Shown here one piece after another: positions 1 through 64,000 of a stretch of DNA of 64,000 nt. The notes beneath the pieces were generated by a model. That model saw only the letters and a program-made list of their open reading frames with translations, was not told the DNA's origin and ran no database searches. Both the position numbers and the translations under genes were made by a program. This stretch comes from Thalassospira lucentensis MCCC 1A00383 = DSM 14000 (lineage in GTDB: Bacteria > Pseudomonadota > Alphaproteobacteria > Rhodospirillales > Thalassospiraceae): assembly GCF_000421265.1 (NCBI RefSeq), contig NZ_ATWN01000007.1, forward strand, positions 1-64,000, read 5' to 3'. Within the stretch, counting starts at the first letter, position 1; each line of letters starts with the position of its first letter.

Positions 1-299
1 CCATCAAGGACCATGACGCGGATCCGCTCATCCTCAAGCTCCCTTTCAAGACGCTTGATCTTTTGTTCCGGGGTTTCTTCCAATTTGGACATGGCTGTGT
101 GCCTCGCTGTGGACCAGTCGAGCTTACCATGTTTGCGCAACCAGTTCAGGACTGTACTTCGTCCCTGAATGCCATAGCGGTCCTGCGCTTGCTTATAGGT
201 CAGTTCGCCTTTTTCAACCTGATCAACAACAGCCAGTTTAAAGCCCATGTTGTAATCTCGTTGTGTGCGCTTACGACGCACTTTGCCTGAAGTAGACAT
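1..299 (-). CDS. IS3-family transposase OrfA, N-terminal part (cut by window edge)
   Basis: Minus-strand reading from ATG at 297-299 gives a continuous protein beginning MSTSGKVRRKRTQRDYN and running off the window. It shows a basic N-terminus, then a helix-turn-helix (FKLAVVDQVEKGELTYKQA followed by STVLNWLRKHGKLDW), then a charged coiled coil (LEETPEQKIKRLERELEDE). This is the layout of OrfA of IS3-family elements, which binds the element ends and, through -1 frameshifting with the DDE-bearing OrfB, makes the transposase. Only about 99 codons are visible, so whether the element is intact cannot be judged. It is transcribed in the same direction as ftsZ, just downstream of it. Confidence 0.75.
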   Translation of the reverse strand, partial: MSTSGKVRRKRTQRDYNMGFKLAVVDQVEKGELTYKQAQDRYGIQGRSTVLNWLRKHGKLDWSTARHTAMSKLEETPEQKIKRLERELEDERIRVMVLD

Positions 300-345
300 T
301 GTCATCTCCTGTAGGTGACAACGTATTTCAGGACGTGACAACTCA
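1..345 (-). mobile_element. IS3-family insertion sequence, one end (partial)
   Basis: The left edge of the window carries one end of an IS3-type element read on the minus strand. It contains the start of OrfA and, outside it, a terminal region with the 8-mer GTGACAAC repeated at 315-322 and 335-342. Read on the minus strand the tip is TGAGTTGTCACG, starting with the TG expected of IS3-family ends, so I place the element boundary near 345. The rest of the element lies outside the window. It abuts the ftsZ terminator directly. Family membership is inferred from the OrfA sequence and the end structure. Confidence 0.7.
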
Positions 346-348
346 TAA

Positions 349-379
349 AAAAAGGGAAGGCATTTTGCCTTCCCTTTTT
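349..379 (-). terminator. ftsZ rho-independent terminator
   Basis: A perfect stem pairs 349-362 with 366-379 (AAAAAGGGAAGGCA against TGCCTTCCCTTTTT) around a TTT loop. Read on the minus strand it follows the ftsZ stop codon by about 18 bases and ends in a T tract, so it should close the ftsA-ftsZ transcript. Its A/T flanks would let it work in both directions. The IS3 end starts only a base or two beyond it. Confidence 0.85.
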
Positions 380-396
380 CGCGCGGAGAAACGTCG

Positions 397-2061
397 TTAG
401 TTGGCCTGACGACGTAGGAAGGCCGGGATCTCAAGAAGGTCATCAGACGCACCAGGCGTCTTGCCCCGGGAAGAGGGCTCCTTGTTCATGACCTGCGATC
501 CATCATCGTGCAGGGGCATTTCGGTCTGACGCGGCGCAGGTGCCTGCGGTTGCCCGACCTTGGGGGCAGCATGCTGTTGCGGCTGTCCCTGCTGTTCCCT
601 GGCGGTTTTGTTTTTACCAAACAGGCTGCTTAGGACCGAACGCGGCGATGTTGCGTTCTGGGCATCTGCGGCCTCAAAGACGTCCGGGCTGTGTTTGCTG
701 ACCGGTGCGGCTTCGCTTGGTGAAACAGCGCGCGGCGGAATGAATGCCATGTCGCCGTTGCTGTTTGGTTTTTCGGTTGCACGCAGGACCGGTTTCGGTT
801 TCAGGACCGTCTGGCCCATTTCAATCGAACCGGTTTGCTGTGCTTCGGCCTGATGGTTCAATTCTGGCTGATGCGCGCTGCCGGTGGCAGCAAAGCGATC
901 TGCTGGAATCTGATCAATCGAAGCACCGCCTGCATAGTCATCCTGTGCCATACCGGCTTCTGGTGCGCTGGCAGCGGCATTGCCGGCACCATGCTGACCA
1001 AATGACGGTGCGGCTGCGACTTTTTCTGCCGGTTCAGCCGCCTTGGGCTGTGCGACGGAAACAGTGGTTGGCTGCGGACGACGGACATCCTCGGCATCAA
1101 TACCGGTTGCCACCACAGAAACACGCAACGCGCCTTCGATGGTCGGATCAAAGGTCGACCCAAAGATGATGTTGGCTTCGGAGGCGACTTCTTCGCGAAT
1201 ACGGTTCGCGGCTTCGTCGACTTCGTAAAGCGCCATGTCCATGCCGCCGGTGATGTTGATCAGGACAGCACGTGCGCCCTTCATCGATGCATCTTCCAGA
1301 AGCGGATTTGCGATGGCAGCTTCGGCGGCCTCAAGGGCACGTTTTTCGCCAGATGCTTCGCCGGTTCCCATCATGGCTTTGCCCATCTCGCTCATCACAG
1401 TGCGGATATCGGCAAAGTCAAGGTTCACAAGACCGGGAACCATCATAAGGTCGGTAATCGAACGCACGCCATTGCGCAGAACATCATCTGCCATCTGGAA
1501 GGCATCTGCGAACGTGGTTTTTTCATTCGCAACCCGGAACAGGTTCTGGTTCGGAATGATAATCAGGGTATCAACATACTGTTGAAGTTGCTCGATCCCC
1601 TGTTCGGCAGTGCGCATGCGGCGCGTGCCTTCAAAATGGAATGGCTTGGTCACAACGCCGACGGTCAGAATGCCTGCCTCTTTGGCAGCACGTGCGATGA
1701 CCGGCGCTGCACCGGTACCCGTACCACCGCCCATACCGGCGGTGATGAATACCATGTGGCAGCCTTCAAGCTGTGCCTGAATTTCTTCAATGGATTCTTC
1801 TGCTGCGGCACCCCCGGCATCGGGACGTGCACCTGCACCCAGGCCTTGGGTGATTTTGCGGCCAAGCTGCATTTTGCGCGTGGCTTTGCTTTGGCTCAGG
1901 GCCTGAGAATCGGTATTGGCAACAACAAAGTCACACCCTTCAAGTTCGGATGTGATCATGTTGTTCACGGCGTTTCCGCCAGCACCGCCGACACCGATAA
2001 CGGTGATCTTCGGTTTTAGGTTTTCTTCCGTTTCAGGTACGGAAAAACTGATTGTACTCAT
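397..2061 (-). CDS. ftsZ: cell division protein FtsZ
   Basis: FtsZ is the tubulin-like GTPase that polymerises into the cytokinetic ring at midcell. The 554-residue product has the N-terminal nucleotide motif [13 protein letters not shown] (residues 23-35), the tubulin signature [13 protein letters not shown] (around 110-122) and the T7-loop region [12 protein letters not shown] long, Pro/Gln/Ala-rich linker follows from about residue 320, as in other alphaproteobacteria, and the protein ends with the conserved FtsA-binding peptide [13 protein letters not shown]. The start ATG has GAGAGGAAG upstream. It lies 231 bp after ftsA, a gap rich in A/T that may hold its own promoter, and is followed by a strong terminator. 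It is the last dcw gene here. Confidence 0.98.
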
Positions 2062-2292
2062 TGTTTGCTCTTCCTCTCCGCGCTTTAGAGCTTAAAGATC
2101 TACGCGACCTTCCCTTTGCCACGTATGTCAGAACACGTCCTGACACAAAGACCTCCAAGATGGTTTTAGCTGGCAAAGAGTTATTGGCGTGTTAATGCGC
2201 GCAAAAGTTTTCGAAAAAATGCAAAAAAAATCTGCATTCATTCCGATTTGCTCAGCAAACCTGCGGATTGCTTGGTTTTTGATGTTGGGAAA

Positions 2293-3543
2293 CTAGAAAT
2301 TTTCTTTAAACCACGCACCAAGACGGCCCCAGCGACCACCCGATTGGCGGATATTGGCCATGGCTTCGCTTAATGGGTCGTTTTGCTGTTCGACGGCGCG
2401 CAGCAACAATCCGGCACAGGCCGAAAACGCCGGACCCGCGGTTGCTTCGGCAAGGCCGGTGACGCCGTGTGGATGTGCGATACTTGCCGGACGTTCAAAC
2501 ATCTGGTTTGCCAGATCAGAAATGGCATTGAGCTGACTGGCACCCCCGGTCAAAACGATGCTGCGCCCGCCGATCTGTGACAGACCATGTTCTTCAAGTT
2601 GATCACGGATCAACTCAAACGTTTCTTCAAGGCGCGGTTTGATGATGTTGATCAACATCGATCGCGGCACATGATTGAAATTGTTTTCGTCTTCATCGCC
2701 AATCACCGGAACTGCAAGGATTTCCTGATCATCGGATGGGGATGTCAATGCACTGCCATGCAGGGTTTTCATCCGTTCCGCATGGTTAAGCGACGTGTTC
2801 AGCCCATAAGCGATATCGCGCGTCACATGCGCCCCACCGACGGGAACCGAGGCGGTATAAATCACCTGTCCACCGTGGAAAACCGCAACACTGGTTGTCC
2901 CGGCCCCCATATCAATCACGGTGGCACCAAGGTCGCGCTGATCGGGTGTTAAGGCCGAAAGACCCGATGCCAGCGGGGTGACAACGGTTTCCCTGATGGC
3001 CAGATGGCAGCGGCGCAAAAGCGTATCAAGATTGCGAAGCGGGGCTGTCTGGGTGCGCACAAAATGAAGATCAAGACCAAGGGTCGATCCATACATTCCG
3101 CGCGGATCATTCATGCTGTTGGTACCATCCACCCGGAAGCCAAGCGGAACCGCGTGGATCAGTTCGTCACCGGCCTGACGCAACAGGGCTTCTTTCTGAT
3201 CATTGAGTTTTCTGATCTCAAGATTGCCAATCGGTCGGGACCCAAGGGGCAATTCAACCGTATGTGTTTCCGATTCGGGTTGTCCCCCCGACAGGTTTAC
3301 GATCACGGATTCAATCGTGTGCCCCGCCATTTTTTCGGCGGCGTTGACCGCCGCCAAGACAACTTCCTGTGCGGCATCAAGATTGGAAATTGCGCCGCTT
3401 TGCAGCCCCTTGGACATGTTGTGACCAATGCCGATGATTTTCGGCGGCAGGTCTTTTTCACGTCGGGCAATAAAACAGCAGACCTTGGACGTTCCAATGT
3501 CCAAAGCCGCAATCAATCCTGATTTGGTTTTGCTGCGTGCCAA
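2293..3543 (-). CDS. ftsA: cell division protein FtsA
   Basis: FtsA is the actin-like ATPase that tethers FtsZ to the inner membrane and recruits later division proteins. The 416-residue product shows the phosphate-1 motif ALDIGTSKVCC near residues 13-23, the second phosphate motif VIDMGAGTTSVAVF, an adenosine-type motif IVLTGGASQL, and a C-terminal amphipathic helix (RWGRLGAWFKENF) that serves as the membrane anchor. The start is a TTG; no in-frame ATG exists upstream before a stop, and the Shine-Dalgarno is weak. Unlike most dcw clusters it is not contiguous with ftsQ: about 6 kb of divergent transport genes separate them, so it must be read from a promoter in 3544-3767 or from within the island. 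Confidence 0.97.
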   Translation of the reverse strand: MARSKTKSGLIAALDIGTSKVCCFIARREKDLPPKIIGIGHNMSKGLQSGAISNLDAAQEVVLAAVNAAEKMAGHTIESVIVNLSGGQPESETHTVELPLGSRPIGNLEIRKLNDQKEALLRQAGDELIHAVPLGFRVDGTNSMNDPRGMYGSTLGLDLHFVRTQTAPLRNLDTLLRRCHLAIRETVVTPLASGLSALTPDQRDLGATVIDMGAGTTSVAVFHGGQVIYTASVPVGGAHVTRDIAYGLNTSLNHAERMKTLHGSALTSPSDDQEILAVPVIGDEDENNFNHVPRSMLINIIKPRLEETFELIRDQLEEHGLSQIGGRSIVLTGGASQLNAISDLANQMFERPASIAHPHGVTGLAEATAGPAFSACAGLLLRAVEQQNDPLSEAMANIRQSGGRWGRLGAWFKENF

Positions 3544-3767
3544 TTGAGTGCTCGAAATCTTTTTTAAAGTTATTGGTTCGATTAATCAGGACTTGTCCCC
3601 AACGTCCGAACCTTACGCCCGTTTTCCACTAAAAGCCGTTGCAAATTGGTTAAGGCTGACCGGAGTCTTTTGCAATACGTCAATCTGATCACGGGAATTG
3701 GCATTTTGCGGTGCAAAATGACAGGGATGATCAACCGCGGGTTTTCTCTGGTTATAGCTTTGTTGTA

Positions 3768-3817
3768 CTGCAACGTTACAGGCCCAGCTTGACAGTCAAC
3801 TGTAACGTTGCAGTAAT
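3768..3817 (+). promoter_or_regulatory. Twin LacI-type operators with promoter of the sugar ABC operon
   Basis: Two near-palindromic 12-mers around AACGTT, TGCAACGTTACA (3769-3780) and TGTAACGTTGCA (3801-3812), are exact reverse complements of each other with centres 32 bp apart. A perfect -35 hexamer TTGACA (3789-3794) and a plausible -10 AGTAAT (3812-3817) with a 17-bp spacer place the second site inside the promoter spacer. LacI-family repressors bind such CG-centred palindromes, and the LacI-type gene at the end of this operon is the obvious candidate. The 312-bp gap to ftsA (3544-3855) holds nothing else I recognise. Binding is inferred. Confidence 0.7.
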
Positions 3818-3855
3818 TAACCGCCAAATCATAAAACCAACAGGGAGGAAACAGC

Positions 3856-5115
3856 ATGTTTCTTGGCAAAATGACACGTGCCGGGATCGGAATGATCGCG
3901 GCACTCGGACTTTCGACCAGCATTGCATCGGCTCAGGAAAGTGTAGAAGTCCTGCACTGGTGGACAGCCGGTGGTGAAGCCAAGGCGCTTCAGGTTCTGA
4001 AAAAGGATCTCGAAGATCAGGGCGTTTCATGGAACGACATGCCGGTCGCAGGTGGTGGCGGTGAGCAGGCAATGACCGTTCTGCGCGCACGCGTGACATC
4101 GGGCAACGCCCCAACCGCTGTTCAGATGCTGGGCTTTGATATCAAGGACTGGGCGGGCGAAGATGTTTTGGCCAACCTTGATGCGCTGGCGGAAAAGGAA
4201 GGCTGGGAAGAGGTTGTTCCCGATGCTCTGAAAGACTTTTCAAAGCATGACGGTCACTGGATTGCCGCCCCGGTCAATGTCCATTCCACCAACTGGGTCT
4301 GGGCCAACAAGGCAATTTTTGAAGAACTTGATCTGAAACAGCCGACCAACTGGGATGAGTTGATCGCCGCCCTTGATAAGATCAAGGACGCTGGTTACAC
4401 CGCCGTCGCCCATGGCGGGCAGGCGTGGCAGGATGCCACCATCTTTGATGCGGTTGTGATGGCAACCGGTGGTCCGGACTTCTATCAGGCATCCATGATC
4501 GATACCGATCCGGATGCATTGGGATCAGATACGATGCAAACCGTGTTTGATCGCATGGCGAAATTGCGCACCTATGTTGATGACAACTTCTCGGGCCGCG
4601 ACTGGAACTTGGCAACCGCGATGGTGATCAACAAGGAAGCCGGTGTGCAGTTCATGGGTGACTGGGCCAAGGGTGAATTCCTCAATGCCGGTAAAGTCCC
4701 GGATACCGATTTTATGTGCTTCCGCTTCCCCGGAACGCAGGATGCGGTAACGTTCAACTCTGACCAGTTTGTCATGTTCAAGGTTGGTGAGGACCGCCAG
4801 GACGCCCAGATGAAACTGGCATCTGCGGTCATGTCGCCAAGCTTCCAGTCGGCCTTTAACGTGGTCAAGGGATCGGTCCCGGCCCGTACGGATGTTTCAA
4901 ACGACGCCTTTGATGCGTGCGGTAAAAAAGGCATGGCCGAACTGGCTGCGGCCAACAAAAAAGGCACGCTGTTTGGCTCTATGGCGCATGGTCACTCGGT
5001 CCCGGCCGGGGTCAAAAATGCCATGTATGACGTGATCACCGCCCATTTCAACGGCGAGTACGACAGCGCGACGGCTGCTGAAGAACTCGTCAATGCGGTG
5101 GCATCCGCCCAATAA
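3856..5115 (+). CDS. sugar ABC transporter substrate-binding protein (GtsA-like)
   Basis: Periplasmic solute-binding protein of the family-1 (MalE-like) type. The 419-residue precursor has a signal peptide of about 26 residues ending in IASA before [10 protein letters not shown]. The start of the mature protein, [17 protein letters not shown], and [16 protein letters not shown] closely resemble the glucose/mannose-binding protein GtsA of pseudomonads, so glucose or a related hexose is the likely ligand; that is an inference from similarity. The ATG follows a strong GGGAGGA site. It is the first gene of an operon with two permeases, an ATPase and a LacI regulator, and a stem-loop follows its stop codon. 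Confidence 0.9.
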
Positions 5116-5129
5116 ACCAAAACGATAAA

Positions 5130-5159
5130 CCGACGGCCGGTGCGAACATCGGCCGTCGG
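5130..5159 (+). promoter_or_regulatory. intercistronic stem-loop after the binding-protein gene
   Basis: A perfect 10-bp stem (CCGACGGCCG, 5130-5139, with 5150-5159) has a 10-base loop and no T tract after it. Placed between a periplasmic binding-protein gene and its permease genes, it resembles elements that stabilise the upstream mRNA or partly attenuate transcription, so that the binding protein is made in excess. That role is an inference. Confidence 0.6.
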
Positions 5160-5180
5160 ATAACGTGCGGAGCATTACTG

Positions 5181-6074
5181 ATGCAACCATCCTTGCCCGG
5201 CAAGGCACAAGCAACCCTGCGGGAAGTTCTGCCCCGTCTGGTGCTGAGCCCAAGCCTGTTTCTGATCCTTTTATTCGTTTACGGATTTATCATTTACACC
5301 GGTTATCTGTCGCTGACCGACAGCCGGATGCTGCCATCTTATGATCTCGAAGGGTTTGGCAACTATGCCAACCTGTGGGGGCAACGAAACTGGCTGGTTG
5401 CCCTTCAGAACCTTGCGATTTTTGGCATTCTTTACATCGCCATCTGCTCGGTGCTTGGCTTGGTGCTGGCGATTTTGCTTGATCAAAAAATACGCGGCGA
5501 AGGCATCCTGCGCCCGATCTATCTTTATCCGATGGCGCTGTCGTTTATCGTCACCGGGACGGCGTGGAAATGGTTTCTGGATCCGGGTCTTGGTCTTGAA
5601 AACACCATGCATTTGTGGGGCTGGGAAAGTTTCACCTTTAACTGGATCAAGGATCGCGACATGGCGATCTATACCGTGGTGATTGCCGCTGTCTGGCAAT
5701 CATCGGGGTTTGTCATGGCAATGTTTCTGGCCGGGCTGCGCGGCATTGATAGCGAAATCATGAAAGCCGCCCAGATGGACGGGGCCAGCCGATGGAGCCT
5801 CTATACCCGGATCGTCATTCCGCAATTGCGCCCGGTATTTCTGTCGGCCTTTGTGGTTTTGGCCCATCTGGCGATCAAGGCCTATGACCTTGTCATTGCC
5901 TTGACCAATGGCGGACCGGGGCGTGCGACCGAACTTCCCGCGACCTTCATGTATTCCTATACCTTTACCCGCAATCAGATGGGGGTTGGGGCATCATCTG
6001 CTGTGATCATGCTCGCCATGATTGCATCGATCATTGTGCCTTACCTTTATTCCGAACTCAGGGAGCGTCGCTAA
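5181..6074 (+). CDS. sugar ABC transporter permease (GtsB-like)
   Basis: Inner-membrane permease of the MalF/UgpA type. The 297 residues form about six transmembrane helices; the first spans roughly residues 20-42 (VLSPSLFLILLFVYGFIIYTG). The cytoplasmic coupling loop EAA motif is seen as EIMKAAQMDGASRWSLYTRI about 100 residues from the C-terminus. It pairs with the next gene product to form the channel for the sugar delivered by the upstream binding protein. The gene lies 65 bp after the binding-protein gene, beyond the stem-loop, with GCGGAG before its ATG, and its stop TAA shares one base with the start of the next gene. Confidence 0.92.
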   Translation: MQPSLPGKAQATLREVLPRLVLSPSLFLILLFVYGFIIYTGYLSLTDSRMLPSYDLEGFGNYANLWGQRNWLVALQNLAIFGILYIAICSVLGLVLAILLDQKIRGEGILRPIYLYPMALSFIVTGTAWKWFLDPGLGLENTMHLWGWESFTFNWIKDRDMAIYTVVIAAVWQSSGFVMAMFLAGLRGIDSEIMKAAQMDGASRWSLYTRIVIPQLRPVFLSAFVVLAHLAIKAYDLVIALTNGGPGRATELPATFMYSYTFTRNQMGVGASSAVIMLAMIASIIVPYLYSELRERR

Positions 6075-6952
6075 TGGCCCGTTCAACGCAACCTTCGTTT
6101 GGCACCGGCAAGCTTATGCGTGCTGCCCTGTATGCGGTTTTGATCCTGTTTGCGGTTTATTATCTGCTGCCGCTGTTTGTCATGCTGGTCAATTCGGTTA
6201 AGACACTCGATGAAATCCGCGGTGGCAACATGATGTCACTGCCCGAGGTTTTCACGATTGAGCCCTGGTTGAACGCGTGGTCCAGAGCCCAGATCGGGGT
6301 CGAACCCACCGGGCTTAGCCCCTATTTCATCAACAGCATCATGATGGTCGTGCCTGCTGTTGCGATCTCGACCGCCCTTGGGGCGATGAATGGGTATGTC
6401 CTGACCAAATGGCGGTTTCCCGGCGATAAGATCATTTTTGGTTTGATGCTGTTTGCCTGCTTCATCCCGTTCCAGATTGTCCTGATCCCGATGGCCCGTG
6501 TTTTGGGCATGATCGGCATTGCAGGCACGACAAGCGGTCTGGTGCTGGTGCATGTGGTCTATGGGCTTGGCTTTACCACCTTGTTTTTCCGCAACTATTA
6601 CGCGGCATTTCCTGATGAACTGATCAAGGCGGCCAAGATGGACGGGGCCGGGTTCTGGCGAACCTTTACCCGTATTTTATTGCCCAGTTCCGGGCCGATC
6701 ATTGTCGTGACCGTAATCTGGCAGTTCACCAATATCTGGAATGATTTCCTGTTTGGCGCGTCCTTTGCCGATTTTGATTCGATGCCAATGACCGTGGCAC
6801 TCAACAACCTCGTTTCATCCTCGACCGGGGTTAAGGAATACAATGTGCATTTTGCTGGTGCGGTGCTTGCGGCCCTTCCGACACTGATCGTTTACGTCGT
6901 TTCCGGGCGCTATTTCGTGCGTGGATTGATGGCCGGTGCGGTCAAGGGCTAA
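6074..6952 (+). CDS. sugar ABC transporter permease (GtsC-like)
   Basis: Second inner-membrane permease, of the MalG/UgpE type, 292 residues with about six transmembrane helices. An N-terminal helix (AALYAVLILFAVYYLLPLFV) is followed by a periplasmic segment, and the EAA coupling motif reads ELIKAAKMDGAGFWRTFTRI. The C-terminal end GRYFVRGLMAGAVKG is typical of this subfamily. Its ATG overlaps the stop codon of the preceding permease by one base, which implies translational coupling and equal dosage of the two channel subunits. The ATPase gene follows after 48 bp. Confidence 0.92.
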   Translation: MARSTQPSFGTGKLMRAALYAVLILFAVYYLLPLFVMLVNSVKTLDEIRGGNMMSLPEVFTIEPWLNAWSRAQIGVEPTGLSPYFINSIMMVVPAVAISTALGAMNGYVLTKWRFPGDKIIFGLMLFACFIPFQIVLIPMARVLGMIGIAGTTSGLVLVHVVYGLGFTTLFFRNYYAAFPDELIKAAKMDGAGFWRTFTRILLPSSGPIIVVTVIWQFTNIWNDFLFGASFADFDSMPMTVALNNLVSSSTGVKEYNVHFAGAVLAALPTLIVYVVSGRYFVRGLMAGAVKG

Positions 6953-7000
6953 GCCAAGCAAAGCCAAAAGCACCCAAAAAAGAATTACAGGGAAGTTATC

Positions 7001-8107
7001 ATGTCCTTTCTACAAATCGACAAGGTTTGCAAAAGTTTCGGTCCAATCAATGTGTTGCGCGATATCTCGCTTGATGTTGAGGAAGGCGGGTTTCTTGTGC
7101 TGGTCGGCCCGTCAGGCTGTGGCAAATCAACACTTCTGAACACGATTGCCGGGCTTGAAAAGCTGACAACCGGGGAAATCCGCATTGATGGCAATGTGAT
7201 TGATGATTTGCCGCCTGCCGAACGCAACATCGCGATGGTGTTTCAAAGCTACGCGCTTTATCCCAACATGAATGTCGGGCAAAACATCGCCTTTGGCCTT
7301 GAAATGCGCGGCATGCCAAAGGGCGAACGTGATGCCAAGGTGGCAGAGGCAGCCAAAACCCTTCAGATCGAACATCTGCTGGATCGTAAACCCGGTCAGC
7401 TTTCCGGTGGGCAACGCCAACGTGTGGCGATGGGGCGTGCGCTGGTGCGCAATCCGCAACTGTTCCTGTTTGATGAACCGCTTTCAAACCTTGATGCCAA
7501 GTTGCGCGTGGATATGCGTACTGAAATCAAACGCATGCATCAGACATTCGGCACCACGATTGTCTATGTCACCCATGACCAGATCGAAGCCATGACACTG
7601 GGTACACGCATTGCGGTTCTTAAAGACGGGGTCGTGCAGCAATACGGCACGCCTGCCGAAATTTATAACGATCCGACCAATCTGTTTGTCGCTGATTTCA
7701 TGGGATCGCCTGCAATGAATCTGATCCCGGCAACGGTACGTGGCAACGGGGTTGAAATGGCACGTGCGGACGAAGACCCGCTGGTGCTGGGATTTGATCA
7801 ATTGCCCGGCGATGTGGCCGCATATGAGGGGCAGGAAGTCATTGTTGGTATCCGGCCCGAAGCCATCACCGATGCGGATAGCCGGGCGGCGATGCGGGCC
7901 GGGCAACAGGTGACCGCATCGTGCAAGATTGATGTGGTTGAACCCGCCGGGGCGGACATCTATGCCATTACTGCGCTTGGCGGTAAGGAAGTCGTGACGC
8001 GCTTGCATCAGGACTGGTTCGGGCAGGCCAACCAGCATACGGAATTGGTCTTTAACCTTGAAAAAGTTGTGTTTTTTGATCCCCAAAGCGGCGTAAGACT
8101 GCGTTAG
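7001..8107 (+). CDS. ugpC: sugar ABC transporter ATP-binding protein (MalK/UgpC family)
   Basis: Energising ATPase of the sugar transporter, 368 residues. It has Walker A GPSGCGKST (residues 38-46), Q-loop MVFQSYALYPNM, ABC signature LSGGQRQRVAMGRAL, Walker B LFLFDEPLSNLDAKLR and the switch histidine in VYVTHDQIEAMTL. A C-terminal OB-type regulatory domain (about residues 240-368, IVGIRPEAI) marks the MalK/UgpC subfamily, which energises carbohydrate importers. The symbol names the family rather than a glycerol-phosphate substrate. GGGAAG lies upstream of the ATG. The LacI-type regulator follows about 67 bp downstream on the same strand. Confidence 0.93.
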   Translation: MSFLQIDKVCKSFGPINVLRDISLDVEEGGFLVLVGPSGCGKSTLLNTIAGLEKLTTGEIRIDGNVIDDLPPAERNIAMVFQSYALYPNMNVGQNIAFGLEMRGMPKGERDAKVAEAAKTLQIEHLLDRKPGQLSGGQRQRVAMGRALVRNPQLFLFDEPLSNLDAKLRVDMRTEIKRMHQTFGTTIVYVTHDQIEAMTLGTRIAVLKDGVVQQYGTPAEIYNDPTNLFVADFMGSPAMNLIPATVRGNGVEMARADEDPLVLGFDQLPGDVAAYEGQEVIVGIRPEAITDADSRAAMRAGQQVTASCKIDVVEPAGADIYAITALGGKEVVTRLHQDWFGQANQHTELVFNLEKVVFFDPQSGVRLR

Positions 8108-8174
8108 AAAATACACATCGGAATGCCTTGCACGGAGGGACAGCGCGCTGTCTGAACATGATCCTGTTGGCAAT

Positions 8175-9194
8175 TTGGGCCCGTCACGTGCCCAAAGCCG
8201 ACCGACGCTTAAAACCATTGCGGAAATGACCGGCCTTGGGGTGACCACGGTGTCGCGTGCGCTTAAGGATGCGCATGACATCAGTGCCAAAACCAAACTG
8301 CGGGTGCGCAAGGTGGCCGATGCCATTGGCTATCACCCTGATCGGGCCGGGGTGCGGTTGCGCACAGGCAAAACCAATGTCATCAGTCTGGTGCTGGATC
8401 AAACCGACAAGGTGCCGGAATTTGCCCGACGTTTGATTGTCGGCATTTCCGATGTCATGCGCGGCACGCCGTACCATCTTGTTGTGACACCACAATCGCG
8501 CACCGATGATCCGATGGACCCGGTACGCTATATCCTGAATACACGCGCAGCCGACGGGGTGATTATTACCCATGTGCGCCCCGATGATGAACGCATTGAG
8601 GTGCTGCGCCAAAGCGGATTGCCCTTTGTCGCGCATGGTCGCAGCCTTACCGGGGCGGAGCACGCCTATCACGATTTTGACAATCGGGCCTTTTGCGAAA
8701 TGGCGGCAAACCGCCTGATTTCGCGCGGGCGCAAACGGTTGGCACTGTTATCGCCACCATCGGAATTTTCGTATTATCAGGAAACGCTGGCCGGGCTGGC
8801 GGCAACGGCGAAGGCCGCCGGGGTGCCGTTCCAAGTCCTTGGTGGCATTGACCTTGATAGCAGCAGCGAAGTTCTGCGTCAGGCCGGTATGGCGTTGCGC
8901 CATCAGGATTATGTGCCCGACGGCATCATTTGCGGTAGCGAGCTTTGTGCCATGGCGCTGATTGACGGCATGATCCAGTCAGGCCTGAATGTCGGGCAAG
9001 ATATTGATGTGATTGCCAAGGAAACGTCGGATTTGCTGAACTTTACCCGCCCAAGGATCGACAGTTTGCGCGAGGACCTGATTGTCGCCGGGCAGCAATT
9101 GGCGACCCACCTTTTGGATGTCATAGAAGGGCGCGATACCACCAACCTGCAATCGCTTAGTCAGCCGGTCCCGGTTTGGCGAAATGAGGGGTAA
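8175..9194 (+). CDS. LacI-family transcriptional regulator
   Basis: DNA-binding repressor with an N-terminal LacI helix-turn-helix (TLKTIAEMTGLGVTTVSRAL) and hinge, then a periplasmic-binding-protein-like effector domain (NVISLVLDQTDK onward, FVAHGR, DGIICGSE, RPRIDSLRED), 339 residues, the usual family length. It most likely responds to the sugar carried by the operon and acts at the paired AACGTT operators at 3769-3812. The start is uncertain. The TTG used here has no Shine-Dalgarno, whereas a CTG at 8148 in the same frame lies 8-9 bases after GGAGGG (8134-8139) and would add nine residues. The DNA-binding domain is complete either way. Confidence 0.9.
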   Translation: MGPSRAQSRPTLKTIAEMTGLGVTTVSRALKDAHDISAKTKLRVRKVADAIGYHPDRAGVRLRTGKTNVISLVLDQTDKVPEFARRLIVGISDVMRGTPYHLVVTPQSRTDDPMDPVRYILNTRAADGVIITHVRPDDERIEVLRQSGLPFVAHGRSLTGAEHAYHDFDNRAFCEMAANRLISRGRKRLALLSPPSEFSYYQETLAGLAATAKAAGVPFQVLGGIDLDSSSEVLRQAGMALRHQDYVPDGIICGSELCAMALIDGMIQSGLNVGQDIDVIAKETSDLLNFTRPRIDSLREDLIVAGQQLATHLLDVIEGRDTTNLQSLSQPVPVWRNEG

Positions 9195-9553
9195 GGTGAT
9201 CGCGTTTAAGGGGCCTAAATCCCACCCACAAACGTCGCATCAGGCATGTTTTAATTATTCATAAAAAATGAATAGTTGTTGTGATTGATCATTTTTAATG
9301 AATAACGCGAAGTTTGTTCGCAGCAGGGTGCATAATCGTCGAAAACACCAATAAGTAATATTGTATGATGATTTAATGTTGTGGTTTTGACGATGGAGCA
9401 GGAGGCCAGAGCGGGATCGACCGCGCCCTCTTTTTTTCCAGGTTGTGACGTCACGCTAGATTATCTTTTGGGATGAGTTGCAGCGTCATGCGGCATCACT
9501 CTTCTTAAGGGGCGACGGCGATCCGCTGGGGCACCTTGTGTATGAATGCGGTG
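9195..9553. other. convergent intergenic gap between the LacI gene and ftsQ
   Basis: About 360 bases without a convincing gene. The middle is A/T-rich and contains a small inverted repeat ATTCATAAAAAATGAAT (about 9256-9272) and a related TTTTTAATGAAT nearby. A 67-codon minus-strand ORF here lacks a ribosome site and family features. No clear terminator is visible for either flanking transcript. It is the right-hand junction of the transporter island within the dcw cluster. Confidence 0.5.
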
Positions 9554-10435
9554 TTATGCCGCGTCACCTTTTTTTGGTGGGCTGCGGCGTAGTTCGGCGG
9601 CACCGGGGGTGAGGCGGACGAAGGTGCGGTCGGGCAGGCGCAGATCGACGATCAGGACATCGCGTTCGAGCAGGTCATGTTCGTTATTGAGCACCGCAAG
9701 GCGTTGCCATGCCTTGTCCATGTCCTTTTCGGGCAGGCGGACATACATGCCGTTGGCAAGTTGAATGTTCCAGCGGCGGTGGCCGATGCGCTGCGCGCCG
9801 GTGACCTGATCATAGAGATGGGGTACTGATTTGATGATGCTGAGCATCTCGGCGGCGTGTTCGGGGGCGTCATCGCCGACCAGAACCGGCAGGTCAAGAT
9901 AGTCGCCGAGTTCATAGTTCTGAAGCTGCGCGCCATCGCCATCAATCAGCACATGGTTGCCTTGATCTGTCTGCCAAAGGGCCAGCGGGCGGCGTTCGAC
10001 GATGGAGACAATCAGGGTGTCGGGCAATTGGCGTTCGACAGCAGCCGTGCGCACCCATGACAGCTGTTCGATCCGTTCGCGTGCACTGTCGACGTCAAAG
10101 GTAATGATCGGGGTGCCGGGCTTTTTGCCGATGGCGGCCAACAATGCGTTGGGATCGGTTTTTTCGCGGCCCGATACTTCAATGTTTCTGACCGTCATGC
10201 CAAAATCGGCAGACAGGCGAATGGCTTCGTTCTGGGCGATGGTTAACCACGCATCCGCACGCCCGGTTTGCCACAGCGCAATCGGGCCAAGCGTAAAGAC
10301 ACCAATGAAGCCGGTCCACCAGACAACACGGGCGATCCGTTTGACGTTCGAGGCAACGCTGTGTTGTTTATCAAGCTTTTCGCGGCGTTCGCGCGCCTGT
10401 TCTTCGAGCGTGCTTGATGTTCCTAACGCTCGCAT
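9554..10435 (-). CDS. ftsQ: cell division protein FtsQ
   Basis: Bitopic division protein that links the cytoplasmic and periplasmic parts of the divisome with FtsB and FtsL. A basic cytoplasmic tail is followed by one transmembrane helix (VVWWTGFIGVFTLGPIALW), a POTRA domain (VRNIEVSGREKTDPNALLAAI) and the FtsQ beta domain (LIVSIVERRPLALWQ; NVLIDGDG-type segment). I chose the ATG at 10435 (MRALGTSS, 293 residues) because GGAGGA lies 7 bases upstream; an ATG 21 bases further up would extend it by seven residues. The gene overlaps the 3' end of ddl by 13 bp. Downstream, where ftsA is normally found, the transporter island begins. Confidence 0.93.
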   Translation of the reverse strand: MRALGTSSTLEEQARERREKLDKQHSVASNVKRIARVVWWTGFIGVFTLGPIALWQTGRADAWLTIAQNEAIRLSADFGMTVRNIEVSGREKTDPNALLAAIGKKPGTPIITFDVDSARERIEQLSWVRTAAVERQLPDTLIVSIVERRPLALWQTDQGNHVLIDGDGAQLQNYELGDYLDLPVLVGDDAPEHAAEMLSIIKSVPHLYDQVTGAQRIGHRRWNIQLANGMYVRLPEKDMDKAWQRLAVLNNEHDLLERDVLIVDLRLPDRTFVRLTPGAAELRRSPPKKGDAA

Positions 10436-11337
10436 GAGGCGTCCTCCACCATCCATGCGACGATGTCGGCAAAGCTAAAGCCGTCATGGCGTGCGGCATC
10501 GGGGACAAGCGATGTCGGGGTCATGCCGGGCTGGGTGTTGATTTCAAGAATGGCCAGACGGTCGTGTTTGGGATCATAGCGGAAATCGGCGCGCGCAATC
10601 CCCCGGCATCCCAGCGCGCGATAGGCGGCTTCGGCGTTTTGGCGCAGTTTGGTGCGCAAATCATCGGAGATATCGGCGGGCACGACATGTTCGGAGCCGC
10701 CCTGGGCGTATTTCGATTCAAAATCGTAAAAGGCATGATTGCCGGTCAGGATTTCGATGACCTCCATCGCCTCGCCATCCTTGACCGCGACGGTCATTTC
10801 ACGGCCCGGCACGAATTCTTCCTGCATGACGCCCGCCCCATGCACCCAGTCACGGGCCAGCATGTTTTGTTCTTCCTCGGCCGTCAGGATGATTTCAACC
10901 CCGACAGACGACCCTTCGTTATTGGGTTTGAGAACATAGGGTGGGGGCAGGGCCGCACCCTTGGCAATTTCATCGCGCGTCACCCAGACATGGCGGGCAC
11001 AGGGAATGTCATATTCCATGAACATCGCCTTGGCCGACATTTTATCCATCGCAATGGCGGACGCGCGCACACCTGAATGGGTATAGGGAATGTCCATGAT
11101 TTCAAGCAGGCCCTGAACTGCGCCATCTTCGCCCCAGCGGCCATGCAGGGCATTGAAAATCACATCGGGTTTGGGATCAATGGCGGTAAGCTGTGCGGCC
11201 AGATCGCGGGTCGCGTCAATTTCAGTCACCTGATAGCCCTTTTCACGCAGCGCCTTGATGCATTCAACGCCCGAGGACAGGGAGACTTCGCGTTCGGCCG
11301 ACCAACCGCCATAAATGACTGCGACATGTTTGTTCAT
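10423..11337 (-). CDS. ddl: D-alanine-D-alanine ligase
   Basis: ATP-grasp ligase that makes the D-Ala-D-Ala dipeptide added to UDP-MurNAc-tripeptide by MurF. The 304-residue product has the N-terminal signature YGGWSAEREVSLSSG, the ATP-grasp strand KPNNEGSSVGV, and the metal/ATP motif EINTQPGMTPTSLVPDAA near the C-terminus. It corresponds to the DdlB form found in dcw clusters. Start ATG overlaps the stop of murB by 4 bp, and its end overlaps ftsQ, so it is probably co-translated with both. Confidence 0.96.
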   Translation of the reverse strand: MNKHVAVIYGGWSAEREVSLSSGVECIKALREKGYQVTEIDATRDLAAQLTAIDPKPDVIFNALHGRWGEDGAVQGLLEIMDIPYTHSGVRASAIAMDKMSAKAMFMEYDIPCARHVWVTRDEIAKGAALPPPYVLKPNNEGSSVGVEIILTAEEEQNMLARDWVHGAGVMQEEFVPGREMTVAVKDGEAMEVIEILTGNHAFYDFESKYAQGGSEHVVPADISDDLRTKLRQNAEAAYRALGCRGIARADFRYDPKHDRLAILEINTQPGMTPTSLVPDAARHDGFSFADIVAWMVEDASCER

Positions 11338-12278
11338 GCGTCTTTTCCTATGATTGAGTGGCCAAGGCGTTCGCCAATGCGCCGGATTTCCCAGCGCAAA
11401 TCAACGCCACTGTGGTCTTTGACCCGTTTTTTGACTTCATCGCCCAACTGTTCAAGATCAAAGGCGGTGGCAGTGCCGAGATTGATCATGAAGTTGCAAT
11501 GGTGCGGGGATATTTGCGCACCGCCAATGGTCAACCCACGACACCCGGCGGCATCAATGAGTTCCCACGCGCGGTCCGGTGTCGGATTGGCAAAAGTTGA
11601 TCCGCCGGTACGCGATTTGATCGGTTGTGATCCGGCGCGGGTATCCTGAATTTCGGCCATGCGGTTGGCGATTTCACCGGGGTCACCGGATGTGCCACGC
11701 AGGATGGCGGATGTGAAAATCCAGTCATCGGGCACGCCGCAATGACGATAGGATAAATCCATGTCGTCGGGGGTGACGGTGTGCAGGTTGCCCTTGCCAT
11801 CAATCGCGGTGGCCGAGACAAGTACATCCTTGATTTCGGTGCCATATGCCCCGGCATTCATGCGCAGTGCCCCGCCAATGGTACCCGGAATGCCCGACAG
11901 GAATTCCAGCCCGGCAATACCGGCCTGCTGGGCGGTTTGCGCAACATTCAGATCGAGTGCACCGGCCCCAACATGAATGTCGCCATCCTTGATCACGGCA
12001 TCGGTAAACGGACGCCCCAGACGGATGACCACACCGCGAATGCCGCCATCACGGACCAGAAGGTTCGATCCCACCCCGATGACCGTTACAGGCATATCGG
12101 CGGGCTTTTTTTTCAGAAAACCGGCAAGATCGGCCTCATCGGCCGGACGGAACAACACATCAGCGGGGCCGCCGACCTGAAACCAGGTGACCTTTGACAA
12201 TTGCGCGCCTTCGCGCAGCTTGCCACGGACCTTGGGCAGGCGGTCAATCAGAGGTGTGTGGTGTCCCGGCGTGCTCAT
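11334..12278 (-). CDS. murB: UDP-N-acetylenolpyruvoylglucosamine reductase
   Basis: FAD enzyme that reduces the enolpyruvyl group made by MurA to give UDP-MurNAc, using NADPH. The 314-residue product shows FAD-binding segments TWFQVGGPADVLFRP and VIGVGSNLLVRDGG, the motif GIPGTIGGALRMNAGAYG, and the catalytic loop KSRTGGSTFANP with its active-site serine. The short, loop-deleted C-terminal domain suggests a type II MurB. It starts 7 bp after murC and overlaps ddl by 4 bp. Confidence 0.96.
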   Translation of the reverse strand: MSTPGHHTPLIDRLPKVRGKLREGAQLSKVTWFQVGGPADVLFRPADEADLAGFLKKKPADMPVTVIGVGSNLLVRDGGIRGVVIRLGRPFTDAVIKDGDIHVGAGALDLNVAQTAQQAGIAGLEFLSGIPGTIGGALRMNAGAYGTEIKDVLVSATAIDGKGNLHTVTPDDMDLSYRHCGVPDDWIFTSAILRGTSGDPGEIANRMAEIQDTRAGSQPIKSRTGGSTFANPTPDRAWELIDAAGCRGLTIGGAQISPHHCNFMINLGTATAFDLEQLGDEVKKRVKDHSGVDLRWEIRRIGERLGHSIIGKDA

Positions 12279-12285
12279 GGTAACC

Positions 12286-13695
12286 TCAGTTTTTCAGGGC
12301 TTCGAGTTGGGCGGGCAGGGCGTTGGCCCATGCGCTGATGGAGCCGGCACCAAGGCAGACAACCAGATCGCCCGGTTTGGCCGCAGCGGCGATGACTTCG
12401 GCCAGTTTTTCCGGTCCTTCAAGCGCACTGACATGGCGATGACCCCGGTTGCGCAATCCTTCGACCAGTGCATCGCGTGATGCGCCTTCGATCGGGGTTT
12501 CTCCGGCTTCATAGACATCGGCGACAATGACGTTGTCGGCATCGTTAAAGCAGGTGCAGAAATCTTCGAACAGGTCATGCAGGCGCGAATAGCGGTGCGG
12601 CTGCACCACGGCGATGACATTGTTCTGGGTCGCCTGACGGGCGGCTTTGAGCACCGCCTTGATTTCGACCGGGTGGTGACCGTAATCATCAATGATGGTG
12701 ACACCATCAACTTCGCCGGTTTTGGTAAAGCGGCGTTTGACCCCGGTAAATCCGTCAAAGGCGGAAACGATTTTTTCATCCGGGATGCCAAGTTCAAGGG
12801 CGACCGTGATCGCGGCCAGCGAGTTTGACACGTTATGGTCGCCAACCATCGGCAGGCGGACATCCTTGATGATGCGTTCTTCGCTATCGACCCGTTCGCG
12901 GATGACGACGTCAAAGACGCTGTCGGAGATGTTGGTGCGCACATTGGTCGCGCGGACATCGGCCTGTGGCGAGAAACCGAAGGTGAAAATACGGCGGTCG
13001 GTGACCCGGCCAATCAGGGCCTGAACTTCGGGATGGTCAATGCACAAAACGGCAAAGCCGTAAAACGGGATGTTTTGAACAAAGTTTTTAAAGGCTTCGC
13101 GCAGTTGGTCGAAGTCCTTCCAGTGATCAAGATGTTCGGGATCGATGTTGGTGACAACCGAAATGGTCGAGGGGACCTTCACAAAGGTGCCATCCGACTC
13201 ATCGGCCTCAACCACCATCCAGTCGCCATCGCCAAGGCGCGCATTGGTGCCGTATGAATTGATGATGCCGCCATTGATGACGGTCGGATCAAGGCCCGCC
13301 GCATCCAGCATGGTGGCAACAAGTGACGTGGTGGTGGTTTTGCCGTGCGTGCCGCCAACTGCAATTGCGGCCTTAAGGCGCATCAGTTCGGCCAGCATTT
13401 CAGAACGGCGAACAACCGGGATCATGTCGGCACGTGCGGCAATGACTTCGGGGTTGTCAGATTTAACCGCGGTTGAAATCACAACCACGTTGGCATCGGT
13501 GATGTTGCCAGCTTCGTGGCCGACAAAGACCTTAATGCCAAGACCACGCAGGCGCTGAACATTGGCATTGTCAGAGATGTCAGACCCTTGCACCGAATAG
13601 CCAAGGTTATGGAGAATTTCGGCAATACCGGACATACCGATGCCGCCAATACCGACAAAATGGATGGTGCCGATGTTGAGCGGCAGGGTGTTCAT
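12286..13695 (-). CDS. murC: UDP-N-acetylmuramate--L-alanine ligase
   Basis: First Mur ligase, adding L-alanine to UDP-MurNAc. The 469 residues show an N-terminal Rossmann-like UDP-binding domain ([17 protein letters not shown]), the ATP-binding loop [16 protein letters not shown], the Mur-ligase motif [11 protein letters not shown], the HLDHW carbamate/Mg region and the C-terminal motif [12 protein letters not shown]. Its ATG overlaps the murG stop by 4 bp, and murB follows after 7 bp, so the three are tightly coupled. Confidence 0.97.
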
Positions 13696-14906
13696 TGCGT
13701 GTCTCCTTGGTCTTTCTTACTTATGTTTTCTGCATCCGGGGTGCCTGCGGGGTTGAGACCCAGCATATCAAGCACCATATCGGCCAGCCGTTCGGCAGCA
13801 TTGGCGCGTCCGGCGGTTTTGGCGGCCTTTGCCGCACGGGTCAAGGCCGCAGGATTGCGTAAAAGCTTTGCCAGCCGGTCGGTGACGGTTTCACTGGAAA
13901 AACGGTCTTGCGGCATCAGCCATGCGCCCCCGGCGTCTTCGACCTGCTGGGCATTAAAACGTTGATGATCATCAATGGCATGGGGGAGTGGCACCAGCAA
14001 GCCGGGACGCCCGGCAGCGGTCAATTCGGCCACGGTTGATGCGCCGGAACGGGCAATCACCAGATGGCAATCGCGCAGGCGTTCGGGGATGTCATCGATA
14101 AAGGATGCCAATGTCACATCAATGCCCGACCCGTCATAGGTCTTGCGCACCGCATTGATGTCTTCGTCGCGGGCTTGCTGGGTGACGACAAGGCGGGTGC
14201 GAATGCCTTCGGGCAGGTTGACCAGTGCGGTCGGCAGGATTTCGGACAGAACGCGCGCCCCCTGTGACCCGCCGGTGATCAGAAGTTTGATCGGGCCGTC
14301 TTCGGTCGGTACGTCATAGGTGCTGTTGGCAAGGGCGGCGACTTCGGCGCGCACCGGGTTGCCAGTCCAGATGACTTTGTTCTGATCGGTCGGATCAATC
14401 AGGGTGACAGTGGGAAATGAGGTGGCAATGCGTTTGGCAGACCCTGCCACCAACCGGTTGGCACGGCCCAAAACGGCGTTTTGTTCATGAATGGCAAACG
14501 GAATGCCCAGCCACTTGGCCGACATGGTGGCCGGGATCGAGGCATATCCGCCAAAGCCGATGACGACAGCCGGTTTGGCCTTTTTAATCATCGAGCGGGC
14601 TTTGAGCGTGCCAAGCCCAAGACGGGCAGCACCCATGAGGCGGCCTTTAAGGCCCTTACCGGCGATCCCGCCCGCGGGCAGGATGATGGTTTGCACCCCA
14701 TCGACCCCGTCGGTATAGCGCGCAGCCCGGGCATCGGTGAAAAACAGCACCTTTGCGCCGCGCCGCACCAGCGCCTTTGACAGGGCAACGGCGGGGAACA
14801 TGTGACCGCCCGTCCCGCCAGATGTCACAGCGATGACCTGCCCGGCAAGCGGGGCGTCATTGGTGGTGGAAATATCAGGTTGTGTGAGTTTCGTCATCTC
14901 GTCCAC
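13692..14906 (-). CDS. murG: UDP-GlcNAc:undecaprenyl-PP-MurNAc-pentapeptide GlcNAc transferase
   Basis: Membrane-associated GT28 glycosyltransferase that converts lipid I to lipid II at the inner face of the membrane. Diagnostic segments are the first G loop [28 protein letters not shown], the second G loop [13 protein letters not shown] and the donor-binding stretch [21 protein letters not shown]. At 404 residues it is longer than usual, through an N-terminal tail of about 25 residues and a C-terminal tail ending [10 protein letters not shown]. The start used is GTG; an ATG three codons later (14897) is an equal alternative. In most bacteria it directly follows ftsW; here about 1.9 kb of other DNA lies between. 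Confidence 0.95.
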
Positions 14907-15087
14907 ATGTTACACGACGGCACGCGCCAAGGTTCCCCCATCAAAACCCGACAAAGGTTAATATCCCTTCAAGCGGGGACGTTTGTAGGGCGGGAATTTG
15001 TCGTTTTTTTGGGACGGGGGTGTCGTTGGGATGTTTGAGGGCGGGGAAGGTGGTGACGTGCTGTTTAAGGCTGCGTTCGTGGTGGGA

Positions 15088-15177
15088 TGGACTCCCGCCT
15101 TCGCGGGAGTGACGGTGTTTTGGGTGTTGGGGGATGTCGCCCTTTTGGCCGTCATTCCCGCGCAGGCGGGAATCCAG
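15088..15177. repeat. BIME-like paired hairpin repeat, copy A
   Basis: Two hairpins in opposite orientation: ACTCCCGCCTTCGCGGGAGT (15091-15110) and ATTCCCGCGCAGGCGGGAAT (15154-15173). With their GGA/GACGG flanks the two halves are inverted copies of one unit, spaced by about 35 bp. This resembles dispersed extragenic palindromes. A second copy with the same two-hairpin arrangement stands at 16737-16816, on the other side of the oxidoreductase-regulator island. The region 14907-15087 before it holds only G-rich non-coding sequence. Confidence 0.85.
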
Positions 15178-15191
15178 TGGTTAGCAGGCCG

Positions 15192-15285
15192 CTATTCGCC
15201 GCGGGTTAGGGCCAGAACTGCAATACCGATTGCAATGTGAATGGTGACCCTGCCGTCGTGAGGTCGGAACGGCAGGGTCATGCTT
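15192..15285 (-). pseudogene. decayed duplicate of the ftsW 3' end
   Basis: Minus-strand reading gives SMTLPFRPHDG, then TIHIAIGIAVLALTRGE and a stop. This matches the C-terminus of the intact FtsW in this window (GMTLPFVSYGG, TIGIAIGMGFVLALTRKRPGE, stop) at roughly 18 of 31 positions. Like the real ftsW end, it lies 15-20 bp beyond a BIME-like repeat. The SYGG motif is destroyed and nothing upstream resembles FtsW, so it is not functional. It marks a duplication that accompanied insertion of the neighbouring two-gene island. Confidence 0.8.
15245..15280 (-). terminator. stem-loop downstream of the oxidoreductase gene
   Basis: A perfect 12-bp inverted repeat (TGACCCTGCCGT, 15245-15256, with 15269-15280) and a 12-base loop sit about 27 bp after the stop of the minus-strand oxidoreductase gene, inside the ftsW remnant. 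There is no T tract, so it may be a factor-assisted terminator or an mRNA 3'-end stabiliser. Confidence 0.45.
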
Positions 15286-15306
15286 TTCGATGCGGGGTTG
15301 ATCAGC

Positions 15307-16269
15307 TTATGGTTCGATTGTAATTGCGATTTTGCCAAGGAGACCGTTATTGCGGGTTTCCAGCCGGGCATGAGCAAGCGGAATGTCGGCGAGCGAATAG
15401 ACCGCACCAACATGTGGTCGTAGCTGACCGCGTTCGATCAAGGCGCTTAACTCATCAAGCTTGCCGCGATTTTGCCGCGTGAAAACGAAGTGGAAGCTGG
15501 CGTTTTTGCCCCAAGCTTCGATAACGTTTTGCGGTTTTGCAATGTCGACAATCGAGACAACGCGGCCAAGCTGGGCGAGGGCATTGGGGCTGCGCGTCAA
15601 TGTGTCGCCGCCAATGGTGTCGAAGATAACATCCACGCCATGACCGCCGGTTTCGCGCATGATGACGTCAACATAATCCTCTTTTTCGTAGTCGATGATG
15701 ACATCCGCGCCCATGCTTCGGGCAAACTCAAACTGTGTGTCGCGCGCGGTTGTGAAAACCTTTGCGCCGATAGCTTTGGCCAGTTGGATCGCTACATGAC
15801 CGACGCCGCCTGCGCCACCGTGTATCAGAATGCTTTCGCCGACCCTGAGGGCTGCGCGCACGACCAGTGCTTCCCACGCGGTTCCACCAACCAAGGTCAG
15901 GCTGGCGGCTTCGAGATGACTGAGTGAGGGGGGCTTGATCCCGATGATGCTTTCAGAAGCGACGTGGTACTCGGCATAGCTTCCGGGGCCGTCAAATATT
16001 TGGGGCGTGTACCAAACTTCGTCACCTGGCGCGAAGGCCGTTACGCCGGAGCCGACTTCTTCGACAACGCCGGAAACATCATGCCCGGTAATGGCGGGCA
16101 GGGGTACATAATCGGGATAGTCGCCGCGCCGGACTTGGTAATCCAACGGATTGATGGAAGTTGCATGTACGCGGACCAGAACTTGTCCTGCGTGGGGGAC
16201 GGGCTTGGCAACGTCGGAAAGTTCGAACGATTCAGGGCCACCGAATGATTTCAGGATCTGGGCTTTCAT
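15307..16269 (-). CDS. NADP-dependent quinone-oxidoreductase-like protein (MDR superfamily)
   Basis: Medium-chain dehydrogenase/reductase, 320 residues, related to zeta-crystallin/quinone reductases. It has the GroES-like N-domain with [14 protein letters not shown] but lacks the catalytic and structural zinc cysteines of alcohol dehydrogenases. The nucleotide-binding loop is [15 protein letters not shown], followed by MGADVIIDY. Such enzymes use NAD(P)H to reduce quinones or activated carbonyls in the cytoplasm; the substrate is unknown. GAGGA precedes its ATG. A 20-bp motif just upstream (16296-16315) is shared with the adjacent ArsR-type gene, so the two are probably co-regulated. With that gene it forms an island inside the dcw cluster. 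Confidence 0.88.
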
Positions 16270-16295
16270 TGTATTCCTCGTTTCGATAAAAAGAG

Positions 16296-16315
16296 ATATC
16301 GGGATTTTTCGATGT
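16296..16315. promoter_or_regulatory. putative ArsR-type operator before the oxidoreductase gene
   Basis: The 20-mer ATATCGGGATTTTTCGATGT has imperfect dyad symmetry (ATATCG ... CGATGT) and matches the site at 16642-16661 at 16 of 20 positions. It lies 27-46 bp upstream of the oxidoreductase ATG and just downstream of the regulator's stop codon. Binding by the neighbouring regulator is inferred. Confidence 0.55.
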
Positions 16316-16329
16316 AATGTGGGAAAAAA

Positions 16330-16632
16330 CTACAGTTCTTTCCCTATGATCTCAGCAAGAGCGCTTATAGTTGCTTCATTCCGTTTGTAGTAAGTCCATT
16401 GCCCGATGCGCCTGACATCGACCAATCCTACACGTTGCAGGGTTGCAAGATAATCAGACACGGTTGACTGCGACAGTCCAACGCCTTCCTGGATGCTGCT
16501 GACGCAGACGCCCACCGTATGCACGTCACCTTCGTCCTGCGGAGGGAAGCTGTTCGCAGGGTCCTTCAAGCCTTTGAGGATTTCAAGGCGCGTACGGTTT
16601 GAGAGGGCTTTGAATATTTCGAGCATTTCCAT
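16330..16632 (-). CDS. ArsR-family winged-helix transcriptional regulator
   Basis: Small dimeric repressor-type protein of 100 residues with an ArsR fold: MLEIFKALSNRTRLEILKGL, then a winged-helix recognition segment GLSQSTVSDYLATLQRVGLV and the wing RRIGQWTYYKRN. The metal-binding ELCVCDL box of classic ArsR/SmtB is absent; only one cysteine is present (GVCVSS), so sensing of a metal through that site is unlikely. It sits upstream of the oxidoreductase gene on the same strand, 60 bp away. Matching 20-bp dyads lie in front of both genes, which suggests autoregulation plus control of the enzyme. Confidence 0.88.
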   Translation of the reverse strand: MEMLEIFKALSNRTRLEILKGLKDPANSFPPQDEGDVHTVGVCVSSIQEGVGLSQSTVSDYLATLQRVGLVDVRRIGQWTYYKRNEATISALAEIIGKEL

Positions 16633-16641
16633 ATCGCGAGA

Positions 16642-16661
16642 ATATCGAGATTTACCGATAT
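16642..16661. promoter_or_regulatory. putative ArsR-type operator before the regulator gene
   Basis: ATATCGAGATTTACCGATAT is a 20-bp dyad (ATATCG/CGATAT arms) starting 10 bp upstream of the regulator's ATG, a good position for autorepression. A near copy (16/20) lies in front of the oxidoreductase gene at 16296-16315. Confidence 0.6.
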
Positions 16662-16736
16662 GTCAATGCGAAATGTGATCACGGTCGAAGTGGTGCTGCT
16701 ACAGGCCATTTCTTATGAAGTGATCACGCGGCACGC

Positions 16737-16816
16737 TGGACTCCCGCCTTCGCGGGAGAGACGGTGTTGGGCTGTTGTTTTGATGAGGTGTCATTCCCGC
16801 GAAGGCGGGAATCCAT
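16737..16816. repeat. BIME-like paired hairpin repeat, copy B
   Basis: The same two-hairpin arrangement as copy A: ACTCCCGCCTTCGCGGGAGA followed, about 30 bp later, by ATTCCCGCGAAGGCGGGAAT in inverted orientation. It lies about 20 bp beyond the stop codon of the intact ftsW, just as copy A lies by the ftsW remnant, so repeat plus ftsW end were duplicated as one block. Confidence 0.85.
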
Positions 16817-16837
16817 TGCGCACTGTTCGCGGGTCGG

Positions 16838-17977
16838 TTATTCGCCCGGACGTTTGCGGGTGAGGGCGAGAACAAAGCCCATGCCAATGGCGATGCCGAT
16901 GGTGGCCGAGCCGCCGTAGGAAACAAACGGCAGGGTCATGCCCTTTGGCGGGACCAGTTGCAGGGTGGAGGCCATGTTGATGACCGCCTGCAAGCCGAAC
17001 TGCACCAGAATGCCGGTTACCGCCAGCACGACGAACAGGTTGCGTTCGCCCATGAGGCGCGACAGGCCGCGCATGATGATGAAGGCAAAGACGCCGACGA
17101 CCAGCACACAGAACAGCAAGCCGAATTCTTCGCCGGCCACGGCAAAGATAAAGTCGGAATGGGCATCGGGGATCGAGTTTTTGACCCAGCCTTCGCCGGG
17201 GCCGCGCCCCATGATGCCGCCGTTCATGAAAGCTTCCATCGAACGTTCGATTTGATAGTTGTCGCCCGATGCCGGATCAAGGAAGCGGTCCACGCGTGAT
17301 TGCACGTGGGGTAAGATCAAATAGGCACTGACCGCAAGGCCAACAGCCCCCAAGCCCAGACAAAACACCAGAATGATCGGAAGGCCAGCGAGGAAGATTT
17401 GCACCGACCAGATGGAGGTCACAACCACCGTTTGCCCAAAATCAGGCTGGATCATCAGAAGGAAAATACACAGGGCCAGCATCAGGCTGCTGACGATGTA
17501 GCCGGGGAAATTGGGGTTAAGCCGACCTTCGGCAAACATCCATGCCACGACAACCGCAAAGGCCGGTTTTAGGAACTCGGACGGCTGAATTGTGACACCT
17601 GCAAGGTGGATCCAGCGCACCGCCCCCTTGATCTCCGAGCCGATGAACGGGGTGATGATCAAAAGGAAAATGACGCCAAGGAACATGATCGAGGCCAGCC
17701 TTCGGACCCATTTCACCGGCAGCAGTGAAATTGAGAACATGCAGGCGGCAGCAAGACCGAGAAAGACAAACTGGCGGGTGACGAAGTGGAAGCTATCGAC
17801 ATTGATGCGGTCGGCCACCGGCGGGCTTGCCGACATCACCAGAAGTGCGCCAATGCCCATCAGCAAAATGATGGCGGCAAGAAACCAGCGATCGACCGTC
17901 CACCACCAGATGCCCAGAACGGAGGTGTCCGCGCGGGAAAAGGCAATATTGGTATTATGACCAAACAGCGATTTCAT
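16838..17977 (-). CDS. ftsW: SEDS peptidoglycan glycosyltransferase FtsW
   Basis: Polytopic SEDS-family glycan polymerase that works with FtsI at the septum. The 379 residues contain about ten transmembrane helices, the first near residues 30-52, the large periplasmic loop with the segment SRVDRFLDPASGDNYQIERS, a GRGPGEGWVKNSIPDAHSDF motif, and the C-terminal signature PKGMTLPFVSYGGSA. A short cytoplasmic tail ends RKRPGE. The start ATG overlaps the murD stop by 4 bp. Downstream it meets a hairpin repeat and then the inserted island rather than murG. Confidence 0.96.
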   Translation of the reverse strand: MKSLFGHNTNIAFSRADTSVLGIWWWTVDRWFLAAIILLMGIGALLVMSASPPVADRINVDSFHFVTRQFVFLGLAAACMFSISLLPVKWVRRLASIMFLGVIFLLIITPFIGSEIKGAVRWIHLAGVTIQPSEFLKPAFAVVVAWMFAEGRLNPNFPGYIVSSLMLALCIFLLMIQPDFGQTVVVTSIWSVQIFLAGLPIILVFCLGLGAVGLAVSAYLILPHVQSRVDRFLDPASGDNYQIERSMEAFMNGGIMGRGPGEGWVKNSIPDAHSDFIFAVAGEEFGLLFCVLVVGVFAFIIMRGLSRLMGERNLFVVLAVTGILVQFGLQAVINMASTLQLVPPKGMTLPFVSYGGSATIGIAIGMGFVLALTRKRPGE

Positions 17978-19368
17978 GAGCGTTCCTGCGCGTTGGTGGC
18001 GAGATGGGCATAAATGTCGCGGAAGGCATCGCCGCGGGCTTCGAAACTTTTGAATTGATCGAACGACGCGCAGGCCGGGGTCAGCATGACCACCGGGGCG
18101 TCATCACCGTTGGTTTTGGCATCTTCAAACGCCGCCCTGGTGGCGACATCAAGGGTTTGGCATTTATCCCATGGCAGATCGGTACCGAGTGCGTCGGCAA
18201 ACTCATTGGTGGCCGCCCCGATCAGATAGGCCTTCTTGATGTTGGGGTAGAATGCCTCAAGCCCGGCGATGCCGCCTTCCTTGGGTTTGCCGCCAACAAT
18301 CCAGTAGATGTTTTGATAGGCCGAGAGTGCCTTGGCGGAGGCTTCGGCATTGGTGGCCTTGCTGTCATTGACAAAGACAACGCCGTCAATGGTGCCCAAG
18401 CGTTCCTGACGATGGGCGAGGCCGGGGAATGACAGGATGCCATCAATGATCCGGGTGGCATCAACACCGCGTGCGCGACAGAGCGCATAGGCAAAGGCAA
18501 TGTTTTGCCAGTTATGTTTACCGGGCATCTGGGCAACGGTGGTGAGATCGAGAATACGGGTTTGTGCGCCCGAAATATCATCAATCAACCAGCCATCAGA
18601 AACATAAATACCGTGATCAACCGGTTGATTGATCGAAATTTCGATGATGTGGCGGCCGCCTTCGCGGGCCAGTTCGACCGACATTTTGGCGCAATTTTCA
18701 TCATCAATCGAAATGATCGCCCATTTCGGGCCCTTGTTACGCGCAAAAATCTGATATTTTGCGCCGATATAGCCATCCATCCCGCCGTGACGATCCAGAT
18801 GGTCGGGCGTGATGTTTAAAAGTGCGCAGGCATCAAAGGCGGCGTCGGCCAGCAGATCAAGTTGATAGGACGACAGTTCAAGCACCAGACAATCATCAGG
18901 ACCGGATGGTTCAAGACCAAGGGCGGCATTGCCAAGATTGCCCCCGGCCTGCGTTTTGATCCCGGCACCGGCCAGAATATGGGCGGTAAGCGCAGTTGTG
19001 GTGGATTTGCCATTGGTGCCGGTGATCGCCAAGGTCGGCACATCGGGTTGGGCGGTACAGAGCAATTCAACGTCGCAAATGATCGGCACACCGGCCCGGC
19101 GTGCCTTTTCGGCCGCCGGGTGCGGGGTCGGGAAGGTGGACGGGATGCCGGGGCTTATGACCAGCATGTCGGGTTCGGTCCAGTCACACTCAACCAGATT
19201 GATCGGGGCCAAGCCCAATGGTTCGATCAGATCACGACCCGATGCGTTGTCATCCCACGCCCAGACAATCGCACCGGCATTGATCAATGCCTTCACACTG
19301 GCAAGACCCGATTTGCCGAGCCCCAGAACCGCGATGGTTTTGCCGCGCAAGTGTGAAAGATCAATCAA
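17974..19368 (-). CDS. murD: UDP-N-acetylmuramoylalanine--D-glutamate ligase
   Basis: Second Mur ligase, adding D-glutamate to UDP-MurNAc-L-Ala. The 464 residues show an N-terminal domain (GKTIAVLGLGKSGLASVKAL), the ATP loop ITGTNGKSTTTALTAHIL, the central ELSSYQLDLL, LNITPDHLDRHGGMDGY and the C-terminal VNDSKATNAEA and LTPACASFDQFKSFEARG motifs. It overlaps ftsW by 4 bp and follows mraY by 11 bp. Confidence 0.97.
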   Translation of the reverse strand: MIDLSHLRGKTIAVLGLGKSGLASVKALINAGAIVWAWDDNASGRDLIEPLGLAPINLVECDWTEPDMLVISPGIPSTFPTPHPAAEKARRAGVPIICDVELLCTAQPDVPTLAITGTNGKSTTTALTAHILAGAGIKTQAGGNLGNAALGLEPSGPDDCLVLELSSYQLDLLADAAFDACALLNITPDHLDRHGGMDGYIGAKYQIFARNKGPKWAIISIDDENCAKMSVELAREGGRHIIEISINQPVDHGIYVSDGWLIDDISGAQTRILDLTTVAQMPGKHNWQNIAFAYALCRARGVDATRIIDGILSFPGLAHRQERLGTIDGVVFVNDSKATNAEASAKALSAYQNIYWIVGGKPKEGGIAGLEAFYPNIKKAYLIGAATNEFADALGTDLPWDKCQTLDVATRAAFEDAKTNGDDAPVVMLTPACASFDQFKSFEARGDAFRDIYAHLATNAQERS

Positions 19369-19379
19369 GGGTGTTTTCC

Positions 19380-20468
19380 TTAGCGAAGTTTAAGGGTGGC
19401 AAGCCCGACAAGGGCAAGGATCACGGCGATGATCCAGAAACGAATGACGATGGTTGCTTCCTGCCAGCCCTTTTTTTCAAAATGGTGATGCAGGGGCGCC
19501 ATGCGAAATACACGCTTTCCGGTCAGTTTGAACGAGCCGACCTGAATGATTACCGACAGGGTTTCAAGCACAAACAAGCCACCAATGATGGCCAGAACCA
19601 GTTCGTGTTTGGTGACAACCGACACAGCCCCAAGTGCGCCGCCCAAGGCAAGCGACCCGGTATCGCCCATAAACACCATGGCAGGCGGGGCGTTGTACCA
19701 CAGGAACCCAAGGCCAGCACCGACCAGCGCGCCAAGGAAAATGGTGAGTTCGCCTGATCCGGCGACGTAATGGACCTGAAGATATTCGGCAAATTGGATG
19801 TTGCCGATCAGATAGGTGATCAGCGCAAAACTGGCCGCGGCAATCATGACCGGCACAATCGCAAGCCCGTCGAGCCCATCGGTCAGGTTGACGGAGTTTG
19901 ACGCCCCGACCATGACAAACATGGCAAACGGGATAAAGAACCAGCCGAGATCAAGCAGGTAGTTCTTGAAAAACGGGAAGGCCAGTGCGGTCGAAAGCGG
20001 ATCGGCGGTGTTATAAGAAATCCAGAAGGCGGCAAGGGCGGCAATGGAAAACTGACCGAGCAGCTTTATCTTGCCGGGTAAGCCCTTGGTGTTTTTCTTT
20101 GACACCTTGAGGAAGTCATCAAGGAAGCCGAGGAACCCATAGCCGATGGTGACGAGTAAAACCGCCCAGACATAGGCATTGGTCAGATCGGCCCATAACA
20201 GGGTGGCGATCGATGTTGAAATCAACAGCAAAAGACCGCCCATGGTGGGCGTGCCTTTTTTGGTCAGAAGGTGACCTTCCGGGCCGTCTTCGCGGATCGG
20301 CTGACCTTCGCTTTGTTTGGACCGCAACCAGCGGATCAGGGACGGGCCCAGAACAAAAGCAAGGATAAGCGATGTTATGATCGCGCCGCCTGTGCGGAAC
20401 GTGATGTACCGAAACAGGTTGAAAACCGGCATCTGATCGGCCAGCGGATAAAGCAGATTATAGAGCAT
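19380..20468 (-). CDS. mraY: phospho-N-acetylmuramoyl-pentapeptide transferase
   Basis: Integral membrane enzyme that transfers phospho-MurNAc-pentapeptide to undecaprenyl phosphate, giving lipid I. The 362 residues contain about ten transmembrane helices. Catalytic landmarks are the aspartate pair in [16 protein letters not shown], the [11 protein letters not shown] motif, [12 protein letters not shown] and the [15 protein letters not shown] loop. The length matches the family. It lies 30 bp after murF and 11 bp before murD. Confidence 0.97.
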
Positions 20469-20498
20469 TGCTCTTGTCGTTCCTTCTGCGACGAATTT

Positions 20499-21923
20499 CT
20501 ATTGGGGTGCGGGTTTGTCGACCACGCCGCCCGATTTTAACGCCGATACAATTTTCGAAACGTAAATGCCAAGCGATCCTTTGATCAAAACCACGTCGCC
20601 GGGCTTAAGATCGGCCTTAATCGGCGCAATTGCGGCATCCGCAGTTTCGAAATGTCCGGCATTTATGGCGTCCGGCAGGGTTTTATCAAGCTCAGCCATC
20701 AAGGGACCGACACAATAAACCCGGTTAATTTCCATCGCGGTCAAAGGGTGATGAAGGTCAGCATGCATTTTAACCGCATCATCGCCCAGTTCGCGCATGT
20801 CGCCCAGAACCGCGATCTTGCGGCCGCCCTCAGCGGGTTTGCTTTGGGCCAGAACCTTGATCCCGGCCATCATCGAGGTCGGGTTGGCGTTATAGGCATC
20901 ATCAATCAGGGTAAAGGTGCCATCACCCGAGGGCAGTTTGACCGTGGATGTTTCGCCCCGGCCTGCAGGCGGGGTAACATCGGCCAGGTCGCGGGCGGCG
21001 CGTTCGACATCCGCACCAATGGCCGCGACACAGCCCAGAACCGCGAGTGAATTGATCACCCAGTGTTCGCCGGGGCAGCCGATGAAATATTCCAGTTCAT
21101 GGCCATCAATGCGCGCGCGCACCGCACTGCCATCATTGACGATGTTGGCTTCAAACAGGCGGTAATTGGCAACCGCATCGGTGCCAAATGATTTGATGTC
21201 GGTCAGGCCCAGTTCCTTGGCCCGGCGTGCCAGTGCGAAATAATGCAGATTGTCACGGTTGAGGATGACCGCGCCATTTTTGTTCAGACCGTCAAAAATT
21301 TCGGCCTTGGCCATGGCGATTTCGGCTTCGTCCTTGAAATATTCGGTGTGCGCGCCGACGACGGTGGTGATCATGGCAACCGATGGTTTGACCATCTTAA
21401 CCAGCGGGCTGATTTCGCCGGGATGGTTCATGCCGATTTCAAGAACGCCGTATTGGGCGTCGACCGGAAGGGTCGCCAGACTGATCGGAACACCCCAATG
21501 GTTGTTAAAGCTGGCCGGGCTGGCGTGGGTTTTGCCCTGCTGGCTGAGCACGTATTTCAACGCTTCCTTGGTGCCGGTTTTACCGACACTGCCGGTGATG
21601 GCGACGATTTTGGCGTTGCTTCGTGCACGCCCGGCGTCGCCCAGACGGTTCAGGGCGGCCATGGTGTCATCGACCAGAAGGATTTTATCGGGATCGGTAA
21701 TGCCGGTCGCGTCATCGACCATGACGGCGGACGCACCGGCATCAAGGGCGGCCTGCGCAAATGTGTGGCCGTCAAAATTCGGGCCCTTAAGGGCGATGAA
21801 CAGATCGCCCTTGGTGACCTTGCGGCTGTCGATTGAGATGCCCGATACCGTCCAGTCGCCGGATGTTGTGCCACCGGTTGCGGTTTGGGCATCTTGTGCC
21901 GTCCATAAAACAGCCTTGGTCAT
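20499..21923 (-). CDS. murF: UDP-N-acetylmuramoyl-tripeptide--D-alanyl-D-alanine ligase
   Basis: Last cytoplasmic Mur ligase, joining D-Ala-D-Ala from Ddl to the UDP-MurNAc-tripeptide. The 474 residues show the N-terminal domain ISIDSRKVTKGDLFIALKG, the ATP loop ITGSVGKTGTKEAL, NHWGVPISLATLP, EIGMNHPGEI and the C-terminal DDAYNANPTSMMAGI and LGDMRELG motifs. A 60-bp gap separates it from murE, longer than other joints here, and 30 bp separate it from mraY. Confidence 0.96.
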   Translation of the reverse strand: MTKAVLWTAQDAQTATGGTTSGDWTVSGISIDSRKVTKGDLFIALKGPNFDGHTFAQAALDAGASAVMVDDATGITDPDKILLVDDTMAALNRLGDAGRARSNAKIVAITGSVGKTGTKEALKYVLSQQGKTHASPASFNNHWGVPISLATLPVDAQYGVLEIGMNHPGEISPLVKMVKPSVAMITTVVGAHTEYFKDEAEIAMAKAEIFDGLNKNGAVILNRDNLHYFALARRAKELGLTDIKSFGTDAVANYRLFEANIVNDGSAVRARIDGHELEYFIGCPGEHWVINSLAVLGCVAAIGADVERAARDLADVTPPAGRGETSTVKLPSGDGTFTLIDDAYNANPTSMMAGIKVLAQSKPAEGGRKIAVLGDMRELGDDAVKMHADLHHPLTAMEINRVYCVGPLMAELDKTLPDAINAGHFETADAAIAPIKADLKPGDVVLIKGSLGIYVSKIVSALKSGGVVDKPAPQ

Positions 21924-21983
21924 AGGGTTACTTTCTTTCTCATCAGGCCGTTACGACCAGGGTGCCGTAACGGGAATTTATGG

Positions 21984-23444
21984 TCAGTTGCCACCGGCAA
22001 GGATGCTGCGCGCAACCGATGCATCATCAAACGGCATCACCTGATCGCCGATGATCTGGCCGCGTTCGTGGCCCTTGCCCGCGATGATCAAAACATCATT
22101 GCGTTGCAGGATGCCAATGCCGCGTTTGATCGCATCTGCGCGGTCGCCAATTTCAATGCCGCCGTCACATGCCTTTTTGATGGCAGCGCGAATGGTGGCG
22201 GGATTTTCGCTGCGCGGGTTGTCATCAGTGATGATGGCAATATCGGCGAAATCCTGTGCGACCTTGCCCATCAGCGGGCGTTTGCCGGTATCACGATCCC
22301 CACCCGCGCCAAAGACACAGACAATGCGTCCTTTGCAATGCGGACGGACAGCCTTGATCACGGTTTCAAGCGCATCGGGGGTATGGGCGTAATCAACAAA
22401 CACCGGGGCGCCAAAGCTGGTTTTGCCAACCAGTTCCATGCGACCCCGCACACCTTCAAGCTTTTCAAGGGCGAGAACCGCCGGGTCGATATCGGCACCC
22501 GAGGCGATGACAATCGCAAGGGCGGCGAGCGCGTTCATCACCTGAAAACTGCCCATCAGCGGGAGGTGAATTTTGTATTCACCCTTGTTTGCCAGAAGGG
22601 TCAGTTTGGTGCCGGTACTATCAGGAACGGCGGAGACCAGTTTGATGTCATCGGCATTTTCGCCGTAGGACATTACGGTTAAGCCGCGCTTTTCGCACAT
22701 GGCTTTCAGCGTCGCGAACTGTTCGACATCGGCGTTCAGCACCGCAGTGCCATCAGCCACCAGAAGGTCGGAAAACAGGCGGGCCTTGGCGGCGAAGTAT
22801 TTGTCAAAGCTGCCGTGGTAATCAAGATGATCGCGCGACAGGTTGGTAAAGGCAGCCACGGTGACCTTGACCCCGTCAAGGCGATGCTGGTCGAGCCCGT
22901 GCGAGCTTGCCTCCATCGCGACGTGGGTGACACCGATTTCATACATTTCATTGAGACCCTGATGCAGGGCAACCGGGTCTGGCGTGGTGAGCGAACCGGG
23001 GATTTTTGCGCCCGCGGCGCGAATGCCAAGGGTGCCGATGGAACCCGACATATTGCCCATGATCGTCCAGAGCTGTTCGGTAAAGATCGCGGTCGATGTT
23101 TTGCCGTTGGTGCCGGTGATTGCCGCGATGTTGGCAGGTTGCTGCCCATAAAAGCGCGCAGCAAGCTGTGCGTAGCGCTTTCGCGGGTTTTCAACCGGGA
23201 TCAGGGGAACCGTCGGGGCACTTGGACGGGGCGTTCCGTCCTTGGCCAAAATGGCGGCGGCGCCGAGCTTGATCGCATCGGCGATGTATTTCGAGCCGTC
23301 GTCCTTGGCACCAGACAGGGCGGCAAAGATATAGCCATCCTTTACGGTGCGTGAGTCTGCTGTCAGGCCCGTGATATCCGGGTCCTGTCCTTGGGCATGT
23401 TTAAGTGCCGCTTGATCACCTGCCATGAGTTCAGAAAGACGCAA
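21984..23444 (-). CDS. murE: UDP-N-acetylmuramoyl-tripeptide synthetase (meso-DAP adding)
   Basis: Third Mur ligase. The motif DDNPRSENP matches the DNPR signature of enzymes that add meso-diaminopimelate rather than lysine, so the wall is of the Gram-negative DAP type. Other landmarks are GLTADSRTVKDGYIFAAL, ITGTNGKTSTAIFTEQL, MEASSHGLDQHRL and FVDYAHTPDALETVI. I place the start at TTG 23444 (LRLSEL, 486 residues), with AAAGGGGAA about 7 bases upstream and an overlap of 14 bp with ftsI. The longest open frame starts 93 bp further inside ftsI and encodes an Arg-rich stretch unlike MurE; ATG 23426 is the other candidate. Confidence 0.95.
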   Translation of the reverse strand: MRLSELMAGDQAALKHAQGQDPDITGLTADSRTVKDGYIFAALSGAKDDGSKYIADAIKLGAAAILAKDGTPRPSAPTVPLIPVENPRKRYAQLAARFYGQQPANIAAITGTNGKTSTAIFTEQLWTIMGNMSGSIGTLGIRAAGAKIPGSLTTPDPVALHQGLNEMYEIGVTHVAMEASSHGLDQHRLDGVKVTVAAFTNLSRDHLDYHGSFDKYFAAKARLFSDLLVADGTAVLNADVEQFATLKAMCEKRGLTVMSYGENADDIKLVSAVPDSTGTKLTLLANKGEYKIHLPLMGSFQVMNALAALAIVIASGADIDPAVLALEKLEGVRGRMELVGKTSFGAPVFVDYAHTPDALETVIKAVRPHCKGRIVCVFGAGGDRDTGKRPLMGKVAQDFADIAIITDDNPRSENPATIRAAIKKACDGGIEIGDRADAIKRGIGILQRNDVLIIAGKGHERGQIIGDQVMPFDDASVARSILAGGN

Positions 23445-25149
23445 GTTTGCGTTCCCCTTTGCGAAGTTCAATCTGCAACGCTTGCTCGATCTCCGGCGCC
23501 TTCGCATTCGCCGGTTCAATGCCCAAAAGGGGAGCAATACGTGTCACAACCTTGCCAACCGCAGGGGCGGACACCCATCCTGCTGTGGCAAATCCATAGG
23601 TTTTTTTTGTGCCTTTGGGCTCGTCTAGCGTCACCAGAACCACATATTTCGGGTCCTGCATCGGGAAGGCGGCGACAAAGGTCGACATGCGGGCGTTCTT
23701 TACGTAGCGCCCGTTCACGAGTTTTTCCGAGGTGCCGGTCTTCCCGCCAAGGAAGTAGCCCGCCACTTCGGCGTTTTTGCCCGATCCTTCGGTCACAACC
23801 AGACGCATCAAACGACGCATCAGGTCAGACGTTTCTCGGGAAAAGACACGTTCGCCTGCCGGGGCACCGTCTTGTCTGAGGACGGTGGACGGGCGGCGAA
23901 TACCACCGTTTGCAATGGTGGAAATACCGTTGACGACCTGAAGCGGGGTGACGGCAATGCCGTGACCAAAGGCAATGGTCATGGTGTTGATTTCACGCCA
24001 CGGATTGGGCACAAGTGGCCCGCCGACTTCAGGAAGTTCGATTTCTGGCTTGTCGAGCATGCCAAGCTTTTTGAGGTATTTTTGCTGGGTCGCGCCGCCA
24101 AAGGCCATCGCCATACGGGCCGAACCGATGTTCGAGCTATGGACCAGAATTTCCGGCACGGTCAGCCAGCGGTTCTCGGCGTGGTAATCACGGATCGAGA
24201 AGCGCGCAACGCGCAGTGGTTCGGTGGCATCGAAAACCGAGTTCAGGTTTGCCGAGCCGGTCTCAAGCGCGATTGCAGTGTTAAACAGTTTGAACACCGA
24301 ACCCATTTCATAAACGCCCAGCGTGCTGCGGTTGAACCGCGCATCCGCAGGCGCCTGACCGGGGCGGTGCGGGTCAAAATTGGGAAGGGACGTCATGGCG
24401 ATGACTTCGCCGGTGTAGACATCCATCACAAGCCCGGCAGCGCCAACCGCACTGTAGGTTTCCATCGCACTTTCGACTTCTTCCTCAAGCGCGTATTGCA
24501 CCCGGGTATCGACCGACAATTGCAAAGGGCCGTTGTTGATGCGCAGTTCGTTATCAAATTCGCGTTCGGCACCGGCAATGCCGTTGTTATCGATATCGGT
24601 AAAGCCAAGCACGTGTGAGAACAGGCGGCCATGCGGGTAAACGCGGCGTTCTTCACGTTGGAAATTCAGACCGGGAACGCCCAGCGAGTTGACTTCATAT
24701 TGCTGTTCGGGAGTCAGGTTGCGGCGGATCCAGACGAAGGCCTTGCGCGAGCTTAAATGCCGGATCAGCGTATCGCGGTCCAGATCGGGCAGGGCTGTTA
24801 GCAGCATGTCGGCGGACTCAACCGGGTCCTTTACCACGCGGGCGTCGGCATAAAGCGAATTGGTCGGAAGATCGGTGGCAAGCAAAATGCCGTTGCGATC
24901 GACGATGTCGGCGCGTTCGGTTTTAAGTTCGCGCGCATCGGTTCCCGAGGCCACAGCAGGTTCGTTGCCCTGACGCAAAACAGAAGCATCGACCAGACCA
25001 TAGGTGATCCAGGTAAAGCCAACGATGAACATCGCGCCGGTGATGAAAATGCGGTTACGTGCAGTTTCAATCGCCAGACGTTCACGTTGATCGGGTCCGA
25101 GTTCCGGACGATCCCCGCGCAGCCAGTATGAGAAACGCATGAAGCTCAT
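23431..25149 (-). CDS. ftsI: peptidoglycan D,D-transpeptidase FtsI (PBP3)
   Basis: Septal transpeptidase anchored in the inner membrane by one N-terminal helix (residues about 31-50, IFITGAMFIVGFTWITYGLV), with a pedestal domain (VDRNGILLATDLPT) and a class B penicillin-binding domain. The active-site motifs are all present: SxxK in MGSVFKLFNTA, SxN in VHSSNIGSARMA and KTGT in GGKTGTSEKLV. At 572 residues it has normal length. It forms the polymerase-transpeptidase pair with FtsW. Its start overlaps the ftsL stop by 4 bp. Confidence 0.97.
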   Translation of the reverse strand: MSFMRFSYWLRGDRPELGPDQRERLAIETARNRIFITGAMFIVGFTWITYGLVDASVLRQGNEPAVASGTDARELKTERADIVDRNGILLATDLPTNSLYADARVVKDPVESADMLLTALPDLDRDTLIRHLSSRKAFVWIRRNLTPEQQYEVNSLGVPGLNFQREERRVYPHGRLFSHVLGFTDIDNNGIAGAEREFDNELRINNGPLQLSVDTRVQYALEEEVESAMETYSAVGAAGLVMDVYTGEVIAMTSLPNFDPHRPGQAPADARFNRSTLGVYEMGSVFKLFNTAIALETGSANLNSVFDATEPLRVARFSIRDYHAENRWLTVPEILVHSSNIGSARMAMAFGGATQQKYLKKLGMLDKPEIELPEVGGPLVPNPWREINTMTIAFGHGIAVTPLQVVNGISTIANGGIRRPSTVLRQDGAPAGERVFSRETSDLMRRLMRLVVTEGSGKNAEVAGYFLGGKTGTSEKLVNGRYVKNARMSTFVAAFPMQDPKYVVLVTLDEPKGTKKTYGFATAGWVSAPAVGKVVTRIAPLLGIEPANAKAPEIEQALQIELRKGERKLASF

Positions 25150-25577
25150 CGCGTGCCTCCTGCGGTGGCGGCGACCGAGGGGGCATCAATGATCATGGCG
25201 TCGGCGGCCTCGTCAGACATCAGATCGCCCGGTCGGGCACGCGGGAGCGGCAGGAAGGCAACTGCCTCGCCAAATTTGTCCAGACGATAAAGATGCTGAT
25301 CGGCATTTTCGGGCAGGTCATCGATGCTGGCCATCTGGAGAATATCGATCTGCGCCAGGCTGAGATATTGCTGGGATAACCGTTCGATCCGTTCAGGATT
25401 GTTCAGGTAGCTCCATTCGGCCTGAAGCACATGGATGGTTTCCTGTTCGGCCAGAATATCGGACTGAATATCAGCGTAGCGTTTTTCAAGGCGTTCGACT
25501 TCGTGACTGACCCAATAGGTGCCAGTCCCAATCAGGATGGTCAGAAGCAAGCCGATAATTGTCACCGCGCGGGTCAT
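25146..25577 (-). CDS. ftsL: cell division protein FtsL
   Basis: Small bitopic protein of 143 residues with a transmembrane helix at the N-terminus (AVTIIGLLLTILIGTGTYWV, residues 3-22) followed by a periplasmic coiled coil with a leucine-zipper-like pattern (VERLEKRYADIQSDILAEQE) and the WSYLNNPERIERLSQQYL motif typical of alphaproteobacterial FtsL. It forms the FtsQLB complex that activates FtsWI. Position between rsmH and ftsI, with 4-bp overlaps on both sides, supports the call. Confidence 0.92.
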   Translation of the reverse strand: MTRAVTIIGLLLTILIGTGTYWVSHEVERLEKRYADIQSDILAEQETIHVLQAEWSYLNNPERIERLSQQYLSLAQIDILQMASIDDLPENADQHLYRLDKFGEAVAFLPLPRARPGDLMSDEAADAMIIDAPSVAATAGGTR

Positions 25578-26563
25578 TCTTTACCCCCTTGCGCAGTCGT
25601 CGCAGGCTGATCGTTGCGGGCAACCGCACGCAGTTTGGCCGACCGCGCACGCGGGTTGGCGCGAATTTCGTCCTTCTGGCCGGTGACGGCCTTGCGGGTG
25701 ATGGTCGTGAAGGTCGGCGTTGCGACTTCGGGTTCGCCCGGAAGACGACGCGACATTTTGTTCGGATCGCCCGAACGTTCCTTCATAAATGTTTTGACCT
25801 GACGGTCTTCAAGCGAATGGAAGGTCACAACCACCAGACGGCCACCGGGTTTCAGCAAAGTTTCGGCCGCAGCCATCGCGCGTTCAAGTTCGCCAAGTTC
25901 GTCATTTACAAAAATGCGCAGCGCCTGAAACGTGCGGGTGGCCGGATCAATGCCGTCCTTGGATTTGCGCACGACCGAGCGCACCGCACGGGCAAGCTGG
26001 GATGTCGTGGTAAAGGGTTCTTCGGCGCGCATTTCCATGATTTTACGCGCGACCTTGCGCGAGGCGCGTTCTTCGCCGTAGCGGTAAATGACGTTGGCGA
26101 TGTCTTCTTCTTCGGCGGTGTTGATGAAATCAGCCGCCGTTGGACCCGACATTGACATGCGCATATCAAGCGGGCCATCGGTGCGGAATGAAAAGCCGCG
26201 ATCCGCCTGATCAATCTGCATCGATGAAACGCCGATATCAAGCACGATGCCGTCAACTTGTGGTGCGCCAGCAGCGGGGATCAGTTTACCGATCTCGCCA
26301 AAGCATCCTTCGACCATGTGGAAGCGACCGTTGTAGTCGGCTTCCATTTTCTGGCCGTTGGCAACCGCAGTCGGGTCGCGGTCAATGCCAAACAGCTCAC
26401 ACTGGGCGGAATCAAGAATGGCGCGGGAGTAACCGCCTGCGCCAAACGTACCATCCACCATGATTTCGCCGTCACCGGGTGCAAGAGCGTCAAGCACCTC
26501 GCGGAGCAAAACCGGTTTGTGCGGGCGATCTTCTGTCGCAAAGCTGATGTCCTGATCGGTCAT
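25574..26563 (-). CDS. rsmH: 16S rRNA (cytosine1402-N4)-methyltransferase RsmH
   Basis: S-adenosylmethionine-dependent enzyme (also called MraW) that methylates N4 of C1402 in the decoding centre of 16S rRNA. The 329 residues begin with HKPVLLREVLDAL and the SAM-binding motif DGTFGAGGYSRAIL, then GIVLDIGVSSMQID, the family signature DRGFSFRTDGPLDMRM, and VVTFHSLEDRQVKTFM. It is the second gene of the dcw cluster, joined to mraZ and ftsL by 4-bp overlaps. Confidence 0.97.
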   Translation of the reverse strand: MTDQDISFATEDRPHKPVLLREVLDALAPGDGEIMVDGTFGAGGYSRAILDSAQCELFGIDRDPTAVANGQKMEADYNGRFHMVEGCFGEIGKLIPAAGAPQVDGIVLDIGVSSMQIDQADRGFSFRTDGPLDMRMSMSGPTAADFINTAEEEDIANVIYRYGEERASRKVARKIMEMRAEEPFTTTSQLARAVRSVVRKSKDGIDPATRTFQALRIFVNDELGELERAMAAAETLLKPGGRLVVVTFHSLEDRQVKTFMKERSGDPNKMSRRLPGEPEVATPTFTTITRKAVTGQKDEIRANPRARSAKLRAVARNDQPATTAQGGKE

Positions 26564-27063
26564 GATGCATCCTCCTCGGTCGGGGCACGCGGGCGTGTGC
26601 CGTTCGAGGGTTCAGTCATCGGTTTGAGTTTGAGTGTCGCGCCACGGTTCAACGTTCGGGTCCGGCTGGCATCTTGCAGGGGTGTAAAGATGTCAGGGTT
26701 CCACAGACGGAAGGTGCGACCACGGCCAACAAAGGCGACCTGATCTTCGATGCGGGCATATTCGATGAGTTCGGCGGGCAGAATGATGCGGCCTTCGCCG
26801 TCATAGGGCAGCATGTGCGAGGAGCCAAGGATGGTATCGGCCAGATCGTCGGCCTCGTCCGAGAACATGTCGAGTTCATCAAGCGATGCTGCGATGCGCT
26901 CCATATGGCTTTCGCTGCAGCCTTCAAGGGCGCTTTCCTTGTGGGATTGATACAGGTAGATGCCAGCGAATTCTTCACGTTCAAGGGCCGCACGGAACCG
27001 CTTGGGGACGGATACGCGTCCCTTCCGGTCCAGCTTGTGAATGTGCGTCCCTGTGAACAGCAC
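26560..27063 (-). CDS. mraZ: transcriptional regulator / cell division protein MraZ
   Basis: First gene of the dcw cluster, a DNA-binding protein of the AbrB-like fold that represses its own operon in E. coli. The 167 residues carry the two MraZ repeats, each with the DxxxR signature: KLDRKGRVSVPKRFRAAL near residues 10-27 and YDGEGRIILPAELIEYA near 86-102. The start is GTG at 27063 with CAGGGGA about 9 bases upstream; an overlapping ATG is in the wrong frame. Arrays of TGGG repeats with 10-bp period upstream are its likely operators. Confidence 0.95.
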   Translation of the reverse strand: MLFTGTHIHKLDRKGRVSVPKRFRAALEREEFAGIYLYQSHKESALEGCSESHMERIAASLDELDMFSDEADDLADTILGSSHMLPYDGEGRIILPAELIEYARIEDQVAFVGRGRTFRLWNPDIFTPLQDASRTRTLNRGATLKLKPMTEPSNGTRPRAPTEEDAS

Positions 27064-27183
27064 TTCGCCATTCCCCTGATCAAAAAAACCAATTCAAAAA
27101 CAGGTTCCCAAATGGGAGGTCAGATGACCGGTTGCTGTTTGAAATGGATATGCCCCGCATGGCACAGAAATTATGCCTGCTTA

Positions 27184-27227
27184 TGGGGTACCATGGGAAA
27201 TGATGGGGGTCAATGGGATTTGATGGG
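27184..27227. promoter_or_regulatory. five TGGG direct repeats with exact 10-bp period (putative MraZ boxes)
   Basis: TGGG occurs at 27184, 27194, 27204, 27214 and 27224 on the plus strand, each exactly one helical turn from the next, 121-164 bp upstream of mraZ. E. coli MraZ binds TGGGN direct repeats separated by five bases, which is the same period. The orientation here is opposite to mraZ. Closer to the gene there is also the palindrome TCCCAAATGGGA (27106-27117). Binding is inferred. The whole gap 27064-27599 has no convincing gene. Confidence 0.65.
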
Positions 27228-27330
27228 TTCAGATGTGACGTTTTAGGGTATTCCCAGTGCTTCCGGTGTATATGCAGAAAGCCTGATTTCCGCCAAAAAC
27301 GCTTTGAATCACGGTGTTATCCATCTCCTG

Positions 27331-27369
27331 CCCATGAAATCCCAAAGGTGGTCCATGGGAACCCATGGG
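27331..27369. promoter_or_regulatory. second TGGG/CCCA repeat cluster upstream of mraZ
   Basis: CCCA at 27331, 27341 and 27362, with a degenerate TCCA at 27352, reads as TGGG on the mraZ coding strand at about 10-11-bp spacing. Plus-strand TGGG also occurs at 27356 and 27366. It may be a second, more degenerate group of MraZ boxes, or belong to a promoter further upstream. Confidence 0.4.
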
Positions 27370-27599
27370 GGCGCTTAAAAACGGGTGTATGGGTTCTTAT
27401 GGACGCGGCGTGTTTGGTGTAGCTTGCGGGCATGACATACGAAGACAATTTGCGATTTAAGCCCCAATCGGGTTTGATGCGCGGATAAACTCCTGCAAGA
27501 TGTCAGGATCGGAACGTGTCCTGCGCGGCATGCAGGACGGGACTTAAAGACAGCAACAGATACTGGCGCGGGGCAGCGTCAGTGAGATGAAGGACGCGA

Positions 27600-28391
27600 T
27601 TGTTGCGGATAAAAGCTGCCATTTTCTTAATGAGTTGTGCGTTTTTGGCGATATCGATCACGCCAAGCGGCGTGGTTCCCTATGTGCAGGGTGTTCATGC
27701 GCAAGGTTTGACGCTGGATCAGGCCGGGGGTGGATCAGGATCAACTTCGCCCGAGGTTACATCGCCGCAAATGCGCGAACTTCTGCCGCTGATTATGAAG
27801 CAACTGCAAAATAACCCTGAACTGATGTCGCGATTTGGCATGGGGGGATTGGGCGGACTATCCGGTCTGTCGGGGCTTGATGGTGCGGGCGCGGGTGATG
27901 GTGCTGGAATGACCGGCATTCCGGGTGCCGGGACCAATGTTCCCGGCCTGAATGAGGCGATTGCCAAGGCACTGGCGGAAAAAAACGGCGGAACCGGCGT
28001 GGTGCCACAGGGGATCCCCGAACAGGTCAAGCTGTACCGCGAACAATTCCACCCGGTTGATATTGATCAGGATGGTCGCATTGGTGCGGAAGAGGCCGCA
28101 TCCTATGCCAGCTGGATGTTTCGGCGGCGCGATATCAACGGTGATAGTGTGCTGGTCGTGCGGGAATTTTCCGCCGTCGAACAACTGCCCGGATCGCCCG
28201 AAGCCAACCGGCAGCGGCTGCGCACCGAGAGCCGTCGTCTGGAATTATTGTTCGCGCAGTATGATACCGATAAGGACAGTATGATCAGCAAGGATGAATT
28301 CCTAGCCCAAGCCAAAAGTGCGTTTGATGAGAAACGCGGAACCGAACCGGATGTTGATCCGTTTACATTCCAGACGGTACTGCCGTTCTAG
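27600..28391 (+). CDS. exported EF-hand domain protein
   Basis: A 263-residue protein of unknown function with a signal peptide (AAIFLMSCAFLAISIT region, likely cut after VHA near residue 34), a Gly/Ala/Leu-rich segment (residues about 80-115, GGLGGLSGLSGLDGAGAGDG) and a C-terminal half with three EF-hand-like loops: DIDQDGRIGAEE, DINGDSVLVVRE and DTDKDSMISKDE. The first and third have good calcium-ligand positions, so periplasmic or secreted calcium binding is likely. The start is TTG after AAGGA. Its TAG stop overlaps the motif TAGGGTCAGGA that recurs at other gene ends in the window. It stands alone between mraZ and corA. Confidence 0.75.
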   Translation: MLRIKAAIFLMSCAFLAISITPSGVVPYVQGVHAQGLTLDQAGGGSGSTSPEVTSPQMRELLPLIMKQLQNNPELMSRFGMGGLGGLSGLSGLDGAGAGDGAGMTGIPGAGTNVPGLNEAIAKALAEKNGGTGVVPQGIPEQVKLYREQFHPVDIDQDGRIGAEEAASYASWMFRRRDINGDSVLVVREFSAVEQLPGSPEANRQRLRTESRRLELLFAQYDTDKDSMISKDEFLAQAKSAFDEKRGTEPDVDPFTFQTVLPF

Positions 28392-28549
28392 GGTCAGGAC
28401 GGCGTCACGGAAGTTTCACGCCCCAACAGGTTGTTTCCCGGTTTTGATGGCCGGGTGTATATCAGACACGCATGACAAAAACTGATCCATAATTTGGCCC
28501 ATAATCTGGCCGCGATCAAACGACAGGCCAGCGCCGACGGAGAGAGGCC

Positions 28550-29665
28550 ATGGACACCAACGAATTTTTCGCACCCGCACGTACGACATCCGATGAGGGC
28601 GGCAGCCGCAGCGAAAATGCCCCCGATACAGAAACGCATGATGGCGCATCTGGCGCGGCTGCGACGGAAGCGGGCGTTGCCAAGGTGCCAGATGTTTTGG
28701 ATGTTTCGAGTGTTTCGGGCGATGAAACAACCGCGACACCATCGGGTAAGTCGCCCGTGTCAAAGGCACCTCGGACGCCGGTCTGGGTGGATCTTTTGTC
28801 GCCAAGCAATGATGAAATCCACGAAATCGAAAAACGATTTGGCATTGAAGTTCCGACCCGCGAAGAAATGCAGGAAATTGAGCTGTCATCGCGTTTGTAT
28901 GATGAAGATGGCGCGTTGTTCATGACGGTATCGGTGTTGAACCGGGCGGCATCGGACGCACCGCAAACCGCTGCGGTAACGTTCATTCTGGTCAAGAAAA
29001 CCCTGATTACCCTGCGCTATGCCGATCCGGTGCCGTTTAAAACCTTTATCCGCCGGGTCAACCGCAGCCCATCGCTTGCCCACAGTGCCGAGACGGTTTT
29101 GTTTGGATTGCTCGAACAGATTGTTGATCGCCTGGCGGACGTGATGGAGCAAGCGGCGGCCGACCTTGAAGGGCTGTCCAATCAGGTTTTTGCCAGTCCT
29201 GAGGATCGGAAATCAGATCAGGGACATCAGGAAACCCTGCGTCAGATCGGGCGGGCAGGCAACCTTTCGGGCAAGGCCAAGGACAGTTTGTTGAACCTGC
29301 ATCGGCTTGGCTTGTTTCTGTCGACACAGGCGCGGCTGAAAAAGGACGCCAAGGCGCGGCTTAAGGTTATCTCGCGCGATATCGTGTCGATTACCGAGCA
29401 CGCCAATTTCATCGCCAATAAAGTCACGTTCCTGCTGGATGCGACGCTGGGCATGATCAGTCTTGAGCAAAACAACATCATCAAGATTTTCTCGGTCGCA
29501 GCGGCGGCCTTTTTGCCGCCAACCCTGATTGCCAGCATTTACGGCATGAATTTCGAGGTCATGCCCGAACTTGACTGGCAATTTGGCTATCCGGTGGCGA
29601 TTGGCTTGATGGTTCTGTCGGCGGTGTTGCCGCTTTGGTATTTCAAGCGGAAGGGCTGGCTTTAG
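28550..29665 (+). CDS. corA: CorA-family divalent metal ion transporter
   Basis: Pentameric Mg2+/Co2+ (or Zn2+, ZntB-like) channel. The 371 residues end in the typical two transmembrane helices: the first (FSVAAAAFLPPTLIASIYGMNF) carries the ion-selectivity motif YGMNF, and the second leads to the basic tail YFKRKGWL. The large cytoplasmic funnel domain precedes them. An N-terminal extension of about 70 residues rich in Ser, Thr, Ala and acidic residues is unusual for the family. The ATG has GGAGAGAGG upstream. CorA and ZntB cannot be told apart safely from this motif alone. Confidence 0.88.
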   Translation: MDTNEFFAPARTTSDEGGSRSENAPDTETHDGASGAAATEAGVAKVPDVLDVSSVSGDETTATPSGKSPVSKAPRTPVWVDLLSPSNDEIHEIEKRFGIEVPTREEMQEIELSSRLYDEDGALFMTVSVLNRAASDAPQTAAVTFILVKKTLITLRYADPVPFKTFIRRVNRSPSLAHSAETVLFGLLEQIVDRLADVMEQAAADLEGLSNQVFASPEDRKSDQGHQETLRQIGRAGNLSGKAKDSLLNLHRLGLFLSTQARLKKDAKARLKVISRDIVSITEHANFIANKVTFLLDATLGMISLEQNNIIKIFSVAAAAFLPPTLIASIYGMNFEVMPELDWQFGYPVAIGLMVLSAVLPLWYFKRKGWL

Positions 29666-29781
29666 GGCAGGCTTCGGAATTTAAGCAGTTTGGCGAGATT
29701 GGTGGGGTAATTGTCCTTTGTGCCATGGTTTTTTTTGGTAGATTGCGCGACCTTCTCACCGGATATCGCGGAGCTATGGAT

Positions 29782-30330
29782 ATGTCGAAGATCGCCTTGA
29801 TTATGATTGACTGGCAACAAGGGTTTGATGACCTTGCCTATTGGGGAAACCGCAATAATCCGGATGCGGAAACCAACGGAGCAAAGCTTCTGACCCATTG
29901 GCGCAAGGCCGGATTGCCGGTTATTCATGTCAAACATGACTCGACCGCGCCGCAATCGCGCCTGCATCCATCCCATGCGGGCAATGCGATCAAGGATATT
30001 GTCGCCCCGATTTCCGGCGAGCTGGTCTATGGCAAGAATGTCAATTCGGCCTTTATCGGGACAACGCTTGAGGCGGACTTGCGGGCACAGGGGATTTCAA
30101 AGCTGGTTCTGTGCGGGATTACGACGGACCATTGTGTGAACACGACAACCCGCATGGCGGGGAATCTTGGCTTTGACGCGACGATTGCCGCAGATGCCTG
30201 TGCGACCTTTGATCGCCAATTGCCCGATGGGCGCGTGTTTGGCGCAGATGTGGTTCATGACGTGGCGCTGGCCAGCCTTAATGGTGAATTTGCCGCGGTC
30301 AAAACAGTCGCACAGATCATTGACGGGTGA
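29782..30330 (+). CDS. isochorismatase-family cysteine hydrolase
   Basis: About 182 residues of the alpha/beta isochorismatase-like hydrolase fold, which includes nicotinamidases and other amidohydrolases. The catalytic triad can be read as Asp in LIMIDWQQGF, Lys in ELVYGKNVNSAF and Cys in GITTDHCVNTTTR, the last with the family TxxCV pattern. I start at ATG 29782 (MSKIALIMID), 8 bases after GGAG; an ATG two codons upstream and a longer frame reaching back into corA are less likely. The substrate is not evident. It lies 116 bp after corA and 65 bp before the next gene, perhaps in one transcript. Confidence 0.85.
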   Translation: MSKIALIMIDWQQGFDDLAYWGNRNNPDAETNGAKLLTHWRKAGLPVIHVKHDSTAPQSRLHPSHAGNAIKDIVAPISGELVYGKNVNSAFIGTTLEADLRAQGISKLVLCGITTDHCVNTTTRMAGNLGFDATIAADACATFDRQLPDGRVFGADVVHDVALASLNGEFAAVKTVAQIIDG

Positions 30331-30395
30331 TCGGCAATTGACTTGCGTTTGCAGCTGACGCAATTTGCCCCCTGATTTCCGCAAAAGGTGCCCCC

Positions 30396-31016
30396 ATGAC
30401 CAAAATTGATACCCAAGAAAAGCTGCGTGCCATCTATGGTGCCCCCCTTGAAGTTGCCGTTTCAAAATGCCTTTCCGCACTTGATCCGCACTGCAAGCAT
30501 TTCATCGATCTGGCACCTTTTGCCGTAATTTCATCGGCAGATTCGAACGGGGATGCGGATGTCAGCCCGCGCGGTGATGGTCCGGGTTTTATCAAGGTTC
30601 TTGATGACAACACCATCCTGATGCCCGACCGTCCGGGCAATAACCGGGTTGATACGCTGGCCAATATTGTCGAAAACCCGAAGGTCGGGATGCTGTTTTT
30701 TGTGCCGGGCATCAATGAGACATTGCGGGTAAATGGCACGGCTGAAATCCGTACCGATCCGGAATTGCTGGCGCAGTTTGCCGATACGCCAAAGCCGCCG
30801 GTCACGGTGATCAAGGTGACGGTCGAGGAAGCGTTCCTGCATTGTGCGAAATCGCTGATGCGGTCCAAATTGTGGGATGCAAATGCGCAGATTGACCGCA
30901 AGACGTTGCCGACCCTTGGTAAAATGATCAAGGATCAGACGTCGGCGAATTTCGAGGTCGGGACACAGGAAGAAGCCGATAAGTATTTCGCCGCATCGAT
31001 TGCCGAGCGCGGTTGA
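30396..31016 (+). CDS. pyridoxamine 5'-phosphate oxidase family protein (FMN-binding split barrel)
   Basis: A 206-residue flavoprotein-type split-barrel protein. The segment AVISSADSNGDADVSPRGDGPGF, followed by MPDRPGNNRVDTLANI and GMLFFVPGINETLRVNGTA, is typical of the MSMEG_1061-like branch of the PPOX superfamily. These proteins bind FMN or a related cofactor and are thought to carry out redox reactions on small molecules; no substrate is known. The gene follows the isochorismatase-like gene by 65 bp and ends before a good terminator. Confidence 0.85.
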   Translation: MTKIDTQEKLRAIYGAPLEVAVSKCLSALDPHCKHFIDLAPFAVISSADSNGDADVSPRGDGPGFIKVLDDNTILMPDRPGNNRVDTLANIVENPKVGMLFFVPGINETLRVNGTAEIRTDPELLAQFADTPKPPVTVIKVTVEEAFLHCAKSLMRSKLWDANAQIDRKTLPTLGKMIKDQTSANFEVGTQEEADKYFAASIAERG

Positions 31017-31052
31017 GCTGAGCAGTTTTGCGCGGTTTGTGAATTTTAGTAC

Positions 31053-31082
31053 AAGGCGATGACGGGATGTCATCGCCTTTGT
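31053..31082 (+). terminator. terminator after the PPOX-family gene
   Basis: An 11-bp perfect stem (AAGGCGATGAC, 31053-31063, with 31069-31079), 5-base loop and short T run follow the stop codon by 36 bp. It also lies just beyond the 3' end of the oppositely transcribed RNase P RNA gene. Confidence 0.75.
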
Positions 31083-31105
31083 CGTATTGGCGTTACAAAA
31101 AAATA

Positions 31106-31500
<395 letters not shown>

Positions 31501-31507
31501 TTGCGGT

Positions 31508-31536
31508 GATGTAGGTTAGATGGGGTCGTTCGTCAA
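31508..31536 (-). promoter_or_regulatory. rnpB promoter
   Basis: On the minus strand, TTGACG (31531-31536) and TACATC (31508-31513) are separated by 17 bp, with a predicted start at about 31500, matching the P1 helix of the RNA. Confidence 0.55.
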
Positions 31537-31696
31537 GAAAAAGCAGTGATCTCAATCGACTGTCTGTCGGGCGCAAAAATGCGGGCAAAAAAGCATTGGA
31601 GCCATGCAAAGACAGATTTGCGTTGCTATCCTAAAGAGTGTAAAAGTCGTCTTCAAATTCATCCACCCGTATAGTTATAGGCTGGCACATTCACCC

Positions 31697-32506
31697 ATGC
31701 ATCGGGCATTCTGGTTCATAGGCGCGGTCGCGCTGTTGTTTACGTCTGTCTGCGCGCAGGCAAAAGAGATCCGCATTTGTTACGACAAATGGGTTCCCTA
31801 TGCCTATGAGGGGCGCAGCGGTGCGGAAGGTCTGTCGGTTGATATTGTGCGCACGTTCATGGAGCGGGCCGGGCATGAGGTGACATTTGTGTCGATGCCG
31901 ACAGCACGGTGCCAGTTTTCCCAGCGGTACGGGGCGGTTGATGGCATTTTGCTTGATGACGTTGCGCATGCCAAAAGTGCCAACTTGAAGATATCATCAG
32001 ACTCGCTGGCCAGCCGGGTGACGGTTGCGGTTGTGCGATCAAGCTTCCTTGAAAGCGAATATCGCGGGCCGGAAAGTTTTGAGGGCGCAAGCTGGCTTAA
32101 GGTTATTGGGGACCAGTATCCCGAGGCCATCGCAGGCAACCCGGATATGCATGCGGTCGAAGTTGGCGAGAATGCCAAAGGGTATGAGATGCTGCGCCGC
32201 CATCACGTCGATGTTGTCTTCGCCGATCTGGCGTCGATGCGCTATGACATTGGTGCCCGGCGCGACGCCATGCAGTTCAAGGTTTTGCACCCGGCTCTTG
32301 AGGTTGCCGAATTTTATCTAAGCCTTGGCGCAGAGACAGCCGACATCCTTGGCGACTTTAACCTTGCGATGGCGCACGGTGTTGAAAGCGGCGAGCTGGA
32401 TAATATTTATTACCGCTACCTTGGTTTTAGCCGGAATGGCTATGCGCGCTATATCGAGCATTCTGACGGGGCGGGCGCGGCAGAGAGCAACAGCATTGAA
32501 CAGTAG
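31697..32506 (+). CDS. periplasmic solute-binding protein, family 3 type
   Basis: About 269 residues from ATG 31697, beginning with a signal peptide (FWFIGAVALLFTSVCAQA) and continuing as an amino-acid-binding-like fold: KEIRICYDKWVPYAYEGRSG, GLSVDIVRTFMERAGHEVTF, DVVFADLASMRYDI. A longer frame from 31604 is possible but would bury the signal peptide. No permease or ATPase gene is adjacent, so it may serve a transporter elsewhere or act as a sensor or enzyme-like orphan of the SBP_bac_3 family. It sits between rnpB and a convergent amidase gene. Confidence 0.75.
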   Translation: MHRAFWFIGAVALLFTSVCAQAKEIRICYDKWVPYAYEGRSGAEGLSVDIVRTFMERAGHEVTFVSMPTARCQFSQRYGAVDGILLDDVAHAKSANLKISSDSLASRVTVAVVRSSFLESEYRGPESFEGASWLKVIGDQYPEAIAGNPDMHAVEVGENAKGYEMLRRHHVDVVFADLASMRYDIGARRDAMQFKVLHPALEVAEFYLSLGAETADILGDFNLAMAHGVESGELDNIYYRYLGFSRNGYARYIEHSDGAGAAESNSIEQ

Positions 32507-32561
32507 TGTTTCTGGATGCTGCGTCGTCGATAGGCAATCGGTTTGAGGTCGGCCCCTATGT

Positions 32562-33263
32562 CTATGTGGCTTTGACCAGTGCCTTGGCGATGGCCACGCA
32601 TTCGTTATCAACCTTCCCGGAAATATCGGCCGGACGCCAGTGGCGCTGAAAGGCGATGCGGCGTTTTTGCCCGTCACCATCGCCATAGCCGATTTGATCG
32701 AGCAGGGGGTCAAGGTTGTCGGGGGATGTGAGGGCTTTGGGCGACATTTCGGGCGACCTCTGGGGCCGTATTTTGGGCCATAATCCGATGCCGTTTTCGG
32801 CCAGTTGATCCCATGGGAACAACTCGCCGGGGTCTTCTTTTCGGTCCGGGGCCATGTCGGAATGGGCGATGATGCGGCTGGCCGGGATGGTGTGGCGACC
32901 CAGGATGTCGCGGCACAGCGCAATCACCGATGTGATTTGATCTTCGAGGAAGGCGCGATAGCCATGTTCATGGCCGGGATTGACGATTTCAATGCCGATG
33001 GAGCGCGAATTTACATCCACGCATTTTTGCCATTCACCGCGCCCGGCATGCCATGCACGTTTGTCTTCATCAACGAGGCGGAAAATGCGCCCGTCTTCTT
33101 CGATCAGATAATGACATGACACCGATGACGCCGGATCACACAGGCGATCAAGGGCGATTTGCCCAGATTGCATGCCGGTGTAATGCAGGACGAGAATGTC
33201 AATCGGGCTGCCGTGCGGACGGTCGCCAAAGTTGGGCGATGGATGGTCGATGATGTGTGTCAT
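32562..33263 (-). CDS. N-acetylmuramoyl-L-alanine amidase (AmiD-like, Amidase_2)
   Basis: Zinc-dependent amidase that cleaves the bond between N-acetylmuramic acid and L-alanine in peptidoglycan or its anhydro-muropeptides. About 233 residues from ATG 33263. Motifs of the T7-lysozyme/AmpD fold are seen: LVLHYTGM with the first zinc histidine, SCHYLIEEDGRIFRLV, RAWHAGRGEW with the second region, SIGIEIVNPG, and HSDMAPDRKEDPGELFPW with the final ligands. No signal peptide is visible, so a cytoplasmic, AmpD-like recycling role is possible. It overlaps nothing and is followed after 55 bp by the convergent binding-protein gene. Confidence 0.88.
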   Translation of the reverse strand: MTHIIDHPSPNFGDRPHGSPIDILVLHYTGMQSGQIALDRLCDPASSVSCHYLIEEDGRIFRLVDEDKRAWHAGRGEWQKCVDVNSRSIGIEIVNPGHEHGYRAFLEDQITSVIALCRDILGRHTIPASRIIAHSDMAPDRKEDPGELFPWDQLAENGIGLWPKIRPQRSPEMSPKALTSPDNLDPLLDQIGYGDGDGQKRRIAFQRHWRPADISGKVDNECVAIAKALVKAT

Positions 33264-33299
33264 TGCGCCGCTTGGCATGTCCGCATCGCCCCGCTTTGA

Positions 33300-34190
33300 T
33301 TAATCCATGCCCTGGGTTTTGCGCTGTACCGGTTTGCGCAGCATAATCACGCCCACCCCGCACAGCACAACCGCCCCACCAATGATTTTCAGCACGGAAA
33401 AGGCTTCGCCAAAGACGATAAACGATCCGAAGACACTGATCACCGGGGCCAGAAGCGACCATGGCACGACAACATTGACGTCCTGAGTTTTTAGCAAGTG
33501 ATACCAGAAGCCATAGGCGACAATCGAGGACATCACAACGGTGAAGCTGAGGTTGGCCCATGCCACCCAGCTTGCGTTCATGACGGCCTGAAACGCGTGC
33601 GGTTCAAAGATCAGCGAAAAGAAAAGCAGTTGCGGCGCGGCCATGAGTGCCATCCAGCCATTAAGCTGGAAGGTATCAATGTCGCCCAGTTTTTTGATCA
33701 TGACATTGGCAACCGCCCACATGAAGGCGGCAAATACCACCAGCAATAATGGCAGTTGCAGATCCGTCATGGTCGGATCCCAGAACATGATAATGACCCC
33801 GATAAAGGCCAGTGCCATGCCCGAAAGCCGTTTCCAGCCCAACCGGTCATTAAAGAAATATGTGGCCAGCATCGATGAAAACGGCACGCCCAAAAGAACG
33901 ATAATCGCCACCGGTCCCGCATCAATCATCGACAGGGCATAGAACAGAACCCCGAAATGGAGTGTGCCAAAGATAACCGAAATGATCGCCAGTTTTCCCA
34001 TGCGCCCGCGTGGCATGCGCGCAAAGGGGACCAGCAGGGCCGCAACAGCGCCAAAGCGAATGGCGGTCAGCATGAAAGGCGGGATTTCACCGACCGCACC
34101 CTTGACGGTCAGCATGTTGACGCCCCAGATGATGGCGACGGACAAGGCCATGAGGGTGGCTTTTAACGGCATGGCGCGGGCTTTCAACAT
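33300..34190 (-). CDS. EamA/DMT-superfamily permease
   Basis: Inner-membrane protein with about ten predicted helices and two EamA repeats; the first begins TLMALSVAIIWGVNML, the second with LLLVVFAAFMWAVANVMIKK. Such transporters export or import metabolites such as amino acids; the substrate is not evident. I start at ATG 34190 (296 residues, normal for the family), with ATG 34172 and a GTG at 34277 as alternatives, none with a clear ribosome site. The tail is basic (RKPVQRKTQ). It ends 36 bp before the amidase gene, same strand, possibly one transcript. Confidence 0.85.
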   Translation of the reverse strand: MLKARAMPLKATLMALSVAIIWGVNMLTVKGAVGEIPPFMLTAIRFGAVAALLVPFARMPRGRMGKLAIISVIFGTLHFGVLFYALSMIDAGPVAIIVLLGVPFSSMLATYFFNDRLGWKRLSGMALAFIGVIIMFWDPTMTDLQLPLLLVVFAAFMWAVANVMIKKLGDIDTFQLNGWMALMAAPQLLFFSLIFEPHAFQAVMNASWVAWANLSFTVVMSSIVAYGFWYHLLKTQDVNVVVPWSLLAPVISVFGSFIVFGEAFSVLKIIGGAVVLCGVGVIMLRKPVQRKTQGMD

Positions 34191-34412
34191 GGGTTGGCCC
34201 GATCCTTGTTCGGGTGCCAACCGGGTGACAATTGCCCGCAACCAAAGTCGGCGGCGGGGATTTATCCCTTGATCCACTGTTTTGCATCACAGGACAAATG
34301 AGTTGTTTTCAACTGCAGGCTCAAGTGTGGCGCATCTACCGTTGCGGGTAAAGTCCCGCAACGTTTCGCCCTCGCCAAAAGATCACTAGGTCCTGACCCC
34401 AGATGATCGGTC

Positions 34413-36239
34413 CTAGCCGAGTTCTTCACGCATCACTTCAAGTTCCAGCCAGCGGCCTTCGCACTCTTCGAGTTCGGCGCGCGCGGCATCAAGGCGGTCG
34501 GCCTTCTTCTGGAAGGCTTCGGGGTCCTTGGTGAATAGGCTGCCATCTGACAGGGCGGCTTCAATCTCGGCCATCTCGACCTCAATCTTTGCCATTTTGT
34601 CGGGCAGGTTGTCGTATTCGCGCTGATCTTTATAGCTCAGCTTGGCCGCAGCTTTGGGCTTTGCCGGGGCCGTGGCCGATGTGAAGGCCTTTTTGCCGGT
34701 CTTTGCCGCTGGACGGTCTTCGGTGGGTGCTTGTCCGGCATTTGAAAGTTTGCGCTGGGTGATGTAATCGGAATAGCCGCCAGCATATTCAACCGCCAGA
34801 CCATCGCCCTCCATAACGATGGAGGATGTCACGACGCGATCAAGGAAGTCACGATCATGGCTGACCAGCAGAAGCGTGCCTTCGTAGTCATCAAGCATTT
34901 CCTGCAGAAGATCGAGCGTATCCATATCAAGATCGTTGGTCGGCTCATCCATGATCAGAAGGTTGGTCGGTTTGGCCAGTTGTTTGGCCAGAAGTAAACG
35001 ATTGCGTTCGCCACCCGAAAGAGCGCCGACCGGGCTTCGGGCCTGCTTTTCATCAAACAGGAAATCACGCAGGTAACTGACGACATGGCGGGGATTGCCG
35101 CGCACCATGACCTGATCACCGCCAACATCGCAGAGCGTATCCCAAAGGGTCATGCTGTCATCAAGGGCGACGCGTTTCTGATCGAAATAGGATGCGTTCA
35201 GGTTGGTGCCGATCTTGATCGTGCCGCTGTCGGGTTCAAGCTGCCCGGTCAGCATTTTAAGCAATGTGGTTTTACCAGCCCCGTTCGGGCCAATGATCCC
35301 GACCTTGTCGCCGCGCAGAATACGGGTTGAGAAACCGGTCAGGATTTCACGGTCACCAAATGACTTGGCGATATCGGTGGCCTCGATCACGACCTTGCCC
35401 GATGTGCCACCCGTGTCAGCGGCAAGTGAGACATTGCCGATGCGATCAACCTGGGCGGAGCGCTGTTCGCGCATATCATACAGACGGCGCAGACGGCCCT
35501 GGTTCCGTTTGCGGCGCGCCGAGATGCCCTGCACCGACCAGACGGTTTCCTTGGCGATCAGCTTATCAAGCTTGGCGCGTTCCTCGGATTCTTTGCGGTA
35601 GATTTCCTCGGACCATTCTTCGAACTTGGCAAAGTTAAGCTTGCCCTGATGCATCACACCGCGATCAAGCCACAGCACCCCGTTTGACACCGCATTGAGG
35701 AATGCGCGGTCATGCGAAATCACCACAACTGCACCGCGGAAGTTTTTGATCTCGCCTTCGAGCCATTCAATCGTTGGCAAATCAAGGTGGTTGGTCGGCT
35801 CATCAAGCAGCAAGACTTGTGGGTCGGCAATCAGCGCGCGCGCAATTGCCGCGCGGCGGCCTTCACCACCGGAAAGCTGTTTGGGATCGGCCATCGGATC
35901 GATGCTGACCGATGCGAGGAGCATGTCGGAGCGATAGGAATATTCTTCTTCATGGGCATCAAGGGCGGACAGAACAAATTCTTCGACCGTGTCATAGCCG
36001 TCAAATTTGGGTTCCTGATTAAGGTAGGCCACCTTGCAGCCCGGCTGGACAAAGCGTTCGCCGCCGTCAGCTTCGATTTCACCGGCGATGATTTTAAGCA
36101 GGGTGGATTTGCCCCCGCCATTTCGCCCGACAAGGCACAGCCGATCCCGTTCGCCAATGGCAAATGAAACATCGGAAAACAGATCATTCCCGCCAAAGGT
36201 CAGGTGAATGTCATTAATATTAATCAGCGGTGGCGCCAT
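34413..36239 (-). CDS. uup: ABC-F ATPase Uup
   Basis: Soluble protein with two ABC ATPase domains and no membrane part, of the ABC-F family that acts on ribosomes; Uup is also tied to DNA transposition and branch migration in E. coli. About 608 residues from ATG 36239 (MAPPLININDIHLTFGG). Walker A sites GRNGGGKST and GPNGAGKTT, signatures LSGGEGRRAAIARAL and LSGGERNRLLLAKQL, Walker B LLLDEPTNHLD and LIMDEPTNDLD, an interdomain linker rich in Arg, and a C-terminal coiled coil (DNLPDKMAKIEVEMAEIEAA) that marks Uup among ABC-F proteins. A longer frame upstream lacks family features. Confidence 0.93.
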   Translation of the reverse strand: MAPPLININDIHLTFGGNDLFSDVSFAIGERDRLCLVGRNGGGKSTLLKIIAGEIEADGGERFVQPGCKVAYLNQEPKFDGYDTVEEFVLSALDAHEEEYSYRSDMLLASVSIDPMADPKQLSGGEGRRAAIARALIADPQVLLLDEPTNHLDLPTIEWLEGEIKNFRGAVVVISHDRAFLNAVSNGVLWLDRGVMHQGKLNFAKFEEWSEEIYRKESEERAKLDKLIAKETVWSVQGISARRKRNQGRLRRLYDMREQRSAQVDRIGNVSLAADTGGTSGKVVIEATDIAKSFGDREILTGFSTRILRGDKVGIIGPNGAGKTTLLKMLTGQLEPDSGTIKIGTNLNASYFDQKRVALDDSMTLWDTLCDVGGDQVMVRGNPRHVVSYLRDFLFDEKQARSPVGALSGGERNRLLLAKQLAKPTNLLIMDEPTNDLDMDTLDLLQEMLDDYEGTLLLVSHDRDFLDRVVTSSIVMEGDGLAVEYAGGYSDYITQRKLSNAGQAPTEDRPAAKTGKKAFTSATAPAKPKAAAKLSYKDQREYDNLPDKMAKIEVEMAEIEAALSDGSLFTKDPEAFQKKADRLDAARAELEECEGRWLELEVMREELG

Positions 36240-36355
36240 GGGAAAACCGATAAGCTTGGGGTCAAAAATAAGTCCATTGGCCCCCTGCAAACAGCATATA
36301 GGGTGCCGTTGCAAGGGAAATCATCCGGGAGGGGCGATACAGGGTGCTTTTATGG

Positions 36356-37135
36356 TCAGCGAATGCCGCGTTCTTTGCGAATTTGATCCCAGGCGGCATT
36401 GATCCGGGCCATTTTTTCATTGGCCTGTTCGATGAACTCGGGCGGCATGCCTTTGGCCATCAGGGTGTCGGGATGGTTTTCGCGCGACAGTTTGCGATGG
36501 GCCGATTTCAGCTCATCGTCACTGGCGTCGCGGCCCAAGCCCAACTGTTGATACGGATCGGGTCCGTTCGAGGATGTATGGGCCTGATGCACACGGTCAA
36601 AATCGATATCGGCAAAGCCAAAGATATGGGCGACCTTTTTAAGGTAGGCCTGCTCGGAGGGGTGCAATTGCCCATCGGCCATGGCGATCTGATACAGCGC
36701 TTCGAGGATGCCTTCAAGCAGGGCACGTTCGCCGCGGAACATGGTGGCGATTTGCTGCGCATAAGGTTCAAACCCGTCGGGTGATGCCTTTGCCATGTCA
36801 AAGATACGACCGACATTTTTAGCCTCGCCCGGCGGGATGCTGAACACACGTTTAAAGGCATCGATTTCATCGCGGCTGACATGTCCGTCAACCTTGGCCA
36901 TTTTGGCAGCAAGGATAATGACCCCCGTGGCAAAGGCGATCTGGCGTGGATCCTGCCCGCCCGGAAAGCTTTGGTAGCCGCCGTAATGGGGGCCTGATCC
37001 ACCAAGTCGCGGGTCGGACGCGCTGTTTTTTATCTTGTCGACAACATGTCCTGCGGTTGCGCCAAGGATCGCGCCAAGCGGTCCGCCTAAGGCAAAACCA
37101 GCTGTTCCGCCAATAATTTTTCCCCAGATGCTCAT
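36356..37135 (-). CDS. TerB/DnaJ-domain protein (DjlA-like)
   Basis: About 259 residues from ATG 37135 (MSIWGKIIGGTAGFALGG). A glycine-rich hydrophobic N-terminus that may contact the membrane is followed by a TerB-like helical domain (QIAFATGVIILAAKMAKVDGHVSRDE, MADGQLHPSEQAYLKKVA) and a C-terminal J domain with YQQLGLGRDASDDELKSAHR and the HPD motif in SRENHPDTL. This is the order of DjlA, a DnaK co-chaperone. The HPD motif indicates a working J domain. It precedes uup on the same strand by about 116 bp. Confidence 0.88.
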   Translation of the reverse strand: MSIWGKIIGGTAGFALGGPLGAILGATAGHVVDKIKNSASDPRLGGSGPHYGGYQSFPGGQDPRQIAFATGVIILAAKMAKVDGHVSRDEIDAFKRVFSIPPGEAKNVGRIFDMAKASPDGFEPYAQQIATMFRGERALLEGILEALYQIAMADGQLHPSEQAYLKKVAHIFGFADIDFDRVHQAHTSSNGPDPYQQLGLGRDASDDELKSAHRKLSRENHPDTLMAKGMPPEFIEQANEKMARINAAWDQIRKERGIR

Positions 37136-37306
37136 GGGTGATTTTTGTCCTGTTGTTTGCGATGCCTGATGTGAAAGGCGGGTCAGGACAGCAGGCTTTG
37201 CCATCCGAATGCGTTCCCCCAACATAGTTTGGAGCGGGCAGAAAGAAATGGTCAAATCGCATTTTCTAATGCGTTCAGCTCAAAGGTATCGGGAGTGCTA
37301 TACTTT

Positions 37307-37324
37307 GGTAGTATTTAAACTACC
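37307..37324. promoter_or_regulatory. palindrome upstream of the first chemoreceptor gene
   Basis: GGTAGTATTTAAACTACC has 6-bp arms around an A/T core, about 80 bp upstream of the chemoreceptor ATG and in an A/T-rich stretch (37256-37403) that should hold its promoter. It may be an operator; no regulator is assigned. Confidence 0.35.
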
Positions 37325-37403
37325 TTCAGTAGAATGTTTCTGATAAGTTGTGATAACAAGATTGTAATAAATAACCCTAGAATACAGAAAGTCGGGGTGG
37401 GAA

Positions 37404-39398
37404 ATGTCCTTATTGTCACGCATGAAGCTGGTGTATCAGATCTCGCTTCTGAGCATTGTCGCGTTGGTGATCTTTGCAATTGTAGGTATTACGCAATTCA
37501 TCGCCGATCAGCAACGCCAGTCCGCACAGCTTATCGCCAAGGCGGCGACGGCCGATCTGTCGATTGTCGATAACACCTCGCGTGCATTTCTGAATGCCCG
37601 GCGCCACGAAAAGGACTTTGTCCTGCGCCGCGACGAGCAATATATCACCGCACATGAGCAGTCATCTGGGAATGTGCGCGCCGGGCTTGAAACACTGGCC
37701 GCGCGCGAAGAACTTGACGAGCTTCTGGGCGAGGTGGACCAAGCCCGCGCAGCTTTTGAGCAATATGTCGCAGAATTTGCCAATGTTGTCGCCCTGCAGC
37801 GTCAGATCGGTCTGGACGGCAGTAGCGGCTTGCTGGGCGAAATGCGCAGTGCCGCATCCGAGGTTGAAGGTGCCTTGGCCGATGTTGCAAAGTTTGAAGC
37901 GATGCTGGGCTTAAGCGACAGTAAGGATTTGTCGATTGAGCTGTTGCAAATGCGCGGCAACGAAAAAGACTTTCTGGCAAATATGGACCCTGTACATATC
38001 GAGAATGTCGAGGGCCTCGAAAAGAAATTTGACGCATCCCTTAAAAAGGCAGGCAGCATTCAGGACGATAAGAAAGCCCAGCTTGCAAAGCTGATGGCGT
38101 CTTATGTTTCCAATTTCAAAACCCTTGCCGATGCGACGCTGGCGCGCGAGGAATCGCTTGGTCGGCTCAGCTCCTATTACGCGGCTGTCGAACCTATTCT
38201 TGCAACGCTCAGCACGGAAATCGGATCGGTCGCAGCAGACATGCAGGCGCGTTCCGAAAACATCGCGCGAACCGGTGTGATGGTGACCTTTGGCATCTTC
38301 ATTGCCGGGACGCTTGTGCTGATTGTCATGTCGTTCATCTTGGCGCGTGCGATTGTCAGTGCGATTACCGGGCTGACATCAAAAATGACCCGTTTGGCCA
38401 ACAGCGATTTCGACCTGCAACTCGGCGAAGCCGACCGTAAGGATGAAATCGGCGAGATGGGCCGTGCGGTTGTTGTGTTTCGTGAAAACGGGCTGGAGCG
38501 ACAAAAACTTGAAGCCCGTCAAAAGGAAATTGACGAACAGCAACGCCAGCGAATTGCAACGCAGGAACAGCATATTCGCGAGTTTGACAATGATGTGGTC
38601 GCGATGATGAGCGAAGTGGGCACTGCGGTCGAGCAACTTCACTCCGTGTCAGAAGTCCTGCGGCGCAGTGCGACAACGGCGGATGAGCAATCAACAACCG
38701 TGTCGGCAGGGACGGAAGAAGCATCGTCAAATGTGCAACTTGTCGCAACGGCGGCAACAGAACTTTCCGCGTCCATTCATGAAATTGCCGGACAGGTCAG
38801 CGACACATCGCAAATGGCCATTTCGGCCAGTGAGCGGGCGCAAACCACCAATGAAGATATTCAGGGGTTGAATACGGCGGCCGTGCGCATTGGCGAAGTC
38901 ATTGGAATGATCAATGACATTGCCGGGCAAACGAACCTGCTTGCGCTTAATGCCACGATCGAAGCGGCGCGCGCAGGCGAGGCAGGCAAGGGGTTTGCCG
39001 TCGTCGCAAGTGAAGTCAAGAACCTTGCCAATCAGACCGCAAAGGCGACCGAGGATATCACCGCGCAAATCGGCGATATTCAGCGGGCGACCGGATCGGC
39101 AGTTGAGGCGATTGATGAAATTGTTCGTATGATTTCCGATATCAGCGAACGCGCGTCGTCTGTCGCAGCCGCGGTCGAGCAACAAACCGTCGCCACCAGC
39201 GAGATATCGCAAAATGTCGAACAGGCGGCATCGGCAACGCGCGAGATTTCATCGGCCATGCAGGGCGTATCGTCCGCGGTTGCAGATACCACAGAGGCAG
39301 CACAGGATGTGCGCGGGTCTGCTGATAATCTTGGCAAGCAAAGCGATGGCTTGAGTGCGCGTATTGATCAGTTCCTTGAACGGATGCGCGCAGGCTAG
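37404..39398 (+). CDS. methyl-accepting chemotaxis protein with HBM-type sensor (paralogue 1)
   Basis: Transmembrane chemoreceptor of 664 residues. One helix near residues 13-33 ([20 protein letters not shown]), a periplasmic four-helix sensor with two NEKDF/HEKDF repeats typical of the helical bimodular domain, a second helix ([20 protein letters not shown]), HAMP, then the signalling coiled coil with the hairpin tip [21 protein letters not shown] and [18 protein letters not shown] receptors often sense organic acids, including TCA intermediates; the ligand is unknown here. No CheR-binding pentapeptide is visible at the C-terminus. A terminator follows and then a close paralogue. Confidence 0.94.
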
Positions 39399-39442
39399 GC
39401 CCTGATGCTCGCTAAACATTAAATGGCAGGGAATGCTGTTGG

Positions 39443-39480
39443 AAAAAGAAGTCCGATTTGATGTCGGGCTTCTTTTTTTT
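39443..39480 (+). terminator. terminator after chemoreceptor 1
   Basis: Stem 39443-39456 with 39464-39477 (AAAAAGAAGTCCGA against TCGGGCTTCTTTTT with one G-U pair), loop TTTGATG, then T8. It isolates the two chemoreceptor genes into separate transcripts. The rest of the 314-bp gap (39399-39712) contains no supported gene. Confidence 0.85.
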
Positions 39481-39712
39481 TGTGCGGACAGATACAGTCT
39501 TGCCCGCAACTGCAGCATTCTGGGCGGTGCGGTTGTGCATCTGAGTGTGCGTTTTGAGCGCGACTGGAATGACGTTCACACGCGGGGCGTCAAAAAAATC
39601 GATATTTTTCGCGTAATTTGATGTCATAGAACTCATATACCCCCTTATGAGACAAATGTGCTGCGATGGTGCGGTGCAAAACGGAACCAGATAAGACGGT
39701 CGGGGGCGCGAC

Positions 39713-41677
39713 ATGAAATTTCTATCTCGCATGCGGTTAATCTATCAGATTTCACTTATTGGTCTGTCGGCTTTGACGATTTTCGTGATCGTTGGGAGTG
39801 TTCTTTTTGTCGCGGATGCGCAGCGACAATCGGCGGAAAATTCCGCTGATAGTGCGCTTCAGGACCGTTTGCTGGTCGATAATATCGCCAAAGAATTCCT
39901 TAATGCCCGCCGTCGGGAAAAGGATTTCCTGCTGCGGCTGGATGAAAAATACGTCACAGATCACGCTGAAACAGTCGCAGCAGTTCATGACGGGTTGGAG
40001 CAGCTTTCAGCCAACCCCAAATTGGCGCCGTTTGAGACCGAGATTGGTTCAATCCTGACGTCATTTGATGCATATGCCGATAAGTTCAGCAAAATCGTCA
40101 ATCTGCAGCGCGATATCGGCTTGACCGAAGAAGGTGGCCTTCTGGGCAGCCTTCGGTCATCGGTGCACGACGTTGAAGAAGCACTGGCAACCTATAACGC
40201 CGACAAGCTGACCGTCGTCATGTTGATGATGCGCCGCCATGAGAAGGATTTCCTGGCCCGGATTGATCCGAAATATGTTGATCGGATTGATGCCCGACTG
40301 GCTGAATTCGGACCGGCATTGGCAGCAACAAGCAGCATCCCCGATGATGAAAAGAAAAAGATCACTGGGCTTATGACGTCATACATCACTGATTTTAAGG
40401 CCCTGGCGGAAAAGATCCTGATACGTGAGCAGGAGCTTGGTTTGCTAAGCGATTATTACGCACAAGCAGAACCGGTTCTTGAGCAGTTGAGCATCGACAT
40501 CACGGCGATCAACGAGATGTTGACCGCCCAAGCCAACGATATCGCTAAACGCAGTTTGATGGTCACGGTCATTATGTTTGTGGTCGGTGCGATTGCACTG
40601 ATTGCGATGTCATGGCTTCTTGCGCGCGCAATTGCTGGTGCGATTGGCGGCCTTACCAATAAAATGGCACGTCTTGCGGAAAACGACTTTGACGTCGATA
40701 TCAACGAGGTGCAGCGCGCCGACGAAATTGGCTCTATGGGGCGTGCCGTTCTGGTTTTCCGTGAAAACGGGATTGAGCGTAAAAAGCTTGAAGCCATTCA
40801 GGCAGAGGCAGATAAAAAACGCCGTATCCGGATGGAGACTCAGGAAAAATACATCCGTGAATTCGATGAAGCCGTGGTGTCGGTGATGGCGGAAGTCGGT
40901 GTTGCGGTCCAACAGTTGCATTCGGCCTCGAACGTATTGCGCAGCAGTGCTGACGTGGCGGCAACCCAATCAATCGCGGTCTCATCAGGTACCGAAGAAG
41001 CATCGTCAAATGTGCAATTGGTCGCAACGGCGGCAACCGAATTGTCGGCCTCGATCAACGAGATTTCCAGTCAGGTGACGGAAACCTCCAACATGGCGCA
41101 ATCGGCAACCGAACGGGCGCGCAATACCAATGAAAACATTCAGGGGTTAAATGATGCCGCGCTTAAGATTGGCGAGGTCATTGGCCTGATCAGTGACATT
41201 GCCGGTCAAACCAACCTTCTGGCACTGAACGCGACAATCGAGGCAGCCCGTGCCGGGGATGCCGGGAAGGGATTTGCGGTTGTGGCAAGTGAGGTCAAGA
41301 ACCTTGCCAATCAAACCGGCAAGGCTACGGAAGACATTACCAATCAAATCACAGGCATTCAGCAGGCAACCAGTCTTGCAGTTGATGCCATTGATGAAAT
41401 CGTGCGGATGATTTCCGACATCAGCGAGCGGGCCGCCGCCGTTGCCGCCGCCGTCGAAGAACAAACCGTTGCGACCGGCGAAATTTCGCAGAATGTCGAA
41501 CAGGCGGCCGCGGGTACCGAGGAAATATCGGCCGCGATGCAGGGGGTTTCGGGGGCGGTTGCTGATACCAATGTTGCGGCGAACGATGTGCATGGATCGG
41601 CCACCAACCTGGGCACTCAAAGCGAAAGCCTACGGGGGCAAATTGACGGGTTCCTGAAACGCATGCGATCACTTTAA
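39713..41677 (+). CDS. methyl-accepting chemotaxis protein with HBM-type sensor (paralogue 2)
   Basis: Second chemoreceptor, 654 residues, with the same layout: TM1 ([20 protein letters not shown]), sensor with [15 protein letters not shown] and [16 protein letters not shown] repeats, TM2 ([20 protein letters not shown]), HAMP, and signalling tip [21 protein letters not shown]. The cytoplasmic half is nearly the same as that of the upstream gene while the sensor is clearly different, which points to a tandem duplication followed by divergence in ligand specificity. The RREKDF/HEKDF pairs in each sensor support two HBM modules. It is on its own between two terminators. Confidence 0.94.
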
Positions 41678-41697
41678 CGATGAATTGTCGGTAATAG

Positions 41698-41730
41698 ATG
41701 GCGGCTGGGCTTTACCTTGCCGCCATTTTC
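41698..41730 (+). terminator. terminator after chemoreceptor 2
   Basis: ATGGCGGC (41698-41705) pairs with GCCGCCAT (41719-41726) and is followed by TTT, 20 bp after the stop codon. Confidence 0.65.
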
Positions 41731-41813
41731 ACGATAAAATCACGACAATATCACGAGATATAAGTGTCAAATCACCCGCGAAACACCTGCGCGTGAGAAA
41801 AGGGGAACGTCTT

Positions 41814-42323
41814 ATGACTGATAAACCACGCATTGTTTCATCATCGCATCTGGTGTCAGAGCGTGCTGCTGAACTTTCCGAACTTGAGTTTGCCCTGATC
41901 CTGTCGGGCAATGCGTTTGATCGCTGGATGGTGCGCTGCATGCGTGCGGCTGGCATGCCTGATCTGTCAGTTCTCGATATTCTGGTTCTGCATAATGTCA
42001 ATTCACGCGAACGCGAAAAAAGCCTGTCGGAGGTTTGCTTTGTGCTTAATGTTGAAGACAGCCATCTGGTGAATTACGCGTTGAAGAAATTGCGCAAGCT
42101 TGGCCTTGTTGAAGGTAACAAGCGCGGTAAGGAAGTGCATTACGGCACGACACAGGATGGCCGTGCGATGTGCGAGAAATACCGCGAAGTGCGCGAAGCC
42201 TGCCTTGTCGAAACGTTCCAGCGTCTTGGCGTAAACAGTCAGGAAGTGGGCGATGTTGCCAAGACGCTGCGTGCAATTTCCGGTGTTTATGATCAGGCGT
42301 CGCGTGCGGCAAGTGCGATGTAA
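41814..42323 (+). CDS. winged-helix (MarR-like) transcriptional regulator
   Basis: 169 residues from ATG 41814, with AAAGGGGAACG upstream. The central part reads like a MarR winged helix: LSVLDILVLHNVNSREREKSLSEV, VEDSHLVNYALKKLRKLGLVEG (recognition region) and the wing NKRGKEVHYGTTQDGR, then a C-terminal helical dimerisation part. A longer frame from 41685 has no ribosome site. Its target is unknown; the neighbouring SDR gene, transcribed towards it, has a strong palindromic operator but could be under other control. Confidence 0.8.
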   Translation: MTDKPRIVSSSHLVSERAAELSELEFALILSGNAFDRWMVRCMRAAGMPDLSVLDILVLHNVNSREREKSLSEVCFVLNVEDSHLVNYALKKLRKLGLVEGNKRGKEVHYGTTQDGRAMCEKYREVREACLVETFQRLGVNSQEVGDVAKTLRAISGVYDQASRAASAM

Positions 42324-42340
42324 ATCAGGTCCGTATGATT

Positions 42341-42385
42341 TAGGGTCAGGAGCCATTGAAACCAAATTAATGGGTCCTGACCCTA
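42341..42385. repeat. GGGTCAGGACCC-type inverted repeat between convergent genes
   Basis: 17-bp arms (42341-42357 and 42369-42385, one mismatch) with an 11-base loop form a long hairpin between the winged-helix gene and the SDR gene. The outer end, TAGGGTCAGGACCC read on the minus strand, begins with the stop codon of the SDR gene. The same motif caps other elements in this window. It may act as a bidirectional terminator. Confidence 0.75.
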
Positions 42386-43132
42386 GGGCTGAGGCAACAG
42401 CGTTCGATTGTAGGTTGGTGACATCACGATCTCGTTAAAGCAGACCCGCATGGGAGCTGCGACCACGTAGGATACCATTTCGGCCAGATCGTCGGGTTTT
42501 AACATGAGTGAGAGTTCTTCATCTGTGACGGGCACCGGACGTTGTTTCAGGATCGGTGTAGCAACTTCCCCCGGACTGATGCAGCAGCAGCGGATGTTAT
42601 TGTGCATTTCTTCCTGATTTATGCTGTGGGAGAGGTCGATAACGCCACGTTTGGACGCGATATAGGCCGGGCCGGCGGCAGGGAATTCGTGCCGCGCCGA
42701 CCAGGAAGAAATATTGATGATCAGCCCGTCTTTTTGCGCGCGCATGACGGGCAAAGTTGCGCAAACCGTATTCGCCACGCCATTGAGATTGACGGCCACG
42801 ATACGGTGCCAGTCGCCAATATCGAGGTCGCGCCAGTGTCGTTTGGGACTGTTCATCCCGGCACAATTGATCAGGACATTGATTTTGCCCATGGACGCCT
42901 GAATGTTGCGCGCAGCATCCGCGACCTGATCGCTGTTGCTGATATCAAGCGGGTGGATTTCGACCTTTCCGCCATCTGACTTGATCGCGGTTGCGACCTT
43001 GAGAAGTGTTTCTTCGCGCCGTGCAGACAGGGCGACCTGCGCGCCCGCCGCGGCAAGCGACTTTGCGATTGCTTCGCCGATACCGCTGCCAGCACCTGTA
43101 ATCCAAACAGACTTCCCTGAAAGGTTCTGCAT
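42383..43132 (-). CDS. SDR-family NAD(P)-dependent oxidoreductase
   Basis: Classical short-chain dehydrogenase of 249 residues. Cofactor motif TGAGSGIGEAIAKSL (residues 11-25), NNAG-like region LINCAGMNS, catalytic serine in INISSWSARH, and YxxxK in PAYIASKRG. The ARRE after the second strand suggests NADP preference. Substrate unknown. The stop TAG is the tip of a long hairpin repeat, so the last residues may have been set by its insertion. A perfect 15-bp inverted repeat lies just upstream of the start codon. Confidence 0.88.
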   Translation of the reverse strand: MQNLSGKSVWITGAGSGIGEAIAKSLAAAGAQVALSARREETLLKVATAIKSDGGKVEIHPLDISNSDQVADAARNIQASMGKINVLINCAGMNSPKRHWRDLDIGDWHRIVAVNLNGVANTVCATLPVMRAQKDGLIINISSWSARHEFPAAGPAYIASKRGVIDLSHSINQEEMHNNIRCCCISPGEVATPILKQRPVPVTDEELSLMLKPDDLAEMVSYVVAAPMRVCFNEIVMSPTYNRTLLPQP

Positions 43133-43150
43133 CCGATTTTTCCTTTTTGG

Positions 43151-43196
43151 TGATATTTCTGGATTCTACCATATGGCAATAAATCCAGAAATATCA
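43151..43196. promoter_or_regulatory. long perfect palindromic operator upstream of the SDR gene
   Basis: TGATATTTCTGGATT (43151-43165) is exactly repeated in inverse at 43182-43196, with a 16-bp spacer that contains CCATATGG. It starts 19 bp upstream of the SDR start codon, in the gap to the divergent TRAP operon. A dimeric or tetrameric regulator site is likely; which protein binds is unknown. Confidence 0.65.
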
Positions 43197-43281
43197 GATT
43201 GATGGAAGATTTAAGCAGGATGACGCGGGCAAAATGTCCTGCGTAGTTTCCCGGTTTGTGCATGGCTGTTATGAATCAACA

Positions 43282-43311
43282 TTGACAATTTGTCAGTAAA
43301 ATGTGATTAAT
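43282..43311 (+). promoter_or_regulatory. promoter of the TRAP operon with overlapping palindrome
   Basis: TTGACA (43282-43287) is followed after 18 bp by ATTAAT (43306-43311), about 75 bp before the dctP start. The palindrome TGACAATTTGTCA (43283-43295) overlaps the -35 box, a position suited to a repressor. Confidence 0.5.
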
Positions 43312-43387
43312 GTGTCGGGAGGATGCTTCGGAGTCTCGATACGCGCGATTCTGTATCGACTCCCAGTCACACAGGGAGACTTGAGCA

Positions 43388-44362
43388 ATGCTTAAAAAGG
43401 CACTTTCGACTGTCGCAATCGCGGCAATGACACTGTCCGCCGGTATGGCGGCTGCTGCTGAAAAATGGGATATGGCAACGCCGTATCCGGATGCGACTTT
43501 CCACACCCAGAACATTATTGAATTTGCCAAAGACGTGAATGACGCGTCCGGTGGCGAGCTGACCATTACCGTTCATTCGGGCGGTTCGCTGTTTAAACAT
43601 GCCGACATTAAACGGTCGGTTCAGCGCGGTCTGATCCCGATTGGTGAGACGCTGATTTCGCTTCTGGCCAATGAAAACCCGATCTACACCGTTGATGCGA
43701 TCCCGTTCCTGGCGACGTCTTATGACGATGCCAAGAAACTTTGGGAAGTATCGCGTTCGGGCATTGAAGCCGCCCTTGAAAAAGACGGTCTGAAAGTGCT
43801 GTATGCCGTTCCGTGGCCAGCACAGGGTCTTTATACCGCGAACCCGGTTGCCAAGGTCGAAGACCTCGAAGGTGTTAAATTCCGCGCTTATAACTCCACC
43901 ACGTCCCAGCTTGCCGATCTGACCGGCATGGTTGCAACGCAGGTTGAAGTGCCGGAAATCCCGACCGCCTTTGCCACCGGCATTGTTGAGGCAATGATCA
44001 CATCGCCATCAACCGGTGCCAATTCCAAGGCATGGGATTTTGTGTCGAACTTCTATGACGTTCAGGCATGGCTTCCGAAAAACATGGTTGTTGTGAATGC
44101 CAAGTCGTTTGACGCCCTGCCAGAAGCCGCACAGAAAGCGGTTATGGATGCGGCAGCCAAAGCCGAAACCCGCGGCTGGGAAATGAGCATGGCCGAAGCA
44201 GATGCCAAGAAGAAAATCCTGGCAGAAAACGGCATGAACGTTGCAGCACCGAGCGACGAGCTAAAAGCTGGCCTGTCCAAAGCAGGCGAAACCATGGTTG
44301 CCGATTGGCTTGAAGAAACCGGCGATGACGGTAAAGCCATCATCGACGCGTTCAAGAACTAA
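43388..44362 (+). CDS. dctP: TRAP transporter solute-binding protein DctP
   Basis: Periplasmic binding protein of a tripartite ATP-independent transporter, 324 residues. Signal peptide of about 23 residues (TVAIAAMTLSAGMAAAA), then EKWDMATPYPDATFHTQN, the family motif GGSLFKHADIKRSVQRGLIPIGE, LEGVKFRAYNSTTSQL with the usual ligand-contacting Arg, and AMITSPSTGANSKAWDF. TRAP systems use ion gradients to import organic acids and similar compounds. The operon also encodes DctQ, DctM and a fused oxoprolinase/hydantoinase, which hints at a cyclic amide as ligand. Between it and dctQ lie two small repeat elements. Confidence 0.93.
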   Translation: MLKKALSTVAIAAMTLSAGMAAAAEKWDMATPYPDATFHTQNIIEFAKDVNDASGGELTITVHSGGSLFKHADIKRSVQRGLIPIGETLISLLANENPIYTVDAIPFLATSYDDAKKLWEVSRSGIEAALEKDGLKVLYAVPWPAQGLYTANPVAKVEDLEGVKFRAYNSTTSQLADLTGMVATQVEVPEIPTAFATGIVEAMITSPSTGANSKAWDFVSNFYDVQAWLPKNMVVVNAKSFDALPEAAQKAVMDAAAKAETRGWEMSMAEADAKKKILAENGMNVAAPSDELKAGLSKAGETMVADWLEETGDDGKAIIDAFKN

Positions 44363-44430
44363 GGTTCTTGTTATTTCACGGGATCGGGCAGGCAAAGCGT
44401 TCTGTCCGATCCCGACACGCCCCACATTTC

Positions 44431-44695
44431 AGGGGCAGGACCCTTTAATATGATTGTCATGGCAACCTCAATATTTGCGAAATACAAGGAAAAGCTCGCA
44501 GAGCGGGTTGGCATCCCGGCCAAGAGGTTTGACGCGGGAGTTCGCAAATATTGAAGTTGTCCTTCGGATTGATCGGATTTGCACGGGCTACTTTGTCGCA
44601 AGGCATTGAAAGATAAATATCTTCCTGCTGCCTTGCTCCGCGTATCCGCACAAATCTGATCAACCATTGCAAACATATTAAAGGGTCCTGACCCT
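44431..44695. mobile_element. small non-autonomous element with 22-bp terminal inverted repeats
   Basis: A 265-bp segment bounded by 22-bp inverted repeats (44431-44452 and 44674-44695, one mismatch) that start AGGGGCAGGACCCTTTAATA. Inside, a further inverted pair (CTCAATATTTGCGAA near 44468 and TTCGCAAATATTGAAG near 44544) is present. No transposase is encoded. The outer motif GGGTCAGGACCC recurs at 42341-42385 and as partial copies at other gene ends. It lies 68 bp after dctP, in a 665-bp gap, and may weaken expression of the distal genes. Confidence 0.75.
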
Positions 44696-44761
44696 CATGT
44701 TACTGTCCGTGTAGAAAGCAAACCACCATCGCGATAACCCGCGGGCGGAAAGGGGACTGCT

Positions 44762-45031
44762 GTGCGTAGATTATCAGAGCCTGACACATTTTATCTGCCC
44801 CATTTTGCCGGAGAGATCCCTCTGTCCGGCAAGGAAAGGGCCGCAGAGCGTAGCGGCGCTACGGTCAAGGTGCTTGACGCTGCGGGGCAGAGGAATCTCT
44901 CGGCCCGAAGGGTTTGCTTTTGGCGGCGTTTAGCTTCGTTACACCGTTTGACCGATGCGCCGCATCGCTCTGCACGCTGTGCCTTGCCAAACGGCACGCC
45001 AAAAACAAACAAAATGGAGCAGATAAAATGA
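44762..45031 (+). other. read-through ORF from the displaced dctQ start, ending at the new start
   Basis: After GGAAAGGGGACTGCT a GTG at 44762 opens a frame of 89 codons (MRRLSEPDTFYL...) that runs through the whole repeat element and stops at TGA 45029-45031, overlapping the ATG of dctQ as ATGA. The well-placed ribosome site with no sensible product suggests this was the original dctQ initiation region, now cut off by the element. Translation of this frame would end exactly where dctQ begins, allowing reinitiation. The protein itself shows no family features. Confidence 0.55.
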
Positions 45032-45041
45032 GACAGGCTCT
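44776..45041. mobile_element. MITE-like element with 32-bp terminal inverted repeats
   Basis: A 266-bp segment whose ends (44776-44807 and 45010-45041) are inverted repeats matching at 29 of 32 positions; both ends begin AGAGCCTG read inward. The interior has smaller dyads (GTAGCGGCGCTAC; GCCGGA...TCCGGC) and no transposase. Its right repeat contains TGGAG and ATG, which serve as ribosome site and start codon of dctQ. No clear target-site duplication is visible at the immediate borders. Confidence 0.8.
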
Positions 45042-45540
45042 AAATTATTTATTCAAATTCAGTGCCGGGCTGGCAGCCTTTTTCCTGATTGCCATCGCAC
45101 TTTTGATTTTGGCCCAGTCGATTGGCCGTGTGCTTGGCATTGCTGTGCATGATGCCAATGAAATGGCCGGTTTTGCGCTTGCGGCGGGGACGTTTTTGGC
45201 GCTTGGCCCGGCATTCCGGGCCGGAACACACATCCGGGTTCAAATCGTGCTGTCGCACCTTAAGGGCGGGTTCCGTCGTGTGATGGAAACCATCACGCTG
45301 TGTGCGGCGTCCTTCCTTGGCGGGTATTTCGCATGGTGGGTGAGCGTTTTGGCCGAGGAAAGCTACTCATACGGCGATACCTCGCCTGGGGTTCTGGCCT
45401 TTCCGTTGTGGATACCGCAGGCCGCCATGGCCTTTGGGTTGATTGTTTTCACCATCGCAATGATCGAAGCACTGGTTGATACCGTGTGTGGTCGCGCGCC
45501 GGCCTTCGCCCGTGGCGAAGCCGTTGAGCTAAACGAGTAG
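45028..45540 (+). CDS. dctQ: TRAP transporter small permease DctQ
   Basis: Small membrane subunit of the TRAP transporter, 170 residues with four predicted helices (GLAAFFLIAIALLILAQSIG first; then EMAGFALAAGTFLALGPAF, a third, and AFGLIVFTIAMIEALVD). The segment GPAFRAGTHIRVQIVL is typical of the family. I start at ATG 45028 (MRQALNYLFKF), 8 bases after TGGAG. The first five codons and the ribosome site belong to the right terminal repeat of a MITE-like element, so the gene's 5' end has been rebuilt by insertion. dctM follows after 9 bp. Confidence 0.9.
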   Translation: MRQALNYLFKFSAGLAAFFLIAIALLILAQSIGRVLGIAVHDANEMAGFALAAGTFLALGPAFRAGTHIRVQIVLSHLKGGFRRVMETITLCAASFLGGYFAWWVSVLAEESYSYGDTSPGVLAFPLWIPQAAMAFGLIVFTIAMIEALVDTVCGRAPAFARGEAVELNE

Positions 45541-45549
45541 GGCACGGTC

Positions 45550-46851
45550 ATGGATGTACTTCAAATTGGCCTGATCCTGATGGGGCTGTTGTTCCTGTTT
45601 CTGGGGGCCGGGCTTTGGGTGGCATTGTCGCTGTTTGCGATTGGTGTGTTTGCGCTGGACTTCTTTACCAGTGCACAAACCGGCCCGATCATCGCGACAA
45701 CCGCGTGGTCCAGTCTTGCGACGTGGTCGTTGGCACCATTGCCGTTGTTTATCTGGATGGGCGAAATCCTGTTTCGGTCGCGGCTTTCCGAGGACATGTT
45801 TACAGGGTTGGCCCCGTGGTTGAACAAGCTTCCCGGGCGGCTGTTGCATGTCAATATTCTGGGGTGCGGTATCTTTGCCGCCGTGTCCGGGTCATCGGCG
45901 GCGACGGCTGCCACCATTGGCCGGATGTCGATCCCGGAATTGCGCAAACAGGGGTATCCCGACAAACTGATCCTTGGCACGCTTGCCGGGTCGGGCACGC
46001 TTGGCCTTTTGATCCCGCCATCGATCATTTTGATTGTTTATGGTGTGTCGGCGGAACTTTCGATTGCGCGCCTGTTTATTGCCGGTGTTTTGCCCGGTGC
46101 GATGCTTATTGTCCTGTTCATGAGCTTTGTCGGCATTTGGGCAACGGTCAATAAGGACAAGATGCCCGCAGCGGAACCGAGCATTCCGTTTGCTGATAAA
46201 ATCCGTGCATCGGGGCGGTTGATCCCGGTGATCACCCTGATTGCCGCGGTGATTGGATCGATTTACGGCGGGATTGCCACCCCGACCGAGGCGGCGGCAT
46301 TTGGTGTTGTCGGTGCGTTGATCCTTTCGGGGATTAGCGGGTCGTTAAGCCGTGAAAGCCTGATGGACGGGATTATGGGGGCCACGCGCACATCGTGCAT
46401 GATCTGCTTTATCCTTGCCGGTGCGGCGGTTTTGACCGTGGCGATGGGCTTTACCGGTATTCCGCGTGAGCTTGCGGCATGGATCGCGCAGATGGATTTG
46501 TCGCCCTATGCGTTGCTGGCCGCACTGACCGTGTTCTTTATCGTGCTGGGCTGCTTCCTTGACGGGATTTCGGTGGTGGTTTTGACCACATCGGTGATCC
46601 TGCCGATGGTGCAGGCCGCAGGGATCGATCTTTTGTGGTTTGGCATCTATGTGGTGCTGGTGGTTGAAATGTCGCAGATCACCCCGCCGGTTGGTTTCAA
46701 CCTTTTTGTTTTGCAGGGGCTGACAGGCAAGAACCTGTTTGCCATTGCGCTGGCTGCTTTGCCGTTTTTCTTCCTGCTGTTGTTTGCTGTGGTGCTGATT
46801 ACCGTTTTCCCGGAAATCGCCACATGGTTGCCACAGCAAATGAACGGCTGA
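45550..46851 (+). CDS. dctM: TRAP transporter large permease DctM
   Basis: Large channel-forming subunit of the TRAP transporter, 433 residues and about twelve transmembrane helices. Landmarks are VSGSSAATAATIGRMSIPEL near residue 115, GTLAGSGTLGLLIPPSIILIVYG, YGGIATPTEAAAFGVVGAL and the C-terminal EMSQITPPVGFNLFVLQG, all characteristic of DctM/SiaQM large subunits. It couples sodium or proton flow to uptake of the ligand presented by DctP. The ATG lies 9 bp after dctQ. The oxoprolinase-like gene follows after 65 bp. Confidence 0.95.
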   Translation: MDVLQIGLILMGLLFLFLGAGLWVALSLFAIGVFALDFFTSAQTGPIIATTAWSSLATWSLAPLPLFIWMGEILFRSRLSEDMFTGLAPWLNKLPGRLLHVNILGCGIFAAVSGSSAATAATIGRMSIPELRKQGYPDKLILGTLAGSGTLGLLIPPSIILIVYGVSAELSIARLFIAGVLPGAMLIVLFMSFVGIWATVNKDKMPAAEPSIPFADKIRASGRLIPVITLIAAVIGSIYGGIATPTEAAAFGVVGALILSGISGSLSRESLMDGIMGATRTSCMICFILAGAAVLTVAMGFTGIPRELAAWIAQMDLSPYALLAALTVFFIVLGCFLDGISVVVLTTSVILPMVQAAGIDLLWFGIYVVLVVEMSQITPPVGFNLFVLQGLTGKNLFAIALAALPFFFLLLFAVVLITVFPEIATWLPQQMNG

Positions 46852-46916
46852 CCGGTTTGAATATCTGATCTTTCGTATCGAATTTTTTGACTACAGATGC
46901 CCAAGGAGACAGCATC

Positions 46917-49900
46917 ATGGCTTCTCACGCCCAAAACGCCCCCGTTTCGCAGACCACCGGACAGCCAAAATGGCAGTTCTGGATTGATCGCGGCGGTACC
47001 TTTACCGATATCGTTGCCCGCAAACCGGACGGGTCGCTTGTCACGCACAAGTTGCTGTCGGAAAACCCGGAACGCTATGCCGATGCCGCCATTCAGGGCA
47101 TTCGTGAATTGCTTGATGTTCCGGCCGGTGAAAAAATCCCGGGTGAGAAAATCGAAGCGGTTAAAATGGGCACCACTGTTGCCACCAATGCGTTGCTTGA
47201 ACGCAAAGGCGACCGCACCGCACTGGTGACGACCAAGGGGTTCCGCGATTCATTGCGTCTGGCCTATCAGAACCGCCCGCGCCTGTTTGATCGCAACATC
47301 AAGCTGCCGGAAATGCTCTATGAAAGCGTGATTGAGGCCGATGGCCGCTTTGACGCGCAGGGTGAAGAACTTACCGCACTTGATCGCGATGCCCTGCGTA
47401 CCGAGTTGCAGGCTGTTTACGATGACGGCATTCGCGCCTGTGCCATCGTGTTTATGCATGGGTACCGTTATACCGCGCATGAAAATGCGGCGGCCGAGAT
47501 TGCACGCGATATCGGGTTTACTCAGGTATCGGTCAGCCATCAGGTCAGCCCGTTGATGAAACTGGTGTCGCGCGGCGATACCACGGTTGTTGATGCGTAT
47601 CTGTCGCCGATCCTGCGCCGCTATGTTGATCAGGTCGCAAGCGAGCTTGGCGGTGTGAAACTGATGTTCATGCAGTCGAATGGCGGGTTGACGGATGCCG
47701 CGAAGTTTCAGGGCAAGGACGCCATTTTGTCGGGCCCGGCGGGCGGTGTTGTCGGCATGGTGCGGACGGCCGAAATGGATGGTTTCAAGCAGGTCATCGG
47801 GTTTGACATGGGTGGGACGTCCACCGATGTTTCGCACTATGACGGCGAATATGAACGCGATTTTGAAACGCAGGTTGCCGGGGTGCGCATGCGCGCGCCG
47901 ATGATGAAAATCCATACGGTTGCCGCCGGTGGCGGGTCGATCCTGCATTTTGATGGCGCGCGTTTCCGCGTTGGTCCCGACAGTGCCGGGGCAAATCCGG
48001 GACCAGCGGCCTATCGCCGCGGTGGGCCACTTGCGGTGACCGACATCAACGTCATGCTGGGCAAGGTTCAGCCGGAATTCTTCCCCAATGTGTTTGGCCC
48101 CGAGGGCAATGAGCCGCTTGACGCCGATGCGGTGCGCGCCGGGTTTGAGGCCATGGCCGCCAAGATCAAGGACAGCACCGGACAGGTTCGTACCCCCGAA
48201 GATGTCGCCGAAGGGTTCCTTCGCATTGCGGTGGAAAACATGGCCAATGCGATCAAGCAAATTTCGGTTCAGCGCGGCTATGACGTCACGGATTACATCC
48301 TGCAGTGCTTTGGCGGGGCCGGGGGACAGCATGCCTGTCAGGTGGCCGATACACTTGGCATGACCAAGGTGTTTGTCCATCCGTTTGCCGGTGTTTTGTC
48401 AGCCTATGGCATGGGGCTTGCCGACATTCGGGCGATGCGCGAACAGGCGGTTGAGGCCAAGCTTGAAAGTGGTGCATTGGCCGGTCTTGATCAGCAGCTT
48501 GATGTGTTGGCCGCAGACGCACGCGGCGAATTGCACGAACAGGGCATTACGGATGCCAAGATCAAGATGCTCAAACGGTTGCATCTGCGTTATGACGGTA
48601 CGGATACGCCGCTTATCGTTGATTTTGGCGATGTTGATGCGATCAAAGGTCAGTTCGAAGAACAGCACAAACAGCGTTACGGCTTTGTCATGAGTGAAAA
48701 ACCGCTGGTGGTTGAGGCGGTTGCGGTTGAGGCAGTTGGCGAAACCCAGAGCCTGCCTGACGCCGAAGCCAAGGCAGACAACACCGATGGTGTCGCCCCG
48801 GATGCGTTGGCGACCCGTGCGGTGGTGTTTGATGGCACATCGGAAGACACGCCGTTCTATAAACGCGAAGACATGAAACCGGGGGCGACCGTGCGTGGCC
48901 CCGCCGTGATTGTCGAGCCGGTTGGCACCACCGTGATTGATCCGGGCTGGGAAGCCAAGGTCAATGCGCGCGATCATTTGGTTCTGACCCGTGTTGTGGC
49001 GATGAAACGGTCCGAGGCGATTGGCACACAGGCCGATCCAGTGATGCTTGAGGTGTTCAATAATCTGTTCATGAACATTGCCGAGCAGATGGGCGTGACC
49101 CTGGCCAACACGTCATACTCGGTCAACATCAAGGAACGTCTTGATTTCTCCTGTGCGCTGTTTGATCAGGAAGGCCTTCTGATTGCCAATGCGCCGCATA
49201 TGCCGGTCCATCTGGGATCGATGGGGGAATCGGTTCAGGCGGTCATGCGCAATAATGTCGGCAGCATGAAGGCTGGCGATGTTTATATGCTCAATGATCC
49301 GTATAACGGCGGCACGCATTTGCCCGACATCACCCTGATCACCCCGGTGTTTGGCGATGATGGCAAGGATATCCTGTTCTATGTCGCGTCACGTGGGCAC
49401 CATGCCGATGTTGGCGGGATCACGCCGGGCTCGATGGCGCCAAATTCCCGCATTCTTGAAGAAGAAGGTGTCTTGATTGACAACTTCAAACTGGTTGATC
49501 AGGGCAAGTTTGATGAACCGGGCCTGACGGGCTTGCTTGAGGGGGCGAAATATCCGGCACGTAACCCCTATCAAAATATTGCCGATTTGCGCGCGCAGAT
49601 TGCGGCCAATGAAAAGGGTGTGCAGGAACTGCGCAAGATGGTTGATCACTTTGGCCTTGAAGTTGTGCATGCCTATATGGGCCATGTGCAGGACAACGCC
49701 GAAGAAAGCGTACGGCGCGTGATAGATAATCTTGAAGGTGGCGAGTTCTCCTATGAAATGGATAATGGCGCGGTCGTAAAGGCCAAGGTCACCATCCATA
49801 AGGAAACCCGATCCGCCACGGTTGATTTCACCGGCACATCCGATCAGCTTGATAACAACTTCAATGCGCCGTCGGCGGTGACCCGGGCAGCGGTCCTTTA

Positions 49901-50561
49901 TGTCTTCCGGACATTGGTTGATGATGACATTCCGCTCAATGCCGGGTGTCTGAAACCGGTCGATCTGATCGTGCCCGAAGGATCAATGCTAAACCCGGTT
50001 TACCCGGCCGCCGTCGTTGCCGGGAACGTGGAAACATCCCAGCATGTGACTGATACGCTCTATGCCGCCCTTGGCGTGATGTCGGGCGCGCAAGGGACCA
50101 TGAACAACTTCACCTGGGGCAATGATACCCATCAGTATTATGAAACCATCTGTGGTGGTTCGGGTGCTGGTCCCGGTTTTGATGGCACCAGTGGGGTTCA
50201 CACCCATATGACCAACTCGCGCCTGACAGATCCAGAAGTACTTGAATGGCGTTTCCCGGTGATGCTGGAAAGCTTTGAAATCCGGCAAAATTCCGGTGGG
50301 AATGGTGAGTTCAAGGGCGGCAATGGCACAACGCGCCGGGTCCGTTTCCTTGAAGACATGACCGCATCGATCCTGTCAAACCACCGTCGCGTTCCCAATC
50401 AGGCGGTCGCAGGCGGGGAGCCGGGAAAACTTGGCCGCAATGCGATTGAACGCGTTGATGGCACGGTTGAGGAGCTTAAAGGAACCGACGGGGCGCAAAT
50501 GCATCCCGGTGATGTCTTTATCATCGAAACCCCGGGGGGCGGGGGCTACGGCAAGGCTTGA
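46917..50561 (+). CDS. fused hydantoinase A/B, 5-oxoprolinase-type ATP-dependent hydrolase
   Basis: A 1214-residue protein joining HyuA (about 1-700) and HyuB (about 710-1214) domains, the layout of eukaryotic and some bacterial 5-oxoprolinases. The N-terminal ATPase signature is [19 protein letters not shown]; others are [33 protein letters not shown] and, in the HyuB part, [22 protein letters not shown] and [18 protein letters not shown]. Such enzymes open 5-oxo-L-proline or hydantoin-like rings using ATP. The ATG has AAGGAG 8 bases upstream. Placement straight after a TRAP transporter suggests the pair imports and degrades a cyclic amide. Exact substrate unproven. Confidence 0.9.
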
Positions 50562-50613
50562 TCGTAGCACCTGTCACTTAAGATCAGTTGGGAATAGAGC
50601 CCACCAAAACATG

Positions 50614-50642
50614 GGTCGCCGGGAAACCGGCGGCCTTTTTTT
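50614..50642 (+). terminator. terminator of the TRAP-oxoprolinase operon
   Basis: Stem 50614-50622 with 50627-50635 (GGTCGCCGG against CCGGCGGCC, one G-U), GAAA tetraloop and T7, about 50 bp after the stop codon. Confidence 0.88.
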
Positions 50643-50687
50643 GTGTCTGATGTCATGGATGTCATGGCAGTGTCATTGTTGGTGAAA

Positions 50688-50727
50688 TTGACAACACTTC
50701 GTTTGTGTTGGTATAAATACCAACATG
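50688..50727 (+). promoter_or_regulatory. leaderless promoter and palindromic operator of the toxin-antitoxin pair
   Basis: TTGACA (50688-50693) and TATAAA (50712-50717) with an 18-bp spacer predict a start at about 50724-50725, which is the A of the toxin ATG (50725), so the mRNA would be leaderless; no Shine-Dalgarno is present. The palindrome TGTTGGTATAAATACCAACA (50706-50725) covers the -10 box and the start point, a typical place for autorepression by the antitoxin. Confidence 0.65.
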
Positions 50728-51009
50728 AAAGCCAATTTGCTTATGCGTGAGCGTCATCAGCTTGCGCCAGATGCTTTTGTTGAAATGCGCATTTGGCGGG
50801 TGCCGCAATCGGTGCGTGGTTCTGCGCATATGTTCAAATATGCGCTGGCTTATGTCGTCGCCGGGGAATGTGTCCTTCGCTATGACAACGAAGCTGGCAA
50901 GGGTGACCACAGGCATATTGGCGATGTTGAAATATCCTATGACTTTTCGACACCGGCGCAATTGCTGCGTGATTTCTGGGCCGATGTCGATGGATGGAGG
51001 CGGATATGA
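50725..51009 (+). CDS. TumE-family toxin (DUF6516)
   Basis: A 94-residue protein matching the TumE toxin family of type II-like toxin-antitoxin modules: MRERHQLAPDAFVEMRIWRVPQ near the start, HMFKYALAYVVAGECVLRYDNEAGKGDHRH in the middle, where YDNExGKGDHRH is the strongest family mark, and QLLRDFWADVDGW at the end. The biochemical target is not settled. The ATG coincides with the predicted transcription start. Its stop TGA overlaps the ATG of the antitoxin gene by 4 bp, so the two are coupled. Confidence 0.82.
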   Translation: MKANLLMRERHQLAPDAFVEMRIWRVPQSVRGSAHMFKYALAYVVAGECVLRYDNEAGKGDHRHIGDVEISYDFSTPAQLLRDFWADVDGWRRI

Positions 51010-51368
51010 CCACCGATAACACTTCCAATACGGTAACTCTTTCGGTTGCGTCGCGCGATGATGTGACCAAGCGTGCGCTTGCTGCCTTTGACGGCACGGC
51101 GCAGGGGGCGCATATCTCGTTCGCATCGGTTGAGTTGCTGTGGCAAACCATGACGCCCAAACGATGGGACTTACTCAAAGTCATGACCGGACAGGGGGCG
51201 ATGAGCATGCGTGAAGCTGCCAGGCGGGTTGGTCGGGATGTCAAAACGGTTCATGGGGATGTTCATGCCTTGCTGAACGCTGGCGTTCTTGACCGGGAGG
51301 AAAATGGCCAGATAACGTTTCCTTTTGATGCCGTGCATGTCGATTTTACGCTGACGACGGCAGCGTAA
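51006..51368 (+). CDS. TumA-type antitoxin, winged-helix DNA-binding protein
   Basis: About 120 residues from ATG 51006, with GGAGG (50996-51000) inside the toxin gene as ribosome site. The C-terminal half is a winged helix of the HVO_A0114/MarR-like type: LLKVMTGQGAMSMREAARRVGRDVKTVHGDVHALLNAGVLDREENGQI. As antitoxin it should neutralise the upstream protein and repress the operon through the palindrome at 50706-50725. The order toxin-then-antitoxin is the reverse of the classical one but usual for this family. Confidence 0.8.
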   Translation: MTTDNTSNTVTLSVASRDDVTKRALAAFDGTAQGAHISFASVELLWQTMTPKRWDLLKVMTGQGAMSMREAARRVGRDVKTVHGDVHALLNAGVLDREENGQITFPFDAVHVDFTLTTAA

Positions 51369-51439
51369 ATCTGAAAATCTGGAAATCGGGCCCGCTGCGA
51401 TCACGCCATATCGCACCAATTTGACAGGATGAGAGCACC

Positions 51440-53116
51440 GTGAAATTTTTCATATTGAACCAGCGCTATTTCGTGATCGCCAGTGTTGCGCTTTTGACAG
51501 CCGTTTTTGTGATCTGTGCTGGCGTGGTCAACAGTTGGTTCTGGGTGCCTGCCGTTATCTTTGGCGCCCTGTTGCTGGTCGGGTTTCATGACTTGCGCCA
51601 GAACAAGCATTCGATCCTGCGCAACTATCCCATAAGCGCGCATATCCGCTTTATCCTTGAAAGCTTCCGCCCGGAAATTCGTCAGTACCTGCTGGAAAGC
51701 GATCAGGATCAAATCCCGTTCAGCCGTCAGTCGCGCGGGCTTGTCTATCAGCGTGCCAAGGGGGCCGAGGACAAACGCCCGTTTGGCACCATCGAGGATG
51801 TTTATAAATCGGGCTATGCTTGGCTGACCCATTCGGTTGCGCCGACCACCATTCCCGACAGCGATTTTCGCGTTCGGGTCGGAGGCCCCAATTGCAAGCA
51901 ACCCTATCAGGCAAGCATTTATAACATCTCGGCGATGAGTTTCGGCTCCCTGTCAGGCAATGCGATTTTGGCACTGAACAAGGGTGCCAAGAAGGGCGGC
52001 TTTGCGCATGATACCGGGGAAGGCAGCGTTTCACGCTATCACCGCGAAGGCGGTGGTGATCTGATCTATCAGGTGGCATCCGGGTATTTTGGGTGCCGTA
52101 ATGACGATGGCAGTTTTTCCGAAGAAAAGTTTGCTGAAACAGCCGCTGACCCGCAGGTCAAAATGATCGAGGTGAAACTCAGCCAAGGGGCCAAACCCGG
52201 GCACGGCGGGATGTTGCCAGCGGCGAAGATCACCAAGGAAATTTCCGATGCGCGCGGCATTCCCATGGGCATTGATTGCATTTCACCCGCCGCGCACAGC
52301 ACATTTTCAACCCCGATTGGCCTGATGGAATTCATCGGCCGGTTGCGCGATCTTTCGGGTGGCAAACCGGTCGGGTTCAAGCTGTGCATCGGGCATCGCC
52401 GTGAATTTATGAGCATCCTTAAAGCGATGCTTAAAACCGGCATCGTGCCTGATTTTATCGTGGTCGATGGCAAGGAAGGCGGCACCGGGGCAGCCCCGGT
52501 TGAGTTTGTCAATCACGTCGGCATGCCGATGCATGAGGGGCTTACCTTTGTGCATAATGCGCTGCGCGGGGCGGGGCTTCGTGAACAGGTGAAAGTGGGG
52601 GCGGCGGGCAAGATCGTGTCGGCCTTTGACATTGCGCGTACCCTTGCCCTTGGCGCGGACTGGTGTAATGCGGCGCGCGGTTTCATGTTTGCGCTGGGCT
52701 GTATTCAGGCCCAGTCATGCCATACCAACTGCTGCCCGGTCGGGATTGCAACGCAGGATAAAATCCGTCAGCGTGCGCTTGACCCGGGTGATAAAAGTGA
52801 ACGTGTGGCGCGGTTCCATAAAAATACCATGCATGCCCTTGCTGAAATTACCGGGGCGGCGGGCCTTCATGATCCGCGCAATTTCATGCCCTATCACTTC
52901 ATGGTCCGGCAAAAGGACAATGAGTTTGTTGATGGCAATGAAGCCTATCCCTATCTGCCCGAAGGCTTCCTTGTTGCCGATACGGAAATCGAGGAACTCC
53001 ATGACTGGCATTCGCGCTGGGATCGTGCGTCACCTGAAACCTTCGCGCCCAAGGAAATTCCGTTTGGGCCGTATAAACGGCACAAGGATGACACGACCGA
53101 GAAAGCGGCTCAATAA
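51440..53116 (+). CDS. FMN-binding glutamate synthase family protein (membrane-anchored)
   Basis: 558 residues with two N-terminal helices (ASVALLTAVFVICAGVV and FWVPAVIFGALLLVGF) followed by the FMN-binding TIM barrel of glutamate synthase large subunits (ISAMSFGSLSGNAILALNKGAKKGGFAHDTGEG, MIEVKLSQGAKPGHGGMLPAAKIT, VDGKEGGTGAAPVEF). The cysteine cluster CIQAQSCHTNCCPVG resembles the 3Fe-4S site of GltB. There is no amidotransferase or GXGXG domain, so it is not a full glutamate synthase; related stand-alone proteins are of unknown role. Starts with GTG. Only 12 bp separate it from the VOC gene. Confidence 0.88.
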   Translation: MKFFILNQRYFVIASVALLTAVFVICAGVVNSWFWVPAVIFGALLLVGFHDLRQNKHSILRNYPISAHIRFILESFRPEIRQYLLESDQDQIPFSRQSRGLVYQRAKGAEDKRPFGTIEDVYKSGYAWLTHSVAPTTIPDSDFRVRVGGPNCKQPYQASIYNISAMSFGSLSGNAILALNKGAKKGGFAHDTGEGSVSRYHREGGGDLIYQVASGYFGCRNDDGSFSEEKFAETAADPQVKMIEVKLSQGAKPGHGGMLPAAKITKEISDARGIPMGIDCISPAAHSTFSTPIGLMEFIGRLRDLSGGKPVGFKLCIGHRREFMSILKAMLKTGIVPDFIVVDGKEGGTGAAPVEFVNHVGMPMHEGLTFVHNALRGAGLREQVKVGAAGKIVSAFDIARTLALGADWCNAARGFMFALGCIQAQSCHTNCCPVGIATQDKIRQRALDPGDKSERVARFHKNTMHALAEITGAAGLHDPRNFMPYHFMVRQKDNEFVDGNEAYPYLPEGFLVADTEIEELHDWHSRWDRASPETFAPKEIPFGPYKRHKDDTTEKAAQ

Positions 53117-53128
53117 GGAGGATGCCCA

Positions 53129-53482
53129 ATGGCAGTAAAACGCATTGTGTCAAACTTCGCGGTTACGGATATCGCCAAGGCCAAAGCCTTTTATGAGGAT
53201 ATTCTGGGTCTTTCGACCGTCATGGATCACGGCTGGATCAGGACGTTTGCCGCCGCGGGTGAAACCATGACCACACAGGTCAATTTCGCCACCGAAGGCG
53301 GATCGGGCACCCCGGTTCCCGACATGTCGATTGAGGTCGATGATCTTGAAGAAACACTGGGTCGGATGACGGCTGCCGGTATCGAAATCGAATATGGCCC
53401 GGTCGATGAGCCATGGGGTGTCAGGCGGTTTTATGTCCGCGACCCGTTTGGCAAGTTGGTTAATATCCTTGAGCATAAATGA
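53129..53482 (+). CDS. VOC-superfamily (glyoxalase-like) protein
   Basis: A single VOC domain of 117 residues in the beta-alpha-beta-beta-beta pattern: RIVSNFAVTDIAKAKAFYEDILGL at the N-terminus and RRFYVRDPFGKLVNILEH at the end with the usual DPFGxxxNxxE motif supplying a metal-ligand Glu. It may be a metal-dependent lyase, dioxygenase or binding protein; the function cannot be named. AAGGAGG precedes the ATG, and the gene follows the glutamate-synthase-like gene by 12 bp, so they are surely one operon. Confidence 0.85.
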   Translation: MAVKRIVSNFAVTDIAKAKAFYEDILGLSTVMDHGWIRTFAAAGETMTTQVNFATEGGSGTPVPDMSIEVDDLEETLGRMTAAGIEIEYGPVDEPWGVRRFYVRDPFGKLVNILEHK

Positions 53483-53485
53483 TAA

Positions 53486-53516
53486 AAAGCCCGGTCTTGT
53501 GAGATGACCGGGCTTT
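53486..53516. terminator. bidirectional terminator
   Basis: 11-bp perfect stem AAAGCCCGGTC (53486-53496) with 53506-53516 and a 9-base loop, A-rich on one side and T-rich on the other, between the converging VOC and YjhX-type genes. Confidence 0.8.
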
Positions 53517-53520
53517 GTCA

Positions 53521-53778
53521 TTAGCGTTGGAACAATTCTGCGCGGACCGCAACCAGCCCTTCACGGGTTATGCGATATGGCGCGCCTCCGTGTGAACGGA
53601 TAAAGCGGCGTTTACGCAGTTTCTTGAAAACCTCGATCGTGCAGGCGGTCAGAAACCAGCCGTCGCGTGTGATGCAATCTGCTTCGAGGATATGGTTTTT
53701 GTCGTCCTTGATCACTTTGATCAGGCCGCCCTGTGCGAGTACATGAAGCACGCGCTGTTCATTTTTCGATATATTCAA
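53521..53778 (-). CDS. YjhX-family toxin
   Basis: 85-residue protein of the YjhX (UPF0386) family, matching over its length: MNISKNEQRVLHVLAQGGLI, then a variable middle with DCITRDGWFLTACTIEVFKKL and RRFIRSHGGAPYRITREGL. In E. coli the family member YjhX (TopAI) inhibits DNA topoisomerase I and is counteracted by the acetyltransferase-like YjhQ. A GNAT-family gene lies 227 bp upstream on the same strand here, which may or may not be the partner. Many relatives stand alone, so toxicity is not assured. Confidence 0.85.
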   Translation of the reverse strand: MNISKNEQRVLHVLAQGGLIKVIKDDKNHILEADCITRDGWFLTACTIEVFKKLRKRRFIRSHGGAPYRITREGLVAVRAELFQR

Positions 53779-54005
53779 TGGTCAGAGTCCGAAAACCAGT
53801 AAGAAAAGCGGTTTCCGATCGGGACAGGCACAACAGTACCGGTCACGCACCCCCCAATGAATGATTGGGCATGCGATCCGATCTGCTGATCAGCGGTCTG
53901 GATAAGGTTAGACTGTCAAACCGCGATCAGCGGCTGCGCCGGGACTCTGACATAAAAACTCCGATGAAGTATGTGGACGCAAATTGTCGGTTTGCGTGTC
54001 TATTG

Positions 54006-54482
54006 TCAAGCCGCGCGCTGCATTTCGACAGTTGGAATGTCACGGTCGGGGACCGGGCCGGTCACAAGGAAGCCGAATTTGCGGTAGAATGCCTTGGCGC
54101 GTTCGTTGTGCGCGACCACGGTCAAGCGCACATTGCTGCGCGCGCCATGTTCGGCCAGCGCATCAAGGGCGGCGATCATGAGCGCCTTGCCTGCACCACT
54201 GCCGTGTGATGCCGGATCAACCATGATCCAGTCGATTTCCGGGCTTTCGTGAATGGCGATCACGTAGCCAAGAAGATGTTCGTCCGCGGTGGCGACATAG
54301 ACAGAGTGATTTTCGCTGCCAAGCGCATATTGGAAAACATCGGTCGATTTGGCGACATAGGCGGCAACGGTTTTGGCCGCAGAATCCCCCATGCCTTCGA
54401 TGAAATAGGTTGAATCTGTCGCGCGCTTTGTCAGGTCGCGGATGAGAGAAAGATCGTTGGCAGTGCCTTTGCGGATCTGCAT
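54006..54482 (-). CDS. GNAT-family N-acetyltransferase
   Basis: 158 residues with the GNAT fold: MQIRKGTANDLSLIRDLTKRA at the N-terminus, IAIHESPEIDWIMVDPASHGSGAGKALMIAALDAL with the acetyl-CoA pyrophosphate loop (R/Q-x-x-G-x-G/A form, here HGSGAGKA), and RLTVVAHNERAKAFYRKFGF. The acceptor is unknown. It lies upstream of the YjhX-type gene on the same strand, recalling the YjhX-YjhQ pair of E. coli although the order and spacing differ. Ribosome site is weak. Confidence 0.88.
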   Translation of the reverse strand: MQIRKGTANDLSLIRDLTKRATDSTYFIEGMGDSAAKTVAAYVAKSTDVFQYALGSENHSVYVATADEHLLGYVIAIHESPEIDWIMVDPASHGSGAGKALMIAALDALAEHGARSNVRLTVVAHNERAKAFYRKFGFLVTGPVPDRDIPTVEMQRAA

Positions 54483-54666
54483 TTTTTATAAAAGCTCGTG
54501 CTCGTTATTTTGGTTGGGGTGTAAATGACCCAGCGTTCAGTGTCGCCTAAATTTCATACCATGTGGTTAATGTCCAGACTTCTGAACATCAGATTTCTGT
54601 GTTGTTTAGCGATGGATGCCGTGCATCTGGCACTGTGACCGGGCCCTTTGGCCCTATGAGGCGGTG

Positions 54667-55683
54667 TTATTTACGACGGCGTTTTTTATCGCGGTACATT
54701 TCAAGATCGGTCACGGCAATCATGTCCTCAAGACTTTGATTGACCGGATCAAAAAACACCGATGCACCCGAACTGATTTCCGGGGTTTCGCGGATCGGTG
54801 TTTTTGCCTTGGGGACCGATAGTTTGGCATTGGCAAGCGCATTGCGCACGCGGGCGATGATTGTCGTCAAATCACCGCGATTGCGCACATACCCCAGAAC
54901 GGCAAACTCATCGCCGCCCATGCGGCCACAAATGTCGACTTCGCGGATGCTTTCGGTGATGGCCTTGCCAACCGCACGCAGGGCTGCATCGCCAGCGGCA
55001 TGGCCGTAATCATCGTTCCAGTGTTTCATGTCATCAAGATCAATGAAAATGATCCCGATGTTGTGGTGATAGCGTTTGGCGATGCGGATTTTCTGATGGG
55101 CCAGCATTTCAAATCCGGCGCGGTTGTTCAGGCCGGTTAACGGGTCTGACATCGAAATATTGCGCATGATCTGGTATTGCTCATACAGGCGCAAATCGGC
55201 CTCGATCAGGTCGCGGAAACATTCAAGAAGTTCAAGCTGGCGTTTGTCATATCCGGTGGGTTTGGTGTCAAACACGCACAGGGTGCCAAACACCACGCCA
55301 TTGGGCCAAAACAGCGGCACCCCGTAATAGGATACATACCCATCTTCGGTCAGTTCGGGGTTATCAGCCCACTCGGGCTTGCCTGTGGCATCGGGTTCAT
55401 AAAACGATGCCTTGGTTTGTGCGACGCGGCGGCAGTAAATGTTGCTGCTGGCGGGTTCGGACTTGCCCGATAGTTTGCGGTTGGGGTTTGCGTCATTCTG
55501 GCTGGTCAAGGCGGCGCGAAAGCCAAGTTTGTCATTGTATTCGACAACATAGCCCGCCGTGGCCCCCAAAAGCCCCGTCATCAGGTCAACAGCACGTTGC
55601 CACTTGTCCATTGAAGACAGCATGGCTTCATCATTTGCCAGCCAGTCCTGTGTTTTCAGGGTCACCATCGAGACTGCTTTCAC
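54667..55683 (-). CDS. GAF-domain diguanylate cyclase
   Basis: 338 residues. An N-terminal GAF domain (residues about 25-165, with YGVPLFWPNGVVFGTLCVFDTKPTGY) is followed by a GGDEF domain (about 175-335) starting SDPLTGLNNRAGFE. The active-site loop is intact (GRMGGDEFAVLGY) and an I-site RxxD (REVD) lies five residues before it, so the enzyme should make cyclic di-GMP and be product-inhibited. No signal peptide or membrane helix is seen, so sensing is cytoplasmic. The start is GTG at 55683; ATG 55668 is an alternative. It is a single gene. Confidence 0.9.
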   Translation of the reverse strand: MKAVSMVTLKTQDWLANDEAMLSSMDKWQRAVDLMTGLLGATAGYVVEYNDKLGFRAALTSQNDANPNRKLSGKSEPASSNIYCRRVAQTKASFYEPDATGKPEWADNPELTEDGYVSYYGVPLFWPNGVVFGTLCVFDTKPTGYDKRQLELLECFRDLIEADLRLYEQYQIMRNISMSDPLTGLNNRAGFEMLAHQKIRIAKRYHHNIGIIFIDLDDMKHWNDDYGHAAGDAALRAVGKAITESIREVDICGRMGGDEFAVLGYVRNRGDLTTIIARVRNALANAKLSVPKAKTPIRETPEISSGASVFFDPVNQSLEDMIAVTDLEMYRDKKRRRK

Positions 55684-55969
55684 TTCTTGGCGTGATCATG
55701 GAGCATCAATGGCCTTAACTGACATGTGGTGCCCCCGCTATCTTCATATTTGTCTGATGAAGGTTAAGAACAAGCTTTCTTTTCCATGATTTAGGGGCTG
55801 TGGGATGTGTTTTTTGTCGTCGTGGGCAGTTCAATAATCTGTATTTTCGGATTGTCGGTCAGATTGTTGCCCCTTTTACTTGCGATTGCAGGAGACAGGT
55901 TTCAAACTTGATCGGACTTTCCAATTGGCCGAACCAAGATTGATTAAAGATAAAACAGGAGACGCCCCG

Positions 55970-56677
55970 ATGGCAGACGTGATCGATTACACGATCCATG
56001 GTGAAGAAATGCAGTTGGTGGAGATCGAACTTGATCCGGGCGAGGGGGTTCGGGCCGAAGCCGGGGCCATGATGTATATGTCCGACGGCATTGCCATGCA
56101 GACTGGTACGGGTGGCGGCATCTTTTCCGGCTTTAAGCGCATGCTGACCGGCGAGGGGTTCTTTATCACCAGTTTCGTGCATGAAGGTCAGAACAAGGGG
56201 CATGTTGCCTTTGCCGCCCCTTATCCGGGCAAGGTGGTGCCGCTTGATCTTGCGACCTATGGCGGGGAAATCATCTGCCAAAAGGATGCTTTTTTGTGTG
56301 CGGCGGCGGGCATTGATATTGATATCGCCTTTTCCAAGAAAATCGGGGCCGGGTTGTTTGGCGGCGAAGGGTTTATTCTGCAACGCCTGACCGGTGATGG
56401 GCTGGCGTTCATGCATGCCGGGGGCACGATCATTAAAAAGGAACTGCAACCGGGCCAGACGTTGCGCGTTGATACCGGGGCGCTGGTGGCACTGACGCCG
56501 TCGGTGGATTATTCGATCAAGTTTATTGGTGGCTTTACCAATGCGCTGTTTGGTGGCGAAGGGCTTTTTGTCACCACCCTTGAAGGGCCGGGAACGGTCT
56601 GGTTGCAAAGCTTGCCGTTTGCGCGGCTGGCGGACCGGATTGCCGCAGCCTTGCCGCAAGATCGCAATAAGGGGTAA
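55970..56677 (+). CDS. AIM24/TIGR00266-family protein
   Basis: 235 residues from ATG 55970, after AACAGGAGA. The beta-rich protein has [73 protein letters not shown] and [30 protein letters not shown], repeats characteristic of the AIM24 family (TRAP-like beta-helix). Bacterial members have no defined function. A longer frame from 55880 lacks a ribosome site. The gap upstream (55684-55969) is non-coding as far as I can see. Confidence 0.85.
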
Positions 56678-56711
56678 TTCCCGCGTGCTGAGACGGACAA
56701 TGGATCAGGCT

Positions 56712-56740
56712 GCTCACCATGTGGTGGGCGGCTTTTTTTT
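56712..56740 (+). terminator. terminator after the AIM24-like gene
   Basis: GCTCACC (56712-56718) pairs with GGTGGGC (56723-56729) around ATGT, followed by GG and T8. Confidence 0.75.
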
Positions 56741-56924
56741 GCATTTTCTGGGTAAAAGGTAATACCAATTTCGACCATCTCGGCGTAGGGTGGGCGAAAT
56801 CATTTAAGGTCGCCCGAGCAGATCGATGGTCCATCCCCACATTCAAATGGGCCATTGTGCGTTCAGGCAAACCTGATTGCCACCCGGACCAAGGGGGCAA
56901 AGCCCCGAAAATACGAGGAACGTC

Positions 56925-58328
56925 ATGTCGGATCGTCAATATGAACGCATTGAAACCCCGGAAAGCCTGATCAGCACCTTGCGCGAGATGCTTGGAGATC
57001 GGCTTTCGACAGCGGCGGCTGTGCTTGAGCAGCATGGCAAGGATGAAAGCTGGCACGCAGCATCGCCGCCCGATGCGGTTGTTTTTGCCACCACGACCGA
57101 GGAAGTCGCCGAGGTGGTTAAACTCTGTGCCGCGCATGAGGTTCCGATAGTGCCGTTTGGCGTTGGATCGTCGCTTGAAGGCCATGTTGCGGCCTTGCGC
57201 GGGGGGATTTGTATTGATCTGTCGCGCATGGACGCGATTTTGGAGGTCAATAACGAGGACCTTGATTGCCGGGTTCAGGCCGGTGTCACCCGTGAACAGC
57301 TTAATGATCACTTGCGTGATACCGGTTTGTTTTTCCCGATTGATCCGGGGGCGAATGCATCCATCGGCGGCATGACGGCAACCCGCGCATCGGGCACCAA
57401 TGCGGTGCGCTATGGCACCATGCGCGAGAACGTCTTGAACCTGACGGTGGTGACACCGGATGGTAAAATCATCAAGACCGCCAATCGGGCGCGTAAATCA
57501 TCGGCGGGTTATGACCTGACGCGGTTGTTTGTCGGGTCCGAAGGCACCCTTGGTGTGATCACGGAAATCGCCTTGAAGCTGTATGGCATCCCCGAGGCGA
57601 TGTCGGCGGCGGTGTGCGTCTTTCCGTCGGTTGCAGCCGCGGTTGATACCACGATCCTGACCATTCAGGCGGGTATTCCGGTCGCACGCATTGAGTTTCT
57701 CGATGAAATGCAAATCCGGGCGATCAATAAATATTCCAAAACCGATCATAAAGAAGCGCCGACCTTGTTCTTTGAATTCCATGGTACGGATGCCGGGGTG
57801 AAGGAGCAGGCGGAATTTGTGCAATCGGTTGCCGAAGAATTCGGGGCCGAGGAATTCCAGTGGGCGACCCGTCAGGAAGACCGCAATAAACTGTGGGCGG
57901 CACGCCACAAGGCTTATTACGCGTCGCTTCAGCTTGAGCCGGGTAAGGCGGGCATGCCGACCGATGTTTGTGTGCCGATTTCAAAACTGGCCGAAGCGAT
58001 TTCCGAGACCCGTGCCGATTGTGATGCCAGCCCGTTGACCTGCACGATTGTTGGTCATGTCGGGGATGGTAATTTCCATACCCTGATCCTGCTTGATCCC
58101 GAAGATGCCGGTCAGATGGCCGAGGCAAAGCGCCTTCATGACCGGATGGTCGAACGTGCGCTTAAACTGGGCGGGACCTGTACCGGGGAACATGGCATTG
58201 GCTATGGCAAGCTTGATTTCATGGAAGCCGAGCACGGGGCCGATACGATTGCGCTGATGCGTGCGCTTAAAAACGCGATTGATCCCAAAGGTCTGATGAA
58301 TCCGGGGAAGCTTATTCCCGGTCTTTGA
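56925..58328 (+). CDS. FAD-binding D-lactate dehydrogenase (cytochrome type)
   Basis: 467 residues of the PCMH-type FAD-binding oxidase family (GlcD/Dld2 type) from ATG 56925, with GAGGA upstream. FAD domain: PPDAVVFATTTEEVAEVVKL, VPFGVGSSLEGHVAALRGG, DPGANASIGGMTATRASGTNAVRYG and LFVGSEGTLGVITEI. C-terminal cap: VGHVGDGNFHTLILLDP and GTCTGEHGIGYGKL, with the His residues for the active site. It should oxidise D-lactate (or a similar 2-hydroxyacid) at the membrane and pass electrons to the respiratory chain. Glycolate or D-2-hydroxyglutarate are alternatives. A longer frame upstream lacks family content. Confidence 0.9.
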   Translation: MSDRQYERIETPESLISTLREMLGDRLSTAAAVLEQHGKDESWHAASPPDAVVFATTTEEVAEVVKLCAAHEVPIVPFGVGSSLEGHVAALRGGICIDLSRMDAILEVNNEDLDCRVQAGVTREQLNDHLRDTGLFFPIDPGANASIGGMTATRASGTNAVRYGTMRENVLNLTVVTPDGKIIKTANRARKSSAGYDLTRLFVGSEGTLGVITEIALKLYGIPEAMSAAVCVFPSVAAAVDTTILTIQAGIPVARIEFLDEMQIRAINKYSKTDHKEAPTLFFEFHGTDAGVKEQAEFVQSVAEEFGAEEFQWATRQEDRNKLWAARHKAYYASLQLEPGKAGMPTDVCVPISKLAEAISETRADCDASPLTCTIVGHVGDGNFHTLILLDPEDAGQMAEAKRLHDRMVERALKLGGTCTGEHGIGYGKLDFMEAEHGADTIALMRALKNAIDPKGLMNPGKLIPGL

Positions 58329-58356
58329 TATCATCAGACTATTTATGATTGATGCG

Positions 58357-58385
58357 AAAAACGGGGCCTTTTGCGCCCCGTTTTT
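58357..58385. terminator. bidirectional terminator between D-lactate dehydrogenase and lpxR-like gene
   Basis: Perfect 11-bp stem AAAAACGGGGC (58357-58367) with 58375-58385, 7-base loop, A tract on one side and T tract on the other, 28 bp after the stop codon of one gene and 7 bp before that of the other. Confidence 0.9.
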
Positions 58386-58392
58386 GTTTTGG

Positions 58393-59478
58393 TTAGAACC
58401 GGAACGACAGGGAAAGTGATCCGAACTGGTCAGCACCATCCTGTGCGGTATATTCGGCGGTGCGATACACATGGGTATAGGTCAAACGTGCCTGACCCAT
58501 GATCACGGCAAAGCCGATTTGCAGATCCCCGACCAGCGGTTCCTTGTCGACGGAATTACTGTCCTGGAACGTATTGCCATCAAGCGTGATATCACGTGCG
58601 ACATACCGCCCGGCGACCCCGGCAAACAGATACCCACTTAGTGGGAAGCCCTCGGTATCGGGGACGAAGAAATCAGATCCCGGCAAGCTGGGGCGAATGC
58701 GCGGCGGACCGTAATCGGCAGGCAAGTCAAACCCCATGCGAAACATCGTGCCGACCTCGGCATTGGTAAAGGCATTGCCAAGCGACACAGCCCCGTGCGG
58801 GGTGGCATCAAATTCGATCCCGGCAATGTCGGCTTCAAACCAGCTGCGGTATTTGCGTTCATAGGTCAGGTTCAGCAGCGGTTCGTTTTCGATCTGATTG
58901 TCCCAGCCTTCGGGGGCAGGGCTGTTGATGTTTTTGTGAACGATTTTCTGTGTTTTGTCGGCAAGCGATGCTGGCCCGACCACGCCCAGTGTCAGTTCAA
59001 GCGTATCAATCCGCGAATAGTTGCCGTCACCATCATTTTGCAATCCGGTATCGGACAACAGCCCGACCGTACCGGCCAGAATACCGGCCCATGGACGATC
59101 ATCGGGCTGGTTTTCGGCAATTGTGATGTCGTCGGGCGTGTACATGGTCTGGCCGAAGGAATAGCTGGTTCGAATGCGACCGTTCGAGGCAAAGAATGGA
59201 ACTTTTTTGGCAGCAGTGAGGAAGGATGCCGGTGCGGAATCCTCAGGCGAGATAAAGGCAAGACGCACGCCATTGGTGTAATGCTGATCACTGTTGGTCG
59301 GTGTGAATACGTCATTTTCCACCGAGAGCGACACCCCCCATTTTTCATCCGGGGTTCGGGTCGATTGCGGTCCGCTGGCTGTGTTTTCCTGCGCACTGAC
59401 ATGCTGCGTTGCTGCGATCAGGCTGAGCAATGAAACCGATAGGGCCGCAGGATACTGGATGGCTCTGGGCAATGGCAT
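58393..59478 (-). CDS. LpxR-family outer membrane lipid A deacylase (DUF2219)
   Basis: 361 residues with a signal peptide (AALSVSLLSLIAATQHVSA, cut near residue 29) and a beta-barrel pattern ending in the C-terminal phenylalanine LSLSFRF needed for outer membrane insertion. LVSENDVFTP-like SVENDVFTPTNSDQHYTNGVRL, GQTMYTPDDIT, DRPWAGILAG and the C-terminal LTYTHVYRTAEYTAQDG are marks of the LpxR/DUF2219 family, which removes the 3'-acyloxyacyl chain from lipid A. A lipid A role is inferred from the family. It lies convergent to the dehydrogenase gene. Confidence 0.85.
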   Translation of the reverse strand: MPLPRAIQYPAALSVSLLSLIAATQHVSAQENTASGPQSTRTPDEKWGVSLSVENDVFTPTNSDQHYTNGVRLAFISPEDSAPASFLTAAKKVPFFASNGRIRTSYSFGQTMYTPDDITIAENQPDDRPWAGILAGTVGLLSDTGLQNDGDGNYSRIDTLELTLGVVGPASLADKTQKIVHKNINSPAPEGWDNQIENEPLLNLTYERKYRSWFEADIAGIEFDATPHGAVSLGNAFTNAEVGTMFRMGFDLPADYGPPRIRPSLPGSDFFVPDTEGFPLSGYLFAGVAGRYVARDITLDGNTFQDSNSVDKEPLVGDLQIGFAVIMGQARLTYTHVYRTAEYTAQDGADQFGSLSLSFRF

Positions 59479-59816
59479 GGTGGGTTCTACTCGCTCAATC
59501 GGCTTTGTTGTTGGAATTTCAAACCAAATTCAATTCTGATTTTGCCCAATTTATGGCGCAGTGTCGCATAGTTAACGCATCCGTCCACAGTTAACATAAA
59601 CTCGCTCGACGCGCGATTGTTCCCATCTGGGCTAAATCGGGCGCAAACGTTCATCGGGTGTTTGCTGTCGTACAGGAAAAGAGCCCGCAAATCGTCGGTG
59701 AAAGAAACAGGACGAGGTTACGGGCTTAACGTCAAGCGCCCGCCCGTTTGATCGATCATGTGATCCCAGGGCAGGCGCCTTTATTAACGATGCTATGCGT
59801 GATGTCTTATGGCAGT
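59479..59816. other. intergenic region upstream of the LpxR-like gene
   Basis: 338 bases. It should contain the promoter of the LpxR-like gene on the minus strand. A 67-codon minus-strand ORF has no ribosome site or family features, and I recognise no RNA gene or repeat. Confidence 0.4.
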
Positions 59817-60653
59817 TTAGGCCGTTTTGCGGCGCAGGCGCGCGACATCTGTTTGGCTTGTATCAATCAGCCCGCGATAGGCATGCCAGCTTGAGAAGCC
59901 CAGAAGCGGCATGATGACAGCCATGCCAAACAAAAACACAACCATGCCACATGCCGACAGGATGGCGATCACCGCCGCCCAGCCGGTCAGGACTTTCCAG
60001 TTTTTGCGAAATGCCGCGACACTGATGATAACAGCCGTGATGACATCAACGTCGCGATCAACCAGCAAAGGTATCGACACGACCGAAACCGCAAAAACCA
60101 TGATGGCCAATGCACCGCCAAGGATGCTTCCGGTGATCAGGAAGGTCATGGCGTCACGCGAAAAGAAGGTTTCCCACACCAGCACATCAAGCGATGGCAC
60201 CGTGCCATTATAAAACAAGGCAAACAGCAACATCGCAATACGTGTCCACACCAAGAAGAACAGCATCAACATAATGCCGATGGCACCAATTTGGCCCGGG
60301 TTGCGGCGAAACCCGTTCAGGCTGTGCCACAGGGTGACGTTCTCGCCCATTTCAAGGCGGCGACTGGTTTCATAAAGCCCGACGGCCAGAAGCGGGGCGA
60401 GCAGCATAAAGCCTGCCGCCAAGGGTAAGGTCAGATGAAGTTGCCCAGTTCGAAAGATGCTCAGGACCACAAGATAGCCTGCAAGAACACAGAATGCGCC
60501 ATAGGCCAACCCGATGGCAGGGGCACGTTTAAAATCACGCCAGCCTGCTTCAAGCCATGCACCGGACTGATCGGTGGTGATTTCGCGAATGGCGATGCCG
60601 CTTATTGTGGGTTCGACCGTATTGTTTGTCTTTACGATTGTTGTTTCGGTCAT
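59817..60653 (-). CDS. DUF2189-family membrane protein
   Basis: 278 residues with about six to seven transmembrane helices; after a soluble N-terminus of about 50 residues the first is IGLAYGAFCVLAGYLVVLSI. Family marks are RDFKRAPAIGLAYG, LLAVGLYETSRRLEMGE, VSIPLLVDRDVDVITAV and WHAYRGLIDTSQ near the C-terminus. The DUF2189 family is found beside respiratory oxidase genes in many alphaproteobacteria; no function is established and no oxidase gene lies nearby here. Confidence 0.82.
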   Translation of the reverse strand: MTETTIVKTNNTVEPTISGIAIREITTDQSGAWLEAGWRDFKRAPAIGLAYGAFCVLAGYLVVLSIFRTGQLHLTLPLAAGFMLLAPLLAVGLYETSRRLEMGENVTLWHSLNGFRRNPGQIGAIGIMLMLFFLVWTRIAMLLFALFYNGTVPSLDVLVWETFFSRDAMTFLITGSILGGALAIMVFAVSVVSIPLLVDRDVDVITAVIISVAAFRKNWKVLTGWAAVIAILSACGMVVFLFGMAVIMPLLGFSSWHAYRGLIDTSQTDVARLRRKTA

Positions 60654-61167
60654 GGGTGTCCTCCCTGTCGCTTTGGCCGGTTTGATTTGGCCCGTCTCAT
60701 TTGGCGTGTCGCTTTTTGCAAAACGATCTTTTGATCTGCCTGAAAGTCAGGATTGAATTTAGTGGTGTGTAAAATGTATCATTTTAAGGGCGGATTTCCA
60801 CCATCCCGTTGATTTTAAAGCATGTATAAAGAATGTGTGATGTGCCATTCTGATGAAATTGGGTTATGTTCCCGCATGCTGTGGGATTGTTTGGATTGGT
60901 TAAAAAATCAGATTTTAATCAGTCTGGATGCTTGATCACGGCGTATGACCCATACAGATGACATGGGATGTGGACAATTGGGGCGATAAGACCCATCTGA
61001 ACATCGGAAAACCAATCGGACGGTCTGTGAACAATCTCTCGCCATTTTCTATTGCGAGACGTAATACGAACCCTATGCTTTGGGGCCTGACCCGAAACTT
61101 GAAATCGAACCTTAAAAGGTCGCTGCCCACCGGCAGAACGATCTTGCGAGCAAGCGGAGCCTGACTT
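60654..61167. other. intergenic region before the AsmA-family gene
   Basis: About 514 bases between divergent genes. It is A/T-rich and should hold both promoters. A 68-codon plus-strand ORF at 60958-61164 has no clear ribosome site and no family features; I do not call it a gene. Nothing else is recognised. Confidence 0.4.
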
Positions 61168-64000
61168 TTGAAAAAAATCCTTGCCGTTATCGGCGCTGTG
61201 CTGGTCGTTTTGATTGCAGCGTTGCTGATCATTCCATCCCTGATCGACTGGAATGGCTATAAGGCCCAGGTCAGTCAGGCTGTCCGTGATGCGACGGGAC
61301 GCGAACTTGTAATCAATGGCGATTTGTCGATGTCGTTGATCCCGTCGCCTGCCTTGTCGGCAGAACAGGTTGCACTTGGCAATGCGCCCGGTGCGACGGA
61401 CGCGAACATGGTCACGATTTCAGAAGTGCGGGTTTCCGTTGCGATGATGCCGCTTCTGACCGGCAATGTTCAGGTCACCGAAATCAGCCTGATTGATCCG
61501 GTGATTGCCATCGAAACGTTTGAAGATGGCAGCAACAACCTTGTGTTTGATCCGGCACAGGCAAAGCGTTCCGGCCCGGATGCGGGGACGATCACCACGC
61601 CCGAGCCTGCAACGCCATCGACAGAAAACACCCCGGCTGCACCGACATCCGGTGATGATGGTGCAAGCAGCGATTTCTCCAGCGCCATTCAGGTTGACCA
61701 GCTTGAGGTCGAAAATGCCACGATCATTTACCGCACACCGGGCAGTGAGGAACGCATCGAAGGGCTGACCATTGGTGTGTCGGCCGATAGCCTGAATGGC
61801 CCGATGGACGGCGAAGGATATGTGTTTTATCGCGGCATTCCGCTGACGTTTGAATTTAACGTCGGACAGATCAGCCAAACCGGCCCTTTCCCGGTCAGCC
61901 TCAAGGTCGGTGTCGACAAGGTCGATGGGGGCATTTCGCTGGGGGGTAAAGTTGACCTGTCATCGGACAACCCCGGATTTGACGGCCAGATTGAAGGCAA
62001 GTTTGATGATCTGCGCGCAGCAGCATTGCGCATTGCCGGTGAGGGAGCAGACATCCCCGATATTGCCGCCAAGCCGTTTGACCTTGGCGGGCACATCACG
62101 GCCGATGCCAAATCGGTTACGTTAAATGATTTGTCGATCCGTTTTGGGGAAACCCGTGGATCGGGGGCGATTGCGATTGATCAGGAACCGCGTATGCGGG
62201 CTGATGTTGCGTTGCGCTTTAACCAGCTTGATCTTGATTCAATTCTGGTGCTGGCCGACGTCGGTGATGGCGTAAAGGCACCAGAAGCCGACACCGCATC
62301 GGGTTCATCATCGACCGATGCCGGAAAAGCATCCGATGAGGCGCAGTCCATTCCATCGCAAAGTTCGGTGAAATCCGGTTCAGCAAACGGGCCGATTATT
62401 CCGGCCGATCTGACAGCATCCATCGACTTTGAAGTCGAAACCCTGATTTATAATCAGACGCCCATTCACAATGCCCGTATCAACGCGGCGATAGCCAACA
62501 GCAAAGTCACCTTGAACGAGGTATCCGCCGGATTGCCCGGTGGAACGGACTTGGCAGTGTTTGGTAGTATTTCGGGTGAAAAATCGACACCATCTGCGGC
62601 ACTTAGCTATGAAATCGCATCGGAAAACATCCGTGCGGTGATCCGTTGGCTTGGTGTTGATGTTGATGGTGTGCGCGCTGATCGGTTGCGCCGTTTCTCG
62701 TTGACTGGCGGGATTAAAGGCACACCTGAGCAGCTTAACATTTCCGATCTGGACATGCGCATCGATGACACTGCCATTCGCGGTGCTGTGGTTGCCAATA
62801 TCAGTGGTCCGGGGCTGCCGTCCCTTGGTATCGGGCTTAAGCTTGATCGCATCAATCTTGATCAATACCTTCCGAGCAGCCCAAGTGCGGCGGGCACTGA
62901 TCAAGCGTCTGGTGCGTCGTCAGGGACGACTTCTGGTTCGGGGGCAACATCATCTGATGGGGCTTCTGGTCAAGGGACTGCGGGCGGCACAGATGCCGAT
63001 ATGGTCAAACTGATCAAGGATGCCCTGGCACCACTTGACGGGATGGCAGCCAATTATCGGTTGTCGGCCGATGAGATCATTTCATCGGGTGTGTCGGTGC
63101 GCGGGATCGTTATTGATGGCAACATCAATGGGCGCAAGATCGCACTGAACAATTTTGCCATTGCCGATGCGGCTGGTCTTGCGGCCAGTGCCAAGGGAAC
63201 ATTTAATGGTGCTACGGACATTCCGGCATTTGAAGGTTTGGCCGTGCGCGTTACGGCCAAAACGCTTGAGCCGTTGGCGAAACTGACGGGGATTACCCTG
63301 CCGGCACCGGCTAGCAGCTATAAAAGCATTCAGGCCAATCTTGGTTTGAACGGGCCTGTGAGCGGACCAACACTTGATCTTGATGTGTCCAATCCGTTGG
63401 CACAGGTGAGCCTTAAGGGTGTGTTGGCCAATATCTTTGGGGCCAATCCCGGTCTTGATGGCAAACTTGGTGTTCAGGCATCAAGCCTGAACCGGGCACT
63501 TGATCTGGTGGCCCCGACCTATACCCCATCGGGGAACCTTGGGCGCCTGGCACTTTCCAGTACGGTTAAGGGAACGGCACAGAACATCAATCTGGGCGAC
63601 CTGAAACTGGTCGTCGGAGCATTTGAAACGGCGGGGGATGTTAAGTTTGACGCGACGCAGGCCCAGCCAAAAGTCACCGTCAGCCTTTCTGGTGGCAAGC
63701 TTGCAGTTGATCCGTTCCTGCCAGCCGAGAAACGCGCTGGTTTGATGCCGGGTGCGGGAAGTGGGATGCGCAAGGCAGCATTTAACCTGCCGAAGACGGC
63801 AAGTGTCACCCGTGTGGATGCCCGTGATGGCACGCCATGGGATGATACGGTGATTGATGTTTCGGCCTTGCGGTCGATTGATGCCGACATCGCCATTGCC
63901 CTTGATCAGCTTGATTTTGATACCTATAGCCTGATGAAGCCGGACTTGAAGGCGGATCTTGTTGCCGGGTTGTTGACGATTTCCAAGCTGACCGGTGTGT
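61168..64000 (+). CDS. AsmA-family protein, N-terminal part (cut by window edge)
   Basis: Continuous frame of 944 codons running off the right edge. It starts at TTG 61168 with GGAG 8-9 bases upstream. The N-terminus (KKILAVIGAVLVVLIAALLIIPSLIDWNGYK) is the membrane anchor of AsmA proteins, followed by the AsmA domain (VINGDLSMSLIPSPALSAEQVALGNAPG) and a long, repetitive beta-strand-rich periplasmic part with Ser/Gly/Ala-rich linkers (around residues 270-300 and 575-610). AsmA-like proteins span the envelope and are linked to phospholipid transport to the outer membrane. The C-terminus is not visible. It has no partner gene in the window. Confidence 0.88.
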   Translation, partial: MKKILAVIGAVLVVLIAALLIIPSLIDWNGYKAQVSQAVRDATGRELVINGDLSMSLIPSPALSAEQVALGNAPGATDANMVTISEVRVSVAMMPLLTGNVQVTEISLIDPVIAIETFEDGSNNLVFDPAQAKRSGPDAGTITTPEPATPSTENTPAAPTSGDDGASSDFSSAIQVDQLEVENATIIYRTPGSEERIEGLTIGVSADSLNGPMDGEGYVFYRGIPLTFEFNVGQISQTGPFPVSLKVGVDKVDGGISLGGKVDLSSDNPGFDGQIEGKFDDLRAAALRIAGEGADIPDIAAKPFDLGGHITADAKSVTLNDLSIRFGETRGSGAIAIDQEPRMRADVALRFNQLDLDSILVLADVGDGVKAPEADTASGSSSTDAGKASDEAQSIPSQSSVKSGSANGPIIPADLTASIDFEVETLIYNQTPIHNARINAAIANSKVTLNEVSAGLPGGTDLAVFGSISGEKSTPSAALSYEIASENIRAVIRWLGVDVDGVRADRLRRFSLTGGIKGTPEQLNISDLDMRIDDTAIRGAVVANISGPGLPSLGIGLKLDRINLDQYLPSSPSAAGTDQASGASSGTTSGSGATSSDGASGQGTAGGTDADMVKLIKDALAPLDGMAANYRLSADEIISSGVSVRGIVIDGNINGRKIALNNFAIADAAGLAASAKGTFNGATDIPAFEGLAVRVTAKTLEPLAKLTGITLPAPASSYKSIQANLGLNGPVSGPTLDLDVSNPLAQVSLKGVLANIFGANPGLDGKLGVQASSLNRALDLVAPTYTPSGNLGRLALSSTVKGTAQNINLGDLKLVVGAFETAGDVKFDATQAQPKVTVSLSGGKLAVDPFLPAEKRAGLMPGAGSGMRKAAFNLPKTASVTRVDARDGTPWDDTVIDVSALRSIDADIAIALDQLDFDTYSLMKPDLKADLVAGLLTISKLTGV

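Follow-up and report, generated by a model that had tools for sequence, protein, structure and literature searches.

How is a gene translated after a mobile repeat has come to lie across its first codons? The question is raised by dctQ of Thalassospira lucentensis MCCC 1A00383, located in a stretch of 64,000 nucleotides of contig NZ_ATWN01000007.1 that was analysed at full length (the window). The gene is part of a TRAP transporter operon with the order dctP (43388–44362), dctQ and dctM (45550–46851), and a hydantoinase/oxoprolinase-type gene comes after dctM. The dctQ product matched PF04290 (DctQ, TRAP small permease) with an E-value of 8.6e-20 over residues 23–154, which passed the cut-off. 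The initial annotation of the window had claimed that an insertion broke the native start of this gene and supplied a new ribosome site and ATG. The features on which this claim turns are listed in Table 1.

Table 1. Features at the dctQ insertion, in window coordinates.
Feature	Position	Strand	Basis
MITE-like element, 264 bp, structured, multicopy	44777..45040	+	Copies; covarying fold
Left terminal inverted repeat	44776..44807	+	Inverted-repeat search
Right terminal inverted repeat, bearing the new start signals	45010..45041	+	Inverted-repeat search
Native dctQ ribosome site GGAAAGGGG, now orphaned	44747..44755	+	Same or very similar in 27/27 element-free orthologues
Native dctQ start GTG, now opening the leader frame	44762..44764	+	Start in 27/27 element-free orthologues
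Leader frame, 89 codons (5 native, then element), stop TGA	44762..45031	+	ORF; open in T. lohafexi too
Target TA, left duplicate (CA in the window, TA in T. lohafexi)	44775..44776	+	Comparison
Right copy of the target TA, bases 2–3 of native codon 5	45041..45042	+	Comparison
GGAG, putative new ribosome site, 8 nt ahead of the ATG	45016..45019	+	Sequence
Putative new dctQ start ATG within the element	45028..45030	+	Native frame restored, N-terminal length equal
dctQ, TRAP transporter small membrane subunit, 170 aa	45028..45540	+	PF04290

The arms of the dctQ element are 32 nt long and complementary at 29 of 32 positions (91%). A 32-nt arm with at most three mismatches was found at two places only in the window and in 0 of 100 shuffled windows. 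A chance inverted repeat was rejected, since none arose in the shuffled windows and the element has multiple genomic copies. The exact 32-nt arm sequence was found only in the dctQ insertions of the window strain (G000) and of T. lohafexi (G005), with four matches at three mismatches. The element had been described as 266 bp long with 29/32-matching repeats; the repeats stood, and the length was corrected to 264 bp by comparison with T. lohafexi and the other copies, as 266 took in one base of each flanking TA. The orphaned GGAAAGGGG and the GTG lie where they had been reported. The 89-codon leader frame was likewise seen as described, its TGA (45029–45031) overlapping the ATG (45028–45030) as ATGA, and the TGGAG noticed ahead of this ATG is present in the right repeat (45015–45019). 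The right arm at dctQ reads GGAG-CAGATAAA-ATG-AGA-CAG-GCT-C, and the duplicated TA then finishes a CTA codon.

Orthologues of dctQ were found in all 29 genomes of the genus, and all 29 were compared in the same orientation. The element lies at dctQ in two of them, the window strain and T. lohafexi, and the latter carries the same insertion with TA intact on both sides. In all 27 element-free orthologues a GTG stands where the window has 44762, closely preceded by a GGAAAGGGG-like site, and the N-termini follow the pattern V(M)R[RK][SLI]L[ND].LF (27/27). The codon hit by the insertion is the fifth, a Leu codon, and the nearest relative (L023) has TTA TTA as codons 4–5. The new N-terminus is MRQALNYLF compared with an inferred native MRRLLNYLF, of unchanged length. 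No relative free of the repeats shares the MRQALNYLF start. The comparison with the 27 element-free orthologues supported the claim of a native start broken, and a new ribosome site and ATG supplied, by the insertion. The right arms at dctQ are identical in the window strain and T. lohafexi, which carries little weight at a divergence of ~1.5%.

The initial annotation had named the absence of other genomic copies as a ground against its claim, but copies were found both in the same genome and across the genus. The genome of the window strain contains five further long copies and two partial ones (self and arm-to-arm matches excluded), and there were 147 matches in 26 of the 29 genomes of the genus (self and arm matches included). 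Of these matches 116 were examined, the 31 omitted being weaker (some >200 bp), secondary or arm matches. Both arms were found in 107 of the 116 examined copies, with borders sought within 30 nt and a match of 19/26 or better, while the second arm was missing in 9. The length was 263–266 bp in 91 of the 107 copies. When the two copies outside 258–269 bp were dropped, 105 of regular length were left, representing 92 distinct sites, as 13 of the 105 repeat a site in another genome. TA flanked the copies on both sides in 68 of 107 cases, on one side in 31 and on neither in 8, as counted with a border-placing script that favoured TA. Empty target sites were observed in relatives. The family has the features of a MITE: it is short, lacks a transposase frame, and shows terminal inverted repeats, a target-site duplication and dispersed copies.

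The 89-codon frame of the dctQ element gave no match in searches of Pfam and NCBIfam. In addition, the 33 invariant columns of the family fall 11, 8 and 14 on positions 1, 2 and 3 of the leader frame (counted by eye), and a coding insert was rejected on these two grounds. An Rfam scan of 43300–47000 at E ≤1 gave two matches far below the gathering score, neither of them within the element, which was accordingly not assigned to a known RNA family. Among the plasmids searched there was one partial copy, in T. marina. A full-length relative with 68% identity (L322) is found TA-flanked in a genome of another family of the order (G053), and one of its arms also reads AAATGCAAAAGGCTTTA. Two copies (L079 and L150) appear to lie inside coding regions, well into the gene, as judged by coding potential only.

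The parentage of the family was searched among transposases. PF13358, which we take to be an IS630-type transposase, had no match in the window genome and was present in 6 of the 29 genomes searched (its own included), and an IS630/Tc1-mariner-type parent within that genome was rejected. Transposases with PF13340, presumably of the IS427 group of IS5 family insertion sequences, occur in 14 of the 29 genomes, the window genome among them. Of 13 PF13340 loci compared, five show long inverted ends, of three kinds, that start with TA-GG[GC]; the resemblance to the ends of the dctQ element is only partial.

The core of the family is well conserved, and the arms vary in sequence yet keep pairing. 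Among 42 diverse copies, 63 of 90 consensus pairs showed compensatory change. The covariation score was 0.377 compared with 0.147 in shuffles, with 0 of 500 as high, a score that is inflated by related sequences. When the partners were slid by 1–3 columns, the paired cells fell from 94.8% to 37–42%. Moreover, the pairing of the arms is also kept over the 92 distinct sites. Variable but covarying arms around a conserved core point to selection on the folded strand.

The start signals of the arm are not confined to dctQ. The 214 ends of the 107 copies were inspected for the triplet 13 bases from the end, with shared sites counted separately, and the triplet was AGG in 58, ATG in 52 and ACG in 43. 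The frame of the ATG runs at least 60 codons into the flank in 19 of the 52 ATG ends. The remaining two frames do so in 7 and 2. In the 162 non-ATG ends, the same three frames did so in 32, 29 and 15. The long flank frames were put through a Pfam scan, and among the 92 distinct sites four further genes with the insertion in their first codons emerged. The flank encodes a methyltransferase at L055 (genome G004; PrmA, 23.0 bits, barely over the cut-off), a sulphur transporter at L084 (G024; PF04143, E 2e-32) and a chorismate mutase at L125 (G015; PF01817, E 2e-14). The fourth protein, at L064 (G021), matched no family and was called exported from its signal-peptide-like start.

The relatives of these genes indicate which codon was split in each case. 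It is codon 2 in the methyltransferase gene (native start ATG CTA), codon 3 in the chorismate mutase gene (ATG GCG TTA), codon 6 in the sulphur transporter gene (ATG TCA GAA ACG ACA CTA) and codon 8 in the exported protein gene (ATG AAT TTG CGT TCC CGC TTT TCA), the element following the last base given. At all four genes the arm provides a Shine-Dalgarno (SD)-like site and an in-frame ATG, which restores the frame with Met-x-x-Ala-Leu each time. The SD of the exported protein gene is weak (GGTG). Neither copy of the target TA is intact at this gene, and only the left one is intact at the chorismate mutase gene. Judged from the element-free relatives, start replacement has arisen independently in other genes as well.

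A sixth site concerns the ribosome site. The gene at L006/L132, in the window strain and T. lohafexi, encodes a CpoB/YbgF-like protein in which TolA_bind_tri and TPR were matched. The element-free relatives G011 and G014 read AAAGGAC-CTGATA-ATG-ATC here. In the window strain, T. lohafexi and a third species (G008), the same insertion parts the native ribosome site from its ATG, and the arm gives GGAG-N8-ATG in frame. Initiation at cpoB may occur at the old, downstream ATG instead of the arm ATG. In G008 the copy has lost ~80 bp of its core. Its last 28 bases, which hold the GGAG and ATG, differ from those of the window strain at one position, and about 10 of 28 positions differ in the left arm (by eye). 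This is the best sign that an arm has been retained for the start signal in it. Between the window strain and T. lohafexi, the part of cpoB that was compared differs at 14 codons, with 6 silent and 8 protein-changing differences, which indicates that this stretch is not strongly constrained.

The explanation that best fits these observations, and which we hold with considerable confidence, is that a TA-targeting, non-autonomous MITE entered codon 5 of dctQ and cut off the native start, that DctQ is now made from the ATG of the element, and that insertions providing an in-frame start were kept. The 264-bp structured MITE would have entered the fifth codon (TTA) in an ancestor shared by T. lohafexi and the window strain, severing the native SD and GTG from the gene. 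By chance, the sequence of the right inverted repeat is GGAG-N8-ATG-NNN-NNN-GCT-Y, to which the duplicated TA would add the last two bases of a Leu codon. An NTA codon, together with this arm facing the gene, would then restore the frame and give the N-terminus Met-x-x-Ala-Leu. We infer that the start used at dctQ is this ATG, giving an N-terminus of unchanged length. Selection would keep first-codon insertions mainly when the gene-facing arm bears an in-frame start.

How the new start would be reached depends on the RNA fold. The predicted fold of the dctQ transcript has a z of −7.3 relative to shuffles (none of 100 reached so low a value); in it the arms pair and the new ATG lies within their stem. 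The computed probability that this ATG is unpaired was 0.003 alone and 0.93 with the leader region held open. As the full-length fold hides the ATG, initiation there would be hindered without coupling. The corresponding values, alone and with the leader held open, were 0.001 and 0.99 at the chorismate mutase gene, 0.001 and 0.39 at the methyltransferase gene, 0.34 and 0.62 at the exported protein gene, 0.001 and 0.53 at the sulphur transporter gene, and 0.006 and 0.36 at cpoB. The leader frame meets the new ATG as ATGA (dctQ), TGATG (chorismate mutase) and TAAATG (exported protein), and with a 16-nt overlap at the methyltransferase gene. It stops after 18 element codons at the sulphur transporter gene, and none runs through at cpoB. 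Of the 13 other ends that face right and have the ATG, 9 have a frame running through and 6 a frame ending near the ATG, a base rate too high for the overlap at dctQ to serve as proof of selection.

The initial annotation had also proposed that the insertion preserved translational coupling through a stop-restart, which is plausible. The predictions above bear on such coupling as a stronger form of the preferred explanation, and both can hold. Here the new SD and ATG, enclosed in the arm-to-arm stem, would be used only by ribosomes that, having entered at the old GTG and translated the 89 leader codons, open up the stem and begin again at ATGA. The pairing of the arms in the dctQ transcript, the covariation of the stem across the family, the increased exposure of the ATG when the leader is opened (most marked at dctQ and chorismate mutase) and the leader frames ending at the new ATG in four sites are consistent with this reading. 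However, the ATGs of the sulphur transporter gene and cpoB are predicted to be hidden too, although these sites have no through-running leader, and an open frame is common in right-facing ATG copies anyway. Moreover, the SD of dctQ is mostly paired in a local hairpin even with the leader held open (0.05). Since a through-running leader is absent at two sites and run-through is frequent elsewhere, we consider the chances of essential coupling evenly balanced. An extension of this idea, which we put forward as a tentative and rather doubtful one, is that members of the family serve as portable start modules with coupling built in, turning direct initiation into a leader-dependent restart, the opening of the stem exposing the SD and ATG of the element. 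If this were true, the way in which chromosomal genes of the genus begin translation would have been repeatedly rewired, and leader and stem would have become a new control point.

A rival reading is that dctQ was damaged by the insertion, yields little DctQ, if any, and is left to drift. The strong structure that covers the start is in keeping with such damage, as is the presence of a second element upstream, in the spacer. Nevertheless, the frame, SD and ATG are intact in both species and the DctQ domain is present. In addition, dctQ differs between the two species with the insertion at 7 of 171 codons, of which 6 differences are synonymous and 1 is amino-acid-changing, in a comparison with 128 synonymous and 382 non-synonymous sites. 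This is a pattern that continuing purifying selection would show, and we regard a damaged dctQ as unlikely.

Retention of the favourable insertions was evaluated in a survey of joined flanks that ignored the ATG and covered the 214 ends, with copies sharing sites unmerged. The joined frame had to span at least 70 codons with a coding score of at least 0.1 and a start codon no more than 33 nt ahead of the junction. As genes are recognised in this survey by their open frame and coding score, short or atypical ones may escape it. It returned 17 rows, 6 of them (5 sites) first-codon insertions and 11 (9 sites) other cases. The five first-codon sites are dctQ and the four genes described above, and all five have the in-frame arm ATG. 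At the nine other sites the native start is elsewhere or the element is intergenic. The element lies upstream of the native start at L062 and L130, according to relatives. L078 has an intact empty site in relatives and was taken to be the distal end of an oppositely oriented gene, and at L083 homology with relatives begins only ~26 nt inside. L059/L081, L063/L089, L065 and L110 have their own SD and start codon downstream, and L073 faces a terminator-like hairpin, as read from the flanks or the sequence without relatives.

Of the 178 other ends at distinct sites, 33 had an ATG and 15 had an ATG together with a 4-nt SD match, compared with all six candidates, cpoB included, which had both. At a rate of 0.185, five of five would have a probability of ~2e-4. 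Because the ATG occurs in only 33 of the 178 other ends, survivorship, that is, the retention of insertions that rebuilt a start, is the likely cause. ATG is a minority state among the arm triplets, which indicates that the element was not built as a start cassette. The same figures bear on the idea that outward-facing start signals arose in the family adaptively, rendering its insertions harmless. The recurrence in six genes would suit it, as would the outward ATG that the opposite arm also reads in five of the six candidate copies, cpoB included (by eye). But the base that makes the ATG varies widely among copies, and the combination with an SD is rare in the other ends; this adaptation was rejected as very unlikely. 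It is hardly credible that translation begins at TTG 44914 or farther off and yields DctQ as an extended fusion. The frame is indeed open through the right half of the element and for 208 aa from this TTG, but no ribosome site was noticed before it on inspection by eye, and ATG 45028 restores the native length exactly.

Several known repeats resemble the Thalassospira element in part. MITEAba12 of Acinetobacter is likewise short and non-autonomous, with inverted repeats, a target duplication and many copies, and its start codons near the ends could, depending on the site, allow fusion with neighbouring coding sequences, according to PMC6382973. In that account the start role is a possibility seen in the consensus, the duplications are 9 bp and the predicted structure is weak. 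In contrast, the Thalassospira element shows actual start replacement in five genes by comparison with element-free relatives, a TA duplication and a strong, covarying fold. The ERIC, Yersinia and Correia (NEMIS) repeats (PMC2229807) are also small, with TA end motifs, RNA folding and some frames fused to genes. Their fusions add an element-coded peptide in frame, whereas the Thalassospira element leaves the long frame behind and contributes only 4–5 codons from its arm. The Rickettsia palindromic elements are palindromic repeats tolerated within genes as well, and PMC10969869 presents them as in-frame translational fusions, unlike the Thalassospira element, which replaces the start. An element of the Rickettsia type was rejected for dctQ, as the frame through the element ends at the TGA and DctQ would restart.

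It is already known that MITE frames can be fused to genes and that RNA is processed inside MITE transcripts (PMC2229807, PMC10969869). A literature search on Thalassospira MITEs found none, and no description of recurrent native-start replacement by a repeat arm was found in the mostly open-access literature, the remark on MITEAba12 being the nearest. That mobile repeats contribute promoters, RNA cleavage sites and peptide fusions is known. The Thalassospira repeat appears to bring, recurrently, a complete translation start, swapping the first codons of conserved genes and leaving the rest unchanged. This natural set of independent events could be used to test what ribosomes need at a start, how much N-terminal change is tolerated and whether insertions can be rescued by stop-restart coupling. 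For annotation the case is a warning: upstream, a spurious frame runs from the orphaned native start, and the true start is likely to lie inside the repeat.

The window carries further repeats. The second MITE-like element, unrelated to the first, occupies 44431–44695 in the spacer between dctP and dctQ. It has 32-nt arms (88%), and its right end, read outward, is ...GGGTCCTGACCCT. It is absent from T. lohafexi and has two copies of 83% identity on contig C10. A PF13340 insertion sequence of the genus (L304), with the ends TTAGGGTCAGGACYC, is a possible parent of this second element, judging from the ends. A single 32-nt arm, 88% like that of the second element, lies at 42353–42384, directly after a winged-helix regulator gene that ends at 42323. 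Right behind dctP there is a hairpin at 44379–44414 with 13-nt arms. The relatives whose spacer was compared have similar stem-loops after dctP with changed letters, and the hairpin is perhaps an attenuator of the operon.
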